Below, piece after piece: positions 1 through 64,000 of a stretch of DNA of 64,000 nt. Under the pieces are notes generated by a model, which was not told where the DNA came from, did no database searches, and was given only the letters and a program-made list of their open reading frames with translations. The position numbers and the translations under genes were made by a program. Location of the stretch: positions 1 through 64,000 of the forward strand of contig DXIO01000044.1 in assembly GCA_019112875.1 (NCBI GenBank), given 5' to 3'. How positions within the stretch are numbered: position 1 is the stretch's first letter; each line of letters begins with the position of its first letter. This stretch comes from Candidatus Aquabacterium excrementipullorum. Its GTDB lineage: Bacteria > Pseudomonadota > Gammaproteobacteria > Burkholderiales > Burkholderiaceae_C.

Positions 1-52
1 GTGCGTTCATGGACGGATCGTTTCAGACGTTGCACAGACCATGTCGCGCAAC

Positions 53-68
53 GTTTCAATATTGAAAC
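53..68. promoter_or_regulatory. Candidate PrpR activator palindrome
   Basis: The sequence GTTTCAATATTGAAAC is a perfect 16-bp inverted repeat. Further GTTTCA half-sites lie at 20-25 (+) and 77-82 (written TGAAAC). The palindrome lies about 110 bp upstream of a sigma-54 promoter, which is the usual distance for an enhancer-type activator site. Assigning it to PrpR is inference from the operon it precedes; the regulator gene is not in the window. Confidence 0.6.
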
Positions 69-176
69 ATAAAACATGAAACACGCGCCACCCTTTAGCT
101 GCACTTGAGAAAAATACCCTTGCAAATCAACCCCTTGCCAAGCCCATCACGCCAGTGCAACATCCGCCGGGCACGC

Positions 177-191
177 TGGCACACGCGTTGC
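177..191 (+). promoter_or_regulatory. Sigma-54 promoter of the prp operon
   Basis: TGGCACACGCGTTGC matches the sigma-54 (RpoN) consensus TGGCAC-N5-TTGC exactly, with the invariant GG and GC ten bases apart. It lies 66 bp upstream of the prpB start codon on the coding strand. In enteric bacteria prpBCDE is activated by the sigma-54-dependent regulator PrpR; the same logic fits here. Confidence 0.85.
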
Positions 192-256
192 GTTGAGTAG
201 TTCCAGTTCCGCCAGCCTCGCTGACCAGCCCCTTCCTCTTCTGGAGACACCACCCC

Positions 257-1141
257 ATGGCCACCCTGTCCCCCGGCGCCCGCTTTCGCCAAGCCCTCAA
301 GGAAGAATCGCCCCTGCAGGTGATCGGCGCCATCAACGCCAACCACGCCCTGCTGGCCAAGCGTGCCGGCTACAAGGCCATCTACCTGTCGGGCGGCGGC
401 GTGGCCGCGGGCTCGCTGGGCCTGCCCGACCTGGGCATCAGCGGCCTGGAAGACGTGCTGATCGACGTGCGCCGCATCACCGACGTGTGCGATGTGCCGC
501 TGCTGGTCGACATCGACACCGGCTTCGGCCCCAGCGCTTTCAACATGGCCCGCACAATCAAGAGCCTGATCAAGGCCGGCGCCGCCGCCTGCCACCTGGA
601 AGACCAGGTCGGCGCCAAGCGCTGCGGCCACCGCCCGGGCAAAGAGATCGTGTCGACGGAAGAAATGGTCGACCGCGTGAAGGCCGCCGTCGATGCCAAG
701 ACCGACAAGGACTTCTTCATCATCGCCCGCACCGACGCCATCCAGGTGCACGGTGTCGATGCCGCCATCGAGCGCGCCATCAAGTGCGTCGAAGCCGGCG
801 CCGATGGCATCTTCGCCGAGGCCGCCTACGACCTGCCCACCTACGAGAAGTTCGTGAAGGCCGTGAAGGTGCCCGTGCTGGCCAACATCACCGAATTCGG
901 CCAGACGCCGCTGTTCAGCGTGGAAGACCTGCGCCCCACCGGCGTGGGCATGGTGCTCTATCCGCTGAGCGCCTTCCGCGCCATGAACAAGGCCGCCGAG
1001 GCCGTCTACACTGCGATCCGCCGTGACGGCCACCAGAAGAACGTGGTCGACCTGATGCAGACGCGCGAAGAGCTCTACGACCGCATCGGCTACCACGCCT
1101 TCGAGGGCAAACTCGACGCGCTGTTCGCCGCCAAGAAGTAA
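257..1141 (+). CDS. prpB: Methylisocitrate lyase PrpB
   Basis: PrpB cleaves 2-methylisocitrate to pyruvate and succinate, the last step of the methylcitrate cycle that consumes propionyl-CoA. The 294-residue protein has the usual family length. The isocitrate-lyase/PEP-mutase signature is visible: SGGGVA near residues 45-50, VDIDTGFG at 84-91 with the Mg2+-binding aspartates, and KRCGH at 121-125 with catalytic Cys123. A ribosome-binding site (CTGGAGA) precedes the ATG. It is the first gene of prpB-prpC-acnD-membrane protein-prpF and lies directly behind a sigma-54 promoter, so it is probably induced by a propionate metabolite through a PrpR-type activator. No unusual residues were seen. Confidence 0.96.
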
Positions 1142-1182
1142 TCCCGCAACGCTTGCCTCAACCTCATCTGGAGACACAGTCC

Positions 1183-2346
1183 ATGAGCGCTACCCCAGAG
1201 ACCACCACGCCCGGTTTCAAGCCCAAGAAGTCCGTTGCCCTGTCGGGCACCGCCGCCGGCAACACCGCGCTGTGCACCGTCGGCCGCACCGGCAATGACC
1301 TGGCCTACCGCGGCTACGACATCCTGGACCTGGCCACCACCACCGAGTTCGAAGAGATCGCCCATCTGCTGGTGCACGGCAAGCTGCCCACCGTGGCTGA
1401 ACTGGCGTCGTACAAAGCCAAGCTGAAGGCGTTGCGCGGCATCCCCGCCGGCCTGAAGACCGCGCTGGAGCAACTGCCCCCGTCGAGCCACCCCATGGAC
1501 GTGATGCGCACCGGCGTGTCCGTGCTGGGCTGCCTGTCGCCCGAGAAGGACGACCACAACCACCCTGGCGCCCGCGACATCGCCGACAAGCTGATGGCCT
1601 CGCTGGGCTCGATGCTGCTGTACTGGTACCACTACAGCCACAACGGCAAGCGCATCGACGTCGAGACCGATGACGACTCCATCGGTGGCCACTTTCTGCA
1701 CCTGCTGCACGGCGAGAAGCCGCGTGACAGCTGGGTGCGCGCCATGCACACCTCGCTGATCCTGTACGCCGAGCACGAGTTCAACGCCTCGACCTTCACC
1801 TCGCGCGTGGTGGCCGGCACGGGTTCGGACATGTACTCCGCCATCACCGGCGGCATCGGCGCCCTGCGTGGCCCGAAGCACGGTGGCGCCAACGAAGTGG
1901 CCTTCGAGATCCAGAAGCGCTACGACAACCCCGATGAGGCCGAGGCCGACATCCGCGCCCGCGTCGAGAAGAAGGAAGTCGTGATCGGCTTCGGTCACCC
2001 CGTCTACACCGTAAGCGACCCGCGCAACGTGGTCATCAAGAAGGTGGCGGAAGACCTGTCCAAGGAACAGAACAACCTGAAGATGTACAACATCGCCGAG
2101 CGCCTGGAATCGACGATGTGGGAAATCAAGAAGATGTTCCCGAACCTGGATTGGTTCAGCGCCGTGAGCTATCACATGATGGGCGTGCCCACCGCGATGT
2201 TCACCCCGCTGTTCGTGATCGCCCGCACCAGCGGCTGGTCCGCCCACGTGATCGAGCAGCGCATCGACGGCAAGATCATCCGTCCGTCGGCCAACTACAC
2301 CGGCCCGGAAGACCAGAAGTTCGTGCCGATCAAGGATCGCAAGTGA
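1183..2346 (+). CDS. prpC: 2-methylcitrate synthase PrpC
   Basis: PrpC condenses propionyl-CoA with oxaloacetate to 2-methylcitrate. The 387-residue protein is a short, citrate-synthase-like enzyme with the family motifs: [10 protein letters not shown] near 196-205, KHGGANE with His233, GFGHPVY with His272, and Asp323 in NLDWFSAV; together these give the His-His-Asp catalytic set. I chose the ATG at 1183 because CTGGAGA precedes it at normal spacing; the frame is also open to a TTG at 1153, but that lacks a ribosome-binding site. It follows prpB by 41 bp and is separated from acnD by 127 bp holding a strong hairpin. The length and lack of an N-terminal beta domain favour methylcitrate synthase over GltA. 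Confidence 0.95.
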
Positions 2347-2357
2347 TGTGACCGAAC

Positions 2358-2379
2358 GGTGGCGCCAACGGGCGCCACC
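2358..2379 (+). other. Strong hairpin between prpC and acnD
   Basis: GGTGGCGCC and GGCGCCACC form a perfect 9-bp stem with a four-base loop (AACG), just after the prpC stop. TTGCATTT follows instead of a run of T, so it is a poor intrinsic terminator. It may protect the 3' end of a prpBC segment or reduce transcription into acnD. Confidence 0.6.
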
Positions 2380-2473
2380 TTGCATTTCAGCCGTCCCCAC
2401 CGCTCTTTCACGCTCTTTGGCCCGAAGCCATCCCAGGCTTTCGCCCCACCGATTCAGCCCCGCCGTCCCTGCC

Positions 2474-5095
2474 ATGACCACCACGTACCGCAAGCCCCTG
2501 CCCGGCACCCAGCTCGACTACTTCGATGCCCGCGAAGCCGTTGACGCGATCAAGCCCGGCGCCTGGGCCACCCTGCCCTACACCTCGCGCGTGCACGCCG
2601 AGAACATCGTGCGCAAGGCCGATCCGGCCATCGTGACCGAGTGCCTGACGCAGCTGATCGAGCGCAAGCGCGACCGCGACTTCCCGTGGTTCCCGGCGCG
2701 CGTGGCCTGCCACGACATCCTGGGCCAGACCGCGCTGGTGGACCTGGCCGGCCTGCGTGACGCCATCGCCAAGGAAGGCGGCGACCCCGCCAAGGTGAAC
2801 CCCGTGGTGCCCGTGCAGCTGATCGTGGACCACTCGCTGGCCGTGGAGTGCGGCGGTTTCGATCCCGATGCGTTCCAGAAGAACCGCGACATCGAAGAGC
2901 GCCGCAACGAAGACCGCTTCCACTTCATCGAGTGGACCAAGAAGGCCTTCGCCAACGTGGACGTGATCCCCGCGGGCAACGGCATCATGCACCAGATCAA
3001 CCTGGAGAAGATGTCGCCCGTGATCCATGCGGACAAGGGCGTGGCCTACCCCGACACCTGCGTCGGCACCGACAGCCACACGCCGCACGTGGATGCATTG
3101 GGCGTGATCGCCATCGGCGTGGGCGGCCTGGAAGCCGAGAACGTGATGCTGGGCCGCGCCTCGTGGATGCGCTTGCCCGAGATCGTCGGCGTGAAGCTGA
3201 CCGGCCAGCGCCAGCCCGGCATCACCGCCACCGACGTGGTGCTGGCCCTGACCGAGTTCCTGCGCAAGAACAAGGTGGTCGGCTCCTACCTCGAGTTCCA
3301 TGGCGAAGGTGCCGCCAAGCTCACCATCGGTGACCGCGCCACCATCTCGAACATGGCCCCCGAGTACGGTGCCACCGCCGCCATGTTCAGCATCGACGAC
3401 CAGACGCTGGAGTACCTGACGCTGACCGGCCGCGACGCAGCCCAGGTCAAGCTGGTCGAGACCTACGCCAAGCAAGCCGGCCTGTGGTCCGACACGCTGA
3501 AGGACGCCGTCTACGAGCGCAACCTCGAGTTCGATCTGTCGAGCGTGGTGCGCAACATGGCTGGCCCTTCGAACCCGCACGCTCGCGTCGCCACCAGCGA
3601 CCTGGCCGCCAAGGGCATCGCCGGCCAGTGGGCCATGCCCGCGGCCGATGAGGGCACCATGCCCGACGGCGCCGTCATCATCGCCGCCATCACCAGCTGC
3701 ACCAACACCTCCAACCCGCGCAACGTGATCGCTGCCGCGCTGCTGGCCCGCAACGCCAACAAGTTGGGTCTCACGCGCAAGCCATGGGTGAAGTCGTCCC
3801 TGGCCCCCGGCTCGAAGGCCGTGGAGCTGTACCTCAAGGAAGCCGGCCTGCTGCCCGATCTGGAAAAGCTCGGCTTCGGCATCGTGGCCTTCGCCTGCAC
3901 CACCTGCAACGGCATGTCGGGCGCGCTCGATCCGGCCATCCAGAAGGAAATCGTCGACCGCGACCTCTACGCCACCGCCGTGCTCTCGGGCAACCGCAAC
4001 TTCGACGGCCGCATCCACCCATACGCCAAGCAGGCCTTCCTGGCCTCGCCCCCGCTGGTGGTGGCGTATGCGATCGCCGGCACCGTGCGCTTCGACATCG
4101 AGAACGACGTACTGGCGGTCGTTGACGGCAAGGAGATCCGCCTGAAGGACATCTGGCCGAGCGACGAAGAGATCGACGCCGTGGTGAAGAGCTCGGTGAA
4201 GCCCGAGCAGTACCGCGCCGTGTACGAGCCGATGTTCGCCATCAAGGCCGACGATGGCGAGAAGGTCACGCCGCAGTACGACTGGCGCCCGCAATCCACC
4301 TACATCCGCCGCCCGCCCTATTGGGACACGGAAGGCGTGGGCGCACTGGCAGCCAACCCGCGCACGCTCAAGGGCATGCGCCCGCTGGCCATCCTGCCGG
4401 ACAACATCACCACCGACCACCTGTCGCCGTCCAACGCGATCCTGATGAACTCGGCCGCCGGTGAGTACCTGCACAAGATGGGCCTGCCGGAAGAGGACTT
4501 CAACTCCTACGCCACCCACCGCGGCGACCACCTCACCGCGATGCGCGCCACCTTCGCCAACCCCACGCTCAAGAACGAGATGGTGCGTGATGCCGACGGC
4601 AAGGTGAAGCCCGGCTCGCTGGCCCGCATCGAGCCCGAAGGCAAGGTCGTGCGCATGTGGGAAGCGATGGAGGCGTATCAAGAGCGCAAGCAGCCGCTGA
4701 TCATCGTGGCCGGCGCCGACTATGGCCAGGGCTCCTCGCGTGACTGGGCCGCCAAGGGCGTGCGCCTGGCCGGCGTGGAAACCGTGGTCGCCGAAGGCTT
4801 CGAGCGCATCCACCGCACCAACCTGATCGGCATGGGCGTGCTGCCGCTGGAGTTCAAGCCGGGCACCACCCGCCTGACCCTGGGCCTGGACGGCACCGAG
4901 ACCTTCGACGTGGAAGGCGAGCGCCACCCGCGCGCCGACCTGACCCTGGTCATCCACCGTAAGAACGGCGAGACCGTCAAGGTGCCCGTGACCAGCCGCC
5001 TGGACACGGCCGAAGAGGTGTCGGTGTACGAAGCCGGCGGCGTGCTGCAGCGCTTCGCACAGGACTTCCTGGCCGAGAACAAGGCCGCCGCCTGA
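2474..5095 (+). CDS. acnD: Fe/S-dependent 2-methylcitrate dehydratase AcnD
   Basis: AcnD is the aconitase-family enzyme that dehydrates 2-methylcitrate, replacing PrpD, in organisms that also carry prpF. The 873-residue protein has the aconitase fold throughout and the three 4Fe-4S cysteines: Cys409 in TSCTNTSNP and Cys475/Cys478 in the CTTC motif. The C-terminal swivel domain carries [16 protein letters not shown]. The ATG at 2474 gives an N-terminus (MTTTYRKPLPGTQLDYFD) that fits the family; the frame extends upstream to 2348, but that stretch is not aconitase-like and contains the intergenic hairpin. The AcnD assignment rather than AcnA rests on the prpC/prpF neighbours and on the separate acnA at 34659. 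Confidence 0.94.
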   Translation: MTTTYRKPLPGTQLDYFDAREAVDAIKPGAWATLPYTSRVHAENIVRKADPAIVTECLTQLIERKRDRDFPWFPARVACHDILGQTALVDLAGLRDAIAKEGGDPAKVNPVVPVQLIVDHSLAVECGGFDPDAFQKNRDIEERRNEDRFHFIEWTKKAFANVDVIPAGNGIMHQINLEKMSPVIHADKGVAYPDTCVGTDSHTPHVDALGVIAIGVGGLEAENVMLGRASWMRLPEIVGVKLTGQRQPGITATDVVLALTEFLRKNKVVGSYLEFHGEGAAKLTIGDRATISNMAPEYGATAAMFSIDDQTLEYLTLTGRDAAQVKLVETYAKQAGLWSDTLKDAVYERNLEFDLSSVVRNMAGPSNPHARVATSDLAAKGIAGQWAMPAADEGTMPDGAVIIAAITSCTNTSNPRNVIAAALLARNANKLGLTRKPWVKSSLAPGSKAVELYLKEAGLLPDLEKLGFGIVAFACTTCNGMSGALDPAIQKEIVDRDLYATAVLSGNRNFDGRIHPYAKQAFLASPPLVVAYAIAGTVRFDIENDVLAVVDGKEIRLKDIWPSDEEIDAVVKSSVKPEQYRAVYEPMFAIKADDGEKVTPQYDWRPQSTYIRRPPYWDTEGVGALAANPRTLKGMRPLAILPDNITTDHLSPSNAILMNSAAGEYLHKMGLPEEDFNSYATHRGDHLTAMRATFANPTLKNEMVRDADGKVKPGSLARIEPEGKVVRMWEAMEAYQERKQPLIIVAGADYGQGSSRDWAAKGVRLAGVETVVAEGFERIHRTNLIGMGVLPLEFKPGTTRLTLGLDGTETFDVEGERHPRADLTLVIHRKNGETVKVPVTSRLDTAEEVSVYEAGGVLQRFAQDFLAENKAAA

Positions 5096-5126
5096 TGCGG
5101 CACAGTGGGCAGCCATCGTCAGTCCC

Positions 5127-5930
5127 ATGAACGGACTCATCCTTCTCAAGCTGACGCTGGTGCCCGCGCTGATCGCGGCCGTGACCCTGGCGGGCCGCCG
5201 CTGGGGGCCGGCCGTGGCAGGCTGGCTGTCGGCCTTTCCTGTGGTCGCCGGCCCGATCCTGCTGTTCATGGGGGTGGAGCAAGGTCCGGATTTCACCGCC
5301 ACGGCCGCTGCCGGCACCTTGACCGCCGTGCTGGCCAACCTGGCTTTCGGCATCGGCTATGCCCATGCGGCCTCTCGGCAGCTGTCATGGCCGATCAGCC
5401 TGGTGGTGGGCTGGGCGGCCTACGCGCTGGTCGTGGCCGCATTGAGCGTCAATGCGCCGCCCATGGCGTACGCGGCGGTCCTCGTGCTGATCGCACTGGG
5501 GCTGGCGCCACGCCTGTATCCCACGCCGTCTGCTGCGCCTGCCGCAACGCCGCACCGCGCCAGCAACGACCTGTGGCTGCGCATGCTCGCGGGCGCCCTG
5601 CTCACAGGCACGGTCACGCACCTGGCGCCGCGCATGGGCCCGACGCTCAGCGGCATGCTTGCCATGTTCCCGGTGATGGGCTCCGTGCTGGCCGCGTTCA
5701 CGCACCGGCACGAGGGCGCACCCGCCACCCTCCGTTTGCTCAAGGGCATGGTGCTGGGCTACTACGCCTTCAGCGCGTTCTGCATCGTGCTGGCGCTCAC
5801 GCTGCCCACATGGCCATTGGCCCCGTCCTTCGCGCTAGCCCTGGCCATCGCCCTGTCCATTCAAATCATCTCTCGCCTGGCGCTGCAACGCAGCCTGCCA
5901 GGCCCTGCCCTCTGGAGTCCATCGAAATGA
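5127..5930 (+). CDS. Polytopic membrane protein in the prp operon
   Basis: A 267-residue hydrophobic protein with about seven or eight predicted transmembrane segments. They begin with LTLVPALIAAVTLAGRRWG and continue through repeated Ala/Leu/Val-rich stretches; a hydrophilic loop near residues 133-150 splits it into two halves that look alike in layout. It starts 31 bp after acnD, and its stop codon overlaps the prpF start by four bases (ATGA), so it is translated with the methylcitrate enzymes. I recognise no transporter family signature. A role in uptake or export linked to propionate is possible from position only; no function should be assumed. Confidence 0.8.
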   Translation: MNGLILLKLTLVPALIAAVTLAGRRWGPAVAGWLSAFPVVAGPILLFMGVEQGPDFTATAAAGTLTAVLANLAFGIGYAHAASRQLSWPISLVVGWAAYALVVAALSVNAPPMAYAAVLVLIALGLAPRLYPTPSAAPAATPHRASNDLWLRMLAGALLTGTVTHLAPRMGPTLSGMLAMFPVMGSVLAAFTHRHEGAPATLRLLKGMVLGYYAFSAFCIVLALTLPTWPLAPSFALALAIALSIQIISRLALQRSLPGPALWSPSK

Positions 5931-7114
5931 GCCATCCCGCCCAGATCAAGATCCCCGCCACCTACATCCGTGGCGGCACCAGCAAGGGCGTGTTCTTCCG
6001 CCTGCAGGATCTGCCGCCTGCCACGCAGGTGCCCGGCGAAGCCCGCGACAAGCTCTTCATGCGCGTGATCGGCAGCCCCGATCCGTACTCGGCGCACATC
6101 GACGGCATGGGCGGCGCCACCTCGTCCACGTCCAAGTGCGTGATCCTGTCCAAGGCCAGCGTGCCTGACCATGACGTGGACTACCTCTACGGCCAGGTCT
6201 CCATCGACAAGCCCTTCGTGGACTGGTCCGGCAATTGCGGCAACCTGTCGACCGCCGCCGGCTCCTTCGCCATCCATGCGGGTCTGGTCGACCCGTCGCG
6301 CATCCCTGACAACGGTGTGGCCGTGGTCCGCATCTGGCAGGCCAACATCAAGAAGACCATCATCGCGCACGTGCCCGTGACCAACGGCCAGGTGCAGGAA
6401 ACAGGCGATTTCGAACTCGATGGCGTGACCTTCCCTGCCGCAGAGATCGTGCTCGAGTTCATGGACCCGTCGGACGACGGCGACGAGGGCGGCTCGATGT
6501 TCCCCACCGGGAACCTGGTCGATGACCTGGAAGTGCCCGGCGTGGGCACCCTCAAGGCGACGATGATCACCGCCGGCATCCCCACGGTGTTCGTCAACGC
6601 GAAAGACATCGGCTACACCGGCACCGAACTGCGCGAGCAGATCAACACCGATCCCGAAGCGCTCAAGCGCTTCGAGGCCATCCGCGTGGCCGGCGCCCTG
6701 CGCATGGGCCTGATCAAGACGCCCGAAGAAGCCACCACCCGCCAGCACACGCCGAAGATCGCCTTCGTGGCGCCGCCCACCACCTACGTGGCGTCCAGCG
6801 GCAAGGCCATCCAGGCTGCCGATGTGGACCTGCTCGTGCGCGCCCTGTCCATGGGCAAGCTGCACCACGCCATGATGGGCACGGCGGCCGTGGCCATCGG
6901 CACGGCGGCTGCCATCCCCGGCACGCTGGTCAACCAGGCGGCTGGCGGCGGCGAGCGCGAGGCCGTGCGCTTCGGTCACCCTTCGGGCACCTTGCGCGTG
7001 GGCGCGCAGGCCAAGCTGGTCGATGGCCAATGGACGGTGACCAAGGCCATCATGAGCCGCAGCGCCCGCATCCTGATGGAAGGCTCGGTGCGCGTGCCCG
7101 GCGACACGTTCTGA
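5927..7114 (+). CDS. prpF: 2-methylaconitate cis-trans isomerase PrpF
   Basis: PrpF isomerises the 2-methylaconitate released by AcnD into the cis isomer used by aconitase, so AcnD and PrpF together replace PrpD. The 395-residue protein has the expected length and the typical start IKIPATYIRGGTSKGVFF. The conserved DGMGGATSSTSKC and DWSGNCGN segments of this DAP-epimerase-fold family follow. The ATG at 5927 overlaps the stop of the preceding membrane-protein gene by four bases; the open frame runs further upstream to 5105, but only inside that other gene. It is the last gene of the operon and is followed by hairpins and a terminator. Confidence 0.95.
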   Translation: MSHPAQIKIPATYIRGGTSKGVFFRLQDLPPATQVPGEARDKLFMRVIGSPDPYSAHIDGMGGATSSTSKCVILSKASVPDHDVDYLYGQVSIDKPFVDWSGNCGNLSTAAGSFAIHAGLVDPSRIPDNGVAVVRIWQANIKKTIIAHVPVTNGQVQETGDFELDGVTFPAAEIVLEFMDPSDDGDEGGSMFPTGNLVDDLEVPGVGTLKATMITAGIPTVFVNAKDIGYTGTELREQINTDPEALKRFEAIRVAGALRMGLIKTPEEATTRQHTPKIAFVAPPTTYVASSGKAIQAADVDLLVRALSMGKLHHAMMGTAAVAIGTAAAIPGTLVNQAAGGGEREAVRFGHPSGTLRVGAQAKLVDGQWTVTKAIMSRSARILMEGSVRVPGDTF

Positions 7115-7213
7115 GGCTTCAGCAGGATGGGCCGCATCACGGGCCCATTGTTGAGGGGCTGCGGCGCAATCGGAAACACGCGGTTACCAGCGACGTTCAG
7201 ACCGTTCATCCAG

Positions 7214-7244
7214 AACCCGGAAGGTGCGAACCTCCGGGTTTTTT
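7214..7244 (+). terminator. Intrinsic terminator after the prp operon
   Basis: AACCCGG...CCGGGTT and inner AGGT/ACCT form one stem with a GCGA loop, followed by TTTTT. It lies 100 bp after prpF. A second hairpin (ATGGGCC/GGCCCAT, 7127-7148) sits between prpF and this terminator. Confidence 0.85.
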
Positions 7245-7327
7245 CACGTCCCTCAGCACGATTTCAAGGGCCACAATATCCTCCGCGAACCAAAACGTTC
7301 GATCCGATCGACTCTTGCCCTGACCCG

Positions 7328-7978
7328 ATGACCCGCCACACCACCCTTTCGCTGAACGCGCTCGCCGCCCAAGCCCGCCGCGTGCGTTTCATTTCGCTGT
7401 CCCTGGGCGCCGTGATCGGCGTGTGGGCCACGGTCTACCTGCCTCAAGTGCATGCAGCCCCCACCGAGCCGACCGGCATCAAGGCTCCGGCCAAGCCCAA
7501 GGGCCCATCGCTCAAGGCCCGCAAGGCCGCCAAGAAGGCTGCCGTCGCCGAGGCCGTCGAAACCAAGCTGGCCCCTCTGCCCGAAGCCTCTGGCGAGCAG
7601 ATCGCCGCAGCCAAGCGCGTGTTGATCGGCAAATACGAGTGCGAATTCAAGAAATCCGTGGTGGTCGAGAGCAACGATGCCAACCCCGGCTACATCAACC
7701 TCACCGAGGGTCGCCAGGTCTGGGTGATGAAGCCCGTCGTGTCATCGACCGGCACCATCCGCCTGGAAGACACCCGCGGCGAAGCCCTGATGCTGCAGAT
7801 CGCCACCAAGTCCATGCTGATGAACGTGAAGACCGGCCAACGCATGGTCGATGGATGCATGCACGAGGTGCAGCGCATGGCCATGGAAGAACTGCGCCGC
7901 AATCCGCAACCGTCGGTGTTCAACCTGGATGGCAAGTCCCCGCCAGCCACCGCCACGGCGGCCGCCCCGGCCCCCTGA
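7328..7978 (+). CDS. Secreted hypothetical protein
   Basis: A 216-residue protein with a long N-terminal leader: a basic start, then the hydrophobic stretch FISLSLGAVIGVWATVYL, then an Ala/Lys-rich linker. This fits a signal peptide or single membrane anchor. The globular part (about 95-185) begins LIGKYECEF, has a beta-rich core (VWVMKPVVSSTGTIRLED) and a second cysteine in VDGCM. Two cysteines, small size and a beta-rich core recall periplasmic MliC-type lysozyme inhibitors, but that is only a resemblance. The tail is Pro/Ala-rich. The ATG at 7328 was chosen because upstream codons overlap the prp terminator. It lies alone between that terminator and acnB. Confidence 0.75.
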   Translation: MTRHTTLSLNALAAQARRVRFISLSLGAVIGVWATVYLPQVHAAPTEPTGIKAPAKPKGPSLKARKAAKKAAVAEAVETKLAPLPEASGEQIAAAKRVLIGKYECEFKKSVVVESNDANPGYINLTEGRQVWVMKPVVSSTGTIRLEDTRGEALMLQIATKSMLMNVKTGQRMVDGCMHEVQRMAMEELRRNPQPSVFNLDGKSPPATATAAAPAP

Positions 7979-8362
7979 TCCCTTCCGTGGGGCATCCCTG
8001 CCCCCACACCGCGCACGGCGCCGGCATTCCTGCTGGCGCCGTTTTGCTTCATGGGCCGGCGCCACGCGTGCAAACATCCAAGCATGCGCAAAACGCGCCG
8101 AAATCTCGCTCATTCGCCTCAACGCGACGCGCCCACGCCGGTCAACCCTCAATTGAGCAACCCAATTGAGTGTTTTGTCACCGCGAGGGTGGCAATCCCC
8201 CCTCTGGTAAGCGAGAATAGCGGTCTGCACAGAAATTGCATTCCTGTGTGCGTTCTCTCGTGCGTTCTCGTGGTTTTCGCGCGCGCCTTTCGCCCACGAT
8301 GCGAAAGATTCGCCTGAAGCTTCCGCCTTGATCTTTGCCCTTCCCTACCCCAGGTGAACACC
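7979..8362 (+). promoter_or_regulatory. acnB upstream region
   Basis: These 384 bp hold no gene. They contain a direct repeat CAATTGAG at 8150-8157 and 8163-8170 (13-bp step), a hairpin TTGTCACC/GGTGGCAA (8175-8195, five-base loop), and two copies of GTGCGTTCTC 12 bp apart near 8249-8272. AGGTG at 8352-8356 serves as the acnB ribosome-binding site. No clear -35/-10 pair was identified. Confidence 0.5.
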
Positions 8363-10966
8363 ATGTTGCAAGCCTATCGCCAACACGTTGCCGAGCGCGC
8401 CGCGCTGGGCATTCCCCCTCTGGCCCTGTCCGCAGCCCAAGTCGCTGAGCTGATCGAACTCATCAAGAACCCGCCCGCTGGCGAAGATGCGTTCCTGCTG
8501 GATCTGCTGACGCACCGCGTGCCCCCGGGCGTGGACGACGCCGCCAAGGTGAAGGCTTCCTTCCTGGCCGCCGTGGCCCACGGCGACATCGCCGTCGGCC
8601 TGATCAGCAAGGCCAAGGCCACTGAGCTGCTGGGCACCATGGTGGGTGGCTACAACGTCAAGCCCCTGATCGACCTGCTGTCCGATGCCGAAGTGGGCGC
8701 CGTGGCCGCCGATGCGCTCAAGAAGACCCTGCTGATGTTCGACGCCTTCCACGACGTCGCCGAGCTGGTCAAGGTGGGCAATGCCAACGCCAAGGCCGTG
8801 ATGCAATCGTGGGCCGACGCCGAGTGGTTCACCACCCGTCCGAAGGTCGCCCAGAAGATCACCGTGACCGTGTTCAAGGTGCCTGGCGAAACCAATACCG
8901 ACGACCTGTCGCCCGCCCCGGACGCCTGGAGCCGCCCCGACATCCCGATGCACTATCTGGCGATGCTCAAGAACACCCGTCCCGACGCGGCCTTCAAGCC
9001 CGAAGAAGACGGCAAGCGCGGCCCGATGCAGTTCATCGAGGACCTGAAGAAGAAGGGCAACCTGGTCGCCTACGTGGGCGACGTGGTCGGCACCGGCTCT
9101 TCGCGCAAGTCCGCCACCAACAGCGTGATCTGGGCCACCGGCGAAGACATCCCCTTCGTGCCCAACAAGCGCTTCGGCGGCGTCACCCTGGGCGGCAAGA
9201 TCGCCCCCATCTTCTTCAACACGCAGGAAGACTCCGGCTCGCTGCCCATCGAAGTGGACGTGACCAACTTCGACATGGGTGACGTGCTCGACATCTACCC
9301 GTACGAAGGCAAGATCGAGAAGAACGGCGCCGTCGCCGCCAACTTCGAGCTGAAGTCGCAAGTGCTGCTCGACGAAGTGCAGGCTGGTGGCCGCATCAAC
9401 CTGATCATTGGCCGCTCGCTGACCGGCAAGGCCCGTGAGTTCCTGGGTCTGCCCGCCTCCACCGAGTTCCGCCTGCCCCAGGCCCCGAAGGACACCGGCA
9501 AGGGCTTCACCCTGGCCCAGAAGATGGTCGGCCGCGCCGTGGGCCTGCCGGTCGTCGGCGGCAACCAGCAAGGCGTGCGTCCGGGCACCTACTGCGAGCC
9601 CAAGATGACCACCGTTGGTTCGCAAGACACCACCGGCCCGATGACCCGCGACGAGCTGAAGGACCTGGCCTGCCTGGGCTTCTCGGCTGATCTGGTCATG
9701 CAATCGTTCTGCCACACGGCCGCTTACCCCAAGCCCGTGGACGTGAAGATGCACCGCGAGCTGCCCGCCTTCATCAGCAACCGCGGCGGCGTGGCCCTGC
9801 GTCCTGGCGACGGCGTGATCCACTCGTGGCTGAACCGCCTGCTGCTGCCCGACACCGTCGGCACCGGTGGCGACTCGCACACCCGCTTCCCGATCGGCAT
9901 CTCCTTCCCGGCCGGCTCCGGCCTGGTCGCCTTCGGCGCCGCCACCGGCGTGATGCCCCTGGACATGCCCGAATCGGTGCTGGTGCGCTTCAAGGGCAAG
10001 ATGCAGCCCGGCGTCACCCTGCGTGACCTGGTGCATGCCATCCCCCTGTACGCCATCAAGGCCGGTCTGCTGACCGTGGCCAAGGCCGGCAAGAAGAACA
10101 TCTTCTCGGGCCGCGTGCTGGAAATCGAAGGCCTGCCCGATCTGAAGGTCGAGCAAGCGTTCGAGTTGTCGGATGCGTCCGCCGAGCGTTCCGCCGCCGG
10201 CTGCACGATCAAGCTCAACAAGGAGCCCATCGCCGAGTACCTGAAGTCGAACATCGTTCTGATGAAGAACATGATCGCCGACGGCTACGCCGATGCCCGC
10301 ACGCTGGAGCGCCGCATCAAGGCCCAGGAAGCCTGGCTGGCCAACCCCGAGCTGCTTGAAGCCGACAAGGACGCCGAGTACGCCGCCGTGATCGAGATCG
10401 ATCTGGCCGACATCAAGGAACCCATCGTCTGCTGCCCGAACGACCCGGACGACGCCAAGTTCCTGTCCGAAGTGGCCGGCACCAAGATCGATGAAGCCTT
10501 CATCGGTTCGTGCATGACCAACATCGGCCACTTCCGCGCCGCCGGCAAGGTGCTGGAAGGCAAGAAGGACATCCCGGTGCGCCTGTGGGTGGCCCCGCCC
10601 ACCAAGATGGACGCCGCCGAGCTGACCAAGGAAGGCTACTACAACACCTTCGGCACCGCTGGCGCCCGCACCGAAATGCCCGGCTGCTCTCTGTGCATGG
10701 GCAACCAGGCCCAGATCAAGGAAGGCTCGACCTGCATCTCCACGTCGACGCGCAACTTCCCGAACCGCCTGGGCAAGAACACCAACGTGTTCCTGGGCTC
10801 CGCCGAGCTGGCCGCCGTGGCCGCCAAGCTGGGCAAGCTGCCGACGCCGGCCGAGTACCTGGCCGAGACCGGCGTGGTCACCGCCAACGCGGACAAGATC
10901 TACCAGTACATGAGCTTCGACAAGATCGACGAGTACGTGGAGACCGCCAAGGCCGTGAACGCCTGA
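8363..10966 (+). CDS. acnB: Aconitate hydratase B / 2-methylisocitrate dehydratase
   Basis: AcnB interconverts citrate and isocitrate in the TCA cycle and can hydrate 2-methyl-cis-aconitate to 2-methylisocitrate, so it would complete the methylcitrate cycle encoded just upstream. The 867-residue protein has the AcnB domain order: an N-terminal HEAT-like domain ([16 protein letters not shown]), then the swivel domain, then the Fe-S domains. The cluster cysteines are Cys717 ([11 protein letters not shown]), Cys775 and Cys778 (CSLC). I chose the ATG at 8363 with AGGTG upstream, although an in-frame GTG lies three codons earlier. It is monocistronic, ending in two tandem hairpins. Confidence 0.97.
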
Positions 10967-10985
10967 TCGACTCCGATCCAGCCGA

Positions 10986-11057
10986 TGGCGCCTGGTTGAG
11001 AAACCGGCGCCAGACGCCAAAACAGCCCGCCTGGCGCAAGCCGGCGGGCTGTTTTTC
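10986..11057 (+). terminator. Tandem hairpins and terminator after acnB
   Basis: A first hairpin (TGGCGCC/GGCGCCA with inner GGTT/AACC, 10986-11012) is followed by ACAGCCCGCC...GGCGGGCTGT and TTTTTC (11022-11057). The second is a typical intrinsic terminator. Confidence 0.85.
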
Positions 11058-11176
11058 TTGTTTTTTCAGTTTTCAGCCTCGGTTTAGTTTTTGTCACCAG
11101 ATATCAATCAGGGCTACACTCTTCAGATAAGCTGACCGAAAACAACGTTATTCCATTGATGGGAAGGAGGTTCCCC

Positions 11177-11659
11177 ATGGACCTCAGCGTATCAGCCGTT
11201 GCAGGCATCAGCCGTGCAACCCGCCCTGTTTCCAGCGACACCCAGATCGCTGTGTTGCAACGTCGCCTGGAAGCGCTGGACAAGCAGCGCGCTCAGGCAG
11301 CGTCGAGCAGTGACGAAACAGCCACCTACCGCCTTCAGGCCCTGACCCAGCAGATGGGCCTGTTGCAGACACAGATTGCGCAGTTGCAGCAAGCTGCGTC
11401 CAGTGCCGCCTCGACCCAGGAAGCTGCGAACGACGCCAGCGCCGACGAGGAAGAGGAAAGCACGGAAGCCAGCCGTGCCACCGACACCGCCCAGACCACG
11501 CGCCGCGCGCAGGACGTGGCCGAAGAGCGCGTCGCCGCTTCGCAGCAGACCCGGCAGAGCCAGGAAGCGCAGGCAGCAGACCGGCGTGATGCAGCCGCCG
11601 TGGCCAAGGCCCGTGCGGAAGGCTCTACCGTCGGCACCAACGTCGATACCTACGCATGA
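11177..11659 (+). CDS. Small coiled-coil hypothetical protein
   Basis: A 160-residue hydrophilic protein, rich in Ala, Gln, Glu, Arg and Thr and with no signal peptide. Residues about 20-75 form a clear coiled coil (heptads of Leu/Ala around LQRRLEALDKQRAQ and LQALTQQMGLLQTQIAQL), reminiscent of FlxA-like proteins. The rest is an acidic, then Gln/Arg/Ala-rich low-complexity tail. The ATG at 11177 has an excellent ribosome-binding site (GGAAGGAGG, 11162-11170, six bases away); an upstream ATG at 11159 would overlap that site and is less likely. It stands alone between the acnB terminator and the GbsR/MarR gene. I assign no function. Confidence 0.75.
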   Translation: MDLSVSAVAGISRATRPVSSDTQIAVLQRRLEALDKQRAQAASSSDETATYRLQALTQQMGLLQTQIAQLQQAASSAASTQEAANDASADEEEESTEASRATDTAQTTRRAQDVAEERVAASQQTRQSQEAQAADRRDAAAVAKARAEGSTVGTNVDTYA

Positions 11660-11714
11660 CCCGCTGCGACAAGCCCTTGTCGCAGCGACCTCATGATTTC
11701 TTTTTTCGCCCGCA

Positions 11715-11736
11715 AATTTCAGTCTTGACAGAAATT
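11715..11736. promoter_or_regulatory. Palindromic operator O1 (regulator promoter)
   Basis: A 22-bp inverted repeat with arms AATTTC-N-GTC / GAC-N-GAAATT; only the central pair and one pair per arm mismatch. It covers the -35 hexamer of the following promoter. A near-identical copy lies at 12304-12325. Autorepression by the adjacent regulator is inferred. Confidence 0.75.
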
Positions 11737-11752
11737 ACTGTTGAATTACACT
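11725..11752 (+). promoter_or_regulatory. Sigma-70 promoter giving a likely leaderless mRNA
   Basis: TTGACA (11725-11730) and TACACT (11747-11752) are 16 bp apart. A start site about seven bases after the -10 falls on or beside the A of the ATG at 11759. No Shine-Dalgarno sequence precedes that ATG. Confidence 0.7.
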
Positions 11753-11758
11753 GAAGCC

Positions 11759-12283
11759 ATGGAACTCTCCGATGTCGCTCGCAAGTTCGTGGTCCACTGG
11801 GGTGAAATGGGCACCGCCTGGGGTGTGAACCGCACCGTCTCCCAGATCCACGCCCTGCTCTTCTTCCACGGCCGCCCGCTGCACGCCGAAGAGATCGCCG
11901 AAACCCTGGGCGTGGCGCGCTCCAACGTGAGCACCAGCCTGAAGGAGTTGCTCAACTGGAAGCTGGTGCGCACCACCCAGATGCTGGGCGACCGACGCGA
12001 TTACTTCGAGACCTCACTGGATGTCTGGGAGCTGTTCCGCACGGTGATCCGCGAGCGCAAGGAGCGCGAGTTCGATCCCACCACCCGCATGCTGGAAGAG
12101 CTGGTCAAGCAGCCCGGCTTCGCGAAGGAATCGCCCGATGCGCAGGACCGCGTGCGCGAGACGCTCAAGCTGATGCAGTCGGTCGGATCATGGTCCGACG
12201 AGATGCTGCGCCTGTCGCCCTCCACGCTGGAGAAGGTCATGCGCATGGGGGCCAGCGTGCAGAAGTTCGTGCGGGGCTCATGA
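11759..12283 (+). CDS. GbsR/MarR-family transcriptional regulator
   Basis: A 174-residue DNA-binding protein with a winged helix-turn-helix at about residues 20-85: TVSQIHALLFFHGRPLHAEEIAETLGVARSNVS carries the recognition helix, and a wing follows around GDRRDYF. The C-terminal part (90-174) is helical and probably dimerises, as in GbsR-type MarR relatives. The ATG at 11759 is chosen because the extra upstream codons would lie inside the promoter. Matching palindromes overlap its own promoter and sit just before the next gene, so it very likely represses itself and the five-gene operon at 12342-14931. The effector is unknown. An intrinsic terminator overlaps its stop codon, separating its transcript from the operon. 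Confidence 0.88.
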   Translation: MELSDVARKFVVHWGEMGTAWGVNRTVSQIHALLFFHGRPLHAEEIAETLGVARSNVSTSLKELLNWKLVRTTQMLGDRRDYFETSLDVWELFRTVIRERKEREFDPTTRMLEELVKQPGFAKESPDAQDRVRETLKLMQSVGSWSDEMLRLSPSTLEKVMRMGASVQKFVRGS

Positions 12284-12296
12284 AGCCCCCTTTTTT
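12273..12296 (+). terminator. Terminator overlapping the regulator's stop codon
   Basis: GGGGCT/AGCCCC with loop CATGA, followed by TTTTTT. The TGA stop (12281-12283) lies in the loop. Confidence 0.85.
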
Positions 12297-12303
12297 GGCT
12301 GAA

Positions 12304-12325
12304 TATTTCTGTCATTACTGAAATT
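12304..12325. promoter_or_regulatory. Palindromic operator O2 (operon promoter)
   Basis: The 20-bp core at 12305-12324 (arms ATTTCTGT and ACTGAAAT) shares the AATTTC-N-GTC pattern and 22-bp spacing of O1. It lies six bases before the AGGAG ribosome-binding site of the first operon gene, so a bound regulator would cover the promoter or transcription start. Confidence 0.75.
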
Positions 12326-12341
12326 TCAAAAGGAGTCGATC

Positions 12342-12794
12342 ATGAGCACCGCCCTCTACCCTCTGACGATTTACTACGACGCCTCGTGCCGTCTGTGCGA
12401 CGGCGAGATGCGCAACCTGATGCTGCGCAACACCGCGGGGCAGTTGGTCTTCGTCGATGCCTCCGGGCCGGGCTTCGAGTCGCCCATTGCGAACACCACG
12501 CAGGCCGACCTGATGTCCATGATCCATGCAGTGCAGGCCGATGGGCAGGTGATCCGGGGCGTGGAAGTGTTCCGCCGGGCCTACGGTGCTGTCGGCATGG
12601 GCTGGGTCACCGCCCCCACCGCCTGGCCCGTGCTGCGTCAATGGGCCGATCGTGCCTACCCCGTGCTCGTGAGGAACCGCTATCGGATCCCCCACTGGGT
12701 GGTCGCCGCCCTGTTTGAAGGCCCGACCCGCCGCGCCGCTGAACGCGCGGCCCAACGCGCCCAGTGCCGTGACGGCAGCTGCACCATCCGTTGA
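12342..12794 (+). CDS. DCC-family thiol-disulfide oxidoreductase (DUF393)
   Basis: A 150-residue soluble protein of the DUF393/DCC family, thioredoxin-like proteins named for the DxxCxxC signature. Here it is YYDASCRLCDGEM, with Asp13, Cys16 and Cys19, at the end of the first beta strand as expected. The rest (VEVFRRAYGAVGMGWVTAP and a Tyr/Arg-rich segment) is typical of the family. AAGGAG precedes the ATG. It is the first gene of an operon with a membrane protein, an SDR-type NAD(P)-binding protein, a DoxX-like protein and a DUF2269 protein. Its redox partner is unknown; the neighbours suggest a membrane-linked thiol or quinone process. Confidence 0.88.
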   Translation: MSTALYPLTIYYDASCRLCDGEMRNLMLRNTAGQLVFVDASGPGFESPIANTTQADLMSMIHAVQADGQVIRGVEVFRRAYGAVGMGWVTAPTAWPVLRQWADRAYPVLVRNRYRIPHWVVAALFEGPTRRAAERAAQRAQCRDGSCTIR

Positions 12795-12810
12795 GCACAA
12801 GGAGATCCAC

Positions 12811-13206
12811 ATGAACACCCCCCTTTTCCTGCTGTCGCTGCTGATCGCCGTGGCCGGCCCCATCGTCGCCGTGTCCTACCTGCGGCCCATCCTGCTCAAG
12901 GTGCTGCGCTCCTTTTGCGACGCCGATGGCGGCGCGGAATTCTGGGTCCGCAGCGCCTACCTGCTGGCCGTGAGCGGCACGGTCTTCATGAGCCTGGTCT
13001 TCGGGCAGTTCGATGCAGGCGCCACCACGGTGGACACCTTGCGCCGCGCCCTGCTCGTGGTCATCTCGGGCGTCTTCGTGACCGTGGCCTTCATCTCGAG
13101 TCGAGTCTGGGGGCAGGTGCAGCGGATCCAGGCAGAGCAGCAACTGCGAAGCCTTGGCACCGCAGGTGATGCCTCGTGGCCCGCTGATCAAGGAGCTCCA
13201 TCATGA
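12811..13206 (+). CDS. Small integral membrane protein
   Basis: A 131-residue protein with three predicted transmembrane segments: LFLLSLLIAVAGPIVAVSYL near the N-terminus, YLLAVSGTVFMSLVFG around 50-65, and a third around 80-98 (LLVVISGVFVTVAFIS). A hydrophilic tail follows. CAAGGAG precedes the ATG at 12811. It lies 16 bp after the DCC gene and its stop overlaps the next start by four bases (13203-13206). I recognise no family; co-expression with the DCC, SDR, DoxX-like and DUF2269 genes is the only functional hint. Confidence 0.8.
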   Translation: MNTPLFLLSLLIAVAGPIVAVSYLRPILLKVLRSFCDADGGAEFWVRSAYLLAVSGTVFMSLVFGQFDAGATTVDTLRRALLVVISGVFVTVAFISSRVWGQVQRIQAEQQLRSLGTAGDASWPADQGAPS

Positions 13207-14090
13207 GAGTGCTGCTGCTTGGTGCCCAGGGCTTCATTGGCCGGCACATCGACAGGTCGCTCTCGGCGGCAGGCCATGAGGTGGTGAGGGCTGGCTCCGG
13301 CCGCCGGCCTGTGCCCGGGCTGTTGCAGGTGGACTTCGCACGCGACACCGATGTGGCCCGCTGGCTGCCCCGGCTGCAGGGCTTCGGCGCGGTGGTCAAC
13401 GCGGTGGGCGTGCTGCGCGACACCTCCGCCAGGCCGATGCGAGCGGTGCATGAAGCCACGCCCAAGGCCCTGTTCGATGCCTGCGCGCTGGCCGGCGTTC
13501 GCCGCGTGGTGCAGGTCTCGGCGCTGGGCATCGAGGGCAACCCGACACGCTATGCGCGCACCAAGCTCGCGGCCGATGCGCATTTGCAGGCGCTGACCGC
13601 GGCGGGCCGGCTGGACGGCGTGGTGATAAGACCCAGCATCGTCTTCGGGCGCGAGGGCGACAGCAGCCGCATGTTCATGGGCCTGGCCCGCAGCCCCCTG
13701 CTGGTGCTGCCCGGGGCTGTGATCGAGGCCCGTGTGCAACCCGTGGCCGTGCAGGACCTGGCCGATGCGGTGGCCGCGCTGCTGCAGGGCGATGGCCTGG
13801 CGCGCAACGGCGTGCTGCCCTGCGTGGGTCCTTCGCCCCTGGGGCTGGCAGGATTCATCGCCAGCCTCAGAGGCCAGCTGGGCCACGGCGCTGCGCGGGT
13901 CGCGCGCCTGCCCGAGCGGCTGACCCGGCTGAGCGTGCGCGTGGGCGATGCGCTGCCCTTCGCGCCCTGGTGCAGCGAAACGCTGGCCCTGCTGGCCCAG
14001 GACAACGTGGGCCCGGCCGAAGTGCTGGCCGAGCTGCTCGGGCGCCCCGCCTTGCCGCACAGCCAGATGGTGGCCCGATCATGGCGTTGA
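13203..14090 (+). CDS. SDR/NmrA-like NAD(P)-binding protein
   Basis: A 295-residue extended short-chain dehydrogenase-like protein. The N-terminal Rossmann motif GAQGFIG (residues 7-13) binds NAD(P). The pattern VVNAVGVLRD around 60-70 and the weak YARTKLAAD segment resemble complex-I NDUFA9-like and UDP-sugar epimerase relatives; a full YxxxK catalytic motif is not evident, so it may bind a cofactor without being a classical dehydrogenase. It overlaps the preceding gene by four bases, and the next gene begins inside its 3' end. Such proteins are often fused to or adjacent to DoxX-like domains, as here. Confidence 0.85.
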   Translation: MRVLLLGAQGFIGRHIDRSLSAAGHEVVRAGSGRRPVPGLLQVDFARDTDVARWLPRLQGFGAVVNAVGVLRDTSARPMRAVHEATPKALFDACALAGVRRVVQVSALGIEGNPTRYARTKLAADAHLQALTAAGRLDGVVIRPSIVFGREGDSSRMFMGLARSPLLVLPGAVIEARVQPVAVQDLADAVAALLQGDGLARNGVLPCVGPSPLGLAGFIASLRGQLGHGAARVARLPERLTRLSVRVGDALPFAPWCSETLALLAQDNVGPAEVLAELLGRPALPHSQMVARSWR

Positions 14091-14455
14091 GCACCCTTCA
14101 AGGCCGCGTGCTCCAGGGCAGCCTGGTCATGGTCTGGCTGGGCACGGCCGTGGTCAGCGCGGTGGAGGTCCATGGCCAATCGCTGCAGTTGATGCGCGAT
14201 GCCGGCGTGCACCAGCCAGGCTGGCAGGCCGCTGCGATCTGGGGTGGTATCGCGCTCGATGTGGCGCTGGGCTTGGCCATGTGCGTGTGGCCACGGCGCA
14301 GCACCTGGATCGCGGCGCTGTGCGCCATGGGCACCATGACGCTGGTGGCCACCGCACTGACACCCGATCTGTGGTTGCACCCGCTCGGGCCGCTGCTCAA
14401 GAACCTGCCCATCGCCGCCGTGCTGTGGGTGCTGATCTCGGACGACACACCATGA
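14081..14455 (+). CDS. DoxX-like membrane protein
   Basis: A 124-residue protein with about four transmembrane segments (ending LLKNLPIAAVLWVLI), matching the size and layout of DoxX-like small membrane proteins that commonly follow SDR-type proteins. The ATG at 14081 overlaps the end of the SDR gene by ten bases, and its TGA overlaps the next start as ATGA. Upstream codons in this frame run antiparallel in character to the SDR gene and were excluded. A function in electron transfer or membrane redox balance is inferred from context only. Confidence 0.75.
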   Translation: MALSTLQGRVLQGSLVMVWLGTAVVSAVEVHGQSLQLMRDAGVHQPGWQAAAIWGGIALDVALGLAMCVWPRRSTWIAALCAMGTMTLVATALTPDLWLHPLGPLLKNLPIAAVLWVLISDDTP

Positions 14456-14931
14456 ACACCTACCTGATCCTCAAGTGGCTACACATCCTGTCGAGCGTGC
14501 TGATGGTCGGCACGGGCTTCGGATCGGCCTTCTTCATGTTCTTCGCCAACCGCAGCGGGTCGGTGGCGGCGCAGGCCGTGGTGAGCCGGCTGGTGGTGCG
14601 CGCGGACTGGTGGTTCACCACGCCGACCGTGATCCTGCAGCCGATCAGTGGCGTGGCGCTGGCGCACATGGCCGGCTGGCCGATGAGCTCACCCTGGCTG
14701 GTGCTGTCACTGGCCTTGTACGTGCTCGCCGGCGCCTGCTGGCTGCCGGTGGTGTGGCTGCAGTGGCGCATGGCCGGCATGGCGCGAGAGGCCCATGCCC
14801 AAGGCACGGCCTTGCCGGCTGACTACTGGCGCCATGCGCGCTGGTGGGAGGCGCTGGGCTATCCGGCCTTCATCGCCATGTTGGCGGTGTACTACCTGAT
14901 GGTCAACAAGCCGCCGCTGTGGGGCGGCTGA
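14452..14931 (+). CDS. DUF2269-family integral membrane protein
   Basis: A 159-residue protein with four predicted transmembrane helices (YLILKWLHILSSVLMVGTGF; a segment near 60-75; LVLSLALYVLAGACWLPVVW; YPAFIAMLAVYYLMV). The conserved KWLHILSS opening, with a membrane histidine, is typical of DUF2269. It overlaps the DoxX-like gene by four bases and is the last gene of the regulator-controlled operon. No terminator was recognised after it; the next gene is convergent and ends 18 bp away. Confidence 0.85.
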   Translation: MNTYLILKWLHILSSVLMVGTGFGSAFFMFFANRSGSVAAQAVVSRLVVRADWWFTTPTVILQPISGVALAHMAGWPMSSPWLVLSLALYVLAGACWLPVVWLQWRMAGMAREAHAQGTALPADYWRHARWWEALGYPAFIAMLAVYYLMVNKPPLWGG

Positions 14932-14949
14932 TGAACGCAGTGGCAAAGC

Positions 14950-15612
14950 TCAGGGCTTCTGCCCCCCGGCCTGCAGGCTCGCCAGGGCCTGCTCCAGGCG
15001 CTTGGCTTCTGTCTGCGCGCGAATCTGGCGCTGCTCCGGATCGCTCTCGGCATCCTTCAGCAGTTCGGCCTGGGTGCTGCGCAGATCCTTCAGGCTCATC
15101 TCGCCATTGAGCAGCCGCTGCGGCAGATCGGCCAGTAGCTCGTTGGCCAGGGCCTGGCGGCGGGGCTGGGCCTCCGCGGTATGGGGCAACTCCTGCAGCA
15201 ACTCGTTCTGCTTGTTGTAGCGCAGGAAGTTGACCATGCGCGTGAGTTCATGTTCGGGGTTCGCGTGCTGCGATGCCGTGCCCTTGAGCACCATCCATTC
15301 CATCGGCGACACGAACGATGGGCGCTCCGTGATCACGCCCGACATCGGTTTCACATCGGAGCGGCTGGCCAGCGCCTGGGCGGCCTCCGACTGCTTGGCC
15401 TTCATGTCGCTCAGCTGGGCCTCTGGCGAGGCGGTGCCAGGCATCTGCACTTGCGGCGCTGTCGCGGGAGCGGCCTCCGGGGCGGCCATGACAGGCTCCG
15501 GCGGTGCCGAGTGCGTCCACCAGGCCGCGGCCATCGCGACGGCGGCCACAGCGCCCAGGGCCACGATCAACTTCCTGCCGCCAGTGGGCGGGCTCATCAG
15601 AACTTGTGCCAT
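14950..15612 (-). CDS. Membrane-anchored hypothetical protein downstream of the lipase
   Basis: A 220-residue protein with one N-terminal membrane segment (LIVALGAVAAVAMAAAWW), then a Pro/Ala-rich linker (about 35-65) and a highly charged, mostly helical periplasmic part. The last 90 residues are Glu/Gln/Leu/Arg-rich and could form long helices. I chose the ATG at 15612 because AAGGA precedes it; a GTG six codons upstream is also open. It lies downstream of the secreted lipase on the same strand. Anchor plus helical domain next to a lipase recalls lipase foldases (LifO), but it is shorter and the foldase motif is not visible. Function unknown. Confidence 0.75.
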   Translation of the reverse strand: MAQVLMSPPTGGRKLIVALGAVAAVAMAAAWWTHSAPPEPVMAAPEAAPATAPQVQMPGTASPEAQLSDMKAKQSEAAQALASRSDVKPMSGVITERPSFVSPMEWMVLKGTASQHANPEHELTRMVNFLRYNKQNELLQELPHTAEAQPRRQALANELLADLPQRLLNGEMSLKDLRSTQAELLKDAESDPEQRQIRAQTEAKRLEQALASLQAGGQKP

Positions 15613-15692
15613 CTCATGCATCCTTCTCACACGGTGCTGCGCGACCAGCTTCGTGGGCAGTGTCGCGTAGCTGGGGCCTGCCCGGCCCTGTG

Positions 15693-15719
15693 AAAGACCC
15701 GGGGCACGGATGCCCCGGG
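15693..15719 (-). terminator. GC-rich hairpin after the lipase gene
   Basis: CCCGGGGCA and TGCCCCGGG form a 9-bp stem with loop CGGA. On the minus strand it is followed by TCTTTC, a weak T-run, so termination after the lipase may be partial and allow reading into the next gene. Confidence 0.55.
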
Positions 15720-15781
15720 GAACTGCGCAAGGCGCGGATCAACCATCCTCATGCTTCAGGTGATCCGCGCCACGCCGGTGC

Positions 15782-17584
15782 TCAGTACTGCACCGGGGCC
15801 TTCGGGGAGACCGTGAAGCTGTAGGTCTGGCCGCTGCCGGACATCAGCGTCGACAGGATCGCCGAGATGAAGCAGCCCTTGATCGACGGGAAGCTGGTCG
15901 TGCCCGTGAAGGTCAGCTTGCCGTTGCCCAGCGAGGAGACGGGGCCGTCGAAGTTGATGGGGAACTCCACCGGCGACGTCGTCTTGCACTCGCCGAAGGG
16001 GATGCCCAGCACCGAGGTGACCACGATGTCGGCATAGGCCGTGCCACGGATCTTCAGCTGACCAGCGTTGTCCAGCGCCACCGTGCCGGTGGTCTGGCCC
16101 GTCGGGCGAACCGACAGACCGACCTGGATCGGCAGGCCGATGATGCTCAGCGTCTGCTTGAAGTCAGGCACGTTCAGGGCACCGGTCAGGCGCTTGGCGG
16201 TGATGTCGGCATCGGCGGTGAAGCTCGAATTGGCCGGCATCGTGACCGTCTGACCCAGGGTCTTGAGGCCCACGCTGGCGGTCAGCAGCCATTCCTTGAG
16301 CGACACGACGAAGTTGCCGTTCACGGGGTTGGCCGTGGTCTGCGGGTCGGCGCCGCCGTACGAACAGGTGCCGGCCGCGGTCTTGCCCGAGAAGCGGTCA
16401 CCCAGCCAGCCCAGCACCTTCGGCGCGGCCTGGAACTGCGTGACGATGTGCTCGCTGGGGTAGACGTCGAAGGTCACGTTGCTGAACTTCGAGCAGTACT
16501 TCTTCTTGAGCGACACGGCCTGCGCCAGCGGGATGAACTCGTCGGCCTGACCGTGGTACTGGTACAGCGGGACGGACACCTTGTCGGCGCCCAGGTCCTG
16601 CGCCAGCACGGCCTGCTTGGCGGCGGGCAGCGTGTTCAGGATCTGGTCCAGCGACTGGTTATTGACCGTGAACTCCGAGACGTTCTTGTTCATCAGGTCG
16701 AACAGCGACTCGAACACGCACTGCTGCTTGCCACGCGTGATGGCGGCCTTGCCGGCGGCGTTGGTGAGGTCGTTCAGGGGGATGGCCGTGGGGTACTGCG
16801 TCGACAGGCCGATGATGCCGCCGAACAGGAAGCTCGAGCCATTGCCGCCGTCCAGGTAGTGGGCCGTGGTGAGGAAGTCACCCGGCACGCCACCGGCGGC
16901 CACGCCGACCAGGTTCACGCTGGGCGCGTAAGCGGCCTGGCGCTGGGCCGCCCAGGCGGCGCTCTGGCCACCTTGCGAGTAGCCCCAGATCGCGACCTTG
17001 GCGTTGCTGCTGGTGCCGCCCAGCGGGATCTGGGTGGCGGCGCGCACGATGTCCAGCACGGCGTTGCCTTGCGAGGCACCAGCCAGGTAGGTCGGCGTGG
17101 CGCCGGTGGTGTAGCCCTGGTAGTCGGACACCAGCACCGCATAGCCGGCGGTCAGCGCGGCGTTGATGTTGGCGGCTTCATAGTCGGTGCCCTGCTCCAG
17201 TTGCAGCGAGGGGGCGCAGCCCTGGGCCAGACCGTGCGTGCCGACGGCGTAGGACACCACCGGGCGGGCCTGCAGGATGTTGCTCCACATCTTGGTGGGC
17301 ACCAGCACCGTGCCGGTGACGATGTTGGGCGCGCCGAGCGAGTCGGTCGAGCGGTACATCACCTTCCAGGCGTTGACGCCAGGCGCGCCCGTGCCCAGGT
17401 TCACCGTGGTGGCACGGTAGGAAATCAGATCGCCGTTGCTGCCAGACGGGATGCTGGACGGTGCCGTGTAGAAGGCGATGCCGGCGGGGCCCTGCGTGGG
17501 CGCCGCCATGGCCAGGCTGGCGGCCATTGCCAGACTGGCCAATGGCACGGCGTGCGCGGCCTTGCGAACGAAGCTTGGAATCAT
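15782..17584 (-). CDS. Secreted lipase/esterase (LIP family)
   Basis: A 600-residue alpha/beta-hydrolase similar in layout to secretory lipases of the LIP family. A Sec signal peptide covers about residues 1-28, with a typical AMA-A cleavage region. The nucleophile elbow GYSQGG puts the catalytic serine at 203. An Asp in YHGQADEF and a His in YPSEHIV complete the likely triad. Residues beyond about 420 form a beta-rich C-terminal domain not needed for the hydrolase fold; its function is unclear. The ATG at 17584 has GGAGAGA upstream; the longer frame lacks a signal peptide. A divergent TetR gene and palindromes in the gap suggest repression. Confidence 0.85.
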   Translation of the reverse strand: MIPSFVRKAAHAVPLASLAMAASLAMAAPTQGPAGIAFYTAPSSIPSGSNGDLISYRATTVNLGTGAPGVNAWKVMYRSTDSLGAPNIVTGTVLVPTKMWSNILQARPVVSYAVGTHGLAQGCAPSLQLEQGTDYEAANINAALTAGYAVLVSDYQGYTTGATPTYLAGASQGNAVLDIVRAATQIPLGGTSSNAKVAIWGYSQGGQSAAWAAQRQAAYAPSVNLVGVAAGGVPGDFLTTAHYLDGGNGSSFLFGGIIGLSTQYPTAIPLNDLTNAAGKAAITRGKQQCVFESLFDLMNKNVSEFTVNNQSLDQILNTLPAAKQAVLAQDLGADKVSVPLYQYHGQADEFIPLAQAVSLKKKYCSKFSNVTFDVYPSEHIVTQFQAAPKVLGWLGDRFSGKTAAGTCSYGGADPQTTANPVNGNFVVSLKEWLLTASVGLKTLGQTVTMPANSSFTADADITAKRLTGALNVPDFKQTLSIIGLPIQVGLSVRPTGQTTGTVALDNAGQLKIRGTAYADIVVTSVLGIPFGECKTTSPVEFPINFDGPVSSLGNGKLTFTGTTSFPSIKGCFISAILSTLMSGSGQTYSFTVSPKAPVQY

Positions 17585-17903
17585 GCGTCTCTCCAGGATG
17601 AGTGAGGTACTGAGCACCGTTAATGGCACTCGGTTACCGACGATCGATAAATCGTCCCACAAATTCTGACGAACTGATAAGTCACTTATTCAGAGGGTTT
17701 TCTCCGAGCGAACGGAGGGGCTTTACAAAACCCCATGAACACGGGGTGGGGCACACCACACGACAGTCCTCGTAAACCCGACCGTCTCCAGACAACATTC
17801 GTTGTCCATGTGTGATCCAATGAAGCGCATCAGCTTTGTCTCGCCGCCCCATGGCGGCGCCTCGCGCGGCGGTGGAGAGCCCGCCTTCCAGCATCTCCAG
17901 CTC
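17585..17903. promoter_or_regulatory. Divergent lipase/TetR control region
   Basis: The 319-bp gap has no supported gene. It holds ATAAGTCACTTAT (17677-17689, perfect 13-bp palindrome inside a longer imperfect one) and GACAAC-ATTC-GTTGTC (17791-17806). A hairpin CTCCG/CGGAG lies near 17700 and ACCCC/GGGGT near 17730-17750. The two palindromes are candidate TetR operators. Confidence 0.5.
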
Positions 17904-18653
17904 ATGACGTCATCACCCGGTTCAGACGCCGCCCCCTCCCGCGCCTACCGGGGTGAATCCGCCGAAGCACGGCGCCAGCAGCGGCATGAGCGCCTGCTGG
18001 AAAGCGCCTTTGATGCCTTCGCCCACCAGGGCATTGCCCGCACCACCATGCGTGACATCTGCGCGCAGGCGCGCCTGACGGACCGCTATTTCTACGAGTC
18101 TTTCCGCAACACCGAAGATGCGTTCGATGCCGTCTACAACTGGCAGCGCGATCTGCTGATCCAGCGCATCTCGGAGGCGATGAAGGGCGCGCCGCGCGGG
18201 GTCGAATCCATCGCCCGGGCCGGCCTGCACGCCTTCTACAGCTTCATCAAGGAAGACCCGCGCCGCGCGCAGGTGCTGCTGATCGACGCCTTCAGCGCCA
18301 ACCGGCAGAGCGCCGACAAGGCACAGCGCATCCTGGGGCAGTACACCACGCTGATCACCGGCATCGCGCGCTCGCTGTACCCGCGGCTCAAGCGCGGCTT
18401 CAACCTGGAGATGCTGATGTGGGGCCTGCTGGGCATGGCCATCCAGGTCGGCACCGTGTGGGCGCGCAACGGTTTCAAGGAGCCGGTGGAAGAGGTGCTG
18501 GAGTACAACCTGTACGCATGGCAGGGGCTGGAAACCTGGGTCGGCCGCATGGCGCGCGATGCCATGGACGCGGCGCAGGTGCGGCGCCAGCGTGAAGGCG
18601 CCAAGACCGCCTCGGCCAAACCCGATACCGAGTCGCCGGCCGATCAGGCCTGA
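17904..18653 (+). CDS. TetR-family transcriptional regulator
   Basis: A 249-residue regulator. The TetR N-terminal domain lies at about residues 20-75: the helix-turn-helix reads GIARTTMRDICAQARLTDRYFYESF, with the family's typical aromatic pair at the end of the recognition helix. The C-terminal ligand-binding domain is helical. A short hydrophilic Ala/Lys/Pro-rich tail follows. Starts at 17802 are also in frame, but the preceding stretch is not TetR-like and contains the palindrome; ATG 17904 is preferred, though its ribosome-binding site is weak. It is divergent from the lipase and probably controls it and itself. Confidence 0.85.
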   Translation: MTSSPGSDAAPSRAYRGESAEARRQQRHERLLESAFDAFAHQGIARTTMRDICAQARLTDRYFYESFRNTEDAFDAVYNWQRDLLIQRISEAMKGAPRGVESIARAGLHAFYSFIKEDPRRAQVLLIDAFSANRQSADKAQRILGQYTTLITGIARSLYPRLKRGFNLEMLMWGLLGMAIQVGTVWARNGFKEPVEEVLEYNLYAWQGLETWVGRMARDAMDAAQVRRQREGAKTASAKPDTESPADQA

Positions 18654-18667
18654 GCGCCTTAGCTGAA

Positions 18668-19174
18668 TCAGCTTTCCGGCAGGTCCTTGGCGGTCAGGTA
18701 CAGCCGCAGGTCGAACTCGACCTGGTGGTAATCCGGCTGCATGTGCGTGCACAGGGCGTAGAAGGCCTTGTCGTGCTCGCGCTCCTTCAGGTGCGCCAGC
18801 TCGTGCACCACGATCATCTTCAGGAAGTCGGCCGGCGCCTCGCGGAACAGGCTGGCCACGCGGATCTCGCGCTTGGCCTTGAGCTTGCCGCCCTGTACGC
18901 GCGACACCGCCGTGTGCGTGCCCAGCGCGTGCTGGATCACCTTGAGCTTGCTGTCGTAGGCCACCTTGCTCAGTGGATCGGCCTTGCGAAGGTGGCGATC
19001 CTTCAGTTCGATCACGTAGTCGTACAGGGCCTTGTCGGTGCGCACCTCGTGCGGCTCGGGGTAGCGGCGCGCGATGGTCTCGGCCAGCTTGCCCTGGTCG
19101 ATCAACTGGCGCACCTGGTCCAGCAGGTGCTCGGGGTAGCCCGCCAGGTACTTCAGCGGGGTGGCATTGCTCAT
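18668..19174 (-). CDS. YgjP-like zinc metallopeptidase (DUF45)
   Basis: A 168-residue cytosolic protein with the zinc-protease signature HELAH at 124-128 and a further His134, the pattern of YgjP/WLM-type minimal metallopeptidases. The preceding part (residues 60-120, with RVASLFREAPADFLKMIVV) matches the family's beta-rich lead-in to the active-site helix. It follows sbcB by 19 bp on the same strand, so the two are likely co-transcribed. The biological substrate is unknown. Length is slightly below the usual family size, but the active site is complete. Confidence 0.88.
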   Translation of the reverse strand: MSNATPLKYLAGYPEHLLDQVRQLIDQGKLAETIARRYPEPHEVRTDKALYDYVIELKDRHLRKADPLSKVAYDSKLKVIQHALGTHTAVSRVQGGKLKAKREIRVASLFREAPADFLKMIVVHELAHLKEREHDKAFYALCTHMQPDYHQVEFDLRLYLTAKDLPES

Positions 19175-19193
19175 GGTGTGACTCAGGGGCTGC

Positions 19194-20639
19194 TCAGGGC
19201 GCGATCTGCTCGGCGTAGTCGTACAGGGCGCCCAGGATGTCCTGGCCGCGCTCGTCCTCGTCCGAAAGCTGCTCGCTCAGTTTGTCGATGCGCTCGAAGA
19301 AACCGGCCAGCGTGAGCGCGCCGCCCTGCCCTTCGATCAGGCGGGCCTGGCAATGCTGCGCCCAGCGCTGCTGCTCGGCCTCGCTCAGCGTGTGCGGGAA
19401 GTTGCGCGCGCGCCAGCGGAACAGCATTTCCTCAAGCCGCTCGTCGGCGAAGGCGGGTTGGCGGTCGAGCAGGCGTTCGGCCAGTTGCTCCGGGCTCATG
19501 CCACGGATGCGCTGCAGCAGGCGGCGATCGTCCTGGCCGATGAAGCCACCGTACAGGTCTTCGTCGACATCGGGCGCCTGATCGGACTTGGGACGCTGGA
19601 ACACCTCGGGCCAGATGCCGGCCATCGAGGCGCCCTTGAGCGCGGCGATCTCGGCATGGCGCAGGGCCTGGTCCAGGTCGATGGACCAGCGCTGAGCTAC
19701 TTCAGGGCTCAGCATCTTCAGGTTGCCGACCACGATGGGCGACTTGTTGATGTGCACGCTCTTGATCGGCAGGCGGGTCACGCCCTCGGGCAGATCCTCG
19801 GCCTTGGTGTACATGCGCTGGCGGATGGTGGCCGCGTCCAGCGTGAACAGCTCGGTCGGGTCCTGGCACAGGTCCCACACGATGACCTCGTTCTTGTTGG
19901 TGGGGTGCGGCGCCAGCGGCCACACCACGCCGATGCAGCCCTTGTCCACGCCGTACATGCCGGAGATGTGCAGGAAAGGCTTGCCCACGCCCATCTCCGA
20001 CACGACCGCGTCCTTCTTGCGCAGGCGGAGGCAGAAGTCCCACAGGCGAGGTTGCTTGAGCTTGATCAGGCGGGCCAGCGCGATGGTGGCGCGCACGTCG
20101 GAAAGCGCATCGTGCGCGGCCTCGTGCACCAGGCCGTTGGCCTTGGTCAGGTGCTCCAGCTTGAACGATGGGCGGCCGTCCTCATGGCGGGGCCACTCGA
20201 TGCCCTCGGGGCGCAGCGCCCAGGTGCAGCGCACCACATCGAGCAGGTCCCAGCGGCCGCAGCCGTTCTGCCATTCGCGCGCGTACGGGTCCATCAGATT
20301 GCGCCAGAACAGGTGGCGCGTGACCTCGTCGTCGAAGCGGATGGTGTTGTAGCCCAGGCCGATGGTGTTGTCGCGCGCCAGTTCTCGCTCGATCAGGTCG
20401 GCGAAGGCGTTCTCTGGCAGGCCCTTTTCCAGGCAGGTCTGCGGCAGGATGCCGGTCAGCAGGCAGGATTCGGGCTCGGGCAGGTAGTCGGGCGCAGGGC
20501 GGCAGTATTCCATCACCGGCTCGCCGATCTCGTTCAGATCGGCATCGGTGCGGATGCCGGCGAACTGCGAGGGACGGTCGCGGCGAGGCACGATGCCGAA
20601 GGTCTCGTAGTCGTGCCAGAAAAAGGTGAAATCGCTCAT
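19194..20639 (-). CDS. sbcB: Exodeoxyribonuclease I
   Basis: ExoI degrades single-stranded DNA 3' to 5' and acts in recombination and mismatch repair. The 481-residue protein matches the usual length (E. coli about 475). The DEDD exonuclease motifs are present: DYETFG with Asp10 and Glu12, then GYNTIRFDDEVTRHLFWRN, and HDALSDVRATIALA. The SH3-like and C-terminal helical domains follow. The ATG at 20639 places the active-site DYE motif at the start as in the family; an upstream extension was rejected. It heads a probable two-gene operon with the YgjP-like protease and is divergent from the BAHD-like gene. Confidence 0.95.
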   Translation of the reverse strand: MSDFTFFWHDYETFGIVPRRDRPSQFAGIRTDADLNEIGEPVMEYCRPAPDYLPEPESCLLTGILPQTCLEKGLPENAFADLIERELARDNTIGLGYNTIRFDDEVTRHLFWRNLMDPYAREWQNGCGRWDLLDVVRCTWALRPEGIEWPRHEDGRPSFKLEHLTKANGLVHEAAHDALSDVRATIALARLIKLKQPRLWDFCLRLRKKDAVVSEMGVGKPFLHISGMYGVDKGCIGVVWPLAPHPTNKNEVIVWDLCQDPTELFTLDAATIRQRMYTKAEDLPEGVTRLPIKSVHINKSPIVVGNLKMLSPEVAQRWSIDLDQALRHAEIAALKGASMAGIWPEVFQRPKSDQAPDVDEDLYGGFIGQDDRRLLQRIRGMSPEQLAERLLDRQPAFADERLEEMLFRWRARNFPHTLSEAEQQRWAQHCQARLIEGQGGALTLAGFFERIDKLSEQLSDEDERGQDILGALYDYAEQIAP

Positions 20640-20799
20640 GCCCCGCACGATACCCGAGACCGGGCGCGCCACCGGCCGCACAGCCCCCTGTTTGCAGGAA
20701 ACGCGCGGATTCATTGGGCAAACACGGGTGCGCAAGCAGCCGGCGGGCCGCTACATTGGCCGCTCGGCCTGGGTCAGGCCCGCCGCAGCAGCTGTTTCA

Positions 20800-22113
20800 A
20801 TGAGCACCAAGATTTCCTCACGCATCGTCTCGACCACCACGCTCAAGGGCGGCGTACGCTGCCCCACCCAGCGCGTCTCGGGCATCGACATCTTCACCTC
20901 GCACATGGGCATCCCCATCGTGCAGGTGTACCCGAAGGGCCTGGATGTCGCCAACCTGCAGCGTTCGTTGTCCGTGATGCTGGGCAAGTACCCGCTGCTC
21001 AGCGGCCGCATGCGCAAGGACGCCCAGGGCCTGCCTTGCATCGAGGGCAACGACGCCGGCGTGCGCTTCAAGGTGCACCAGTGCGACGGCCCCCTGCCCG
21101 CCTACGGCCCCGACAACCACCTGCACCCGCTGCTCAAAGGCTTTCACACGCCCATCTACCCCTGGAACATCTTCAAGGACAGCCAGCCGCTGTTCGAGGT
21201 CGATGTCTACCAGTTCGCCGATGGCGGCGCCATCCTCAGCAACACCGCCGCCCACTCGGTGATGGACGGCACGGCCTACTGGAACTTCATGGTCGACTGG
21301 GCCGCCTGCGCCCGCGGCGAAGAGGTGCCCGCCCGATCGATGGCGCGCGAACAGCTGATCGAACTGGGCCAGGGCAACCTGGAAGCGCCCTACACGCGCG
21401 GCTATGTCTACGAGATGGGCTGGCGCGACCGCCTCCGCATGTACGCCGGCCTGGGCTGGCAGCACCTGGTCAGCATCGACAAGGACGTGTTCCGCATCCC
21501 GGCCGCCACCATCGAGCAATGGAAGCAGCAGGCACGCGCCGAGTTCCCCGAGGCCGATGGCGTGACCACGGCCGAGCTGGTGACCGCCCACTGCCTGAAG
21601 GTGTTGAACCCGCTGTGGCAGCACCGCCGCGACCGCTGCCTGGGCCACGTGATCGACCTGCGCTACAAGCGTCGCCTGCGCGTGCCAAGGCACTTTTTCG
21701 GCAACGCGCTGGGCCATGGCGAGGTGATGTACTCGGCCGACGAGCTGGGCAGCCAGTCGCTGGCCGCCATCGCCCTCAAGAGCCGCATGCCCGCCGAAAG
21801 CCTGACCAACGAGGATCTGCTGGGCTACCTGGGCCTGATGGAGCGCGCCCGCCAGAACAAGGGCATCCTCGGCCTGATGATGCGCTCGGTGGGCCGCACG
21901 CTCGACGGCGGGCTGGTGCTCAACAACTGCAGCCACTACCCGATGTACGAGATCGACTTCGGCACGGGCCGCCCCAGCTGGCACGACGCCACGCGCGTGG
22001 TGTTCCGCATGCTGATGATCATCCCCACGCCCGAGATGGATGGTGGCGTTGACATCCACCTGACCGCGCTCAAGCCTGAGCTGGAGGCGATGCGTCGTGC
22101 GCAGCCGCACTGA
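20800..22113 (+). CDS. BAHD-like acyltransferase (transferase family)
   Basis: A 437-residue protein resembling the plant/fungal BAHD acyltransferase family. Both signature motifs are present: HSVMDG (catalytic His152 and Asp156, the HxxxD motif) and DFGTG at 386-390, the position of the family's DFGWG structural motif. Length and motif spacing also fit (about 440 residues, motifs 230 apart). Such enzymes transfer acyl groups from acyl-CoA to alcohols or amines. The acceptor here is unknown and no biosynthetic cluster adjoins. The ATG at 20800 is chosen because the earlier frame overlaps the sbcB start; a clear ribosome-binding site is lacking. Confidence 0.75.
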   Translation: MSTKISSRIVSTTTLKGGVRCPTQRVSGIDIFTSHMGIPIVQVYPKGLDVANLQRSLSVMLGKYPLLSGRMRKDAQGLPCIEGNDAGVRFKVHQCDGPLPAYGPDNHLHPLLKGFHTPIYPWNIFKDSQPLFEVDVYQFADGGAILSNTAAHSVMDGTAYWNFMVDWAACARGEEVPARSMAREQLIELGQGNLEAPYTRGYVYEMGWRDRLRMYAGLGWQHLVSIDKDVFRIPAATIEQWKQQARAEFPEADGVTTAELVTAHCLKVLNPLWQHRRDRCLGHVIDLRYKRRLRVPRHFFGNALGHGEVMYSADELGSQSLAAIALKSRMPAESLTNEDLLGYLGLMERARQNKGILGLMMRSVGRTLDGGLVLNNCSHYPMYEIDFGTGRPSWHDATRVVFRMLMIIPTPEMDGGVDIHLTALKPELEAMRRAQPH

Positions 22114-22132
22114 GCACGACACCAAAGAAAGC

Positions 22133-22172
22133 GGCCTGGTGAACCAACCTTGTGGGCTGAATCAACCAGGCC
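22133..22172. other. Inverted repeat after the BAHD-like gene
   Basis: GGCCTGGT and ACCAGGCC (8-bp arms) enclose 24 bases. No T-run follows on either strand, so it is not a standard terminator; it may still end the BAHD-like transcript. Confidence 0.4.
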
Positions 22173-22239
22173 GGGCGGATCAGGCCGGGGTGGCCTGCGC
22201 CGGGGTGCAGCGCCCTCATGACGCCGCAGGGGTGACAGC

Positions 22240-22515
22240 TTATTGAGCGGTGCGCACGGTGGCGGCGGTGCTCACGGTGGTGTCCTTGGTGGCAGGAGCG
22301 GCAACCTTCACCGCATGCGCTGCCTTGGCGGACTGGATGTCAGAAGGCTGGAAGCCGGCAGGCAGGTCGTTGGGCAGCGGGCCTTCGGCACGGATGCGGG
22401 CCAGTTCGGCCTGCACATCGGCGCGGCTCAGGGGCTTGGCGGTGTCGGCAGCGAAGGCGCCACCGGCCAGCAGGGAGGAAGCCAGCAGGACGGAGAGGGT
22501 CAGACGGGTGTTCAT
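22240..22515 (-). CDS. DUF4148-type small exported protein
   Basis: A 91-residue protein with a Sec signal peptide (LTLSVLLASSLLAGGAFA, cleaved near residue 22). The mature part carries the SRADVQAELARIRAEG pattern typical of the DUF4148 proteins that are abundant in Burkholderiales. AAAGGAAA precedes the ATG. Its location is periplasmic; its function is unknown. It is convergent with the BAHD-like gene and divergent from the LysR gene, so its 120-bp upstream gap is shared with that regulator. Confidence 0.85.
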   Translation of the reverse strand: MNTRLTLSVLLASSLLAGGAFAADTAKPLSRADVQAELARIRAEGPLPNDLPAGFQPSDIQSAKAAHAVKVAAPATKDTTVSTAATVRTAQ

Positions 22516-22635
22516 GGCGGTTTCCTTTCAGGTGTGTCGGTCTTCAGCGATCGATGGCTTCACTGTATTGACATCACCCACACAAATAAACCGTCACGCA
22601 TAGAATGGTTCATTGCTGATTTCTAAATAATCACC

Positions 22636-23601
22636 ATGGACCAGCTCCGCAGCATGCGCGTTTTCGCCCGCGTCATCGACGAGGGCAGCTTTGCCGCCGC
22701 CTCCCGGGCGCTGGATCTGGCCCCCGCCGTGGTGACACGCCTGGTGGCCGAACTGGAATCGCACCTGGGCGCCCGCCTGCTCAACCGTACCACGCGCCGT
22801 TTGGCGCTCACCGAGATCGGCCAGGACTACCTGCAACGCGTGCGAACCATCCTGATCGAGGTGGAAGAGGCCGAATCGCTCGCGGCCTCGCAGGCGGCCG
22901 AGCCTGCCGGGCATCTGCGCGTCTACATTCCGCCCAGCATCTCCGTGTGGCTGGCCGGTCGGCTGGGCGCCTTCCGCCAGGCCTACCCGGGCATCACGCT
23001 GGACTGGATCTCACCCGCCTCGGCCGGTGGCCTGGACGAAGGCTGTGACGTGTCCGTGCTGATGACGATGCAGACCGAACAGCTCGAAGGTGGCTTCATC
23101 GCCAGGCCGCTGGCGCGCACGGACGTGGTCATCTGCACCTCGCCCGCCTACCTGGCGCAGCATGGCCAACCGGCCACCGCAGCCGAACTGTCACAGCACG
23201 ATTGCCTGGTGGCCGTGTCGCCGATCTCGCCGCGCGAATGGTTCGTGCGCGATGCGGCCGGTGGCGGCGGCACCGCCTTGCCCATGCGCGTGGCGCTCAC
23301 CTCGAACCACGTGGAAACGCTGAAGGCCGCGGCCCTGGCCGGCATGGGCGTGGTGGCCCTGCCCAGCTACATGCTGGCCGATGCCTTGCGCGCCGGCACC
23401 CTGGTGCGCGTGCTCGCCGACACGCCGGTTCAGCGCAACTACGTGGTGCACGCGGCCTACCCGTCGCGGCAGTACCTGCCGGCTCGCACGCGCGTGTTCC
23501 TCGATTTTCTGGTGTCGTGCTTCGGCGGCAACCTGGACCGCGATCCTTGGCTGGATTCGCTGGATCAGCGCTTGCGCACCACCACGCTGCCGACCGAGTA
23601 G
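22636..23601 (+). CDS. LysR-family transcriptional regulator
   Basis: A 321-residue regulator with the LysR winged helix-turn-helix at residues 1-60 (GSFAAASRALDLAPAVVTRLVAELESHLG, the classical recognition segment) and a substrate-binding domain from about 90 to 300. The opening MDQLRSMRVFARVIDEGSF is typical of the DsdC/CrgA-type subgroup. It is divergent from the DUF4148 gene; its 3' end overlaps the 3' end of the convergent ketosynthase gene by 37 bp. Target genes and effector cannot be deduced from sequence. Confidence 0.9.
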   Translation: MDQLRSMRVFARVIDEGSFAAASRALDLAPAVVTRLVAELESHLGARLLNRTTRRLALTEIGQDYLQRVRTILIEVEEAESLAASQAAEPAGHLRVYIPPSISVWLAGRLGAFRQAYPGITLDWISPASAGGLDEGCDVSVLMTMQTEQLEGGFIARPLARTDVVICTSPAYLAQHGQPATAAELSQHDCLVAVSPISPREWFVRDAAGGGGTALPMRVALTSNHVETLKAAALAGMGVVALPSYMLADALRAGTLVRVLADTPVQRNYVVHAAYPSRQYLPARTRVFLDFLVSCFGGNLDRDPWLDSLDQRLRTTTLPTE

Positions 23602-24686
23602 CCTGCACCGAAGGAGCAGATCACGCCATAGTCACCCGACTTCAGATCATCGTGGTACTCGTGGAAGGCGATCACCGAACCGGCCGAGGCCGTGTTGGCG
23701 TATTCATTCAGGATCAGCGGGGCGATCTCGGCACCCGCATCGGCACCCACCAGCTTCTTGATCACGAACTGGTTCATGCCCTGGTTGGCCTGGTGCAGCC
23801 AGTAGCGGCTGACCTGGGTGCTTTCCAGGCCCAGCGACTTCAGGTGATCCTCGATGTGGGCCGCAGCGATGGGCACCACCTCCTTGAACACCTTGCGGCC
23901 TTCCTGGCGGAAGGTCTTGTCGCGGGCGTTCGGGTCGCTGTCCTCGCTGCGGTTCATGAACCCGAAGTTGTTGCGGATGTTGTTGGAGAACTGCGTGGCC
24001 AGCTTGGTGCCCAGCACGTCCCACTGGTCGTTCGAGGTGGCCGTGTCGGCACGCTCGATCACCACGGCCGTGCACACGTCACCGAAGATGAAGTGGCAAT
24101 CGCGGTCGCGCCATTCCTGGTGCGCCGACGTGATCTCGGGGTTCACCATCAGCACGCAACGGGCCGTGCCCGAGCGCACCGCGTTCACGGCCTGCTCGAT
24201 GCCGAATGTGGCCGAGGAGCACGCCACGTTCATGTCGAAGCCGAAGCCGCCGGCGCCCAGCGCCTGCTGGATCTCGATGGCCATGGCCGGGTAGGCGCGC
24301 TGCATGTTGGCGGACGAGCAGATCACGGCGTCGATGTCGGAAGGCTGCTTGCCAGCGGCGGTCAGGGCCTGGCGTGCGGCATCGGCGGCGATCTCGGCCA
24401 TCAGCGAGAGCTGGTCGTCCGGCCGCTCCTGGAAACGGGGGTACATGCGCGACGGGTCGAGGATGCCTTCCTTTTCGATCACGTAGCGCTGCTTGATGCC
24501 CGAGGCCTTCTCGATGAACTCCTCGCTGGAGGGCGCCAGGGGCTGCACTTCTCCGGCAGCGATCTGCGCGGCGTGCTGGGCGTTGTACTGCTCGACGTAG
24601 GTGTTGAACGAGGCAACGAGCTCGGCGTTGGTGATGGTGTGCTCGGGCCGGTAGAGACCGGTGCCGCTGATGACGACTGGGATCAT
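23565..24686 (-). CDS. FabH-like 3-oxoacyl-ACP synthase III family protein
   Basis: A 373-residue thiolase-fold condensing enzyme with the KAS III triad Cys156 (NVACSSAT), His298 (WLHQANQG) and Asn331 (NEYANTASAG). It is about 50 residues longer than housekeeping FabH, mainly from an insertion around residues 30-60, matching the FabH-like paralogues of Pseudomonas and Burkholderiales, some of which condense medium-chain acyl-CoA with malonyl-ACP. That activity is inferred, not visible. No other fatty-acid genes adjoin. Its 3' end overlaps the convergent LysR gene. Confidence 0.85.
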   Translation of the reverse strand: MIPVVISGTGLYRPEHTITNAELVASFNTYVEQYNAQHAAQIAAGEVQPLAPSSEEFIEKASGIKQRYVIEKEGILDPSRMYPRFQERPDDQLSLMAEIAADAARQALTAAGKQPSDIDAVICSSANMQRAYPAMAIEIQQALGAGGFGFDMNVACSSATFGIEQAVNAVRSGTARCVLMVNPEITSAHQEWRDRDCHFIFGDVCTAVVIERADTATSNDQWDVLGTKLATQFSNNIRNNFGFMNRSEDSDPNARDKTFRQEGRKVFKEVVPIAAAHIEDHLKSLGLESTQVSRYWLHQANQGMNQFVIKKLVGADAGAEIAPLILNEYANTASAGSVIAFHEYHDDLKSGDYGVICSFGAGYSVGSVVVRKR

Positions 24687-25042
24687 GGCAATTCCTGGCC
24701 GGCGCCGACGCCATCATGACCCGGGCCTCGCAGCCGCAGGCCCCTGCTGGACGCCCGGCTGCCTGCCGGTTGTGAGGGGACTCGCCACGTCTGCCTATGC
24801 AACAGACGCGTCTTAATGTAGGGCGATATGGTAAATCCATCCGCCGCTCGGCACGCGTTCAGACGCGGAAATGTCCGAAAACACCAAAACAATTGCAGCA
24901 GACAAAAAAAGGCCGACTGCGTCCTCAGCCGGCCCGTGAAAGGCGCAATCGCGCCGGGTAATAGTTGCTTTTGATTATTCCTTCGGGATCGCCGGCCGGG
25001 AGAGCAGGCGATCCCGCATCCCTTCTTCTTTATTCCCTACGC
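24687..25042. other. Gap upstream of the ketosynthase gene
   Basis: This 356-bp stretch has no supported gene. An inverted repeat CGTCTG-N9-CAGACG (24788-24808) lies about 100 bp upstream of the ketosynthase start and is a possible operator. AT-richer sequence at 24815-24840 is a plausible promoter area. The terminator at 24904-24934 belongs to the next minus-strand unit. Confidence 0.45.
24904..24934 (-). terminator. Intrinsic terminator of the OmpA/lipoprotein unit
   Basis: On the minus strand GGCCGGCTG and CAGTCGGCC form a stem (one G-T pair) followed by TTTTTTT. It closes the transcript of the glycine-zipper lipoprotein gene. Confidence 0.85.
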
Positions 25043-25255
25043 TTACTTCTTGATTTGGTTGCCAACCACGCCGCCCACAGCCGCGCCGCCGACCGTGCCG
25101 GCTGCGCTGCCGCCGGTCAGCACTGCACCGGCAGCGCCGCCGATGGCGGCACCAGCAGCCGTGTTGCGTTCACGGGGCGTCATGTTGGAGCAGGCGGCGG
25201 TGCTGGCGATCAGCGCCACCATGCCCGCGATCTTCAGGGTGTGAAGTGCTTTCAT
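25043..25255 (-). CDS. Glycine-zipper outer-membrane lipoprotein
   Basis: A 70-residue predicted lipoprotein. The signal sequence ends in ASTAAC, giving an acylated Cys at position 22, and the mature part is a Gly/Ala-rich glycine zipper (AAGAAIGGAAGAVLTGG and GGAAVGGVVG) like osmotically inducible OsmB/Slp-type proteins. The ATG at 25255 is chosen because AGGAGAA precedes it; the longer frame adds non-signal residues. It follows the OmpA-family gene by 37 bp on the same strand, suggesting joint expression, and a terminator follows. Confidence 0.85.
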   Translation of the reverse strand: MKALHTLKIAGMVALIASTAACSNMTPRERNTAAGAAIGGAAGAVLTGGSAAGTVGGAAVGGVVGNQIKK

Positions 25256-25292
25256 GGTGTTCTCCTCGGGGGTGGGTGGGGATAGAGACAAC

Positions 25293-26045
25293 TCAGCGGC
25301 GGGTGCCCACTGCCTCGATGTCGACGCGGCGATCGGGTGCCAGGCACTCGATCAGAGCCTTGTTGCGCGGTCCTTCCTTGCCCTTGGCATCGCATTGCGT
25401 GCCGGTGGTGGGCTGGCTTTCGCCGCGGCCTTCGGTGAAGATGCGATCGCCCGGCACGCCCAGTTCGGTCAGGTAGGCCTTGACCGATGCGGCACGCTTC
25501 TCGGACAGCGTCTTGTTGTACTTCTCGGTGCCGATGCGGTCGGTGTGACCCACGGCCACCACGGCTTCCAGGTTCAGGGCCTTGAGCTGGTCGGCATAGG
25601 TCTTGAGCTTGTCCTTGCCTTCAGCCGTCAGCTGCGACTTGTCGAAAGCGAACAACGTGTCGGTGGGGATGGTCACCTTCTCGGAGGTGGGCACCGGCGG
25701 AGGCGGCGGGGGGACGGGTGCCGGGGGCGGCTGCACCACAGGAGCGGCCTTCGGGGTACAGGTGCCCGTGGGCATCAGTTCGCGGTCACAGGCACAGCCC
25801 GCCGGGAATTCGCTGCCGACCACCTTGGTATTGGCGGCCAGTTCGACCGTCCAGTAACCCGTGCGCCAGCATTGGCCGAAATTGTTGCGGGTGATCACAT
25901 CCTGCGAATCCAGCAGGTACGGCACCGGGCCCGAGCCGGCGCGGTCCACCTTCAACGATTGTTCCGGCGTGGCCTGTGCATGGACGGATGCACTGACGCA
26001 AAGGGCCACGGCTGCGGACAACCAGGAAAGATGTTGGGGCTTCAT
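25293..26045 (-). CDS. OmpA-family peptidoglycan-binding protein
   Basis: A 250-residue exported protein: signal peptide (1-23, ending VHA-Q), a short N-terminal domain with three cysteines (FGQCWRTGYW; CACD), a Pro-rich linker of about 12 prolines (near residues 103-118), and a C-terminal OmpA domain from about 122 to 245. The OmpA domain shows FAFDKSQLTAEG and GHTDRIGTEKYN...SEKRAASVKAYL, the peptidoglycan-contacting segments. It is a short OmpA with no full eight-stranded barrel, as is common in Burkholderiales. It anchors the outer membrane to the wall. It is the first gene of a unit with the glycine-zipper lipoprotein. Confidence 0.92.
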   Translation of the reverse strand: MKPQHLSWLSAAVALCVSASVHAQATPEQSLKVDRAGSGPVPYLLDSQDVITRNNFGQCWRTGYWTVELAANTKVVGSEFPAGCACDRELMPTGTCTPKAAPVVQPPPAPVPPPPPPVPTSEKVTIPTDTLFAFDKSQLTAEGKDKLKTYADQLKALNLEAVVAVGHTDRIGTEKYNKTLSEKRAASVKAYLTELGVPGDRIFTEGRGESQPTTGTQCDAKGKEGPRNKALIECLAPDRRVDIEAVGTRR

Positions 26046-26354
26046 GCAAAGTCCTTTCTGGATCGCTTTGGTCGATCGCTTGTTGATATGGCTTGCATTT
26101 TGGAAAGCGACGGACAGCCTGCATGTCGGCGCGCCCCGGCTCCTTTTGTAGGCATCCGCTGATGCAATCGTCAGCCCCCTCCGATTCCCATGGTTTTTGC
26201 ATTAAATTGGGTGCTGTAGGGCATGACCTACAGAGGGATCAGGATGACCTCACAGCCGTCCCGTCGAAAGATGACCGACGGGCGGGTCTTCCACCCTTAA
26301 GGTAATGTCACAGCGCAGTCAATGCGCGATCGAGACCCCATTGAGGAGAACCTG
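26046..26354. promoter_or_regulatory. Divergent OmpA / response-regulator control region
   Basis: The 309-bp gap holds no gene. It contains a GATCGCTT direct repeat near 26059-26083 close to the ompA-like start, CTGTAGG-N6-CCTACAG (26215-26234) and CCCGTCG-N9-CGACGGG (26261-26283). The two inverted repeats lie 70-140 bp upstream of the response-regulator start. Confidence 0.5.
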
Positions 26355-26990
26355 GTGCTGATTAATCTAGGCTTGTTTGACGATCACGACATCGTGCGAG
26401 CCGGCTTCCGCTATATCCTGAGCCAGCACAGCGACATCGAAATCAAGGCCGAGGGCAAGACCGGCCGCGAGGCGCTGGCCGCCGTTCGCGGCCAGGATCT
26501 CCATGTGGCCGTGATCGACCTGTCCATGCCCGACCTGTCTGGCATGGATGTGCTCAAGCAGGCCAAGGCCATCAAGCCGGACCTGGCCATCCTGATCCTC
26601 AGCGCCTACTCGGAAGACCAATATGGTCTGAACGTGCTCAAGGCCGGTGCCAGTGGCTTTCTGAGCAAGGAACTGGCGGCAGAACAGCTGGTGTCCGCGG
26701 TGCGTACGGTGGCCGCCGGCCGGCGCTACATCAGCCCCCGCCTCAGCGAGATGCTGGCCCTGGGCCTGACGCAGGACATCGAGCAGCCTCCCCATCTGCG
26801 ACTCTCCGAGCGGGAGTTCCAGATCTTCTCCAAACTGGTGGTGGGCCGCAGCGTCACCGAGATTGCCGATGACCTTTGCCTGAGTTCCAAGACGGTGAGC
26901 ACCTACCGCAGCCGTCTGCTGGAAAAGATGGGCTTCAAGACCAACGCCGATCTGACCCAGTACGCAGTCAAGAACAACCTGATCACCTGA
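26355..26990 (+). CDS. NarL/FixJ-family response regulator
   Basis: A 211-residue two-domain response regulator. The receiver domain (1-120) has acidic Asp9/Asp10, phospho-acceptor Asp55 (VIDLSMPD) and a later Lys in the SKELAAEQ segment. The LuxR-type helix-turn-helix lies at about 145-205 (LSEREFQIFSKLVVGRSVTEIADDL). GTG at 26355 is preferred because GAGGAG lies six bases upstream; an ATG 11 codons earlier adds residues not typical of receivers. It is followed by a receiver-only gene and, convergently, a CHASE3 histidine kinase, which is its likely partner. Confidence 0.9.
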   Translation: MLINLGLFDDHDIVRAGFRYILSQHSDIEIKAEGKTGREALAAVRGQDLHVAVIDLSMPDLSGMDVLKQAKAIKPDLAILILSAYSEDQYGLNVLKAGASGFLSKELAAEQLVSAVRTVAAGRRYISPRLSEMLALGLTQDIEQPPHLRLSEREFQIFSKLVVGRSVTEIADDLCLSSKTVSTYRSRLLEKMGFKTNADLTQYAVKNNLIT

Positions 26991-27064
26991 GCCTGCGTCC
27001 CATGAAGCACGCGCTTCCTCCCCAAGGCGCTCATGCCGGCTTCCAGTCGCCTGGAGGGTTGGAC

Positions 27065-27553
27065 ATGCCTTCCATGGCCCCCATGGCTCACACGGTGGCC
27101 CCACCTGCGGTGAAAGTCCCCGGCAGTGCTTCGGAACCCGGCACCAGTCCACGTGCCCGCCGTGTGACCGACCGGGCCGTTCAGGTCCAGATCGTCGAGG
27201 ATTTGCCGCGCGTGCAGCAGTTGCTGCGCCAGCTGGTGGAGCAACCCGGCCGCTTCGAGGTCACCGGCATCGACGACACCGAACACGAAGCCCTTCAACG
27301 CAGCCAGGCCCAGCCTCCCGATGCGCTCGTGGTCGATCTCAACCTGCGCCAAGGCTCAGGCTTGGGCTTGATCCACGCGGTGCGCAAGCTTTACGGCGCA
27401 TCACCGACCGGCCCTCTGATCATCGTCGTGACCAACCACACGATGCCGGTGCTGGAAGCCGCGTGCCTGAAGGCCGGGGCCGATCACTTTCTGGACAAGA
27501 GCCGGGAATTGCCGCGTCTTTCAGCGCTGCTCAACCAAGCCTTCTTCCCCTGA
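27065..27553 (+). CDS. Stand-alone receiver-domain protein
   Basis: A 162-residue protein: a Pro/Ala-rich, low-complexity N-terminus (1-38), then one CheY-like receiver domain. Key residues are present: Glu45/Asp46, phospho-acceptor Asp91 (VVDLNLRQGSG), Thr/Asn in VVTNH and Lys in FLDKSRE. There is no output domain. The ATG at 27065 has GGAGGG six bases upstream; an in-frame ATG at 27002 is a weaker alternative. It follows the NarL-type regulator by 74 bp and is convergent with the histidine kinase. It could act as a phosphate sink or as a regulator of the adjacent system. Confidence 0.85.
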   Translation: MPSMAPMAHTVAPPAVKVPGSASEPGTSPRARRVTDRAVQVQIVEDLPRVQQLLRQLVEQPGRFEVTGIDDTEHEALQRSQAQPPDALVVDLNLRQGSGLGLIHAVRKLYGASPTGPLIIVVTNHTMPVLEAACLKAGADHFLDKSRELPRLSALLNQAFFP

Positions 27554-27574
27554 CCCGGTCGCCGCTGGCGCTTT

Positions 27575-28993
27575 TCAAGCCACCGAGCTTTGGGCCGGTG
27601 AGGGGTTCACCGTGGCCGCCACCGGGATCACCGCCTCGATGCAGGTGCCCTGCCCGGGCGATGTCTGCACGGTGAACCGCCCCTGCAGGGCCCGGACGCG
27701 GTGCTGCATGCCTGCCAGGCCATGGGTCAGGTGGTCAGGCTGGAACTGGGCGATGCCGATGCCATCGTCCTTCATGGTCAGGATGTAATTGCCATCGTGC
27801 TGGATGAGGTTCACCTCGAACAACCGCGCCTGTGCGTACTTGACCGTGTTGTTGAGTGCCTCCTGCACCAGGCGGAACAGGTCGATCGCGATGTGCGAAG
27901 GCACCTGAATGCCGTCCTCGGGCATGGTCACGTCGCAGGCGATGTCGGCGCGGTCACAGGCTTCCTGCACATGCCACTGGATGGCCGCGGCCAGTCCCAG
28001 GTGGTCCAGCAGCGAGGGGCGCAGGTTCTCGATCACTCGGCGCTTGAGATTCACGGCCTCGTCCAGCGCATTGGACAACTGCGACAAGCGCTCCTGCACC
28101 GGCTCCGGCGATGAGGCGGCATGGCCCTGCAACCAGGCCACGTCCAGCTTCGCGGAGGTGAGGATGGCACCGAATTCGTCGTGCAGGTCGCGCGCCAGGG
28201 AACTGCGCTCGCGCTCGGCGTTGTTCTGCAGATAGGTGGACAGCGCCGACAGCTCCTGCGTGCGCTCGGCCACCGCAGTTTCCAGTTGTTGCGCATGCTC
28301 TTTCAGGCGCCGGCGGCTCTGCTCGCGCTCGTGGAAGTTGCGGACCATCATCGTGCCCAGGATGGCCAGGAAAGCCAGGTTCAGGAACACCACCAGGCCC
28401 ACGCCCCAGCGTTGCTGCTGGAACAGGCGGGTGAGCGTGTTGGTGCGCAGCAGGCTCTGCTGGCCCAGTTCGTCGTCCAGCGTTCGGGTGGTGCGGGCGA
28501 TCTTCTCCATCAGCGTCAGGCCGACGTCGGTGTGCAGCGTGGCCAGGGCCATGCCCGGCTGTCGGTCACGCGCCATGTGCAGGGTCACATTGAGTTCGTC
28601 GAGCTTTTCCTCCACCAACGCCCCGAGCTGAACGGCTTCCTTGCGCAAGGACGACTGATCGCCCAAGGTGGACAGCAGACTCGATTGCGCCGAACGGGCG
28701 GATTCCACGGCCTTGTCGTACGGCGCCAGGTAGCGGTCTTCGTGGGTGATCAGGTAGCCGCGCTGGCTGGATTCAGCGGCAAGCAGTTGCTCACGGACGC
28801 GCAACACATAGGCCTGCGCCTCCACGGCCCGGCGCCCCTCCACCCGGTTGGTGGATATCTCCGAGAACGCCAGCTCCGACACTGCGAAGACCAGCACGGA
28901 GACGACCGCCGTGAGCACCAACGCCAGCAGTACGCGGGGCGGCACGGTTTCGTACCAGGCCACGGCGTTGGCGGTAGAGGGGGATGAGGACAA
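27575..28993 (-). CDS. CHASE3 sensor histidine kinase (HisKA_3 type)
   Basis: A 472-residue membrane kinase. TM1 lies at about 20-42, a CHASE3-like helical sensor at 45-190 (typical RGYLITHEDRYLAPYDKA), TM2 at 198-220, then a coiled coil and a HisKA_3 dimerisation/phosphoacceptor domain with His271 (LARDLHDEFG). The HATPase part has the N-box (VQEALNNTVKYA) and the DGIGI and GLAGM motifs. TTG at 28993 is chosen because GGGAG precedes it and the longer upstream frame crosses the next unit's terminator; this start is uncertain. NarL-type kinases pair with LuxR-type regulators, so the regulator at 26355 is the likely partner. Confidence 0.88.
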   Translation of the reverse strand: MSSSPSTANAVAWYETVPPRVLLALVLTAVVSVLVFAVSELAFSEISTNRVEGRRAVEAQAYVLRVREQLLAAESSQRGYLITHEDRYLAPYDKAVESARSAQSSLLSTLGDQSSLRKEAVQLGALVEEKLDELNVTLHMARDRQPGMALATLHTDVGLTLMEKIARTTRTLDDELGQQSLLRTNTLTRLFQQQRWGVGLVVFLNLAFLAILGTMMVRNFHEREQSRRRLKEHAQQLETAVAERTQELSALSTYLQNNAERERSSLARDLHDEFGAILTSAKLDVAWLQGHAASSPEPVQERLSQLSNALDEAVNLKRRVIENLRPSLLDHLGLAAAIQWHVQEACDRADIACDVTMPEDGIQVPSHIAIDLFRLVQEALNNTVKYAQARLFEVNLIQHDGNYILTMKDDGIGIAQFQPDHLTHGLAGMQHRVRALQGRFTVQTSPGQGTCIEAVIPVAATVNPSPAQSSVA

Positions 28994-29087
28994 ACAGGGC
29001 TCCCTGGTTGGAAGAAGAACTCTAAAGGTCGGAGGCGGTTCGAGGGCCAACTGGCCCGATTGTGCCCAACTTGCGGAGCCCGCATGT

Positions 29088-29118
29088 AAAAAGGCCGACG
29101 GCACGGATGCCGTCGGCC
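29088..29118 (-). terminator. Intrinsic terminator of the DUF1328 unit
   Basis: GGCCGACGGCA and TGCCGTCGGCC form an 11-bp stem with a four-base loop, followed by TTTTT on the minus strand. Confidence 0.9.
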
Positions 29119-29183
29119 AAAAGGTGCCCCCGCAGGGGGAGACAAGGGCACCGAACAACCCGGTTGGGTAGTCGGGGCGGGCA

Positions 29184-29348
29184 TCAAGCTCGTCGGAACA
29201 AGCCCAGCACCAGCGACACGACGAAACCGATCAGGAAGATGAAGAACAGCACCTTCGCGATCGAAGCGGCCCCGGCGGCGATGCCCCCGAAACCGAAGAC
29301 AGCGGCGATCAGCGCGATCACCAGGAAGACGGCGGCGTAATGCAGCAT
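29184..29348 (-). CDS. DUF1328 small membrane protein
   Basis: A 54-residue, almost entirely hydrophobic protein beginning [20 protein letters not shown] and ending LGLFRRA, the highly conserved pattern of the DUF1328/YtjA family. Two transmembrane helices are joined by a Gly/Ala turn. GGAGACC precedes the ATG. YtjA-type proteins are stress-associated but uncharacterised. It lies next to DUF883 and BON-domain genes on the same strand, a common envelope-stress grouping in Proteobacteria, and an intrinsic terminator follows. Confidence 0.92.
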
Positions 29349-29388
29349 GATGGTCTCCTGTCAGGTTGAGAACACCGAGCCCGAGGGC

Positions 29389-29688
29389 TCAGCGGCGGGC
29401 GGCCAGCGCGCCGATGACGATACCGACAGCGGCACCGACACCGATGGCTTGCCAGGGGTTGGCATGCACGTACTCGTCCGTGGCCTTGGCGGTCTTGCGA
29501 GCGCGGTCGCTCACATCGGTGCCGAGGGCGCTCAGGCGATCCTGGGCCTGGTTCAGGGCGCTCTTGAGGCGCGCGGTCACGGCGCCAGCCTGGTCGGCGG
29601 CCTCATCACCAGCGGAGTTCAGCAGGGAACGGGCCTCCACGAGGATCTTGTCGAGTTCCTTCGCGGCAATTTGAGGGGACTTGCTCAT
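29389..29688 (-). CDS. DUF883/ElaB-like membrane-anchored protein
   Basis: A 99-residue protein with a long amphipathic helix (residues 1-75) and one C-terminal transmembrane segment (WQAIGVGAAVGIVIGALAARR). This is the layout of the DUF883 (ElaB/YqjD) family, whose members tether ribosomes to the inner membrane in stationary phase in E. coli; transfer of that role is inference. AGAAGCACC precedes the ATG. It lies between BON-domain and DUF1328 genes on the same strand with gaps of about 40 bp. Confidence 0.92.
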   Translation of the reverse strand: MSKSPQIAAKELDKILVEARSLLNSAGDEAADQAGAVTARLKSALNQAQDRLSALGTDVSDRARKTAKATDEYVHANPWQAIGVGAAVGIVIGALAARR

Positions 29689-29731
29689 GGTGCTTCTCCT
29701 ATGCGTTGGTTGCGGGTCCGGGGTCGGGACT

Positions 29732-30064
29732 TCACTTCACCCGGATGTCGTTCTTGACAGCCTTGACGCCCTTCACGTTGCGCGCCAGAGACACTGCCTT
29801 GGCCGCTTCGTCAGCGTTGTTGGCGAAACCGCTCAGCTGCACGGTGCCCTTGAAGGTCTCCACGGAGATGTTCAAAGCGCTCACCGTCTTGTCTTCCACG
29901 AACGCGGCCTTGACCTTCGTGGTGATGACGCTGTCGTCCACCGTTTCCCCGAAGCTGGCTTGCTTGGAGGTGCTGGCGCAACCGGTCATCAAAACCACAG
30001 AACCGCCAGCCAGGGCCGTCAGAGACACAAACAGCGGGGTAATCAAGAGGCTAGATCGCTTCAT
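29732..30064 (-). CDS. BON-domain lipoprotein
   Basis: A 110-residue exported lipoprotein: signal peptide with lipobox MTGC (acylated Cys29), then a single BON domain from about 42 to 110 (VDDSVITTKVKAAFVED; GTVQLSGFANNADEAAKAVSLAR; GVKAVKNDIRVK). BON domains bind membranes or phospholipids and occur in OsmY-like envelope-stress proteins. GGAGCCAAG precedes the start. It is divergent from the hybrid kinase and begins the likely BON-DUF883-DUF1328 stress unit. Confidence 0.93.
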   Translation of the reverse strand: MKRSSLLITPLFVSLTALAGGSVVLMTGCASTSKQASFGETVDDSVITTKVKAAFVEDKTVSALNISVETFKGTVQLSGFANNADEAAKAVSLARNVKGVKAVKNDIRVK

Positions 30065-30333
30065 ACTTGGCTCCAGTCGATGTCAAGATATCGGTCATGC
30101 GCTTGTTGTCAGGCCCATCCTGGCGATTTGTCTGCATGACCGCTTGGGTGATTCCAATGTAAGAATTGCAGGGCCCGGAAGCTGTCAGTCCGGACTGATG
30201 GACAGGGACAGGTCTTGCTGATCCCTCTGTCAGTCAACGCTGACACCTGGGTTGTCCGCCTGAACCGCTGGCGGTCGCCGTGCATGGCCGGCATGCCATG
30301 TGTCCACCCGGCGCCCATCGGGCGCGCCATGCG
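30065..30333. promoter_or_regulatory. Divergent stress-gene / hybrid-kinase control region
   Basis: The gap contains TCAGTCCGGACTGA (30185-30198, a perfect 14-bp palindrome) and TGTCAG-N6-CTGACA (30228-30245). Both are built from the same TGTCAG element, 43 bp apart. They lie between the BON gene and the kinase and are candidate sites for one regulator. Confidence 0.55.
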
Positions 30334-33300
30334 ATGCATAAAGACGCCGAGTCCATCGCCCCTACCCTTTCGCGGCGGCAGCGCCTGCTGTGGAGCCTGG
30401 CCGCTACATGGACGGCGATCGTGCTGGGCACGACATGGCTGGTGGACAGACAGCGCTCCGTGCAATACCTGACCGAGACCGTGAGCGACGCCCAGATGCG
30501 CGTGGACATGCTGCACGAAAGCGTCGAGAGCAACTTTCACCAGATCGCGGCCCTTGCCCAGGTGCTGGCCCGGCAGGCGATGTTCGAAAGCTTCCTTCGC
30601 CGGCCTGGTGATGCGTCCACCTCATCGGCCGACCTGGCACCGCCCGAGCGGGCCGCGCTGCGCGACACCCTGCTGGCCCGCCCCGACGTGCTGGCGATGA
30701 GCCAGCAGTTGGAGACCGTGGTCAAGGATTTCCAGATCCGCCAGGCCTTCCTGCTCGATGCCAATGGCACGGTGCTGGCCGACAGCGGCCATGTCGATCG
30801 GCAACGCACCACGGTCGGGGCCCAGTTCGGGGCCCGCCAGTACCTAGTCGATGCCATGGAGCAGGGGCGAGGCTTCCAGTTCGTGATGGGCAGCGTCAGC
30901 CAGCAGCCGGGCTTCAACTTCGCGGCCCGTGTGGCCGAGGGCGAACGCGCGCTGGGCGTGCTGGTGCTCAAGACCGACCCCGCCGCGATGACGCGCATCT
31001 TCTCTGATGCCGCCCGCCGCACGGTGATGCTGACCGATGGCAATGGCGTGGTGGTCGCGGGCAACCGGCCTGAGCACCACCTGCGCCAGATCCCCATGCA
31101 GCCCTACCCCATCGGGCGCGAAGCCGAGATGACGGCGCTGTACCGGCAGGTTCCGCGACGGCTGGACTGGGCCATGGACACCGTGCCCGTGGGCGAGCAG
31201 TCGGTGCGCATGCTGCAGATCGACGACCAGACCTACGCCGCCTTGTCGCATCCCTTGCCCGAGCACCCTTACACCGCCTGGGTGCTGGCCCCGCTCACGC
31301 GGCTGGGCTCGATCCATGCCTCCAGCATCGCCGGTGGGTTGGCCGTGCTGCTCGCGGGCCTGATGGTGTTGTGGATGACCTGGCGGCGGCTGGAGCACGA
31401 TGGCATCGTCGAGCTGGCGCACCAGGATGCGCTCGAATCCACCGAAGGCCTGCCGCTGACGGTCTTCCGCTACCGCATCGACCGCGAGGGCGAAGGGCGC
31501 TTCTCCTTCGTCGGCCCGGGCGTCAAGGAGTTGTTCGGCGTGGAGCTCGACGAGCTGCTGAAGGACCCGCAATGGCTGTGGTCGCGCATCGCGCCCGGCC
31601 AGAGCACGCCGCCGACCGAGCCGGTCGAGTTCTCGCTCCCCGGTCCCGGGCACCGCCGCTGGATCGGCATGGGCAGCACGTTGCGGCCAGGCGCCAAGGG
31701 CGAACAGGTCTACGAAGGCTATTGGCAGGACCGCACCGCACTGCGCCAGACCGAACTCCGCTTCGATGCGCTGTTCGACCAGGTGCCGGTGGCCGTGATG
31801 TTGTGCCACCGCGAACGCGGCATCCTGCGCTGCAACAATGCCACGCTGGAGCTGTTCGCCGCGCACTCGTTCGAGCAGCTGCGCGGCCGCCAGCCCTGGA
31901 AGCCGCCCCTGACCCCGCCGCAGCAAACGCCGGGCAAGCACAGCGAGAACGAAGCCCTGGCCATCATCGACAAGGTGCGCGGCAATCCTGGCGAACCCCT
32001 GCACACCGAATGGCACCATACCCGGCTGGACGGCACGCGCTTCCAGGTGGCGGCCGTGGTGATCTCGCTCGACCACGAAGTGCCCGGGCTGGTGATGGGT
32101 GTGCTGCGCGACGTCACGGCCCAGCGCCAGACCGACGAGGCGCTGCGCAAGGCCGAGGACGCGGCCCAATCCTCCAGCCGCGCCAAGACCGCCTTCCTGG
32201 CCAACATGAGCCATGAGATCCGCACGCCCATGAACACCATCATGGGCATGACGCACCTGGCGCTGGAAGACACCCAGCCGGACAAGCATCGCGGCTACGT
32301 GGCCAAGGCCCACCAGGCGGCCAAGAGCATGCTGCAAATCGTCAACGACATCCTGGACCTGTCACGCATCGAGGCAGGCCAGCTGGAGTTGGAGTGCATC
32401 GAGTTCCCGGTGCAGGGCCTGATCGACCAGCTCAGCAATGTGCTGGGGCTGCAGGCTGAGCAAAAGGGCATCGAACTGCTGTTCACAGCGCCGATGGACC
32501 TGCCCACGCACCTGCTGGGCGACCCGACGCGCGTGCGCCAGATCCTGCTGCACCTTGGCGCCAACGCCATCAAGCACACCAGCGAAGGCAGCGTCACGCT
32601 GGGCCTTGAAGTGCGCAACCGCGCAGGCTACGAAGTGGAGCTGCACGGCTGGGTGCGCGACACCGGCGAAGGCATGGGCGCCGAGCAGCAAGTGAAGCTG
32701 ATGCAATCCCTCACCCATGACCATGCCCCGGAACTGCCCGGCGTCGGTGGCGCCGGCCTGGGCCTGACCATCTGCCAGCAACTGCTCGAACGGATGAGCG
32801 GGCGTCTGTGGGTGGAAGGCGCCCTGGGGCGTGGCTGCACCTTCCATTTCACGTTCAAGATCAGCCTGCCTTCGGGGCCAGCCCATGCCATCCCGCTGCA
32901 GGACAACTGGCATGGCAAGCGCATCCTGCTGGCCGACGACAACCCCGATGCGCGCGAAGTGCTGGGCAAGATGCTCACGGGCATGGGCCTGATCGTGGAC
33001 CTGGTGGGCAGCGGCCCCGAAGCCATCGCCGCACTGGAGCGCAGCAGCCGGCCCTACGACTGGATCATGCTGGACTGGAAGATGCCCGGCATGGACGGCA
33101 TCCATTGCGCAAGCGCTCTGCAATCGCACATCCAGCGGCGCTTTCCGGGCACCCAGCCGTGCATCCTGCTGGTGACCGCGTTCAACCGTGATGACGCGGT
33201 GGAGGCGGCGCGTGGCGTGCGGTTGGCCGATGTGCTGACCAAGCCCATCACGCCGGCCGCCCTGGCCGACTGCCTGCGCAAGACCCTGACCGTGCGCCCT

Positions 33301-33792
33301 CTGGTGTCCACGGACGCCGCAGCGGCCTCGGCCCCACCGCCCGAAGCAACGCCCAAGATCCTGGCCGGTACCCACATCCTGCTGGTGGAAGACCAGCCAC
33401 TGAACCAGGAACTGGCCCGCGAGCTGCTGCAACTGGCCGGCGCCACCGTGGTCTGCTGCGAGAACGGCGCCCTGGCGCTCACGGCCCTGGCCCGCAACAA
33501 GCCCTTCGACTGCGTGCTGATGGACTGCCAGATGCCCGTGATGGATGGCTACACGGCCACGCGCAAGATCCGCCAGCAGCCGCAGTGGCAGCACCTGCCC
33601 ATCATCGCGATGACGGCCAGCGCCCTGGCCAGCGACCGCGAGCACGCCCTGGGCAGCGGCATGAACGACCACATCACCAAGCCGCTGGACATCGAGCAGA
33701 TGTACCAGGTCATCAGCAAATGGGTGTCTGCATCCAAGGCCCTGCAGCGCGAGGCCGGCACGGTCAAAACGGGCACGGGCAAGCCAGCCTGA
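30334..33792 (+). CDS. Hybrid sensor histidine kinase with two receiver domains
   Basis: A 1152-residue membrane kinase. TM1 (about 18-38) and TM2 (about 325-350) enclose a periplasmic sensor that resembles dCache domains. Then come two PAS-like domains (about 370-600), HisKA with His627 (SHEIRTPMN), an HATPase domain (N-box NAIKHTSEG, DTGEGMG, GAGLGLTI) and two receivers with phospho-acceptor Asp914 and Asp1064. No C-terminal Hpt domain is present, so the phosphate must leave through a separate Hpt protein or one receiver must act directly. Its 3' end overlaps the convergent rluA gene by 29 bp. The ATG at 30334 was chosen because earlier codons are not membrane-leader-like. The signal is unknown. 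Confidence 0.9.
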   Translation: MHKDAESIAPTLSRRQRLLWSLAATWTAIVLGTTWLVDRQRSVQYLTETVSDAQMRVDMLHESVESNFHQIAALAQVLARQAMFESFLRRPGDASTSSADLAPPERAALRDTLLARPDVLAMSQQLETVVKDFQIRQAFLLDANGTVLADSGHVDRQRTTVGAQFGARQYLVDAMEQGRGFQFVMGSVSQQPGFNFAARVAEGERALGVLVLKTDPAAMTRIFSDAARRTVMLTDGNGVVVAGNRPEHHLRQIPMQPYPIGREAEMTALYRQVPRRLDWAMDTVPVGEQSVRMLQIDDQTYAALSHPLPEHPYTAWVLAPLTRLGSIHASSIAGGLAVLLAGLMVLWMTWRRLEHDGIVELAHQDALESTEGLPLTVFRYRIDREGEGRFSFVGPGVKELFGVELDELLKDPQWLWSRIAPGQSTPPTEPVEFSLPGPGHRRWIGMGSTLRPGAKGEQVYEGYWQDRTALRQTELRFDALFDQVPVAVMLCHRERGILRCNNATLELFAAHSFEQLRGRQPWKPPLTPPQQTPGKHSENEALAIIDKVRGNPGEPLHTEWHHTRLDGTRFQVAAVVISLDHEVPGLVMGVLRDVTAQRQTDEALRKAEDAAQSSSRAKTAFLANMSHEIRTPMNTIMGMTHLALEDTQPDKHRGYVAKAHQAAKSMLQIVNDILDLSRIEAGQLELECIEFPVQGLIDQLSNVLGLQAEQKGIELLFTAPMDLPTHLLGDPTRVRQILLHLGANAIKHTSEGSVTLGLEVRNRAGYEVELHGWVRDTGEGMGAEQQVKLMQSLTHDHAPELPGVGGAGLGLTICQQLLERMSGRLWVEGALGRGCTFHFTFKISLPSGPAHAIPLQDNWHGKRILLADDNPDAREVLGKMLTGMGLIVDLVGSGPEAIAALERSSRPYDWIMLDWKMPGMDGIHCASALQSHIQRRFPGTQPCILLVTAFNRDDAVEAARGVRLADVLTKPITPAALADCLRKTLTVRPLVSTDAAAASAPPPEATPKILAGTHILLVEDQPLNQELARELLQLAGATVVCCENGALALTALARNKPFDCVLMDCQMPVMDGYTATRKIRQQPQWQHLPIIAMTASALASDREHALGSGMNDHITKPLDIEQMYQVISKWVSASKALQREAGTVKTGTGKPA

Positions 33793-34444
33793 ACGGCTGC
33801 CCCGTGACGGGATGCGCCAGCGTGATGTCGCAGGCGTGCAGCATCAGCCGGCCGGCGCGGACCCGATCGCCGGCGGGCCCGTACAGGTCATCGCCGACGA
33901 TGGGATGCCCCAGCGCCATCAGGTGCACGCGCAGTTGGTGCGAGCGCCCGGTGACGGGCTCCAGCGAGACGCGGCTGCGATCGGCCTGACGCTGCAGCAC
34001 GTGGAACCGGGTCAGTGAAGGCTTGCCGATGTCGGGATCGACCTTCTGGCGCGGGCGACGTGGCCAGTCGGTGATCAAGGGCAGGTCGATCTCGCCCTCG
34101 TCGTCCTTCAGCACACCATGGGCGATGGCTTCGTAGCGCTTGTCCACCTGGCGGTCCATGAACTGCTGGCTCATCAGCCGCTGCATGGCGGGGCCCCGCG
34201 CCAACAGCACGATGCCGGAGGTGTCCATGTCCAGCCGGTGCACCACCAGCGCATCCGCGAAGCGCGCCTGCACACGGGCGATCAGGCAATCGGCCATGCG
34301 TTCGCCCCGGCCGGGCACGCTGAGCAGCCCGGCGGGCTTGTCGATGGCAAGCAGGTGCTCGTCTTCGTACAGCAGGGCCAGGCCGTTGTCGGGCGGGGGC
34401 TGGTAGTCGGCCAACTGGTGGGTCAGTGGCTCGTCGGTGCTCAT
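33764..34444 (-). CDS. rluA: Dual-specificity rRNA/tRNA pseudouridine synthase RluA
   Basis: RluA converts U746 of 23S rRNA and U32 of some tRNAs to pseudouridine. The 226-residue length is that of RluA itself rather than the longer RluC/RluD. Motifs seen are KPAGLLSVPGR near the N-terminus, the catalytic HRLDMDTSG, DLPLITDWPRRPRQKV, and GRSHQLRVHLMALGHPI. The first two contain the catalytic Asp and the RNA-binding loop. It ends inside the last 29 bp of the convergent hybrid-kinase gene. No regulation was seen. Confidence 0.92.
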   Translation of the reverse strand: MSTDEPLTHQLADYQPPPDNGLALLYEDEHLLAIDKPAGLLSVPGRGERMADCLIARVQARFADALVVHRLDMDTSGIVLLARGPAMQRLMSQQFMDRQVDKRYEAIAHGVLKDDEGEIDLPLITDWPRRPRQKVDPDIGKPSLTRFHVLQRQADRSRVSLEPVTGRSHQLRVHLMALGHPIVGDDLYGPAGDRVRAGRLMLHACDITLAHPVTGQPFRLACPCPF

Positions 34445-34658
34445 CGTTCAGGCTTTTCTCGTTGCCGGGTTGCGAACAGACCACAAGGGCCAAGGCTGGC
34501 ATAGGCCGTATGGCCGGCACCGTCATTGGTTTCAGGAGGGATGTTCGAGAGGGGTGCTTGTCGAGCACGCTGCAAGGGTAGAAGATTAAGCCCTGCCGGG
34601 CGTGGTGCCCGGCGCATCGTCCGTTGATCGCACCGTCCCCCTCCATGGAGTGAACCCG

Positions 34659-37616
<2,958 letters not shown>

Positions 37617-37742
37617 TACCAGTTCAGGCCAGCGGCTTTGACCCTCGCGGCCATTGCACAATGAAGCCCCGCTCCGGCGGGGCTTTTGCATGGTGCCTGC
37701 ACAAGCCGATTTCCTGAACGGCACCCATCTGACTGCGTTTCC

Positions 37743-40700
37743 ATGTCCGACCAAGCACACGTCCCGAACAACGGTGATTCGATGTCCCAAGATCACAAGC
37801 CTGCCCCTTCGGGCCGGTGGCGCCCAGGGGTGACGTTGTTGGGCGTGGTCGCCGTGATGGCCTTGCTGTGGACGGGCGTGCTGGGTTGGTGGCTGCCGGG
37901 CTTTGTGCGCCCCAAGGTGGAAGCTGCCGCCACCGAAGCACTGGGCACCCCCGTGCGCATCGGCCAGTTGGCGGTGCAGCCATGGACGCTGACCGTGACA
38001 GCAGATGACGTCGCAGTCGGCCTCAAGGACAGCGAGATCCTGAAGGTCCAGCAGGCCCAGGCCCAGCTGTCGGTGGCTTCGCTCTGGCGAATCGCGCCCG
38101 TGCTGCGCCGCATCACCATCGCGCGGCCGGAGATCTGGGTGGAGCGCCAGCAGGCCGACCGCTTCAATTTCACGCCGATCCTGGAGCACCTGGCCGCGCA
38201 AAAGAAGCCCGAGCCGGCGGATGCGGAGCCCGCGCGCTTCGCCGTCTACAACATCCGCGTGACGGACGGCCTGGTGCGCTACGGTGACCGCGTGCTGGAC
38301 CAGACGCACCGCGTCGAGGCGATCAACATCGGCGTGCCTTTCGTGTCCAGCCTGCCGGCCGACGAGGAAGTGAACGTGCAACCCCTGCTGGAGGCCCGCC
38401 TGGACGGCAGCCCGCTGCGCGTGGATGGCCGCACCCTGCCCTTCAAGGAAGGGCAGCACTCCGAGGTCGATGTGCAGTGGCGTGAGGTGGACCTGCCCAA
38501 GTGGGCCGCCGCCATTCGCCCGCTGCTGCCGCCCGAGGCGCAGGCCGACGTGGCCTCCGGCCGCCTGGCCGCCTCGCTCAAGATCGTGTTCGAGGAGCGC
38601 AAGGCCCCGGCCGTGCCGCGCGTGGCCATCACCGGCGGCGTGGACATCAGCGATCTGCAGGCGGCTTTGCCCGCGGTGGGCGTGCAAGCCCGGTGGACCT
38701 CGTTGAAAGTGATCGGTATCGACAGCCTGCCGCTGGAGCGCCAGGCTAGGCTGGGCAGCGTGACGCTGGACGGCGCCCGCGTGGCAGTGCAGCCCTTGGC
38801 GCGCACGGCGGCGAACACGCCAGCGGCCAAGTCCACCGCTGCGCCAACCGCCTGGCGCTGGCAGCTCGACCGCCTGCAGGTGAACGCAGACGCCATCGAC
38901 ATCCATCCTGCCGGTGCAGAGCCACTGCCCACGCTCGGCCCGGTCCACATCGCGCTCAACGGCCTGACCTCGCGCGCTGATTCCGCCCCGGCCAAGCTGC
39001 ACCTGGACGCCGCCGACCCGCACGGCATGGCCTTGTCCATCGACGGCGGCGTGCAGGCCCAGCCGCCGCGCGCCGCGCTGGACCTCAAGCTCGGTAGCCT
39101 GCAGCCCGCCCCGTGGCTGAAGGCGCTGGGCAAGCTGGTGCCCCTGCCGGTGCAAATCGCGCAAGGCGAGCTGTCCGCGCAGACCCACCTGGAGGCCGAC
39201 ACGCAGGCCCTGGTGCTGACCCAGGGGCAGATCGGCCTGAAAAACCTCAAGGTACAGGCCACCGCCAAGGGCGTGAAAGACGGCATCTCGCTCGCCACGC
39301 TGGACGCGCAGGGCCTGCAGGCGCGCCTTCGCCTGCCCACGGCAGACCACGCCGCCGGCATCGAATCCCTGGCTCTCGCCAACCTGACCCTGGACAAGCT
39401 CGATGCCCGGACCACCCGCGATGCCGACGGACGTTGGCTGCTGCTGCCTGAGCCAGACAAGGACACGCCAGCCACCACTGCGCAGTCGCCCAATCCACCA
39501 ATCGCCCTGCCCCAGATCGCCGTCGCCGAACTGCGCTGCACCCAATGCGCCGCGGCCGTGAGCGACCAGCGCGTACAGCCGCCGTCGCAGGTGCAGCTCA
39601 GCCAGGCCGACCTCACCGTGCGCCAGGCCTCCACCGACCTGGGCAAGTTCATGACCTTCGCGCTGAACACCCGCGCGCAGGGCAAGGGTCAGATCCGCCT
39701 GAGCGGCGAGGTGCGCCCGCAACCGCTGTCAATGCGCGGCAAGCTGGGCATCTCGCAACTGGACCTGCGCGCCGTGCAGCCCTACATCGAGCCGCATGTG
39801 AACATCGCGCTGGCCGGTGCCTACGCCAACGTGGACGGCAGCTTCAACGTCAACCTGCCACTGGACAACGATATCGCCAAGCTCGATGCACGTTATCAGG
39901 GCCAGGCCAGCCTGGGCGATGTGCGCGTGCAGGACAGCGTCAACGACGCCGACTTCCTGCGCTGGAAGCTGCTGTCGGCCAACGGCCTGGACATCGCCTG
40001 GAAGAACCAGGCGCTCAACGCCGACCTCGGCCGCATCGCGCTCAAGGATTTCTACGGCCGCATCATCATCAATCCCAACGGCCGACTCAACCTGGCCGAC
40101 ATCGCCGACCGCAGCGCGGGCCAGGAGGCCAAGTCGCTGACGACACCGCAGGGCGCGCCCAGCGCACCCAAGACCGTCGAGCCGATCAGCGGCAAGACCA
40201 CGGCACCCATCGCGCCCAAGGACGAGTCGGCTGCATCCGCCGCGTCGGCACCCGCGTCTGCGCCGTCTGCGGCCAGTGCCGCCAGCGCACCGTCCCCCAA
40301 CCTCCGCTGGCAGCGCATCACCCTGAACCAGGGCCGCGTCGATTTCACGGACAACTTCGTCAAGCCCAACTACTCGGCCCGCCTGACCAAGGTCGAAGGC
40401 GACATCTCGGCCGTGGCCTCCAGCAAGCCCGAGCCCGCGCAGGTAAAGATCTCCGGCGCGGTGGACGATGGCGCCCCGCTCGACATCACCGGCCAGTTGC
40501 ATCCGCTGGGCCCGCGCCTGTACACCGACATCCAGGGCACCGCCAAAGGCATCGAACTGACCCGCCTGAGCCCCTACGCGGGCCGCTACGCCGGCTACGC
40601 CATCGAGAAGGGCACGCTCTCGCTGACCGTGCACTACAAGGTCGACAACGGCAAGCTCGAGGCGCAAAACCAGATCTTCCTGGACCAGCTCACTTTCGGC

Positions 40701-41465
40701 GACAAGGTCGACAGCCCTGACGCCACCAAGCTGCCGGTGCAACTGGCCATCTCACTGCTCAAGAACAGCCGGGGCGAAATCGACATCAGCCTGCCCGTGT
40801 CCGGCTCGCTGGACGACCCGCAGTTCTCCGTGGGCGGCATCATCTGGAAGGTGATCACCAACCTGCTGACCAAGGCCATCACCGCGCCCTTCTCGCTGCT
40901 GATGGGTGGCGACTCGAACGAGCTGGGCACCGTGCCCTTCGATGCCGGCAGCGCCGAGCTCAACGACACGGCCCGTGAGCGCCTGGACGCGCTGGTCGGC
41001 AAGCTCAAGGACAAGCCCTCGCTCAAGCTCGAAGCCACGGGCCGTGCCGATGCCAGCGTGGATACCGATGGTCTGCGGGAGCGCTACCTGCGCGGGCTGA
41101 TGCGGGCCGCCAAGGCCAAGGCGACCGGCCAGGCGCTGCCCGACGTGCGCATCGGCGATGAAGAGCGCACGCAATGGCTCACCGCCGCGTACAAGGCCGC
41201 CGACATCAAGAAGCCGCGCAACCTGGTCGGTCTGGCCAAGAGCCTGCCGCCGGCCGAGATGGAAGCCCTGCTCAAGGCCAGCGCCCCGGCCGACGACACC
41301 GCGCTCAAGGTGCTGGCCGACCGGCGCGGCGACCGCGTCAAGGCCTACCTGGCCGACAATCTGCCGCCCGAGCGCGTGCTGCTGACGGCCTCCAAGCTGG
41401 GCCATGAGGGCCTGCCCGCCGATGACAAGGCTTCCGGCGCGCGCGTGCAGTTCGCCATCCACTGA
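37743..41465 (+). CDS. Large DUF748/AsmA-like envelope protein
   Basis: A 1240-residue protein with one N-terminal transmembrane segment (about 28-50) and a very long periplasmic part of beta-rich DUF748 repeats of the AsmA/TamB-like type. Members of this superfamily are thought to bridge inner and outer membranes and to move phospholipids. A Ser/Ala/Pro-rich segment lies at about 830-860. Near the end (about 1060-1125), GTVPFDAGSAELNDTARERL resembles the start of an OmpA-like domain, but the wall-binding motifs are weak. ATG 37743 was chosen; ATG 37782, in frame, is also possible. The AlkC-like gene starts 22 bp downstream, and the function is unknown. Confidence 0.82.
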   Translation: MSDQAHVPNNGDSMSQDHKPAPSGRWRPGVTLLGVVAVMALLWTGVLGWWLPGFVRPKVEAAATEALGTPVRIGQLAVQPWTLTVTADDVAVGLKDSEILKVQQAQAQLSVASLWRIAPVLRRITIARPEIWVERQQADRFNFTPILEHLAAQKKPEPADAEPARFAVYNIRVTDGLVRYGDRVLDQTHRVEAINIGVPFVSSLPADEEVNVQPLLEARLDGSPLRVDGRTLPFKEGQHSEVDVQWREVDLPKWAAAIRPLLPPEAQADVASGRLAASLKIVFEERKAPAVPRVAITGGVDISDLQAALPAVGVQARWTSLKVIGIDSLPLERQARLGSVTLDGARVAVQPLARTAANTPAAKSTAAPTAWRWQLDRLQVNADAIDIHPAGAEPLPTLGPVHIALNGLTSRADSAPAKLHLDAADPHGMALSIDGGVQAQPPRAALDLKLGSLQPAPWLKALGKLVPLPVQIAQGELSAQTHLEADTQALVLTQGQIGLKNLKVQATAKGVKDGISLATLDAQGLQARLRLPTADHAAGIESLALANLTLDKLDARTTRDADGRWLLLPEPDKDTPATTAQSPNPPIALPQIAVAELRCTQCAAAVSDQRVQPPSQVQLSQADLTVRQASTDLGKFMTFALNTRAQGKGQIRLSGEVRPQPLSMRGKLGISQLDLRAVQPYIEPHVNIALAGAYANVDGSFNVNLPLDNDIAKLDARYQGQASLGDVRVQDSVNDADFLRWKLLSANGLDIAWKNQALNADLGRIALKDFYGRIIINPNGRLNLADIADRSAGQEAKSLTTPQGAPSAPKTVEPISGKTTAPIAPKDESAASAASAPASAPSAASAASAPSPNLRWQRITLNQGRVDFTDNFVKPNYSARLTKVEGDISAVASSKPEPAQVKISGAVDDGAPLDITGQLHPLGPRLYTDIQGTAKGIELTRLSPYAGRYAGYAIEKGTLSLTVHYKVDNGKLEAQNQIFLDQLTFGDKVDSPDATKLPVQLAISLLKNSRGEIDISLPVSGSLDDPQFSVGGIIWKVITNLLTKAITAPFSLLMGGDSNELGTVPFDAGSAELNDTARERLDALVGKLKDKPSLKLEATGRADASVDTDGLRERYLRGLMRAAKAKATGQALPDVRIGDEERTQWLTAAYKAADIKKPRNLVGLAKSLPPAEMEALLKASAPADDTALKVLADRRGDRVKAYLADNLPPERVLLTASKLGHEGLPADDKASGARVQFAIH

Positions 41466-41487
41466 CCACCTGCACTCCGAAGCCAAC

Positions 41488-42654
41488 ATGGCAGAAGCCT
41501 TCAAGAACCTGATCAACGCCGAGGTGGTGCGCCAGGTCGGCCAGCACCTGCGACGCGTGTGGCCCGCCTTCGACCGCAAACGCTTCGAGAAACTGGCGTT
41601 GGCGGGGCTGGAGGATCTGGAGTTCAAGGCCCGCGCCCAGCACCTGGGCCAGGCCTTGCAAGCCACACTGCCTGATGACTTTCACCACGCCGCCGAAGTG
41701 CTGGAAGCCAGCTTCAAGCCCGTCACGCACGTGGAAGACCCGGACAAGGAACTGGGCTTGCTGCGCACCGACGAGACCGGCCTGGCCGGCTGGGTGCTGT
41801 GGCCCGTGGGCGAGTTCATCGCGCAACGCGGCGTGGATCACCCGGAGCGGGCCTTGCAGGCGCTGCATGCGTTAACCCAGCGCTTCACCGCCGAGTTCGC
41901 GATCCGCCCCATCATCGTGGCGCACCCGGAACTGTCATTGCGCACACTCACCGAGTGGACCACCGACCCCAGCGCCCACGTGCGCCGCCTGGTCAGCGAA
42001 GGCAGCCGCCCGCGCCTGCCCTGGGGCCTGCGCCTGAAGGCCCTGGTGGCGGACCCAACGCCCACCCTGCCCCTGCTCGAAGCCCTGCAGGACGACGTGA
42101 GCGAGTACGTGCGCCGCAGCGTGGCCAACCACCTCAACGACATCGCCAAGGACCATCCGCACCTGCTGGTGGATTGGCTGAGCAAGCACATGCCGGGCGC
42201 ATCCCCGAGACGGATCCGGCTGCTGCGCCACGCCACGCGCACGTTGGTCAAGCAAGGCCATGTCGACACGCTCAGGGCCTGGGGACTGGAGCCGGGCTTC
42301 GAGGGCAGCGTGCACTTCGATGTATCGCCACGCACGGTACGCGTCGGCGAGGTCATCGCCCTCAGCGCCAGCCTGACGTCCCGGGCCACGCGCAGCAGCA
42401 AGCTGGTCATCGACTACGTGGTGCACCACGCACGCCCCTCGGGCAAGCCGTCTTTGAAGGTCTTCAAGGGGCAGGCCATCACCCTGGAGCCAGAGGCCAG
42501 CGCCCCATGGCAAAAGATGCACGCCTTGCGCAACACCAGCACGCGGACGATCCATCCCGGCACGCACCTGATCGCACTCCAGGTCAATGGCCAGACGCTG
42601 GCCTCCGCGGAGGTGCAGGTTCTTGACGCAATCAAGCCATCACGCGCCACCTGA
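41488..42654 (+). CDS. AlkC-type DNA glycosylase with Ig-like C-terminus
   Basis: A 388-residue HEAT-like repeat protein of the AlkC/AlkD DNA-alkylation-repair superfamily, which excises N-alkylated purines. Residues about 1-265 are helical repeats, with conserved HVRRLVSEGSRPRLPWG and EYVRRSVANHLNDIAKDHP segments. The latter resembles the AlkC/AlkD DNA-binding repeats. Residues about 275-380 are beta-rich and fit the Ig-like domain of the longer AlkC subgroup. It follows the DUF748 gene by 22 bp and may be co-transcribed. The ATG at 41488 is preferred over earlier in-frame starts inside the previous gene. No ada or alkB adjoins. Confidence 0.85.
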   Translation: MAEAFKNLINAEVVRQVGQHLRRVWPAFDRKRFEKLALAGLEDLEFKARAQHLGQALQATLPDDFHHAAEVLEASFKPVTHVEDPDKELGLLRTDETGLAGWVLWPVGEFIAQRGVDHPERALQALHALTQRFTAEFAIRPIIVAHPELSLRTLTEWTTDPSAHVRRLVSEGSRPRLPWGLRLKALVADPTPTLPLLEALQDDVSEYVRRSVANHLNDIAKDHPHLLVDWLSKHMPGASPRRIRLLRHATRTLVKQGHVDTLRAWGLEPGFEGSVHFDVSPRTVRVGEVIALSASLTSRATRSSKLVIDYVVHHARPSGKPSLKVFKGQAITLEPEASAPWQKMHALRNTSTRTIHPGTHLIALQVNGQTLASAEVQVLDAIKPSRAT

Positions 42655-42777
42655 ATCGGGGGAGGCATGCGCGGCTGTCATATCCAGCCATGAAGCACCT
42701 TCGTAGAATGATCCTGAACCGGCGTTAAGAGAGCCAAGCCACCAGACGCCGTCAAGTAACCGCATCGGGAGTCAGGA

Positions 42778-43707
42778 ATGCATATCGCACGTTGGTGGCG
42801 CCTGGGCGCGCCTTTGCTGGCCGGACTGTGGATCAACCCGGTCTGGAGCCAGTCCACCGCCTCGGGCGTCCAGGTCTTCACGGGCGCCGACAACGGCAAC
42901 ATCCCCTACAGCGACGGCGATGCGGGCAACCATGGGACCCACGCCAGCCTGGCGGTCACCGACGATGACTGGGACAGCAGCATGAGCGGCTCCGCCACGT
43001 CAACGTACGGGTCGATGAAGGCCGAGGTGTCCGTCAATGTGAAAGGCGATGGCAGCCGCTTCGTCCAGGTCTGCTCCGACCCTGGCACCCTGGCGCAGTA
43101 CTGGTGCGGCAGCGGCAACGTGGCCACCGCCTCCTCCAGCTTCACCGACACCTGGGTGCTCCATGGCGGCACGGGTCAAGGCACGCTGTCGCTGACACTG
43201 GACGTGGATGGCACGACGCATGTCGATTCCACGCTGCCCGACACCGGCGGCATGGGCGTCAGCACCGGCGCGGACATCAAGATCAGCTACCGCACCGTGG
43301 GCTCCGCCACCTGGCAGACCGCACTGTGGACCACCGTGAGCGGCTCGACGCAGTTGGTCTCCGACCCGATCAGCTTCACCTACGGCACCTCGATCGAATT
43401 CGAATTCTCGACGCAAGCCTTCATCCACATCGTGGACTCGCCCATCGATTTGGCCGCGGAGTGGGGCCAGGGGCCTGGCGCCTACCAGGTCCAGGCCGAT
43501 TCAAGCTTCGGCCACACGGTGGTGCTGAGCAGCATCAAGGCCTTCGACAGCCTGGGCCATGAAAACCTGGGCCTGAGCATCGCCTCGGCCTCAGGCACCG
43601 GCTACCCCGTGACCGCGGTGCCGGAAGCCTCCAGCACCTTGCTGGCGGTGCTGGGCCTGATCCCGGTGGGGTGCGCCCTCAGGCGGCGCCGCAAGGCTGG
43701 CCACTGA
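42778..43707 (+). CDS. PEP-CTERM sorting-domain protein
   Basis: A 309-residue secreted protein. It has an N-terminal signal peptide (ending about 24), a low-complexity Gly/Ser/Thr/Asp-rich, beta-rich body with few cysteines, and a C-terminal PEP-CTERM tail: VPEA at 281-284, a hydrophobic helix (STLLAVLGLIPVGCAL) and RRRRK. Such tails are cut by an exosortase (EpsH/XrtA type) and the protein joins the exopolysaccharide-linked surface. No exosortase or polysaccharide gene occurs in the window, so it is an orphan member. A GGGAGTCAGGA ribosome-binding site precedes the ATG. The body's function is unknown. Confidence 0.85.
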   Translation: MHIARWWRLGAPLLAGLWINPVWSQSTASGVQVFTGADNGNIPYSDGDAGNHGTHASLAVTDDDWDSSMSGSATSTYGSMKAEVSVNVKGDGSRFVQVCSDPGTLAQYWCGSGNVATASSSFTDTWVLHGGTGQGTLSLTLDVDGTTHVDSTLPDTGGMGVSTGADIKISYRTVGSATWQTALWTTVSGSTQLVSDPISFTYGTSIEFEFSTQAFIHIVDSPIDLAAEWGQGPGAYQVQADSSFGHTVVLSSIKAFDSLGHENLGLSIASASGTGYPVTAVPEASSTLLAVLGLIPVGCALRRRRKAGH

Positions 43708-43725
43708 TCCGGCCAGGCGCCAGCC

Positions 43726-44088
43726 TCAGCCCAGCGCCTTCGCCGCGTCGGCCTCCTTGAAGCCCACCAGCAGCACCTTGCCGCCACGCTCGATCACCGG
43801 GCGCTTGATCACGCTGGCTTGTTCCAGTATCAAGGCCTTCGCGCTGGCGGCATCGACCACACTGGCCTTCACCGCATCGTCCAGCTTCCGCCAGGTCGTG
43901 CCCTGGCGGTTCACCAGCTTTTCCCAACCGACTTGCTTGATCCAGTCGTCCAGACGATCAGCCGGTACGCCCTGCTTCTTGTAATCGTGGAAGGTGACGT
44001 TGGCGCCCTGCCTCGCCAGCCAGGTGCGGGCCTTCTTGACGGTGTCGCAGTTGGGGATGCCGTAGAGGATCAGGTCGGAAGCGGTCAT
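43726..44088 (-). CDS. ArsC/Spx-family protein (YffB-like)
   Basis: A 120-residue thioredoxin-fold protein of the arsenate-reductase/Spx group. The active-site cysteine sits in YGIPNCDTVKKARTWL. The pattern GVPADRLDDWIKQVGWEKLVNRQGTTWRKL and KRPVIERGGKVLLVGF (ArsC-type Arg) are typical of the YffB subgroup. No arsenic-resistance genes adjoin, so an arsenic role is unlikely; YffB-like proteins are of unknown function. Its upstream gap to the DUF779 gene is 112 bp; the two lie on the same strand. Confidence 0.9.
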   Translation of the reverse strand: MTASDLILYGIPNCDTVKKARTWLARQGANVTFHDYKKQGVPADRLDDWIKQVGWEKLVNRQGTTWRKLDDAVKASVVDAASAKALILEQASVIKRPVIERGGKVLLVGFKEADAAKALG

Positions 44089-44200
44089 GGGATGAGATTC
44101 AGGCGTGCAAAAACAATCGGCGCGGCCGATGGTAACCGGCCGCGCCGCGCTGCGCGATCATCCGGGCGTCTGGCCCGGGCACCGCTGGTGCATTGGCCCA

Positions 44201-44625
44201 TCAGGCTGGCGAGCCATCCCCCAATTCAATCGGCATCAGGCGCACGCCCTCGCTGTCGTCAAACAGCCGCGACCGCGTCAGGAAGCGCACCCCATGCGGC
44301 CCCTCCAGCGAGAACATGCCGCCCCGCCCGCCCACCACATCGATGATCAACTGCGTGTGCTGCCAGTACTCGAACTGCGGCTTGCTGATGTAGAACGGCT
44401 CGCCGCCAATGCTGCCCAGCCGGATGTCCGACGCGCCGACCATCACATCGCCGCGCGCGAAGCACATCGGCGCACTGCCGTCGCAACAGCCGCCTGACTG
44501 GTGGAACATCAGCGGGCCATGCTGCTCGCGCAGACGCTGGATCAAGGCCAGGGCGGCGGGCGTGGCCACCACGCGCTCGACCCGCGGCATCACATGGGGC
44601 ACGGCGTTCATGGCCACGCGCGCCA

Positions 44626-44626
<1 letters not shown>
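44201..44626 (-). CDS. DUF779 protein paired with aldehyde dehydrogenase
   Basis: A 141-residue protein of the DUF779 family, found next to acetaldehyde dehydrogenases. The conserved core is HQSGGCCDGSAPMC (three cysteines) and the YISKPQFEYWQHTQLIIDVVGGRGGMFSLE segment. Conserved Cys/His residues suggest metal binding, which is unproven. The start overlaps the dehydrogenase stop by one base (TGATG), so translation is coupled. It is part of the sigma-54 aldehyde operon. Its precise function is unknown. Confidence 0.92.
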
Positions 44627-46146
<1,520 letters not shown>

Positions 46147-46218
46147 GTGAGGTCTCCTGTGGGGTGAACCGTGAGGGTTGAGACACCGGCGACATGCCGG
46201 GCCTGCCAGCCCCTTAGC

Positions 46219-46233
46219 GCACTGGGCATGCCA
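46219..46233 (-). promoter_or_regulatory. Sigma-54 promoter of the aldehyde dehydrogenase operon
   Basis: On the minus strand TGGCATGCCCAGTGC has GG and GC exactly ten bases apart (consensus TGGCAC-N5-TTGC, two mismatches). It lies about 73 bp upstream of the dehydrogenase ATG. Confidence 0.75.
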
Positions 46234-46372
46234 TCTGGGGTTTGTCCCGTCTTGCGTCCTGTTTTCCGCATGCCGCGCAGAGGAAACCCAGCTTTTCAGG
46301 CGCGCCGGATGCCCCGCGTCTGCGCTGCGTCAAATAATGACGCTGTACCGTTCTGACACAGGGGCAACCCGG

Positions 46373-46394
46373 GTGTGACACCCCCTTGTCACAC
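46373..46394. promoter_or_regulatory. Activator palindrome for the aldehyde operon
   Basis: GTGTGACA-N6-TGTCACAC is a perfect inverted repeat with 8-bp arms, about 140 bp upstream of the sigma-54 promoter and 33 bp before the activator gene. A further TGACAC half-site lies at about 46354 and GTCA-N5-TGAC at 46329-46341. It is the expected enhancer site for the divergent activator. Confidence 0.7.
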
Positions 46395-46426
46395 GCATAC
46401 TGACGTCCGATTTGCCGAGGCACCGC

Positions 46427-48457
46427 ATGCAACTGACGACCCAACCGTCCGCCGACCGCCTGGTCGAAGCCCGCCGCCATCTGCTGGAAAGCGGCGAGGT
46501 GCCACCGGGCCTGCTGCGTGACGACCTGGCCAGATCCTGGATGCGCAGCCAGCAGGCGGGCCTGTCGCCCACCGATGCGCTGGCCGCCACGCCCGTGAGC
46601 AACGCCGCCCAACTGCGCCAGGCCCTGCACCTTGAGAGCGACCTGCTGGCCCATGCCCGCCCGGTGATGGAATTCGTCTACGACCAGATGCGCGATTCCG
46701 GCAGCATGGTCGTGCTGGCCGATGCGCGCGGGCTGCTGCTGTACAACCAGGGCGATGCCGATTTTCTGGAGCGCGCCGACCGCGTGGCCCTGCGTCCCGG
46801 CGCCCTGTGGCTGGAAGAGCAGCGCGGCACCAACGCCATCGGCACCACGCTGGCCGAAGGCAAGCCGGTGGTCGTGCAGGGCGCCGAGCACTACCTGGAA
46901 CGCAACAGCTTCCTGACCTGCGCCGCCGCGCCCGTGATGTCGCCCGACGGCAAGCTGCGCGGCGTACTCGACATCTCCGGCGACCAGCGCAACCACCACC
47001 CGCACACCTTCGCGCTGGTGCGCTCGGCCGCCCGCATGATCGAGGACCGGCTCTTCCACGCCCGCCACCCGCAGGACCTGCTGCTGCGCCTGCACCCGCA
47101 CGCCGAAGGCCTGGGTTTCGTCGGCGAAGGCCTCGTCGCCCTGAGCGAGGACGGCTGGATCATGGGCGCCAACGCCATCGCCCAGCAGTGGCTGGGCCTG
47201 ACCGCCTCGCAGATCGGCGCCACCACGCTGGACCGCGTGCTCGGTCCCCACGCGCTGCGCCTGCAGAGCCTGCCCGCCACCGGCCTGCCCACCCGCGTGG
47301 TGACCATGCAGGGCCAGAGCCTGTTCGTGCGCGACGAGCCCGAGCGCCGCCGCCGCGTGTGGGCCACGGCCAACCCCACCAAGGCCAGGCCCGCGCCCAG
47401 CGCCACCACCGCCCAGCCACCGCTGGCCGCGCGCCCGCCCCGCCCCCGCGGCACGCACGACGACCCGCGCATCCTGCTGGCCATGCAGCGCTCGCTCAAG
47501 GTGCAGGCCCAGGGCATCCCGGTGCTGCTGCAGGGCGAATCGGGCACCGGCAAGGAGGTGTTCGCACGCACCCTGCACGCCGACGGCGACCGGCCCACCG
47601 GCCCCTTCGTGGCCGTGAACTGCGCCGCCCTGCCCGAATCGCTGATCGAGGCCGAGCTGTTCGGCTACGTGGGCGGCGCCTTCACCGGTGCGCGCCGCGA
47701 AGGCACCCCGGGCCGCATCCGCCAGGCCGATGGCGGCACCCTTTTCCTGGACGAGATCGGCGACATGCCCATGGCCCTGCAGGCCCGCCTGCTGCGAGTG
47801 CTGCAAGACCGCGAAGTGGTGCCCGTGGGCGGCACCGTGCCCGTGCCGGTGGACTTCGTGCTGGTGTGCGCCACGCACCACCAGCTGCGTGAGGCCGTCG
47901 CTCGCCACGAGTTCCGCGAAGACCTGTACTGGCGCATCAACGGCCTCACCGTGCAACTGCCCCCGCTGCGCGAGCGCGGCGACCTGGTCGAGCTGATCGA
48001 CGACATGCTGCACGGCCTGGCCCACGACATGAAACGCGCCCAGGCGCCCAGCATGGCCGACGAGGTGGTGCAGGCCCTGAGCCAGCACCCCTGGCCCGGC
48101 AACCTGCGCCAGTTGCACGCCGCACTGCGCACCGCCTGCGCCCTGCTTGGCCCGCACGATGAAGAGCTGGACTGGGAACACTTCAGCGAAGACCTGTGGG
48201 ACGACGTGTTCTCCAAGGCCTACCGCGAAGAGCCCGCGCTCGTCACGGTGCTCAGCGGGTACGCCGCCGAGGCAGCCCCGGCCGACGCGGCCCCGCAGGA
48301 TGGCGACACCAACCTCAAGCGGATGTCCAGTCGCGTCATCGAGCAGGCCATCCGCGCTGCCAACGGCAACATGTCCGACGCGGCACGCCGCCTGGGCATC
48401 AGCCGCAACACCCTGTACCGGCGCCTCAAGCAGATCAAGGCCGGCGAGGCGGCTTGA
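46427..48457 (+). CDS. Sigma-54-dependent AcoR-type activator
   Basis: A 676-residue bacterial enhancer-binding protein. An N-terminal GAF-like sensor domain covers about 60-200, a PAS-like region about 230-310, then the AAA+ domain (about 345-570) with Walker A GESGTGKE, GAFTGA (GGAFTGAR) and DEIGDMP, all needed to contact sigma-54. A Fis-type helix-turn-helix lies at the end (NMSDAARRLGISRNTLYRRL). This order is that of AcoR/MimR regulators. ATG 46427 has CCGAGG six bases upstream; TTG at 46412 is less likely. It is divergent from the aldehyde dehydrogenase operon, its likely target. The inducer is unknown but may be acetaldehyde, ethanol or acetoin. Confidence 0.93.
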   Translation: MQLTTQPSADRLVEARRHLLESGEVPPGLLRDDLARSWMRSQQAGLSPTDALAATPVSNAAQLRQALHLESDLLAHARPVMEFVYDQMRDSGSMVVLADARGLLLYNQGDADFLERADRVALRPGALWLEEQRGTNAIGTTLAEGKPVVVQGAEHYLERNSFLTCAAAPVMSPDGKLRGVLDISGDQRNHHPHTFALVRSAARMIEDRLFHARHPQDLLLRLHPHAEGLGFVGEGLVALSEDGWIMGANAIAQQWLGLTASQIGATTLDRVLGPHALRLQSLPATGLPTRVVTMQGQSLFVRDEPERRRRVWATANPTKARPAPSATTAQPPLAARPPRPRGTHDDPRILLAMQRSLKVQAQGIPVLLQGESGTGKEVFARTLHADGDRPTGPFVAVNCAALPESLIEAELFGYVGGAFTGARREGTPGRIRQADGGTLFLDEIGDMPMALQARLLRVLQDREVVPVGGTVPVPVDFVLVCATHHQLREAVARHEFREDLYWRINGLTVQLPPLRERGDLVELIDDMLHGLAHDMKRAQAPSMADEVVQALSQHPWPGNLRQLHAALRTACALLGPHDEELDWEHFSEDLWDDVFSKAYREEPALVTVLSGYAAEAAPADAAPQDGDTNLKRMSSRVIEQAIRAANGNMSDAARRLGISRNTLYRRLKQIKAGEAA

Positions 48458-48526
48458 CCCGCCCGCGGGATCGGAATCGCGCCTGAAGCACCGGTGCCCG
48501 GCCGGGGCACGGTAGCATTGCACCCC

Positions 48527-49240
48527 ATGAGCACCACCGCCACCAACGTCGACCCCCAGGAACTGGCCAAATTCAGCGAATTGGCCCATCGCTGGTGGGA
48601 CCCTGAGAGCGAATTCCGCCCCCTGCACCAGATCAACCCCCTGCGCCTGGACTGGATCGACCAACTGGCCGCCATCAAGGGCAAGCGCGTGGTGGACGTG
48701 GGCTGCGGCGGCGGCATCCTAGCCGAATCCATGGCCCGCAAGGGCGCCGACGTGCTGGGCATCGACCTGGCCGACAAGCCCCTGAAGGTGGCCCAGCTGC
48801 ACGCCATGGAAGGCGGCGTGGCCAACCTGGCCTACCGCAGCGTGGCGGCCGAGGCGCTGGCCGCCGAACAGCCCGGTCAGTTCGACGTGGTCACCTGCAT
48901 GGAGATGCTGGAGCACGTGCCGGATCCTTCGTCCATCGTTCGGGCCTGCACGCAGATGGTGAAGCCGGGCGGCTGGGTGTTTTTCTCGACCATCAACCGC
49001 AATCCCAAGAGCTTCTTGTTCGCCATCGTGGGCGCCGAGTACATCCTCAAACTGCTGCCCAAGGGCACGCATGAGTTCGCCCGCTTCATCCAGCCGGCCG
49101 AACTGGCGCGCTGGGCCCGCGAGGCCGGGCTGTCGACCCAGCAGATGAAGGGCATGGAGTACAACCCGATCACGCAGCGCTACTGGCTGTCGGGCGACAC
49201 CAGCGTGAACTACTTGGTGGCCTGCCGCAAGCCGGGCTGA
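48527..49240 (+). CDS. ubiG: Ubiquinone biosynthesis O-methyltransferase
   Basis: UbiG performs both O-methylations of ubiquinone synthesis with S-adenosylmethionine. The 237-residue protein has the SAM-binding motif [11 protein letters not shown], the acidic post-I residue (GIDLADKPL), and the conserved N-terminal [25 protein letters not shown] closes the protein, as in the family. The ATG at 48527 fits this start. gph begins six bases after its stop, so ubiG-gph is an operon, a common arrangement in Burkholderiales. The gene is 69 bp after the activator gene's stop. Confidence 0.96.
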
Positions 49241-49246
49241 ACATCC

Positions 49247-49921
49247 ATGACCGCCTCCATCACGTGGGCCCAGCAGCCCCGCGCCGTGCTGTTCGACCTG
49301 GACGGCACGCTGGCCGACACCGCTGGCGATCTGGCCGGTGCGCTCAATACCCTTCGTGTGCAGCGCGGGCTGGAACCGCTGCCTGTCGAGCGCCTGCGCC
49401 CGCATGCCTCCGCTGGGGCACGCGGCCTGATCGGCGCCGGACTCGACATCCATCCGGGCTCTGAAGAGTACGAGCCGCTGCGCCTGGCGTTTCTGAGCGC
49501 CTACGAGGCGGGCCTGGCCAACACCACACGGCTGTTCGATGGCATGCCCGAGTTGCTGGCCGCGCTGGAATCGCGCGGGCTGCTGTGGGGCGTGATCACC
49601 AACAAGGTCCACCGTTTCACGATCCCGGTGATGGACGGACTGGGCCTGACGCAGCGCGCCGCCGTGATCATCAGTGGCGACACGACCGAGCATCCGAAGC
49701 CGCATCCGCTGCCCTTGCTGACGGCGTGCGAGCGCATCGGCATCTCGCCGCAGGCGGCGATGTACGTGGGCGATGATTTGCGGGACATCCAGGCTGCGCG
49801 CGCGGCTGGGATGCCGAGCGTGGCGGCGGCCTGGGGTTACCTGGGCGAGGCCGTGGGCATCGAGGATTGGGGCGCGGATGTGATCAGCCAGAAGCCCCTG
49901 GATCTGCTGTCACTGCTCTGA
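49247..49921 (+). CDS. gph: Phosphoglycolate phosphatase (HAD family)
   Basis: A 224-residue HAD hydrolase that probably removes 2-phosphoglycolate, formed by DNA repair and other reactions. Motif I is FDLDGTLADT with nucleophile Asp17 and Asp19; the ITNKV motif II follows, and GDDLRDIQAARAAGM is motif IV. The helical cap lies between motifs I and II. It directly follows ubiG, as in other proteobacteria, which supports the Gph name over other HAD phosphatases. Behind it begins a 1.1-kb gene-poor repeat region. Confidence 0.9.
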   Translation: MTASITWAQQPRAVLFDLDGTLADTAGDLAGALNTLRVQRGLEPLPVERLRPHASAGARGLIGAGLDIHPGSEEYEPLRLAFLSAYEAGLANTTRLFDGMPELLAALESRGLLWGVITNKVHRFTIPVMDGLGLTQRAAVIISGDTTEHPKPHPLPLLTACERIGISPQAAMYVGDDLRDIQAARAAGMPSVAAAWGYLGEAVGIEDWGADVISQKPLDLLSLL

Positions 49922-50083
49922 TCGCTCTGTTGCGTGCTTGTCTTTGTCCGCATGCGGCTGGTTGAGCGCTTTGTCGTGGCAGCGCGGCGCGGGGGCTGAG
50001 CCGACCTGCGTCCGGGCTTCATTCGGGTGGTCCTGCCTGCGGCAGGACTCCCCTGCGATGCTCACGACGAGGTGGCGCTGCCC

Positions 50084-50210
50084 AACTCGCTGCGCGCCCT
50101 TCAGGCGCTCCGCTTAAACAAGGGCAGCGAGTCAGTCATGGATGCGCGCTGGCGCGCGCCCACCTCGCCGCTGCGCTTCTCGGCACCCTCAAGGCGCCCG
50201 GCCACAGGCC
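50084..50210 (+). repeat. Left arm of a ~130-bp inverted repeat
   Basis: This arm matches the reverse complement of 50732-50860. The best core is 50159-50203 against 50738-50782 (45 bases, few mismatches); the match also takes in the AACTCGCT element at the outer end, the CAAACAA/TAAACAA element and the GTCAG element. Similarity is imperfect, so the copies are diverged. Confidence 0.7.
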
Positions 50211-50333
50211 GGCTCAGCCCTTTTCCGCTCCGCTCGTGGCGTGCGAAAGGTGACGCGTGAGGCCGTGAGGTGCACTGACGGGCCAACAGGCCCCGCGCAT
50301 GAGGTTCGGGATGCGGGGTTTGCCGTGCCACGC

Positions 50334-50630
50334 CTTGCGCGCAAGGTGTTTTGCTCGGGTTCTGGCGCGTCAAGCTCGGGCATCGGCCCATTTTTCTCGG
50401 CGTGCAAGCATGCGGAACCTTGCGCGCAAAGCTCATGACTACGCTCGCCGAGCTTCGAGCCTTGCGTGCGAACCTCTTTGGGGCATGAGATCGCTGAAAA
50501 GGCCTTGCACGCCGAGTTCGGAGCGTTGCGCGCAAAGCTCCCGATCCTTGCGCACGAACCTTTTTGCCTTGCGGCCAAAGCTCAACGCTTCGTGCGCAAG
50601 GCTTTTTGCTTTGCACGCCGAGCCAAAAGC
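50334..50630 (+). repeat. Degenerate ~21-bp tandem repeat array
   Basis: About fourteen imperfect units of 20-22 bp. The clearest start at 50419, 50461, 50504, 50525, 50547, 50568, 50588 and 50610; each opens with CTTGC or a close variant. Two unit types recur, one with GCGCAAAGCTC and one with ACGCCGAG. The period of 21 is seven codons, so several frames stay open. There are no unique spacers, so it is not a CRISPR array. Confidence 0.75.
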
Positions 50631-50731
50631 GGGGCGCACAGGCATCGGCGCTCGGCGCCAAGCGCACCACACGCTGCGCGCCGCAAGCGGGTCTCCGCAG
50701 GCCACCAGCGGGGTGACACAGGGATGTGGGG

Positions 50732-50860
50732 GCAGCCGGCGGGGCGCCTTGTTGGTGCCGAGCAGCGCAGCGGCGAGGTGGGCATGCGCGCAGCGCATGC
50801 TTCGTTCATCTGACTGGCCGCAGTTGTTTGAGCGCAGCGGCGAAGCCGCGTAGCGAGTTC
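50732..50860 (-). repeat. Right arm of a ~130-bp inverted repeat
   Basis: Inverted counterpart of 50084-50210. It encloses, with the left arm, about 520 bp that include the 21-bp array. A third, direct partial copy of the core begins about 50867, beyond this arm. Confidence 0.7.
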
Positions 50861-51009
50861 TGCGGCCCCACCTCGCCGCGAGCAGCGCAGGGAAGTCACG
50901 CCAACGGCGTGACCACCAACAAAGAAGCCCGGCCGGCTGCCCTCACATCCCGCGCCCCGCGCTGCCCCGACAAACCGCCAGAACCCCCGCACGCCAAGAC
51001 AAAGAAGGA

Positions 51010-51480
51010 TCAAGCGTTATCCGGCCCGATCACCGCATGCAGCGTCACCTGCTCGCCACCTTCCCGGTCACGAGTCCGCAGCCACCAAACAGCCCCCTTC
51101 TTGATCACCACAGGCTGCGCCGCATCCGCCACCTCCAGCAGCCTAGCCAAGGCCAGCCCCAGCGTCGGGTTATGCCCCACCACCAGCACAGCCTCCCGGC
51201 TCCGCGGAAACCGCGCCGCCGCCAGCAGATCGTCCACCCCATGCGAAGGCGACAGGGTATCCACCGTCTTGAACGCCCGCCCCAGCGCCTGCACAGTCTG
51301 CTGCGCCCGCACCGCCGGGCTAGCCAGCACACGCGTCGAATCCGTCAGGTGCTTGTTCAGCCAGGCCGCCACCCGCGCCGCCTGCCGCTCCCCCTTGGGG
51401 CTCAGTGGCCGCAACAGATCGGCATCGGGGTCATCGAGAGGATCTCCCGCATGGGCATGTCGCCAGATGATCAAGTCCAT
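51010..51480 (-). CDS. sixA: Phosphohistidine phosphatase SixA
   Basis: A 156-residue histidine-phosphatase-superfamily protein with the RHG motif written RHAHAG (Arg7, His8), the RPLSPKGERQA segment and the second catalytic His in VVGHNPTLG. This is the size and motif set of SixA, which removes phosphate from phosphohistidine, for instance in Hpt domains and phosphotransferase components. It follows ppk1 by 35 bp on the same strand, so the two are likely co-transcribed and under phosphate control. Its targets here cannot be told; the hybrid kinase at 30334 lacks an Hpt domain. Confidence 0.9.
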   Translation of the reverse strand: MDLIIWRHAHAGDPLDDPDADLLRPLSPKGERQAARVAAWLNKHLTDSTRVLASPAVRAQQTVQALGRAFKTVDTLSPSHGVDDLLAAARFPRSREAVLVVGHNPTLGLALARLLEVADAAQPVVIKKGAVWWLRTRDREGGEQVTLHAVIGPDNA

Positions 51481-51515
51481 GTGCGAGCCCCCTTCCCCGT
51501 GTCGTGGCGCCGACC

Positions 51516-53669
51516 TCAGCTGTCGGCGCGATAACGGTCCATCAGGGCCTGCTGGGCGCTGTGCCCATCCTGGCCCACCCGTTCGTATCGGCCATCGCTC
51601 AACTGCTGCCAGGCATCACGGCCATCCAGCAGGTAAGGCACCAGGCACTCGTCGATCACGCGCTGGCGCAGCTTGGCATCGTGCACCGGCCAGGCGATCT
51701 CGATGCGGCGCGTCATGTTGCGGTTCATCCAGTCGGCACTCGACAGGTACAGCGACTCGTCATCCTTGCCACGCCCCCAACGTGTGTAGATCACCCGCGT
51801 GTGCTCCAGCATGCGTCCCACCACCGAGCGCACGCGGATGCGGTCGCTGATGCCAGCCAGGCCCGGCGGCAGCATGCAGGCGCCGCGCACGATCAGGTCG
51901 ATGCGGGCACCGGCCTGACCGGCTTCGAGCAGCGCGCGGATCATCGGCTCGTCCGTCAGCGCATTCACTTTGACCACGATGCGAGCGGTCTGCTTAGCCC
52001 GTGCGGCTTCCGTCACGCGCTGGATCTCGCGCAGCATGCGCTTGTGCAGGTTGAAGGGCGCCAGCAACAGCTGGTGCGGTGTCTTGGGCTGGTTCAGGCT
52101 GGCCAGGTGCTGGAAGATCATGTCGATGTCGGACGTGATCTCGGGGCTGGCCGTCAGCCAGCCGACGTCGGTGTACAGCTTGGCCGTCTTGGGGTTGTAG
52201 TTGCCGGTGGACAGGTGGGCGTAACGGCGCAGGCGCGTGCCCTCGCGGCGCGTCACCAGCATCATCTTGGCGTGGGTCTTGAGGCCCACCACGCCGTACA
52301 CGACCTGCGCGCCCAGGGCTTCCAGCCGCTCGGCCCAGTTGATGTTGGCCTCTTCGTCGAAGCGGGCCTTGAGCTCCACCACGGCCAGCACTTCCTTGCC
52401 GCGGCGCACGGCCTCCAGCAGCAACTCCATCAGCACCGACTCGCTGCCCGTACGGTAGATGGTCTGCTTGATGGCCAGCACGTCCGGGTCGTAGACCGCC
52501 TCGCGCAGGAAGCCCACCACCGCGTCGAACGACTCGAAGGGGTGGTGCAGCATCACATCGCCGTCCTGCAGGCTGTCGAGGATCTCCAGGCGCGGCAGGT
52601 CGTCGGGCCAGCTGGGCACATAGGGCGCGAAGTGCAGGCCTTCCGAATCGGCCTGGTCGATCAGTTGCGTCAGGCGCCCCAGGTTCACCGGGCCGTGTAC
52701 CTTGTAGAGCGCCTCGGGTGCCAGGTTGAACTGTTCCAGCAGAAAGTCGGACAGCTCGACAGGGCAGGAATGAACCACTTCCATGCGGATGGCCTGGCCG
52801 AACTGGCGCGTGCTCATCTTCGAGCGCAGCGCCTTGCGCAGGTCGGTCACGTCGTCTTCGTCGACTTCGATGTCGGAGTCACGCGTGAGGCGGAACTGCG
52901 AGAAGGCCTCGATCTCCCGCCCGGGGAACAGCTCGGTCAGGTGGGCCCGCACGACGCTGGACAGCAGCACGAAGGCCTGGCGTCCGCCGGAGACGTTCGC
53001 CGGCAGCTTGATCACGCGGGGCAGCACGCGGGGGATGCGCACGATCGCGATGGCGTTGTCGCGGCCGAAAGCATCCTTGCCGGCCAGCTTGACGATGAAA
53101 TTCAGCGTCTTGTTGGCCACCTGCGGGAAGGGGTGCGACGGGTCCAGCCCGATGGGCGTGAGCAGCGGCTGCACCTGTTTGCGGAAGAACCTTGCCACCC
53201 AGTCACGCTGGGTTTCGTCGCGGTCGGCGTGGTTCAGGATGACGACACCGGCCTCGCACAGCTGCGGCAGCAGCTTGCTGTTGAAGACCTCGTACTGATC
53301 CCGCACCAGCTCGTGCGCCTCGGCGGAGATGTCGGCCAGGTAAAGCGGGGTGACGCCGGTGCCGCGCAGCTTGGAGGCTTCCAGCAGGTCGGCATAGCGC
53401 ACCTCGAAGAACTCGTCCATGTTGGACGAGACGATGCACACGTAGCGCAGGCGCTCCAGCAAGGGCACGTCGGGGCGCTGGGCCTGGGCCAGCACCCGGC
53501 GATTGAATTCGAGAATCGCCCGCTCACGGCTGAGCAAGGCCACCTGGGCCGGATTGGCGGGTGCTGGTGTCTGCACGACACCGCCCGTGGGCACCGCCGC
53601 GCTGATGGCCACCGCGGCCGTCGTGTCCCTCTCGCCTGCGTCCTGAATTTCCACCGGATTGTTGTTCAC
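51516..53669 (-). CDS. ppk1: Polyphosphate kinase 1
   Basis: Ppk1 makes inorganic polyphosphate from ATP through a phosphohistidine. The 717-residue protein has the family domains: N-terminal (RERAILEFNRRVLAQA, DEFFEVRYADLLEAS), head, and two phospholipase-D-like C-terminal domains. The catalytic histidine sits in VVGLKTHAKMMLV, and HLSTGNYNPKTA follows. GTG at 53669 is preferred, since it is placed just after GGTGA; the frame is also open to a TTG at 53687. Three Pho-box repeats lie 50-80 bp upstream, so expression should rise in phosphate starvation through PhoB. It heads the ppk1-sixA unit. Confidence 0.95.
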   Translation of the reverse strand: MNNNPVEIQDAGERDTTAAVAISAAVPTGGVVQTPAPANPAQVALLSRERAILEFNRRVLAQAQRPDVPLLERLRYVCIVSSNMDEFFEVRYADLLEASKLRGTGVTPLYLADISAEAHELVRDQYEVFNSKLLPQLCEAGVVILNHADRDETQRDWVARFFRKQVQPLLTPIGLDPSHPFPQVANKTLNFIVKLAGKDAFGRDNAIAIVRIPRVLPRVIKLPANVSGGRQAFVLLSSVVRAHLTELFPGREIEAFSQFRLTRDSDIEVDEDDVTDLRKALRSKMSTRQFGQAIRMEVVHSCPVELSDFLLEQFNLAPEALYKVHGPVNLGRLTQLIDQADSEGLHFAPYVPSWPDDLPRLEILDSLQDGDVMLHHPFESFDAVVGFLREAVYDPDVLAIKQTIYRTGSESVLMELLLEAVRRGKEVLAVVELKARFDEEANINWAERLEALGAQVVYGVVGLKTHAKMMLVTRREGTRLRRYAHLSTGNYNPKTAKLYTDVGWLTASPEITSDIDMIFQHLASLNQPKTPHQLLLAPFNLHKRMLREIQRVTEAARAKQTARIVVKVNALTDEPMIRALLEAGQAGARIDLIVRGACMLPPGLAGISDRIRVRSVVGRMLEHTRVIYTRWGRGKDDESLYLSSADWMNRNMTRRIEIAWPVHDAKLRQRVIDECLVPYLLDGRDAWQQLSDGRYERVGQDGHSAQQALMDRYRADS

Positions 53670-53709
53670 CGAATCACCACTTCCCAACCAGACAAACTGC
53701 CTTTGGAGT

Positions 53710-53750
53710 TTGACACCTGGTCATGACACTTCCATGACAACTCGATGACA
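53710..53750 (-). promoter_or_regulatory. Pho boxes upstream of ppk1
   Basis: On the minus strand TGTCAT occurs three times at exact 11-bp steps (plus-strand positions 53745-53750, 53734-53739, 53723-53728), followed by TGTCAA at 53710-53715. Direct repeats of CTGTCAT with an 11-bp period are the known PhoB binding pattern. The site ends about 40 bp before the ppk1 start. Confidence 0.8.
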
Positions 53751-53836
53751 GCATACCCTGCCGAACGGATCATGGTGTGCCGGGGCTCCCGGGAAAAACG
53801 CGGCATCCCACAGCCTTCTGGCGGCATCTTCGTGGA

Positions 53837-56638
53837 TCAGTGCGCGGCCTCCCAGTTGGCGCCGCTGCCCACCTCGGCCAGCAAGGGCACGCGCAACTCG
53901 GCCACCGAGGCCATCAGACGCGGCAACTCGGCCTTCACCCAGTCCAATTCGCCTTCGGGCACTTCCAGCACCAGTTCGTCGTGCACCTGCATGATCATGC
54001 GGCTGCGCTTGCCCAGCTTGTCCAGGGCGTTCTGCACGGCCACCATGGCCAGCTTGATCAGATCGGCCGCCGTGCCCTGCATGGGCGCGTTGATGGCCGC
54101 GCGCTCGGCGCCCGCCCGGCTGGGGCCGTTGGGGCTGTTGATCTCGGGCAGCCACAGGCGCCGGCCGAACACGGTCTCGACGTAACCCTGCGCCTTGGCG
54201 GAGGCACGCGTCTCGTCCATGTAGCGTTTGACACCGGCGAAGCGCTGAAAGTAGCGATCAATGTAGTTGGCGGCGGCTGCGCGTTCGATGCCCAGGTTCT
54301 TGGCCAGGCCGTGGGCGCTCATGCCGTAGATCAGGCCGAAGTTGATGACCTTGGCGTAGCGGCGCTGCTCGCTGGAGACCTCGCCCACCGGCACGCCGAA
54401 CACCTCGCTGGCGGTGGCGCGGTGCACGTCCACGCCCTCGGCGAAGGCACGCAACAGGCTCTCGTCCTGCGAGATGTGCGCCATGATGCGCAGTTCGATC
54501 TGCGAGTAGTCGGCCGACACGATGCAATGCCCCGGCGGCGCGATGAAGGCTTCGCGGATGCGGCGCCCTTCGGCCGTGCGCACCGGGATGTTCTGCAGGT
54601 TCGGGTCGTTGCTCGACAGGCGCCCCGTCACCGCCACGGCCTGCGCGTAGTTGGTGTGCACACGGCCCGTGCGCGGGTTGATCATCAGGGGCAGCTTGTC
54701 CGTGTAGGTGGACTTGAGCTTGGCCAGGCCGCGGTATTCCAGGATGCGCGCAGGCAGCGGGTAGTCCTCGGCCAGCTTTTCCAGCACCTCTTCGTTGGTG
54801 GAAGGTGCGCCCGTGGCCGTCTTCTTGACCACCGGCAGCCCTTGCTTCACGAAGAGGATCTCGCCGAGCTGTTTGGGCGACCCCAGGTTGAAGGGCTGCC
54901 CCGCCAGTTCGTAGGTCTCCTGCTCCAGCGCGACGATGCGCTGGGCCAGTTCCTGGCTCTGCTGGCGCAGCAGGTCCGCGTCGATCAGCACGCCGTTGCG
55001 CTCGATGCGCTGCAGCACGGTGGCCACCGGCATCTCCATGCGCTGGTAGACATCGAGCAGGCCTGCATCGGCCTGCACCTGCGGCCACAGCACGCGGTGC
55101 ACGTGCAGGGTCAGGTCGCTGTCCTCGCAGGCGTACTGCGAGGCGCGCTCCACCGCCACCTGCGAGAAAGGAATCTGCTTGGCGCCCTTGCCGGCCACAT
55201 CCTCGTAGCTCAGGCCCTGGCGGCCCAGGTGGCGCTGCGCCAGGCTTTCCAGGCTGTGCGGCTTGTGTGCTTCGATCACATAGCTCTGCAGCAAGGTGTC
55301 GTGCACATAGCCACGCACGGTGATGCCATGGTTGGCCAGCACGTGCGTGTCGTACTTGATGTGCTGGCCGAGCTTGGGCTTGTCCGCATCCTCGAACCAG
55401 GGCTTGAGGCGCGCGAGCACCTCGTCGATGGGCAGTTGCTCGGGCGCGTCGGGGCCATCGTGGCGCAGCGGGATGTAGGCGCCATTGCCCACGTCGGTCG
55501 ACAGGCTGATGCCGACGATGCGCGCGATCATGCCGTCGAGCGAATCGGTCTCGGTGTCGAGCGACGTGATCTCGGCGGCGTTGATCCGCTCCAGCCAAGC
55601 ATCGAAGGTGGGCCAGTCCAGCACGGTGTCGTACTGCAGGTTCTCAAGCACCGGGAAGGCTGGCGTCTCGGGCACATCGCCGCTGTCGCCCGGCATGCCA
55701 AACAGATCCGGCGCCGGCACGGCGTTGCCGTCGCCACTGCCCAGGGCCTGCTCGGTCTCGCGCTTCCAGGTCTTGAAGCCGTGCGCGCTGTAGAAATCCA
55801 GCAGGCCGGGCAGATCGGGCTGACGCAGCACCAGCGAATCCAGACTTGGCCAGCCCTCGACGTGGCCCAGCAGATCGCAATCGGTCTGGATGGTGATGAG
55901 GCGGCGGCCTTGGGGCAGCCAGTCCAGCGCCTTGCGCAGGTTGTCGCCAGCCACGCCCTTGATGGCGTCGGCTCCCGCGATGATCGCGTCCAGCGAGCCA
56001 TGCTCGGTCAGCCACTTCACGGCCGTCTTGGGCCCTACCTTGTCCACGCCGGGCACGTTGTCCACGGCATCACCGATCAGGGTCAGGTAATCGATGATGC
56101 GCTTGGGCGGCACACCGAACTTGGCCAGCACGCCGGCTTCGTCCAGCGTCTCGTTGGTCATGGTGTTGACCAGCGTGGTGGCCGGCGTGACCAACTGGGC
56201 CATGTCCTTGTCGCCCGTGGACACGACCACGTCGTAGCCACAACGCTCGGCCACCACGGCCAGCGTGCCGATGGCGTCGTCGGCCTCGATGCCGGGTACT
56301 TCCAGGATGGGCCAGCCCATCAGGCGCACCACGTCATGGATGGGCTCGATCTGCGCGGCGAGGTCTTCGGGCATCGGCGGGCGATGGGCCTTGTACTCGG
56401 CATACCACTCGTTGCGGAAGGTCGGGCCCTTGGCATCGAACACGCACACCGCGTGGCCGCTGGGCACCTGCTCGCGCAGGCGGCGCAGCATGTTGACCAT
56501 GCCGTGCACGGCGCCCGTGGGCTCGCCTTGCGGGCCACGCAGATCAGGCATGGCGTGGAAGGCGCGGTACAGGTAGCTGGAGCCGTCGACCAGCAGCAGG
56601 ACGGGTTTGGAAGGTGGGGACAGGAGATCAGCGCTCAT
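53837..56638 (-). CDS. polA: DNA polymerase I
   Basis: PolA fills gaps and removes RNA primers. The 933-residue protein has the full set: the 5'-3' exonuclease (about 1-300, with GSSYLYRAFHA and GIEADDAIGT), a 3'-5' exonuclease with intact metal-ligand motif SLDTETDSLDG, so proofreading is expected, and the polymerase domain (SADYSQIELRIMAHISQDE; VHDELVLEVPEG). ATG 56638 starts with the family sequence; the frame is open 18 codons upstream but that stretch overlaps a terminator. It lies downstream of two beta-barrel genes; the terminator between them suggests its own promoter. Confidence 0.97.
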   Translation of the reverse strand: MSADLLSPPSKPVLLLVDGSSYLYRAFHAMPDLRGPQGEPTGAVHGMVNMLRRLREQVPSGHAVCVFDAKGPTFRNEWYAEYKAHRPPMPEDLAAQIEPIHDVVRLMGWPILEVPGIEADDAIGTLAVVAERCGYDVVVSTGDKDMAQLVTPATTLVNTMTNETLDEAGVLAKFGVPPKRIIDYLTLIGDAVDNVPGVDKVGPKTAVKWLTEHGSLDAIIAGADAIKGVAGDNLRKALDWLPQGRRLITIQTDCDLLGHVEGWPSLDSLVLRQPDLPGLLDFYSAHGFKTWKRETEQALGSGDGNAVPAPDLFGMPGDSGDVPETPAFPVLENLQYDTVLDWPTFDAWLERINAAEITSLDTETDSLDGMIARIVGISLSTDVGNGAYIPLRHDGPDAPEQLPIDEVLARLKPWFEDADKPKLGQHIKYDTHVLANHGITVRGYVHDTLLQSYVIEAHKPHSLESLAQRHLGRQGLSYEDVAGKGAKQIPFSQVAVERASQYACEDSDLTLHVHRVLWPQVQADAGLLDVYQRMEMPVATVLQRIERNGVLIDADLLRQQSQELAQRIVALEQETYELAGQPFNLGSPKQLGEILFVKQGLPVVKKTATGAPSTNEEVLEKLAEDYPLPARILEYRGLAKLKSTYTDKLPLMINPRTGRVHTNYAQAVAVTGRLSSNDPNLQNIPVRTAEGRRIREAFIAPPGHCIVSADYSQIELRIMAHISQDESLLRAFAEGVDVHRATASEVFGVPVGEVSSEQRRYAKVINFGLIYGMSAHGLAKNLGIERAAAANYIDRYFQRFAGVKRYMDETRASAKAQGYVETVFGRRLWLPEINSPNGPSRAGAERAAINAPMQGTAADLIKLAMVAVQNALDKLGKRSRMIMQVHDELVLEVPEGELDWVKAELPRLMASVAELRVPLLAEVGSGANWEAAH

Positions 56639-56660
56639 GCCGACATTGTCGCCGGGAAAG

Positions 56661-56683
56661 AAAAAGGCCACCTTGCGGTGGCC
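56661..56683 (-). terminator. Terminator after the beta-barrel genes
   Basis: GGCCACC and GGTGGCC form a 7-bp stem with loop TTGC; on the minus strand TTTTT follows. It ends the transcript of the two small barrel genes 23 bp before polA begins. Confidence 0.85.
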
Positions 56684-56707
56684 CTGTTTCATCCTGGGAT
56701 GGATGGC

Positions 56708-57238
56708 TCAGAAATCCTTCTGAACACCTGCGCCCAAAAGGTACATGCCGCCCTTGTCACCGCCGATGTTGTAGGTCGTCAGGTCGAATTGTCCGACCAC
56801 ACGCCAGTCGCGGGCGAAGGCATAGTCCACGCCCAGCCCGAAATAAGGCGCGGTGCGGGTGTCACGCTCGCCCTGACCGTCACGGTCAATGCGGGCCTCG
56901 ACCACGGCGAAACCGGCCTTGGCCGCGCCCGTCCAGCGGGGCGCGAAATTCCACTTCCAGACCGTCGTGGCCACATATGCGTTTGCGCGCGCCTTGAACG
57001 CATCGCCGGCACCGTTCCAAGACCAGTGGCCGAAATCGATGTAGGCCACCTCAACGCCGAAGAAGCGGTTGATGTCGCCGCCAGCGTAGACCTTGCCCGC
57101 GGTACCGGAGTCATCACACTCCACGGAGCAGTCGTCCACGTTCAGATGGGACAGACCAATCAACGCACCGGCGTACCCCTGAGCAAAGGCGCCCCCCATC
57201 GACGCCAGCAAGGCGCCTGCCACCAAATATTTTTTCAT
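56708..57238 (-). CDS. Small outer-membrane beta-barrel protein
   Basis: A 176-residue exported protein with a signal peptide (1-19, ending AFA-Q) and a body of alternating beta strands, with several aromatic girdle residues and a terminal Phe (GAGVQKDF), as in eight-stranded barrels. It resembles OmpA-like/Ail-type barrels; no specific family signature was recognised. Two cysteines near the mature N-terminus (DDCSVECD) may form a disulphide. It follows the other barrel gene by 18 bp, so they form one unit, closed by an intrinsic terminator. Confidence 0.82.
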   Translation of the reverse strand: MKKYLVAGALLASMGGAFAQGYAGALIGLSHLNVDDCSVECDDSGTAGKVYAGGDINRFFGVEVAYIDFGHWSWNGAGDAFKARANAYVATTVWKWNFAPRWTGAAKAGFAVVEARIDRDGQGERDTRTAPYFGLGVDYAFARDWRVVGQFDLTTYNIGGDKGGMYLLGAGVQKDF

Positions 57239-57256
57239 GATCAGGACTGCTGAATT

Positions 57257-57880
57257 TTAGTTCTCGATGCCCAGGCCCAAGGAGAGCACATGGATGTGGT
57301 TGTTGTCCTTGTTGCGCAGGACGTCGTACCCCGAGTAGAAGCGGAGGTACGGATTGAACTGGTAGGACAGGCCCAGGCCGAGGTAAGGCTTGGTGGCGTA
57401 GTCGTTGACCTGTTCGGTGTTGCCGTTGCCGTAGGTCACCGACCCGTTGGTGCGGGTGACGGCCAGGCCGAAGCGCACATGGGTCGTCATGACCTGGAAC
57501 ACTTCATTGGACCAGTCGATGGCCAGGGAGACCGCCGAATTGCGCAACCGGTTCTCGATCACATCGGTGGCGCCGAACGTTCCCGCGCCTTGGGCGGACT
57601 TGAAATTGCCCAGGTAGAAATAGGTCACCTCGGCCGCCAGGTTGGGCGTGAACCGGTAACCACCGAAAATCTTGCCGCCCGCGCGAGGGTGTTCACAGAT
57701 GGGCGCGCCATCACATTCGTAGCCAGTCTCCAGAATGCCGATGCCAGCACCTGCATAGACGGAACCGGGCTTGAGCAACTCGGCCTGGGCACCGGCAGCA
57801 GCCATCAGACCGGCCATCGCGGTGGCGGTATAAACCACGCGCTTGGCAGAAAGAGCAATTCGAGACGTTTGGAATTTCAT
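57257..57880 (-). CDS. Small outer-membrane beta-barrel protein (paralogue)
   Basis: A 207-residue exported protein with a signal peptide (about 1-33, ending AQA-E), then a beta-barrel body with a Gly/aromatic pattern (PGSVYAGAGIGILETGY; KIFGGYRFTPNLAAEVTYFYLG; KPYLGLGLSYQF). It shares the opening layout with the next gene: a short strand, then a Cys-containing loop (YECDGAPICEHP) and the GGYRF/GGDINRF element, so the two are probably diverged paralogues. ATG 57880 is preferred since it begins a signal peptide. It is divergent from thrB. Confidence 0.85.
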   Translation of the reverse strand: MKFQTSRIALSAKRVVYTATAMAGLMAAAGAQAELLKPGSVYAGAGIGILETGYECDGAPICEHPRAGGKIFGGYRFTPNLAAEVTYFYLGNFKSAQGAGTFGATDVIENRLRNSAVSLAIDWSNEVFQVMTTHVRFGLAVTRTNGSVTYGNGNTEQVNDYATKPYLGLGLSYQFNPYLRFYSGYDVLRNKDNNHIHVLSLGLGIEN

Positions 57881-58016
57881 GGTGTTGGAAGGCTGCCGGG
57901 AATTCAAAACACGCTGGCACCATTGAACAGGGGCCATCAGGCCGAGAAGTCTGCCACAGCGAAACCTACAATCACACCCTCGGACACCCGCATCTGCTGA
58001 GGGTTTACGCTCAATC

Positions 58017-58991
58017 ATGGCCGTTTTCACTGAAGTCACCCACGAACAAGCCCAAGGGCTCCTGACCCATCTGAACCTGGGTGTGCTGCGCTCCTTGAAG
58101 GGCGCCACCTCGGGCATCGAGAACACCAATTACTTCGTCTCGACGGACCGGGGTGACTTCGTGCTCACGCTGTTCGAGCGCCTGCGCTTCGAGCAGTTGC
58201 CGTTCTACCTGAACCTGATGCGTCACCTGGCCCAGCACGGCATTCCCGTGCCCGCCCCACAGCCTGACGCCCGGGGCGAGATCCTTCACCAACTCAATGG
58301 CAAGCCGGCGTCGGTGGTGACACGGTTGCCAGGACGCAACCAGTTGTCCCCCGGTGTGGGGGATTGCGAACAGGTGGGCGCCATGCTGGCGCGCATGCAT
58401 CTGGCCGGACAGGACTACGCCAGCCACCAGCCCAACCTGCGCGGCCTGCCCTGGTGGACGGAGACCGTGCCGGTGGTGATGCCCCACATGGATGCCGGTC
58501 AACGCGCCTTGATCTCCGATGAACTGGCCTTCCAGCAAGCGCTGGCACAACGCCCTGCCTTCCAGGCGCTGCCGCAGGGCCCGATCCACGCTGACCTGTT
58601 CCGGGACAACGTGATGTTCGACGGCGCCCGTCTGGCCGGATTCTTCGACTTCTACTTCGCGGGCTGGGACACCTTCGTGTTCGACATCGCCGTGTGCCTG
58701 AACGACTGGTGCATCGACCTGGCCACCGGCGCCCTGGACGAGGCGCGCGCGCAGGCCTTCGTGGCTGCCTACGACCATGAGCGCGCACTCACCCAGGAAG
58801 AGATCGCCCTCTTGCCCGATGTGCTGCGTGGCGCCGCCCTGCGCTTCTGGACTTCACGCCTGTGGGATTTCCATCTGCCCAGGGATGCCGCCATGCTCGA
58901 GCCGCACGATCCGACGCATTTCGAACGCGTGCTGGTGCAACGCCGCGAACGCCCCTGGCGCTACGAGCGGGCGGTGGTGAGCGGCGCATGA
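58017..58991 (+). CDS. thrB: Homoserine kinase (type II)
   Basis: A 324-residue homoserine kinase of the APH-like fold used by many Burkholderiales and pseudomonads, unrelated to the GHMP kinase of E. coli. It phosphorylates homoserine for threonine synthesis. The N-terminal GIENTNYFVST loop binds nucleotide and IHADLFRDNVMFDG is the catalytic loop (HxDLxxxN). Length is normal for the family. The next gene overlaps its stop by four bases. It is divergent from the barrel genes. Confidence 0.94.
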   Translation: MAVFTEVTHEQAQGLLTHLNLGVLRSLKGATSGIENTNYFVSTDRGDFVLTLFERLRFEQLPFYLNLMRHLAQHGIPVPAPQPDARGEILHQLNGKPASVVTRLPGRNQLSPGVGDCEQVGAMLARMHLAGQDYASHQPNLRGLPWWTETVPVVMPHMDAGQRALISDELAFQQALAQRPAFQALPQGPIHADLFRDNVMFDGARLAGFFDFYFAGWDTFVFDIAVCLNDWCIDLATGALDEARAQAFVAAYDHERALTQEEIALLPDVLRGAALRFWTSRLWDFHLPRDAAMLEPHDPTHFERVLVQRRERPWRYERAVVSGA

Positions 58992-59875
58992 AACTTCGTG
59001 TCGTGCCCGCGTCCCAGGGCCTTCAATGGGTGAAGAACGGCATCGGTGTGTGCGCGAAGCAGCCCTGGGGATTTCTGGGCATGGTCGGCCTGGTGGCCAC
59101 CGCCACGCTGCTGCTGACGCGCCTGCCCGCGGGCATCGGCCATCTGGTGATGCTGGTCGCGGCGCCACTCATCTGGATGAGCTTCATCCTGGCCTCCCGT
59201 CGTGTGCTGTCGGATCGGCGTATCGCGCCCTTGCTGATCGGTGAACTGGTCAAGGAGCCGGAGGCACGTCGGCGCTGGCTCAAGCTGGGCAGCCTGTACG
59301 CCGCCACCCTGATCGTTGCGGGCATGCTGGCCTGGACGCTCGGGCCCGGGCTGGGCACCTTGTTCGATGCCACGCAGGCACCGCCACCGGCCTCCGCCCC
59401 GCCCTCCTCCACCCCGCAAACCACGCTGCCGGAAAGCCCGCTCAATGACCCTGCTCTGCAGGCATTCCTGCCCTGGTGGGTGGCGCTGACCATCCCGGTG
59501 TCACTGGTGTTCTGGCACACGCCGGCCCTGGTGTACTGGGGCCGCATGGCCGTGGGCAAGGCGCTGTTCTTCAGCGCGGTGGCCAGTTGGCGCAACCTGG
59601 GGGCGTTCGCGGTCTATGGTGCCTGCTGGGTCGGCCTGCTGTTCACCGTGGGCATGGTGATGCAGGTGCTCGCGCTGGTCGTGCCCTCGCCCCCCCTCAT
59701 GACCATGACGCTGATCATGGCGGTGATGTGGGTATTCGCCGCGTTCTATGCCTCGCTGTACTTCTCGGTGGTGGACTGCTTCGAGAGCCGCGGCACGGCC
59801 ACCGAAGAGGACGAAGTCCCCCCTTCGCCCGATGAGCAAAGGCGCCCCCCGGACGACAACGATCTGCCCGAGTGA
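58988..59875 (+). CDS. BPSS1780-family membrane protein
   Basis: A 295-residue protein with about six transmembrane helices (for example FLGMVGLVATATLLLTRL, LGSLYAATLIVAGMLAW, and VYGACWVGLLFTVGMVMQVL) and an acidic hydrophilic tail from about 270. The opening VPASQGLQWVKNGIGVCAKQPWGFLG is the conserved start of the BPSS1780 family. It is translationally coupled to thrB (ATGA overlap), a conserved pairing in Burkholderiales. Function is unknown. A Pro/Ser/Thr-rich loop near 140-160 is probably extracytoplasmic. Confidence 0.88.
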   Translation: MKLRVVPASQGLQWVKNGIGVCAKQPWGFLGMVGLVATATLLLTRLPAGIGHLVMLVAAPLIWMSFILASRRVLSDRRIAPLLIGELVKEPEARRRWLKLGSLYAATLIVAGMLAWTLGPGLGTLFDATQAPPPASAPPSSTPQTTLPESPLNDPALQAFLPWWVALTIPVSLVFWHTPALVYWGRMAVGKALFFSAVASWRNLGAFAVYGACWVGLLFTVGMVMQVLALVVPSPPLMTMTLIMAVMWVFAAFYASLYFSVVDCFESRGTATEEDEVPPSPDEQRRPPDDNDLPE

Positions 59876-59893
59876 TGCCGGGCAGGCCCTGGA

Positions 59894-60817
59894 TCACTCT
59901 GTGAGCCGTGTCACACCCTTGAGTTCGCAGGCGTAGATGGCATTGCGCAGCGCGGCGATGGCCTCATAGCGCGTGAAGCTGCGGCGCCAGGCCAGCACCA
60001 CGCGCCGCGAGGGCACGGGCTCTTCGAAGGGCACGTAGACCAGGTGCGGATTGGTCTCGGCCGGCACGCTCAGTTGCGGCACCACGGTCACCCCCATGCC
60101 CGAGGCCACCATGTGCTTGATGGTCTCCAGCGACGAGCCTTCGAAGCTCTTGCGGATGCCCTCGGCGTTGCTGGAGAAGCGCGCGTACTCGGGGCACACC
60201 TCCAGCACGTGGTCGCGGAAGCAATGGCCGGTGCCCAGCAGCAGCATGGTCTCCTGCTTGAGCTCTTCCGCGCTGATCTGCTCGCGCTGGGCCAGCGGGT
60301 GCGTGCGCGGCAGCGCCACGACGAAGGGCTCTTCGTACAGCGGGGCCATGGCCAGGCCCGCGTCGGTGAAAGGCTCGGCCAGGATGGCGCAATCGAGCTC
60401 GCCGGCGCGCAGCATTTCCAGCAGGCGCGCGGTGAAGTTCTCCTGCAGCATCAGCGGCATCTGCGGCACCTGGTCGATGGCGTTGCGCACCAGCTCGGGC
60501 AGCAGGTAGGGACCGATGGTGTAGATCACGCCCAGGCGCAGCGGGCCGGCCAGCGGGTCCTTGCCGCGCTTGGCGATCTCCTTGATCGCGTGGGCCTGCT
60601 CCAGCACGGCCTGGGCCTGGCGCACGATCTCCTCGCCCAGGGGCGTGACGGTGATCTCGCTGCTGCCGCGCTCGAACAGCTTCACGTCCAGCTCATCCTC
60701 GAGCTTCTTGACCGCCACGGACAGCGTGGGTTGCGAGACGAAGCAGGCTTCGGCGGCACGGCCGAAGTGCTTTTCACGCGCGACGGCCACGATGTATCGG
60801 AGTTCGGTCAAGGTCAT
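59894..60817 (-). CDS. oxyR: Hydrogen-peroxide-sensing regulator OxyR
   Basis: A 307-residue LysR-type regulator with the OxyR opening MTLTELRYIVAVAREKHFGRAAE and the redox cysteines Cys199 and Cys208 (GHCFRDHVLEVC). These sit at the same positions as in E. coli OxyR, where they form the disulphide that switches on katG, ahpC and others. The helix-turn-helix is at about 18-45. It follows recG by 35 bp on the same strand, a conserved arrangement in Burkholderiales, so recG-oxyR is a likely operon. No katG or ahp genes are in the window. Confidence 0.95.
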   Translation of the reverse strand: MTLTELRYIVAVAREKHFGRAAEACFVSQPTLSVAVKKLEDELDVKLFERGSSEITVTPLGEEIVRQAQAVLEQAHAIKEIAKRGKDPLAGPLRLGVIYTIGPYLLPELVRNAIDQVPQMPLMLQENFTARLLEMLRAGELDCAILAEPFTDAGLAMAPLYEEPFVVALPRTHPLAQREQISAEELKQETMLLLGTGHCFRDHVLEVCPEYARFSSNAEGIRKSFEGSSLETIKHMVASGMGVTVVPQLSVPAETNPHLVYVPFEEPVPSRRVVLAWRRSFTRYEAIAALRNAIYACELKGVTRLTE

Positions 60818-60852
60818 GGCGTGATCTTACGACGGCGCCGAGCCGACCGCGC

Positions 60853-62949
60853 TCAGGCCTTGAGGTATTCGGCCTTGCCGCCCAGCCAGCGGCGCACGTG
60901 CTCCTGCGCGGCGTTGGGATGGCGCTTGAGCAGCACCTCGGCCGCTTCGCCGGCCTGGTGCACCAGGTCTTCGTCCTGCCCGAAATCGGCGAAGCGAAGG
61001 AAGGCCGCGCCGGACTGGCGCGAGCCCATGAACTCGCCGGGGCCGCGGATGTCCAGGTCGCGGCGGGCGATTTCGAAGCCATCGGTGGTCTCGGCCATGG
61101 CCTTCAGGCGTGATTTGCCCTGATCGGACAGCGGCGCGCTGTACAGCAGCACGCACACGCTGGCCACCGAGCCGCGCCCCACCCGGCCGCGCAGCTGGTG
61201 CAGCTGGCTCAGGCCGAAGCGCTCGGCGTGCTCGATCACCATCAGGCTGGCATTGGGCACGTCCACGCCCACTTCGATCACGGTGGTGGCGACCAGTACC
61301 TTCAGCTCGCCCGCGGAGAACTTCGCCATCACCTCGGCCTTCTCCGCGGCGGGCAGGCGGCCATGCAGCAGGCCCACGCCGTGGCCCACCAGCGCGCCGC
61401 TGAGTTCTTCGTGCGTCTGCGTCACGTTGCTCAGGTCCAGGGGCGGGCGGCTCTGCGTCTGGCGGCCGGCGCGCGTGTCGGCGGCCTCGTCGGACTCCTG
61501 CGTCTCGTCGATCAGCGGGCAGACCCAGTAGACCTGCCGACCGCGCTCGACCTCCTCGCGGATGCGCTCGATTACCTCATCGCGGCGGCCGTCGCCGAAC
61601 ACGCGCGTGACGATGGGCGTGCGGCCAGGCGGCAGCTCATCGATGGTGCTCACGTCCTGGTCGGCCAGGTAGGTCATGGCCAGCGTGCGCGGGATGGGCG
61701 TGGCGCTCATCATCAACAGGTGCGGCTCCAGGGCCTGGTCTTCCAGCTTGCGGCGCAACTGCAGGCGCTGGGCCACGCCGAAGCGGTGCTGCTCGTCGAT
61801 CAGGGCCAGGCCCAGTTTCGCAAACTCCACCTGATCCTGGATGACGGCGTGGGTGCCGACCACCAGTTGTGCCTGGCCGCTGGCCACCAGGGCCAGTTGC
61901 TCGCGCTTGGCCTTGCTCTTGAGGCTGCCCGTCAGCCACGCCACCGTCACGCCCAGCGGCTCCAGCCAGGCCACCAGCTTGCGCAGGTGCTGCTCGGCCA
62001 GGATCTCGGTGGGCGCCATCAATGCGCACTGCCAGCCGGCGTCGATGGCCACGGCAGCGGCCAGCGCGGCCACCACGGTCTTGCCGGAGCCCACATCGCC
62101 CTGGAGCAGGCGGTGCATGGGCATGGGGCGGGCAATGTCAGCGGCGATTTCTTCGGTGACGCGGTGCTGCGCGGCGGTGAGCTGGAAGGGCAGCACGGCC
62201 AGCAGGCGCTCGTGCAAGCCACCCGCCTTGCCGACCAGCGCAGGCGCCTTGAGGTGCGCACGCTCCATGCGGGCCTGGCGCTGCGACACCTGCTGGGCCA
62301 CCAGTTCTTCGAACTTCAGGCGCATCCAGGCCGGGTGGCTGTGGTCTTCCAGCGTGAGCGTGGACACTTCCGGGCTCGGGTGGTGCAAAAAGCGCAGCGC
62401 CTCGCGCAAGCTGGGCCAGCCGGGCGGGATCAGCTCGGGTGGCAGCACTTCGAACAGCGGCGCGCGGGACAGGCCGGCAGCCACCGCCTTGCGCAGGTAG
62501 GCCTGGGGCAAGCCCGCCGTGGTCGGGTAGACCGGGGTGAGCGAATCGGCCAGGGGCGTGTCCTCTTGAACGACCTTCACGGTGGGGTGCACCATCTCGC
62601 GTCCGAAGAAGCCATGGCGCACCTCGCCACGCACGCGCAGGCGCACGCCGGGCGCCCAGGCCTTCTGCTGCGAGGCGTAGAAGTTGATGAAGCGCAGCAT
62701 GAGCACCGTGCCGTGGTCGTCGAGCTTGACGATGAGCTGGCGGCGCTGGCGCAGGTCCACCCGGCATTCGCGCACGATGCCCTCCACCTGGGCCGTGTCG
62801 CCGTCACGCAGGTCCATGACGCGGCTCAGGCGGGTCTCGTCCTCGTAGCGCAGCGGCAGGTGCAGGGCCAGGTCGATGTCGCGCGCCAGGCCCAGCTTGA
62901 GCATGGCCTTGGCGGGGGCGGACAGCGTGGAGGGGCTCTTGTCGGGCAC
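60853..62949 (-). CDS. recG: ATP-dependent DNA helicase RecG
   Basis: RecG remodels stalled replication forks and Holliday junctions. The 698-residue protein has an N-terminal OB-fold wedge domain (about 60-170), Walker A GDVGSGKT, the DEQH box (LIDEQHRFG) and helicase motifs IV-VI (VEVGVDVPNASLMVIEHAERFGLSQLHQLRGRVGRG in the C-terminal half), plus the TRG-like tail. Its initiator is GTG. It is divergent from queA across 217 bp and is followed by oxyR. Confidence 0.96.
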   Translation of the reverse strand: MPDKSPSTLSAPAKAMLKLGLARDIDLALHLPLRYEDETRLSRVMDLRDGDTAQVEGIVRECRVDLRQRRQLIVKLDDHGTVLMLRFINFYASQQKAWAPGVRLRVRGEVRHGFFGREMVHPTVKVVQEDTPLADSLTPVYPTTAGLPQAYLRKAVAAGLSRAPLFEVLPPELIPPGWPSLREALRFLHHPSPEVSTLTLEDHSHPAWMRLKFEELVAQQVSQRQARMERAHLKAPALVGKAGGLHERLLAVLPFQLTAAQHRVTEEIAADIARPMPMHRLLQGDVGSGKTVVAALAAAVAIDAGWQCALMAPTEILAEQHLRKLVAWLEPLGVTVAWLTGSLKSKAKREQLALVASGQAQLVVGTHAVIQDQVEFAKLGLALIDEQHRFGVAQRLQLRRKLEDQALEPHLLMMSATPIPRTLAMTYLADQDVSTIDELPPGRTPIVTRVFGDGRRDEVIERIREEVERGRQVYWVCPLIDETQESDEAADTRAGRQTQSRPPLDLSNVTQTHEELSGALVGHGVGLLHGRLPAAEKAEVMAKFSAGELKVLVATTVIEVGVDVPNASLMVIEHAERFGLSQLHQLRGRVGRGSVASVCVLLYSAPLSDQGKSRLKAMAETTDGFEIARRDLDIRGPGEFMGSRQSGAAFLRFADFGQDEDLVHQAGEAAEVLLKRHPNAAQEHVRRWLGGKAEYLKA

Positions 62950-63166
62950 GCGGGTGGCACGGAAATCGAGAGGATGCGGGCATTGTGCCCTTCAGGCCGG
63001 GTGCTTTCCGCGATGCGGCGGCGGCTCACCCCTCAGGGCGTGCCCGATGAGCGACAATACCGGTTTCGCGCTGATGCGCCAGTGATGGCGCCCAGCGCAT
63101 CGTTCTTCAGCCGCTTACTGAACCGGTATCGGCATTGGCACGGGGCCCGTCCGCCCCTCAATCCGC

Positions 63167-64000
63167 ATGACTTCTGCTGTCCCACGCACCTTCACCCTCG
63201 GCGATTTCGATTTCGACCTGCCCGAGGCGCTGATCGCCCAGACCCCCGCCGTCGAGCGCACAGCATCGCGCCTGCTCGACGGCCTGGGCGACACCCCCAC
63301 CGACCGCATCTTCAAGGATCTGCCCTCGCTGCTGCGCGCGGGCGACCTGCTGGTCTTCAACAACACCCGCGTGATCAAGGCCCGCCTGTTCGGCGCCAAG
63401 GCCACCGGTGGCGCGGTCGAGGCGCTGGTCGAACGCATCCTGCCGGGCAACGAAGTGCTGGCCCACCTGCGCGCCAGCAAGTCGCCCAAGCCCGGCGCCA
63501 CGGTGCGCTTCGCCGACGCCTTCGATGCCGAGGTGATCGGCCGTGGCGGCCCGGACGGCGGCCTGTTCCACCTGCGCTTCCCGTCCGACCCGCTGCCGTT
63601 GCTCGATGCGCATGGCCACGTGCCGCTGCCGCCCTACATCACGCACGAGGACACGGCCGAGGACGAGCGCCGCTACCAGACCGTGTTCGCACAGAAGCCC
63701 GGTGCCGTGGCCGCGCCCACCGCCGCGCTGCACTTCGACGAGGCCCTGCTGCAGGCCCTGGCCGACAAAGGCATCCAGCGCGCCGAGGTGACCCTGCACG
63801 TGGGCGCCGGCACCTTCCAGCCCGTGCGCACCGAGAACCTGGCCGAGCACAAGATGCACAGCGAGTGGTTCGAGGTGCCAGAAGCCACGGCCGAGGCCAT
63901 CGAGCGCACGCGCGCCGCGGGCGGGCGCATCGTCTCGGTCGGCACGACCACCTTGCGTGCCCTGGAATCCGCCGCGCTGAACGCCCCGCCCGGCCGCACC
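63167..64000 (+). CDS. queA: S-adenosylmethionine:tRNA ribosyltransferase-isomerase (partial)
   Basis: QueA builds epoxyqueuosine on tRNA by transferring and isomerising the ribosyl part of S-adenosylmethionine. The window holds the first 278 codons, cut by its end; the full protein should be about 345-360 residues. Seen motifs: [15 protein letters not shown] at the start, [16 protein letters not shown], the [21 protein letters not shown] segment and [27 protein letters not shown]. All are conserved family blocks. It is divergent from recG; tgt usually follows in this group but lies outside the window. Confidence 0.95.

Follow-up and report, generated by a model that had tools for sequence, protein, structure and literature searches.

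Dispersed elements with paired, structured arms in Candidatus Aquabacterium excrementipullorum and its relatives: probable non-autonomous mobile cassettes

REP sequences are single-hairpin palindromes of 20 to 40 nt. Integron attC sites, which act as folded single strands, stand in direct orientation around a cassette, and single-strand transposons carry both of their end hairpins on one strand. Many defence and toxin-antitoxin genes lie in chromosomal spots with no visible integrase or transposase, and to our knowledge their route of arrival is an open question. Within the literature searched, the nearest described element was the Betaproteobacterial repeat element (BRE), which the accessible text of Hot et al. 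2011 (PMC3110155) presents as a GC-rich sequence of ∼90 bp that occurs in tandem with variable copy number, is dispersed and mostly intergenic in Bordetella, Polaromonas, Delftia, and others, and may have been mobile in the past.

Here, we analyzed a 64,000-nt stretch of Candidatus Aquabacterium excrementipullorum (GCA_019112875.1, contig DXIO01000044.1, positions 1 to 64,000 of the forward strand; "the window"). It contains one copy of a dispersed family of elements with a fixed outward arm order, a covarying fold with a strand bias, presence or absence at orthologous sites, a preference for convergent gene gaps, and variable cargo. A literature search that lay largely outside the subscription literature recognized no earlier description of this element.

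The element at the gph/sixA locus and its fold

The whole element, two arms plus a centre, extends from about 49966 to 50978, the two positions placed by a boundary finder. It fills most of the 1,088-bp gap between two convergent genes: gph, encoding a phosphoglycolate-phosphatase-like HAD hydrolase (49247-49921, plus strand; NCBIfam TIGR01449, 1.1e-52, 178.6 bits, cut-off 180), which terminates 44 bp ahead of the element, and a gene for a phosphohistidine phosphatase SixA-like protein (sixA; 51010-51480, minus strand; TIGR00249, 8.6e-20, 71.1 bits, cut-off 74.5). In agreement with a first-pass annotation of the sequence, which had seen no gene or transposase inside, no gene and no translated conserved protein was called over 49921-51010 by a codon-usage caller that also missed sixA.

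Both arms are multi-branched palindromes of ∼275 nt. The left arm (49965-50240) has its folded strand on the minus strand, reading outward, and scored 264.8 bits there versus 14.3 on the plus strand with the family covariance model R1, whereas the right arm (50701-50979) has the same fold in the opposite orientation (264.2 bits plus versus 29.0 minus). An inverted-repeat search paired 50152-50245 with 50696-50789 (94 nt, 78% complementary), blastn widened the match to 49941-50245 versus 50696-51005, and R1 aligned end to end with both arms. The arms are thus inverted, as the first-pass annotation had recognized, but ∼275 bp rather than ∼130 bp long. What it had taken for a third partial core near 50867 proved to be no third copy: it is the 3' strand of helix 6, the inner stem of the right arm (50867-50879, plus strand), whose 13 nt are 100% complementary to 50770-50782. 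The outer ends of the element read GCGCTTTGTCG / CGACAAA(G/C)CGC, and over 82 outer ends conservation dropped ∼15 to 18 nt past the CGCGCT box.

Among 162 unit matches, the 83 that were at least about 225 bp long and scored more than 160 bits were aligned. Of these best-matching units, 81 measured 271 to 283 nt, and the other two 258 and 306 nt. The two latter units, both on short contigs, and locus L052 were left out of alignment A1, whose 80 rows (the window's left and right arms being rows 1 and 2) served to build R1. Covariance analysis of the copies, which had been proposed as a check, showed that these 80 arms share one fold of 83 pairs in 12 helices. Paired cells amounted to 97.3%, versus 82.5% with shuffled partners and 35 to 45% with slid partners; 63 of the 83 pairs showed compensatory changes on both sides, although kinship among sequences can inflate such covariation counts. 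The covariation score was 0.447 versus 0.168, and none of 500 shuffles reached any of the five observed measures.

Folds were predicted on both strands, so that the strand test did not depend on a single prediction. The 69 pairs common to the two predictions comprised 153 G-T and 19 A-C cells, an excess that marks the outward-reading strand as the folded one. Its alifold energy was also lower (−146 versus −103 kcal/mol), and single-sequence folding preferred it in 67 of 80 arms. This is an unusually strong covarying structure for a dispersed repeat, and one for which the folded strand could be identified. Selection on what would be a folded outward strand is supported by the strand asymmetry as well as by the independent types of hairpin. 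The suggestion of a large structured RNA drew support as to structure from covariation and the one-strand G-T bias, for a molecule that may be RNA or single-stranded DNA. The folded strand of each arm terminates 3' at the outer edge of the element, and the left and right arms use opposite DNA strands. Such an arrangement fits a transposase that acts on two ends and recognizes the transferred strand, or a pair of outward RNAs.

The centre of the window element holds an array of roughly fourteen 21-bp boxes (50334-50630), each with core CTTGCGCGCAAG plus a spacer. An array of this period and size had been noted before, and autocorrelation confirmed it with peaks at lags of 21, 42, and 64 nt, as high as which none of 200 mononucleotide shuffles came. 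The boxes are strongly diverged, and Tandem Repeats Finder at a minimum score of 30 did not list the array. It recurs in the centres of two further elements (L020 and L026), and arrays of the same kind but with different box sequences lie in those of L085, L091, and L130. The array is therefore an accessory repeat separate from the element, one that some copies have in their centre, and not a part of the core element as first supposed. Arrays of 21-bp palindromic boxes also occur without a listed arm match at L033 4148-4265 and at G000:C50:9930-10046 in the own genome, as a second dispersed repeat. With two helical turns to a box, the array would be suited to protein binding, which is a guess. 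As 21 bp equal seven codons, a coding sequence was considered as well, yet it was rejected, no gene having been called over the array. By eye, ∼45 bp following the array are conserved in three species (L085 ∼5000-5070, L091 ∼8580-8675, and L130 ∼2930-3005) and read TTTGTCTGAAAT..ACTCGGATCGTGTCCG.AAAAGACTG.

Architecture, spread, and insertion sites of the family

The fetched loci of the genus contained 119 elements, 94 of which have arms in both orientations. The arm order was (-,+) in all 94 and (+,-) in none, with identical ends facing outward; five of the 94, with inner gaps of at least 461 bp, had been joined by a rule that demands (-,+), and the order-blind count is 89 of 89. The remaining 25 elements showed a single orientation (13 plus only, 12 minus only), many being cut by contig ends or having a weak partner. 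At one exceptional locus among these 25, L109, a full plus arm (258 bits) is followed by a 137-bp plus match, a partial direct copy that is absent from the R1 listing at an E value of 1e-3. Of the 85 two-armed elements whose flanks were both called, 82 had an inner gap of −7 to 461 bp. Within some genomes, the two arms of one element were of two types, each common to several loci and occurring in either orientation (8 of 8 pairs in genome G016, 7 of 8 in G004, and 3 of 3 in G019). Over nine genomes, the rule of one arm of each type held for 33 of 53 pairs, with G003 (1 of 9) and G044 (0 of 4) against it. Two-type pairs are as expected if arm-centre-arm units spread whole.

BLAST of the own genome, a 4.75-Mb draft in 147 contigs, with the window element gave 53 matches at an E value of 1e-3. 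Among the 14 regions fetched, arm sequence was present in 13, and the remaining region (L033) contained nothing but array boxes; together with the window and G000:C34, which was found by the covariance-model search, the genome holds about 15 places with the element. Beyond it, the window query matched 16 of the 41 genomes searched, own genome included and all within the genus. The element is thus neither unique in its genome nor unalignable among relatives. Of 42 genus genomes, 26 contained a strand-specific core motif; as a control, the reversed pattern gave five matches in all, so genomes with a single core-motif match may have it by chance. R1 matched 9 genomes (eight families) in a sample of 60 from the order, taken to be Burkholderiales, and 10 (nine families) in a sample of 115 from the class, taken to be Gammaproteobacteria, own genome included in each case, and these counts may be lower bounds, stricter search filters having been used. 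Best R1 scores outside the genus were ∼31 to 102 bits, and many weaker matches covered the model core only. A family-wide core pattern pointed to other genera, its 4 matches in 399 being a lower bound, as its fixed spacing was wrong and it found none even in the own genome. A plasmid collection gave no match to the window element and a single Variovorax replicon with the L145 element, and one core pattern from another genus had no match in viral contigs. Draft contigs often stop in or just after elements (L069 to L073 in G015, L040 and L043 in G003, and L023 in G000). The repeats therefore probably break assemblies, and copy numbers would be underestimated.

In total, 104 elements had a called gene on either side, and 15 more reached the end of a contig or stretch. 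Of the 104, 69 lay in convergent, 31 in tandem, and 4 in divergent gaps, so that 35 copies are nonconvergent; the same caller found 18 of 349 other gaps of more than 50 bp to be convergent (binomial p about 1e-62). The preference persisted (55 of 84) once 20 elements at sites common to species were dropped. Since the caller, a simple codon-usage script, was trained on the window, single flank calls can be wrong. At four loci (L112, L116, L118, and L120), a native terminator-like hairpin outside the element still lay, by eye, between gene and element, which therefore does not serve as the genes' terminator there.

Orthologous sites were compared in 37 cases, 17 at sites of G000 and G043 and 20 at 11 sites among G004, G014, G016, G046, and G054, with the fetched counterparts scanned with R1. 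Clean empty sites, with both flanks aligned and no arm, made up 14 comparisons at 14 different sites. The window site itself is empty in a close relative (1,088 versus 22 bp; L163), as is that of L121 (655 versus 12 bp; L173). Seven further pairs are L109/L165, L112/L167, L114/L168, L116/L169, L117/L170, L118/L171, and L120/L172, and in the last five (L049/L176, L066/L182, L074/L185, L076/L189, and L077/L191) one flank aligns over only 33 to 117 bp, where the fetched stretch ends. Arms were present in nine counterparts: seven were occupied (L174, L177, L180, L183, L186, L188, and L192, the last with one full arm), L190 stops inside an arm at a contig end, and at L159 a single arm corresponds to two in G000. 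Three counterparts carried remnants (L158, L161, and L187), the L105 site has another gene instead in G000 (L029), and ten aligned at one flank only or not usefully (L160, L162, L164, L166, L175, L178, L179, L181, L184, and L193). The 14 empty sites, which were compared pairwise, may reflect gain or precise loss. In 23 element pairs both flanks are common to species, and many copies are therefore old and inherited. A search for target-site duplications, another of the proposed checks, detected none in excess of shuffles: over 84 elements the best z value was 3.05 in 891 trials, which equals chance, in a test limited by the age and divergence of the copies.

The dispersed copies and clean empty sites support the earlier proposal of a nonautonomous mobile element. 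That of a recombination hotspot drew some support from neighbourhoods swapped at copies: the rapZ and motA sides (names by eye) are joined via one element in G002 (L093) and belong to two elements in G005 (L057 and L058). Such exchange between two species is as expected of dispersed long repeats.

Passenger genes in the centre

A centre longer than 461 bp was found in only 3 of the 85 two-armed copies with both flanks called, so cargo is a minority state. The centre of L085 encodes a 610-aa DUF1963 protein (1e-21), that of L086 a YefM antitoxin (3e-20), a YoeB toxin (2e-9), and a DUF642/PEP-CTERM protein, and that of L123 a PIN7 protein (1e-30) of the PIN nuclease family. A 91-aa ORF without family match lies in the centre of L091, the contig of which ends within the right arm. 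L156, a locus from a different family within the order, has weak arms (35.5 and 28.3 bits) around a macrodomain protein (1e-9) that is DarG-like in PADLOC (2e-7). The largest example is L206, where 7.8 kb separate arms of 172.5 and 133 bits. They enclose genes for HsdR, HsdS, an AlbA_2/HATPase protein, and HsdM, a predicted type I restriction system, and the locus is bordered on one side by a lipase-like gene and on the other by an acyl-CoA ligase gene. Immediately outside the left arm of L206 is a ParDE toxin-antitoxin pair (903-1461). A candidate cargo of ∼2.7 kb at L210 was dropped, its second arm having only 21.9 bits and overlapping a gene-like ORF. No transposase or recombinase was recognized inside any copy examined.

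One site carries the element in three species, with the PIN gene in the centre of L123 and centres of only 99 and 27 bp in L143 and L135. This comparison is the strongest argument that cargo comes and goes within the element. Structure-defined, searchable ends bound defence- or toxin-antitoxin-type genes in some copies, and since close species offer matching sites that are empty or free of cargo, the arrival of such genes becomes testable.

Candidate explanations and relation to known systems

We consider it probable that the window element is one copy of a family of nonautonomous, enzyme-less mobile cassettes with folded arms, moved by an enzyme acting in trans. Its two long, outward-pointing arms enclose a centre that is mostly a short spacer and in some copies contains passenger genes, and the outward strand of each arm can form the conserved multi-branched hairpin. 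A recombinase or transposase supplied in trans would recognize the folded or cruciform arms and move the unit, so that arms and cargo would travel together. Presence or absence at a site would mostly reflect gain. Most insertions lie where two convergent genes end, these gaps presumably being occupied through target choice, harmless insertion there, or both. A wider reading is more tentative. The family may possibly represent an undescribed class of mobile cassettes that extends over many families of the class, with ends recognized as folded single-stranded DNA or RNA by the trans-acting enzyme, and that brings defence and toxin-antitoxin genes between convergent genes. If true, such a class would explain part of the "hotspots without an integrase."

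The covarying fold could also reflect a structured RNA, the arms being two outward-transcribed noncoding RNAs, or 3'-untranslated-region or terminator structures of convergent operons, that are kept by selection and dispersed as a side effect. This would account for the strong covariation, the G-U-type bias on one strand, the unit length of 271 to 283 nt in 81 of 83 best-matching units despite strong divergence, and the siting at gene 3' ends. However, 14 orthologous sites wholly lack the element, no Rfam match to an arm was obtained at E values up to 1 in the window or up to 0.5 at five other loci, and no sigma-70-like promoter and no terminator beyond the level of shuffles was detected, the last being a weak test; overall, we regard a structured RNA as unlikely. 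(Locus L147 contains two RNase P class A matches, at 3839-4154 and 2818-3030, ∼0.8 kb apart on one strand; with 193 and 72 bits at a gathering score of 100, they correspond to a full gene plus a second copy that is partial or degenerate.) An ordinary MITE, or a mobile insertion cassette of a DDE transposon with its helper elsewhere in the genome, would have terminal inverted repeats, no transposase, passenger genes between its ends, and empty sites, all of which are seen here. Simple transposase-binding ends are not expected to covary as a multi-branched fold over a whole arm, though, and with no target-site duplication in the 84 elements and no full-length parent element noticed among the fetched loci, this explanation appears improbable.

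Two further mechanisms name a definite enzyme. If the arms were attC-type folded sites recombined by a chromosomal integron integrase, the cargo would be gene cassettes; its types do resemble those of integrons, and an integrase (TIGR02249) scored above the cut-off in 32 of 42 genus genomes, own genome included. Occurrence speaks against this reading, which we judge very improbable: G003 and G012 bear the element with no integrase above the cut-off, G013, G024, G018, and G021 have an integrase with no element match in the window-query and core-motif searches, and the integrase contig of the own genome (L202) contains no arm. Moreover, arms are inverted in 94 of 94 two-orientation elements, with a partial direct copy in L109 only, and a constant GTTRRRY box was not seen by eye in the arm alignment. 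The integrase on that contig (G000:C84:226-1170; TIGR02249, 460 bits) is full length and situated near the end of an 11-kb sequence. Mobilization as REP- or BIME-like elements by a RAYT, a Y1 HUH transposase, invokes the kind of repeat nearest in behaviour, palindromic, extragenic, paired in inversion at 3' ends, and present in many copies. It is nevertheless very improbable, as Y1_Tnp (PF01797) had no match at an E value of 1e-3 in the element-bearing genomes G000, G043, G012, G051, and G017, some of the 22 of 42 genus genomes with Y1_Tnp (G013, G018, G006, and G007) had no element match in the window-query and core-motif searches, and the unit, ∼275 nt long, comprises 12 helices rather than a short single hairpin.

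The mobile-cassette family that we favor thus shares features with several known systems. Its folded strands lie on opposite DNA strands, unlike those of single-strand transposons. With integrons it has in common folded arms that resemble recombination sites and accessory genes such as toxin-antitoxin pairs, but its arms form inverted pairs around dispersed single cassettes, whose occurrence does not follow the integrase. Compared with REP sequences, the arms are ∼10 times longer and multi-branched, some copies contain cargo, and five element-bearing genomes have no Y1 match; the likeness to REP, BIME, and REPIN elements, as outlined in the accessible text of PMC3116915, consists of extragenic palindromes in inverted pairs, in many copies and at 3'-end sites, usually with no gene inside. 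MITEs and mobile insertion cassettes, as portrayed in the accessible part of a review (PMC10969869), are likewise nonautonomous, with inverted ends and passenger genes between them, whereas the element has ∼275-nt compensatory folds as its ends, no detectable target-site duplication, and a location mostly in convergent gaps. BRE is also a dispersed, GC-rich, mostly intergenic repeat, yet one of ∼90-bp tandem copies and not of inverted pairs, a distinction drawn from its description in the accessible text of PMC3110155. Since, for each of REP, MITE, and attC, some defining features were tested for and not found, we place the element among nonautonomous mobile elements but outside these three groups.
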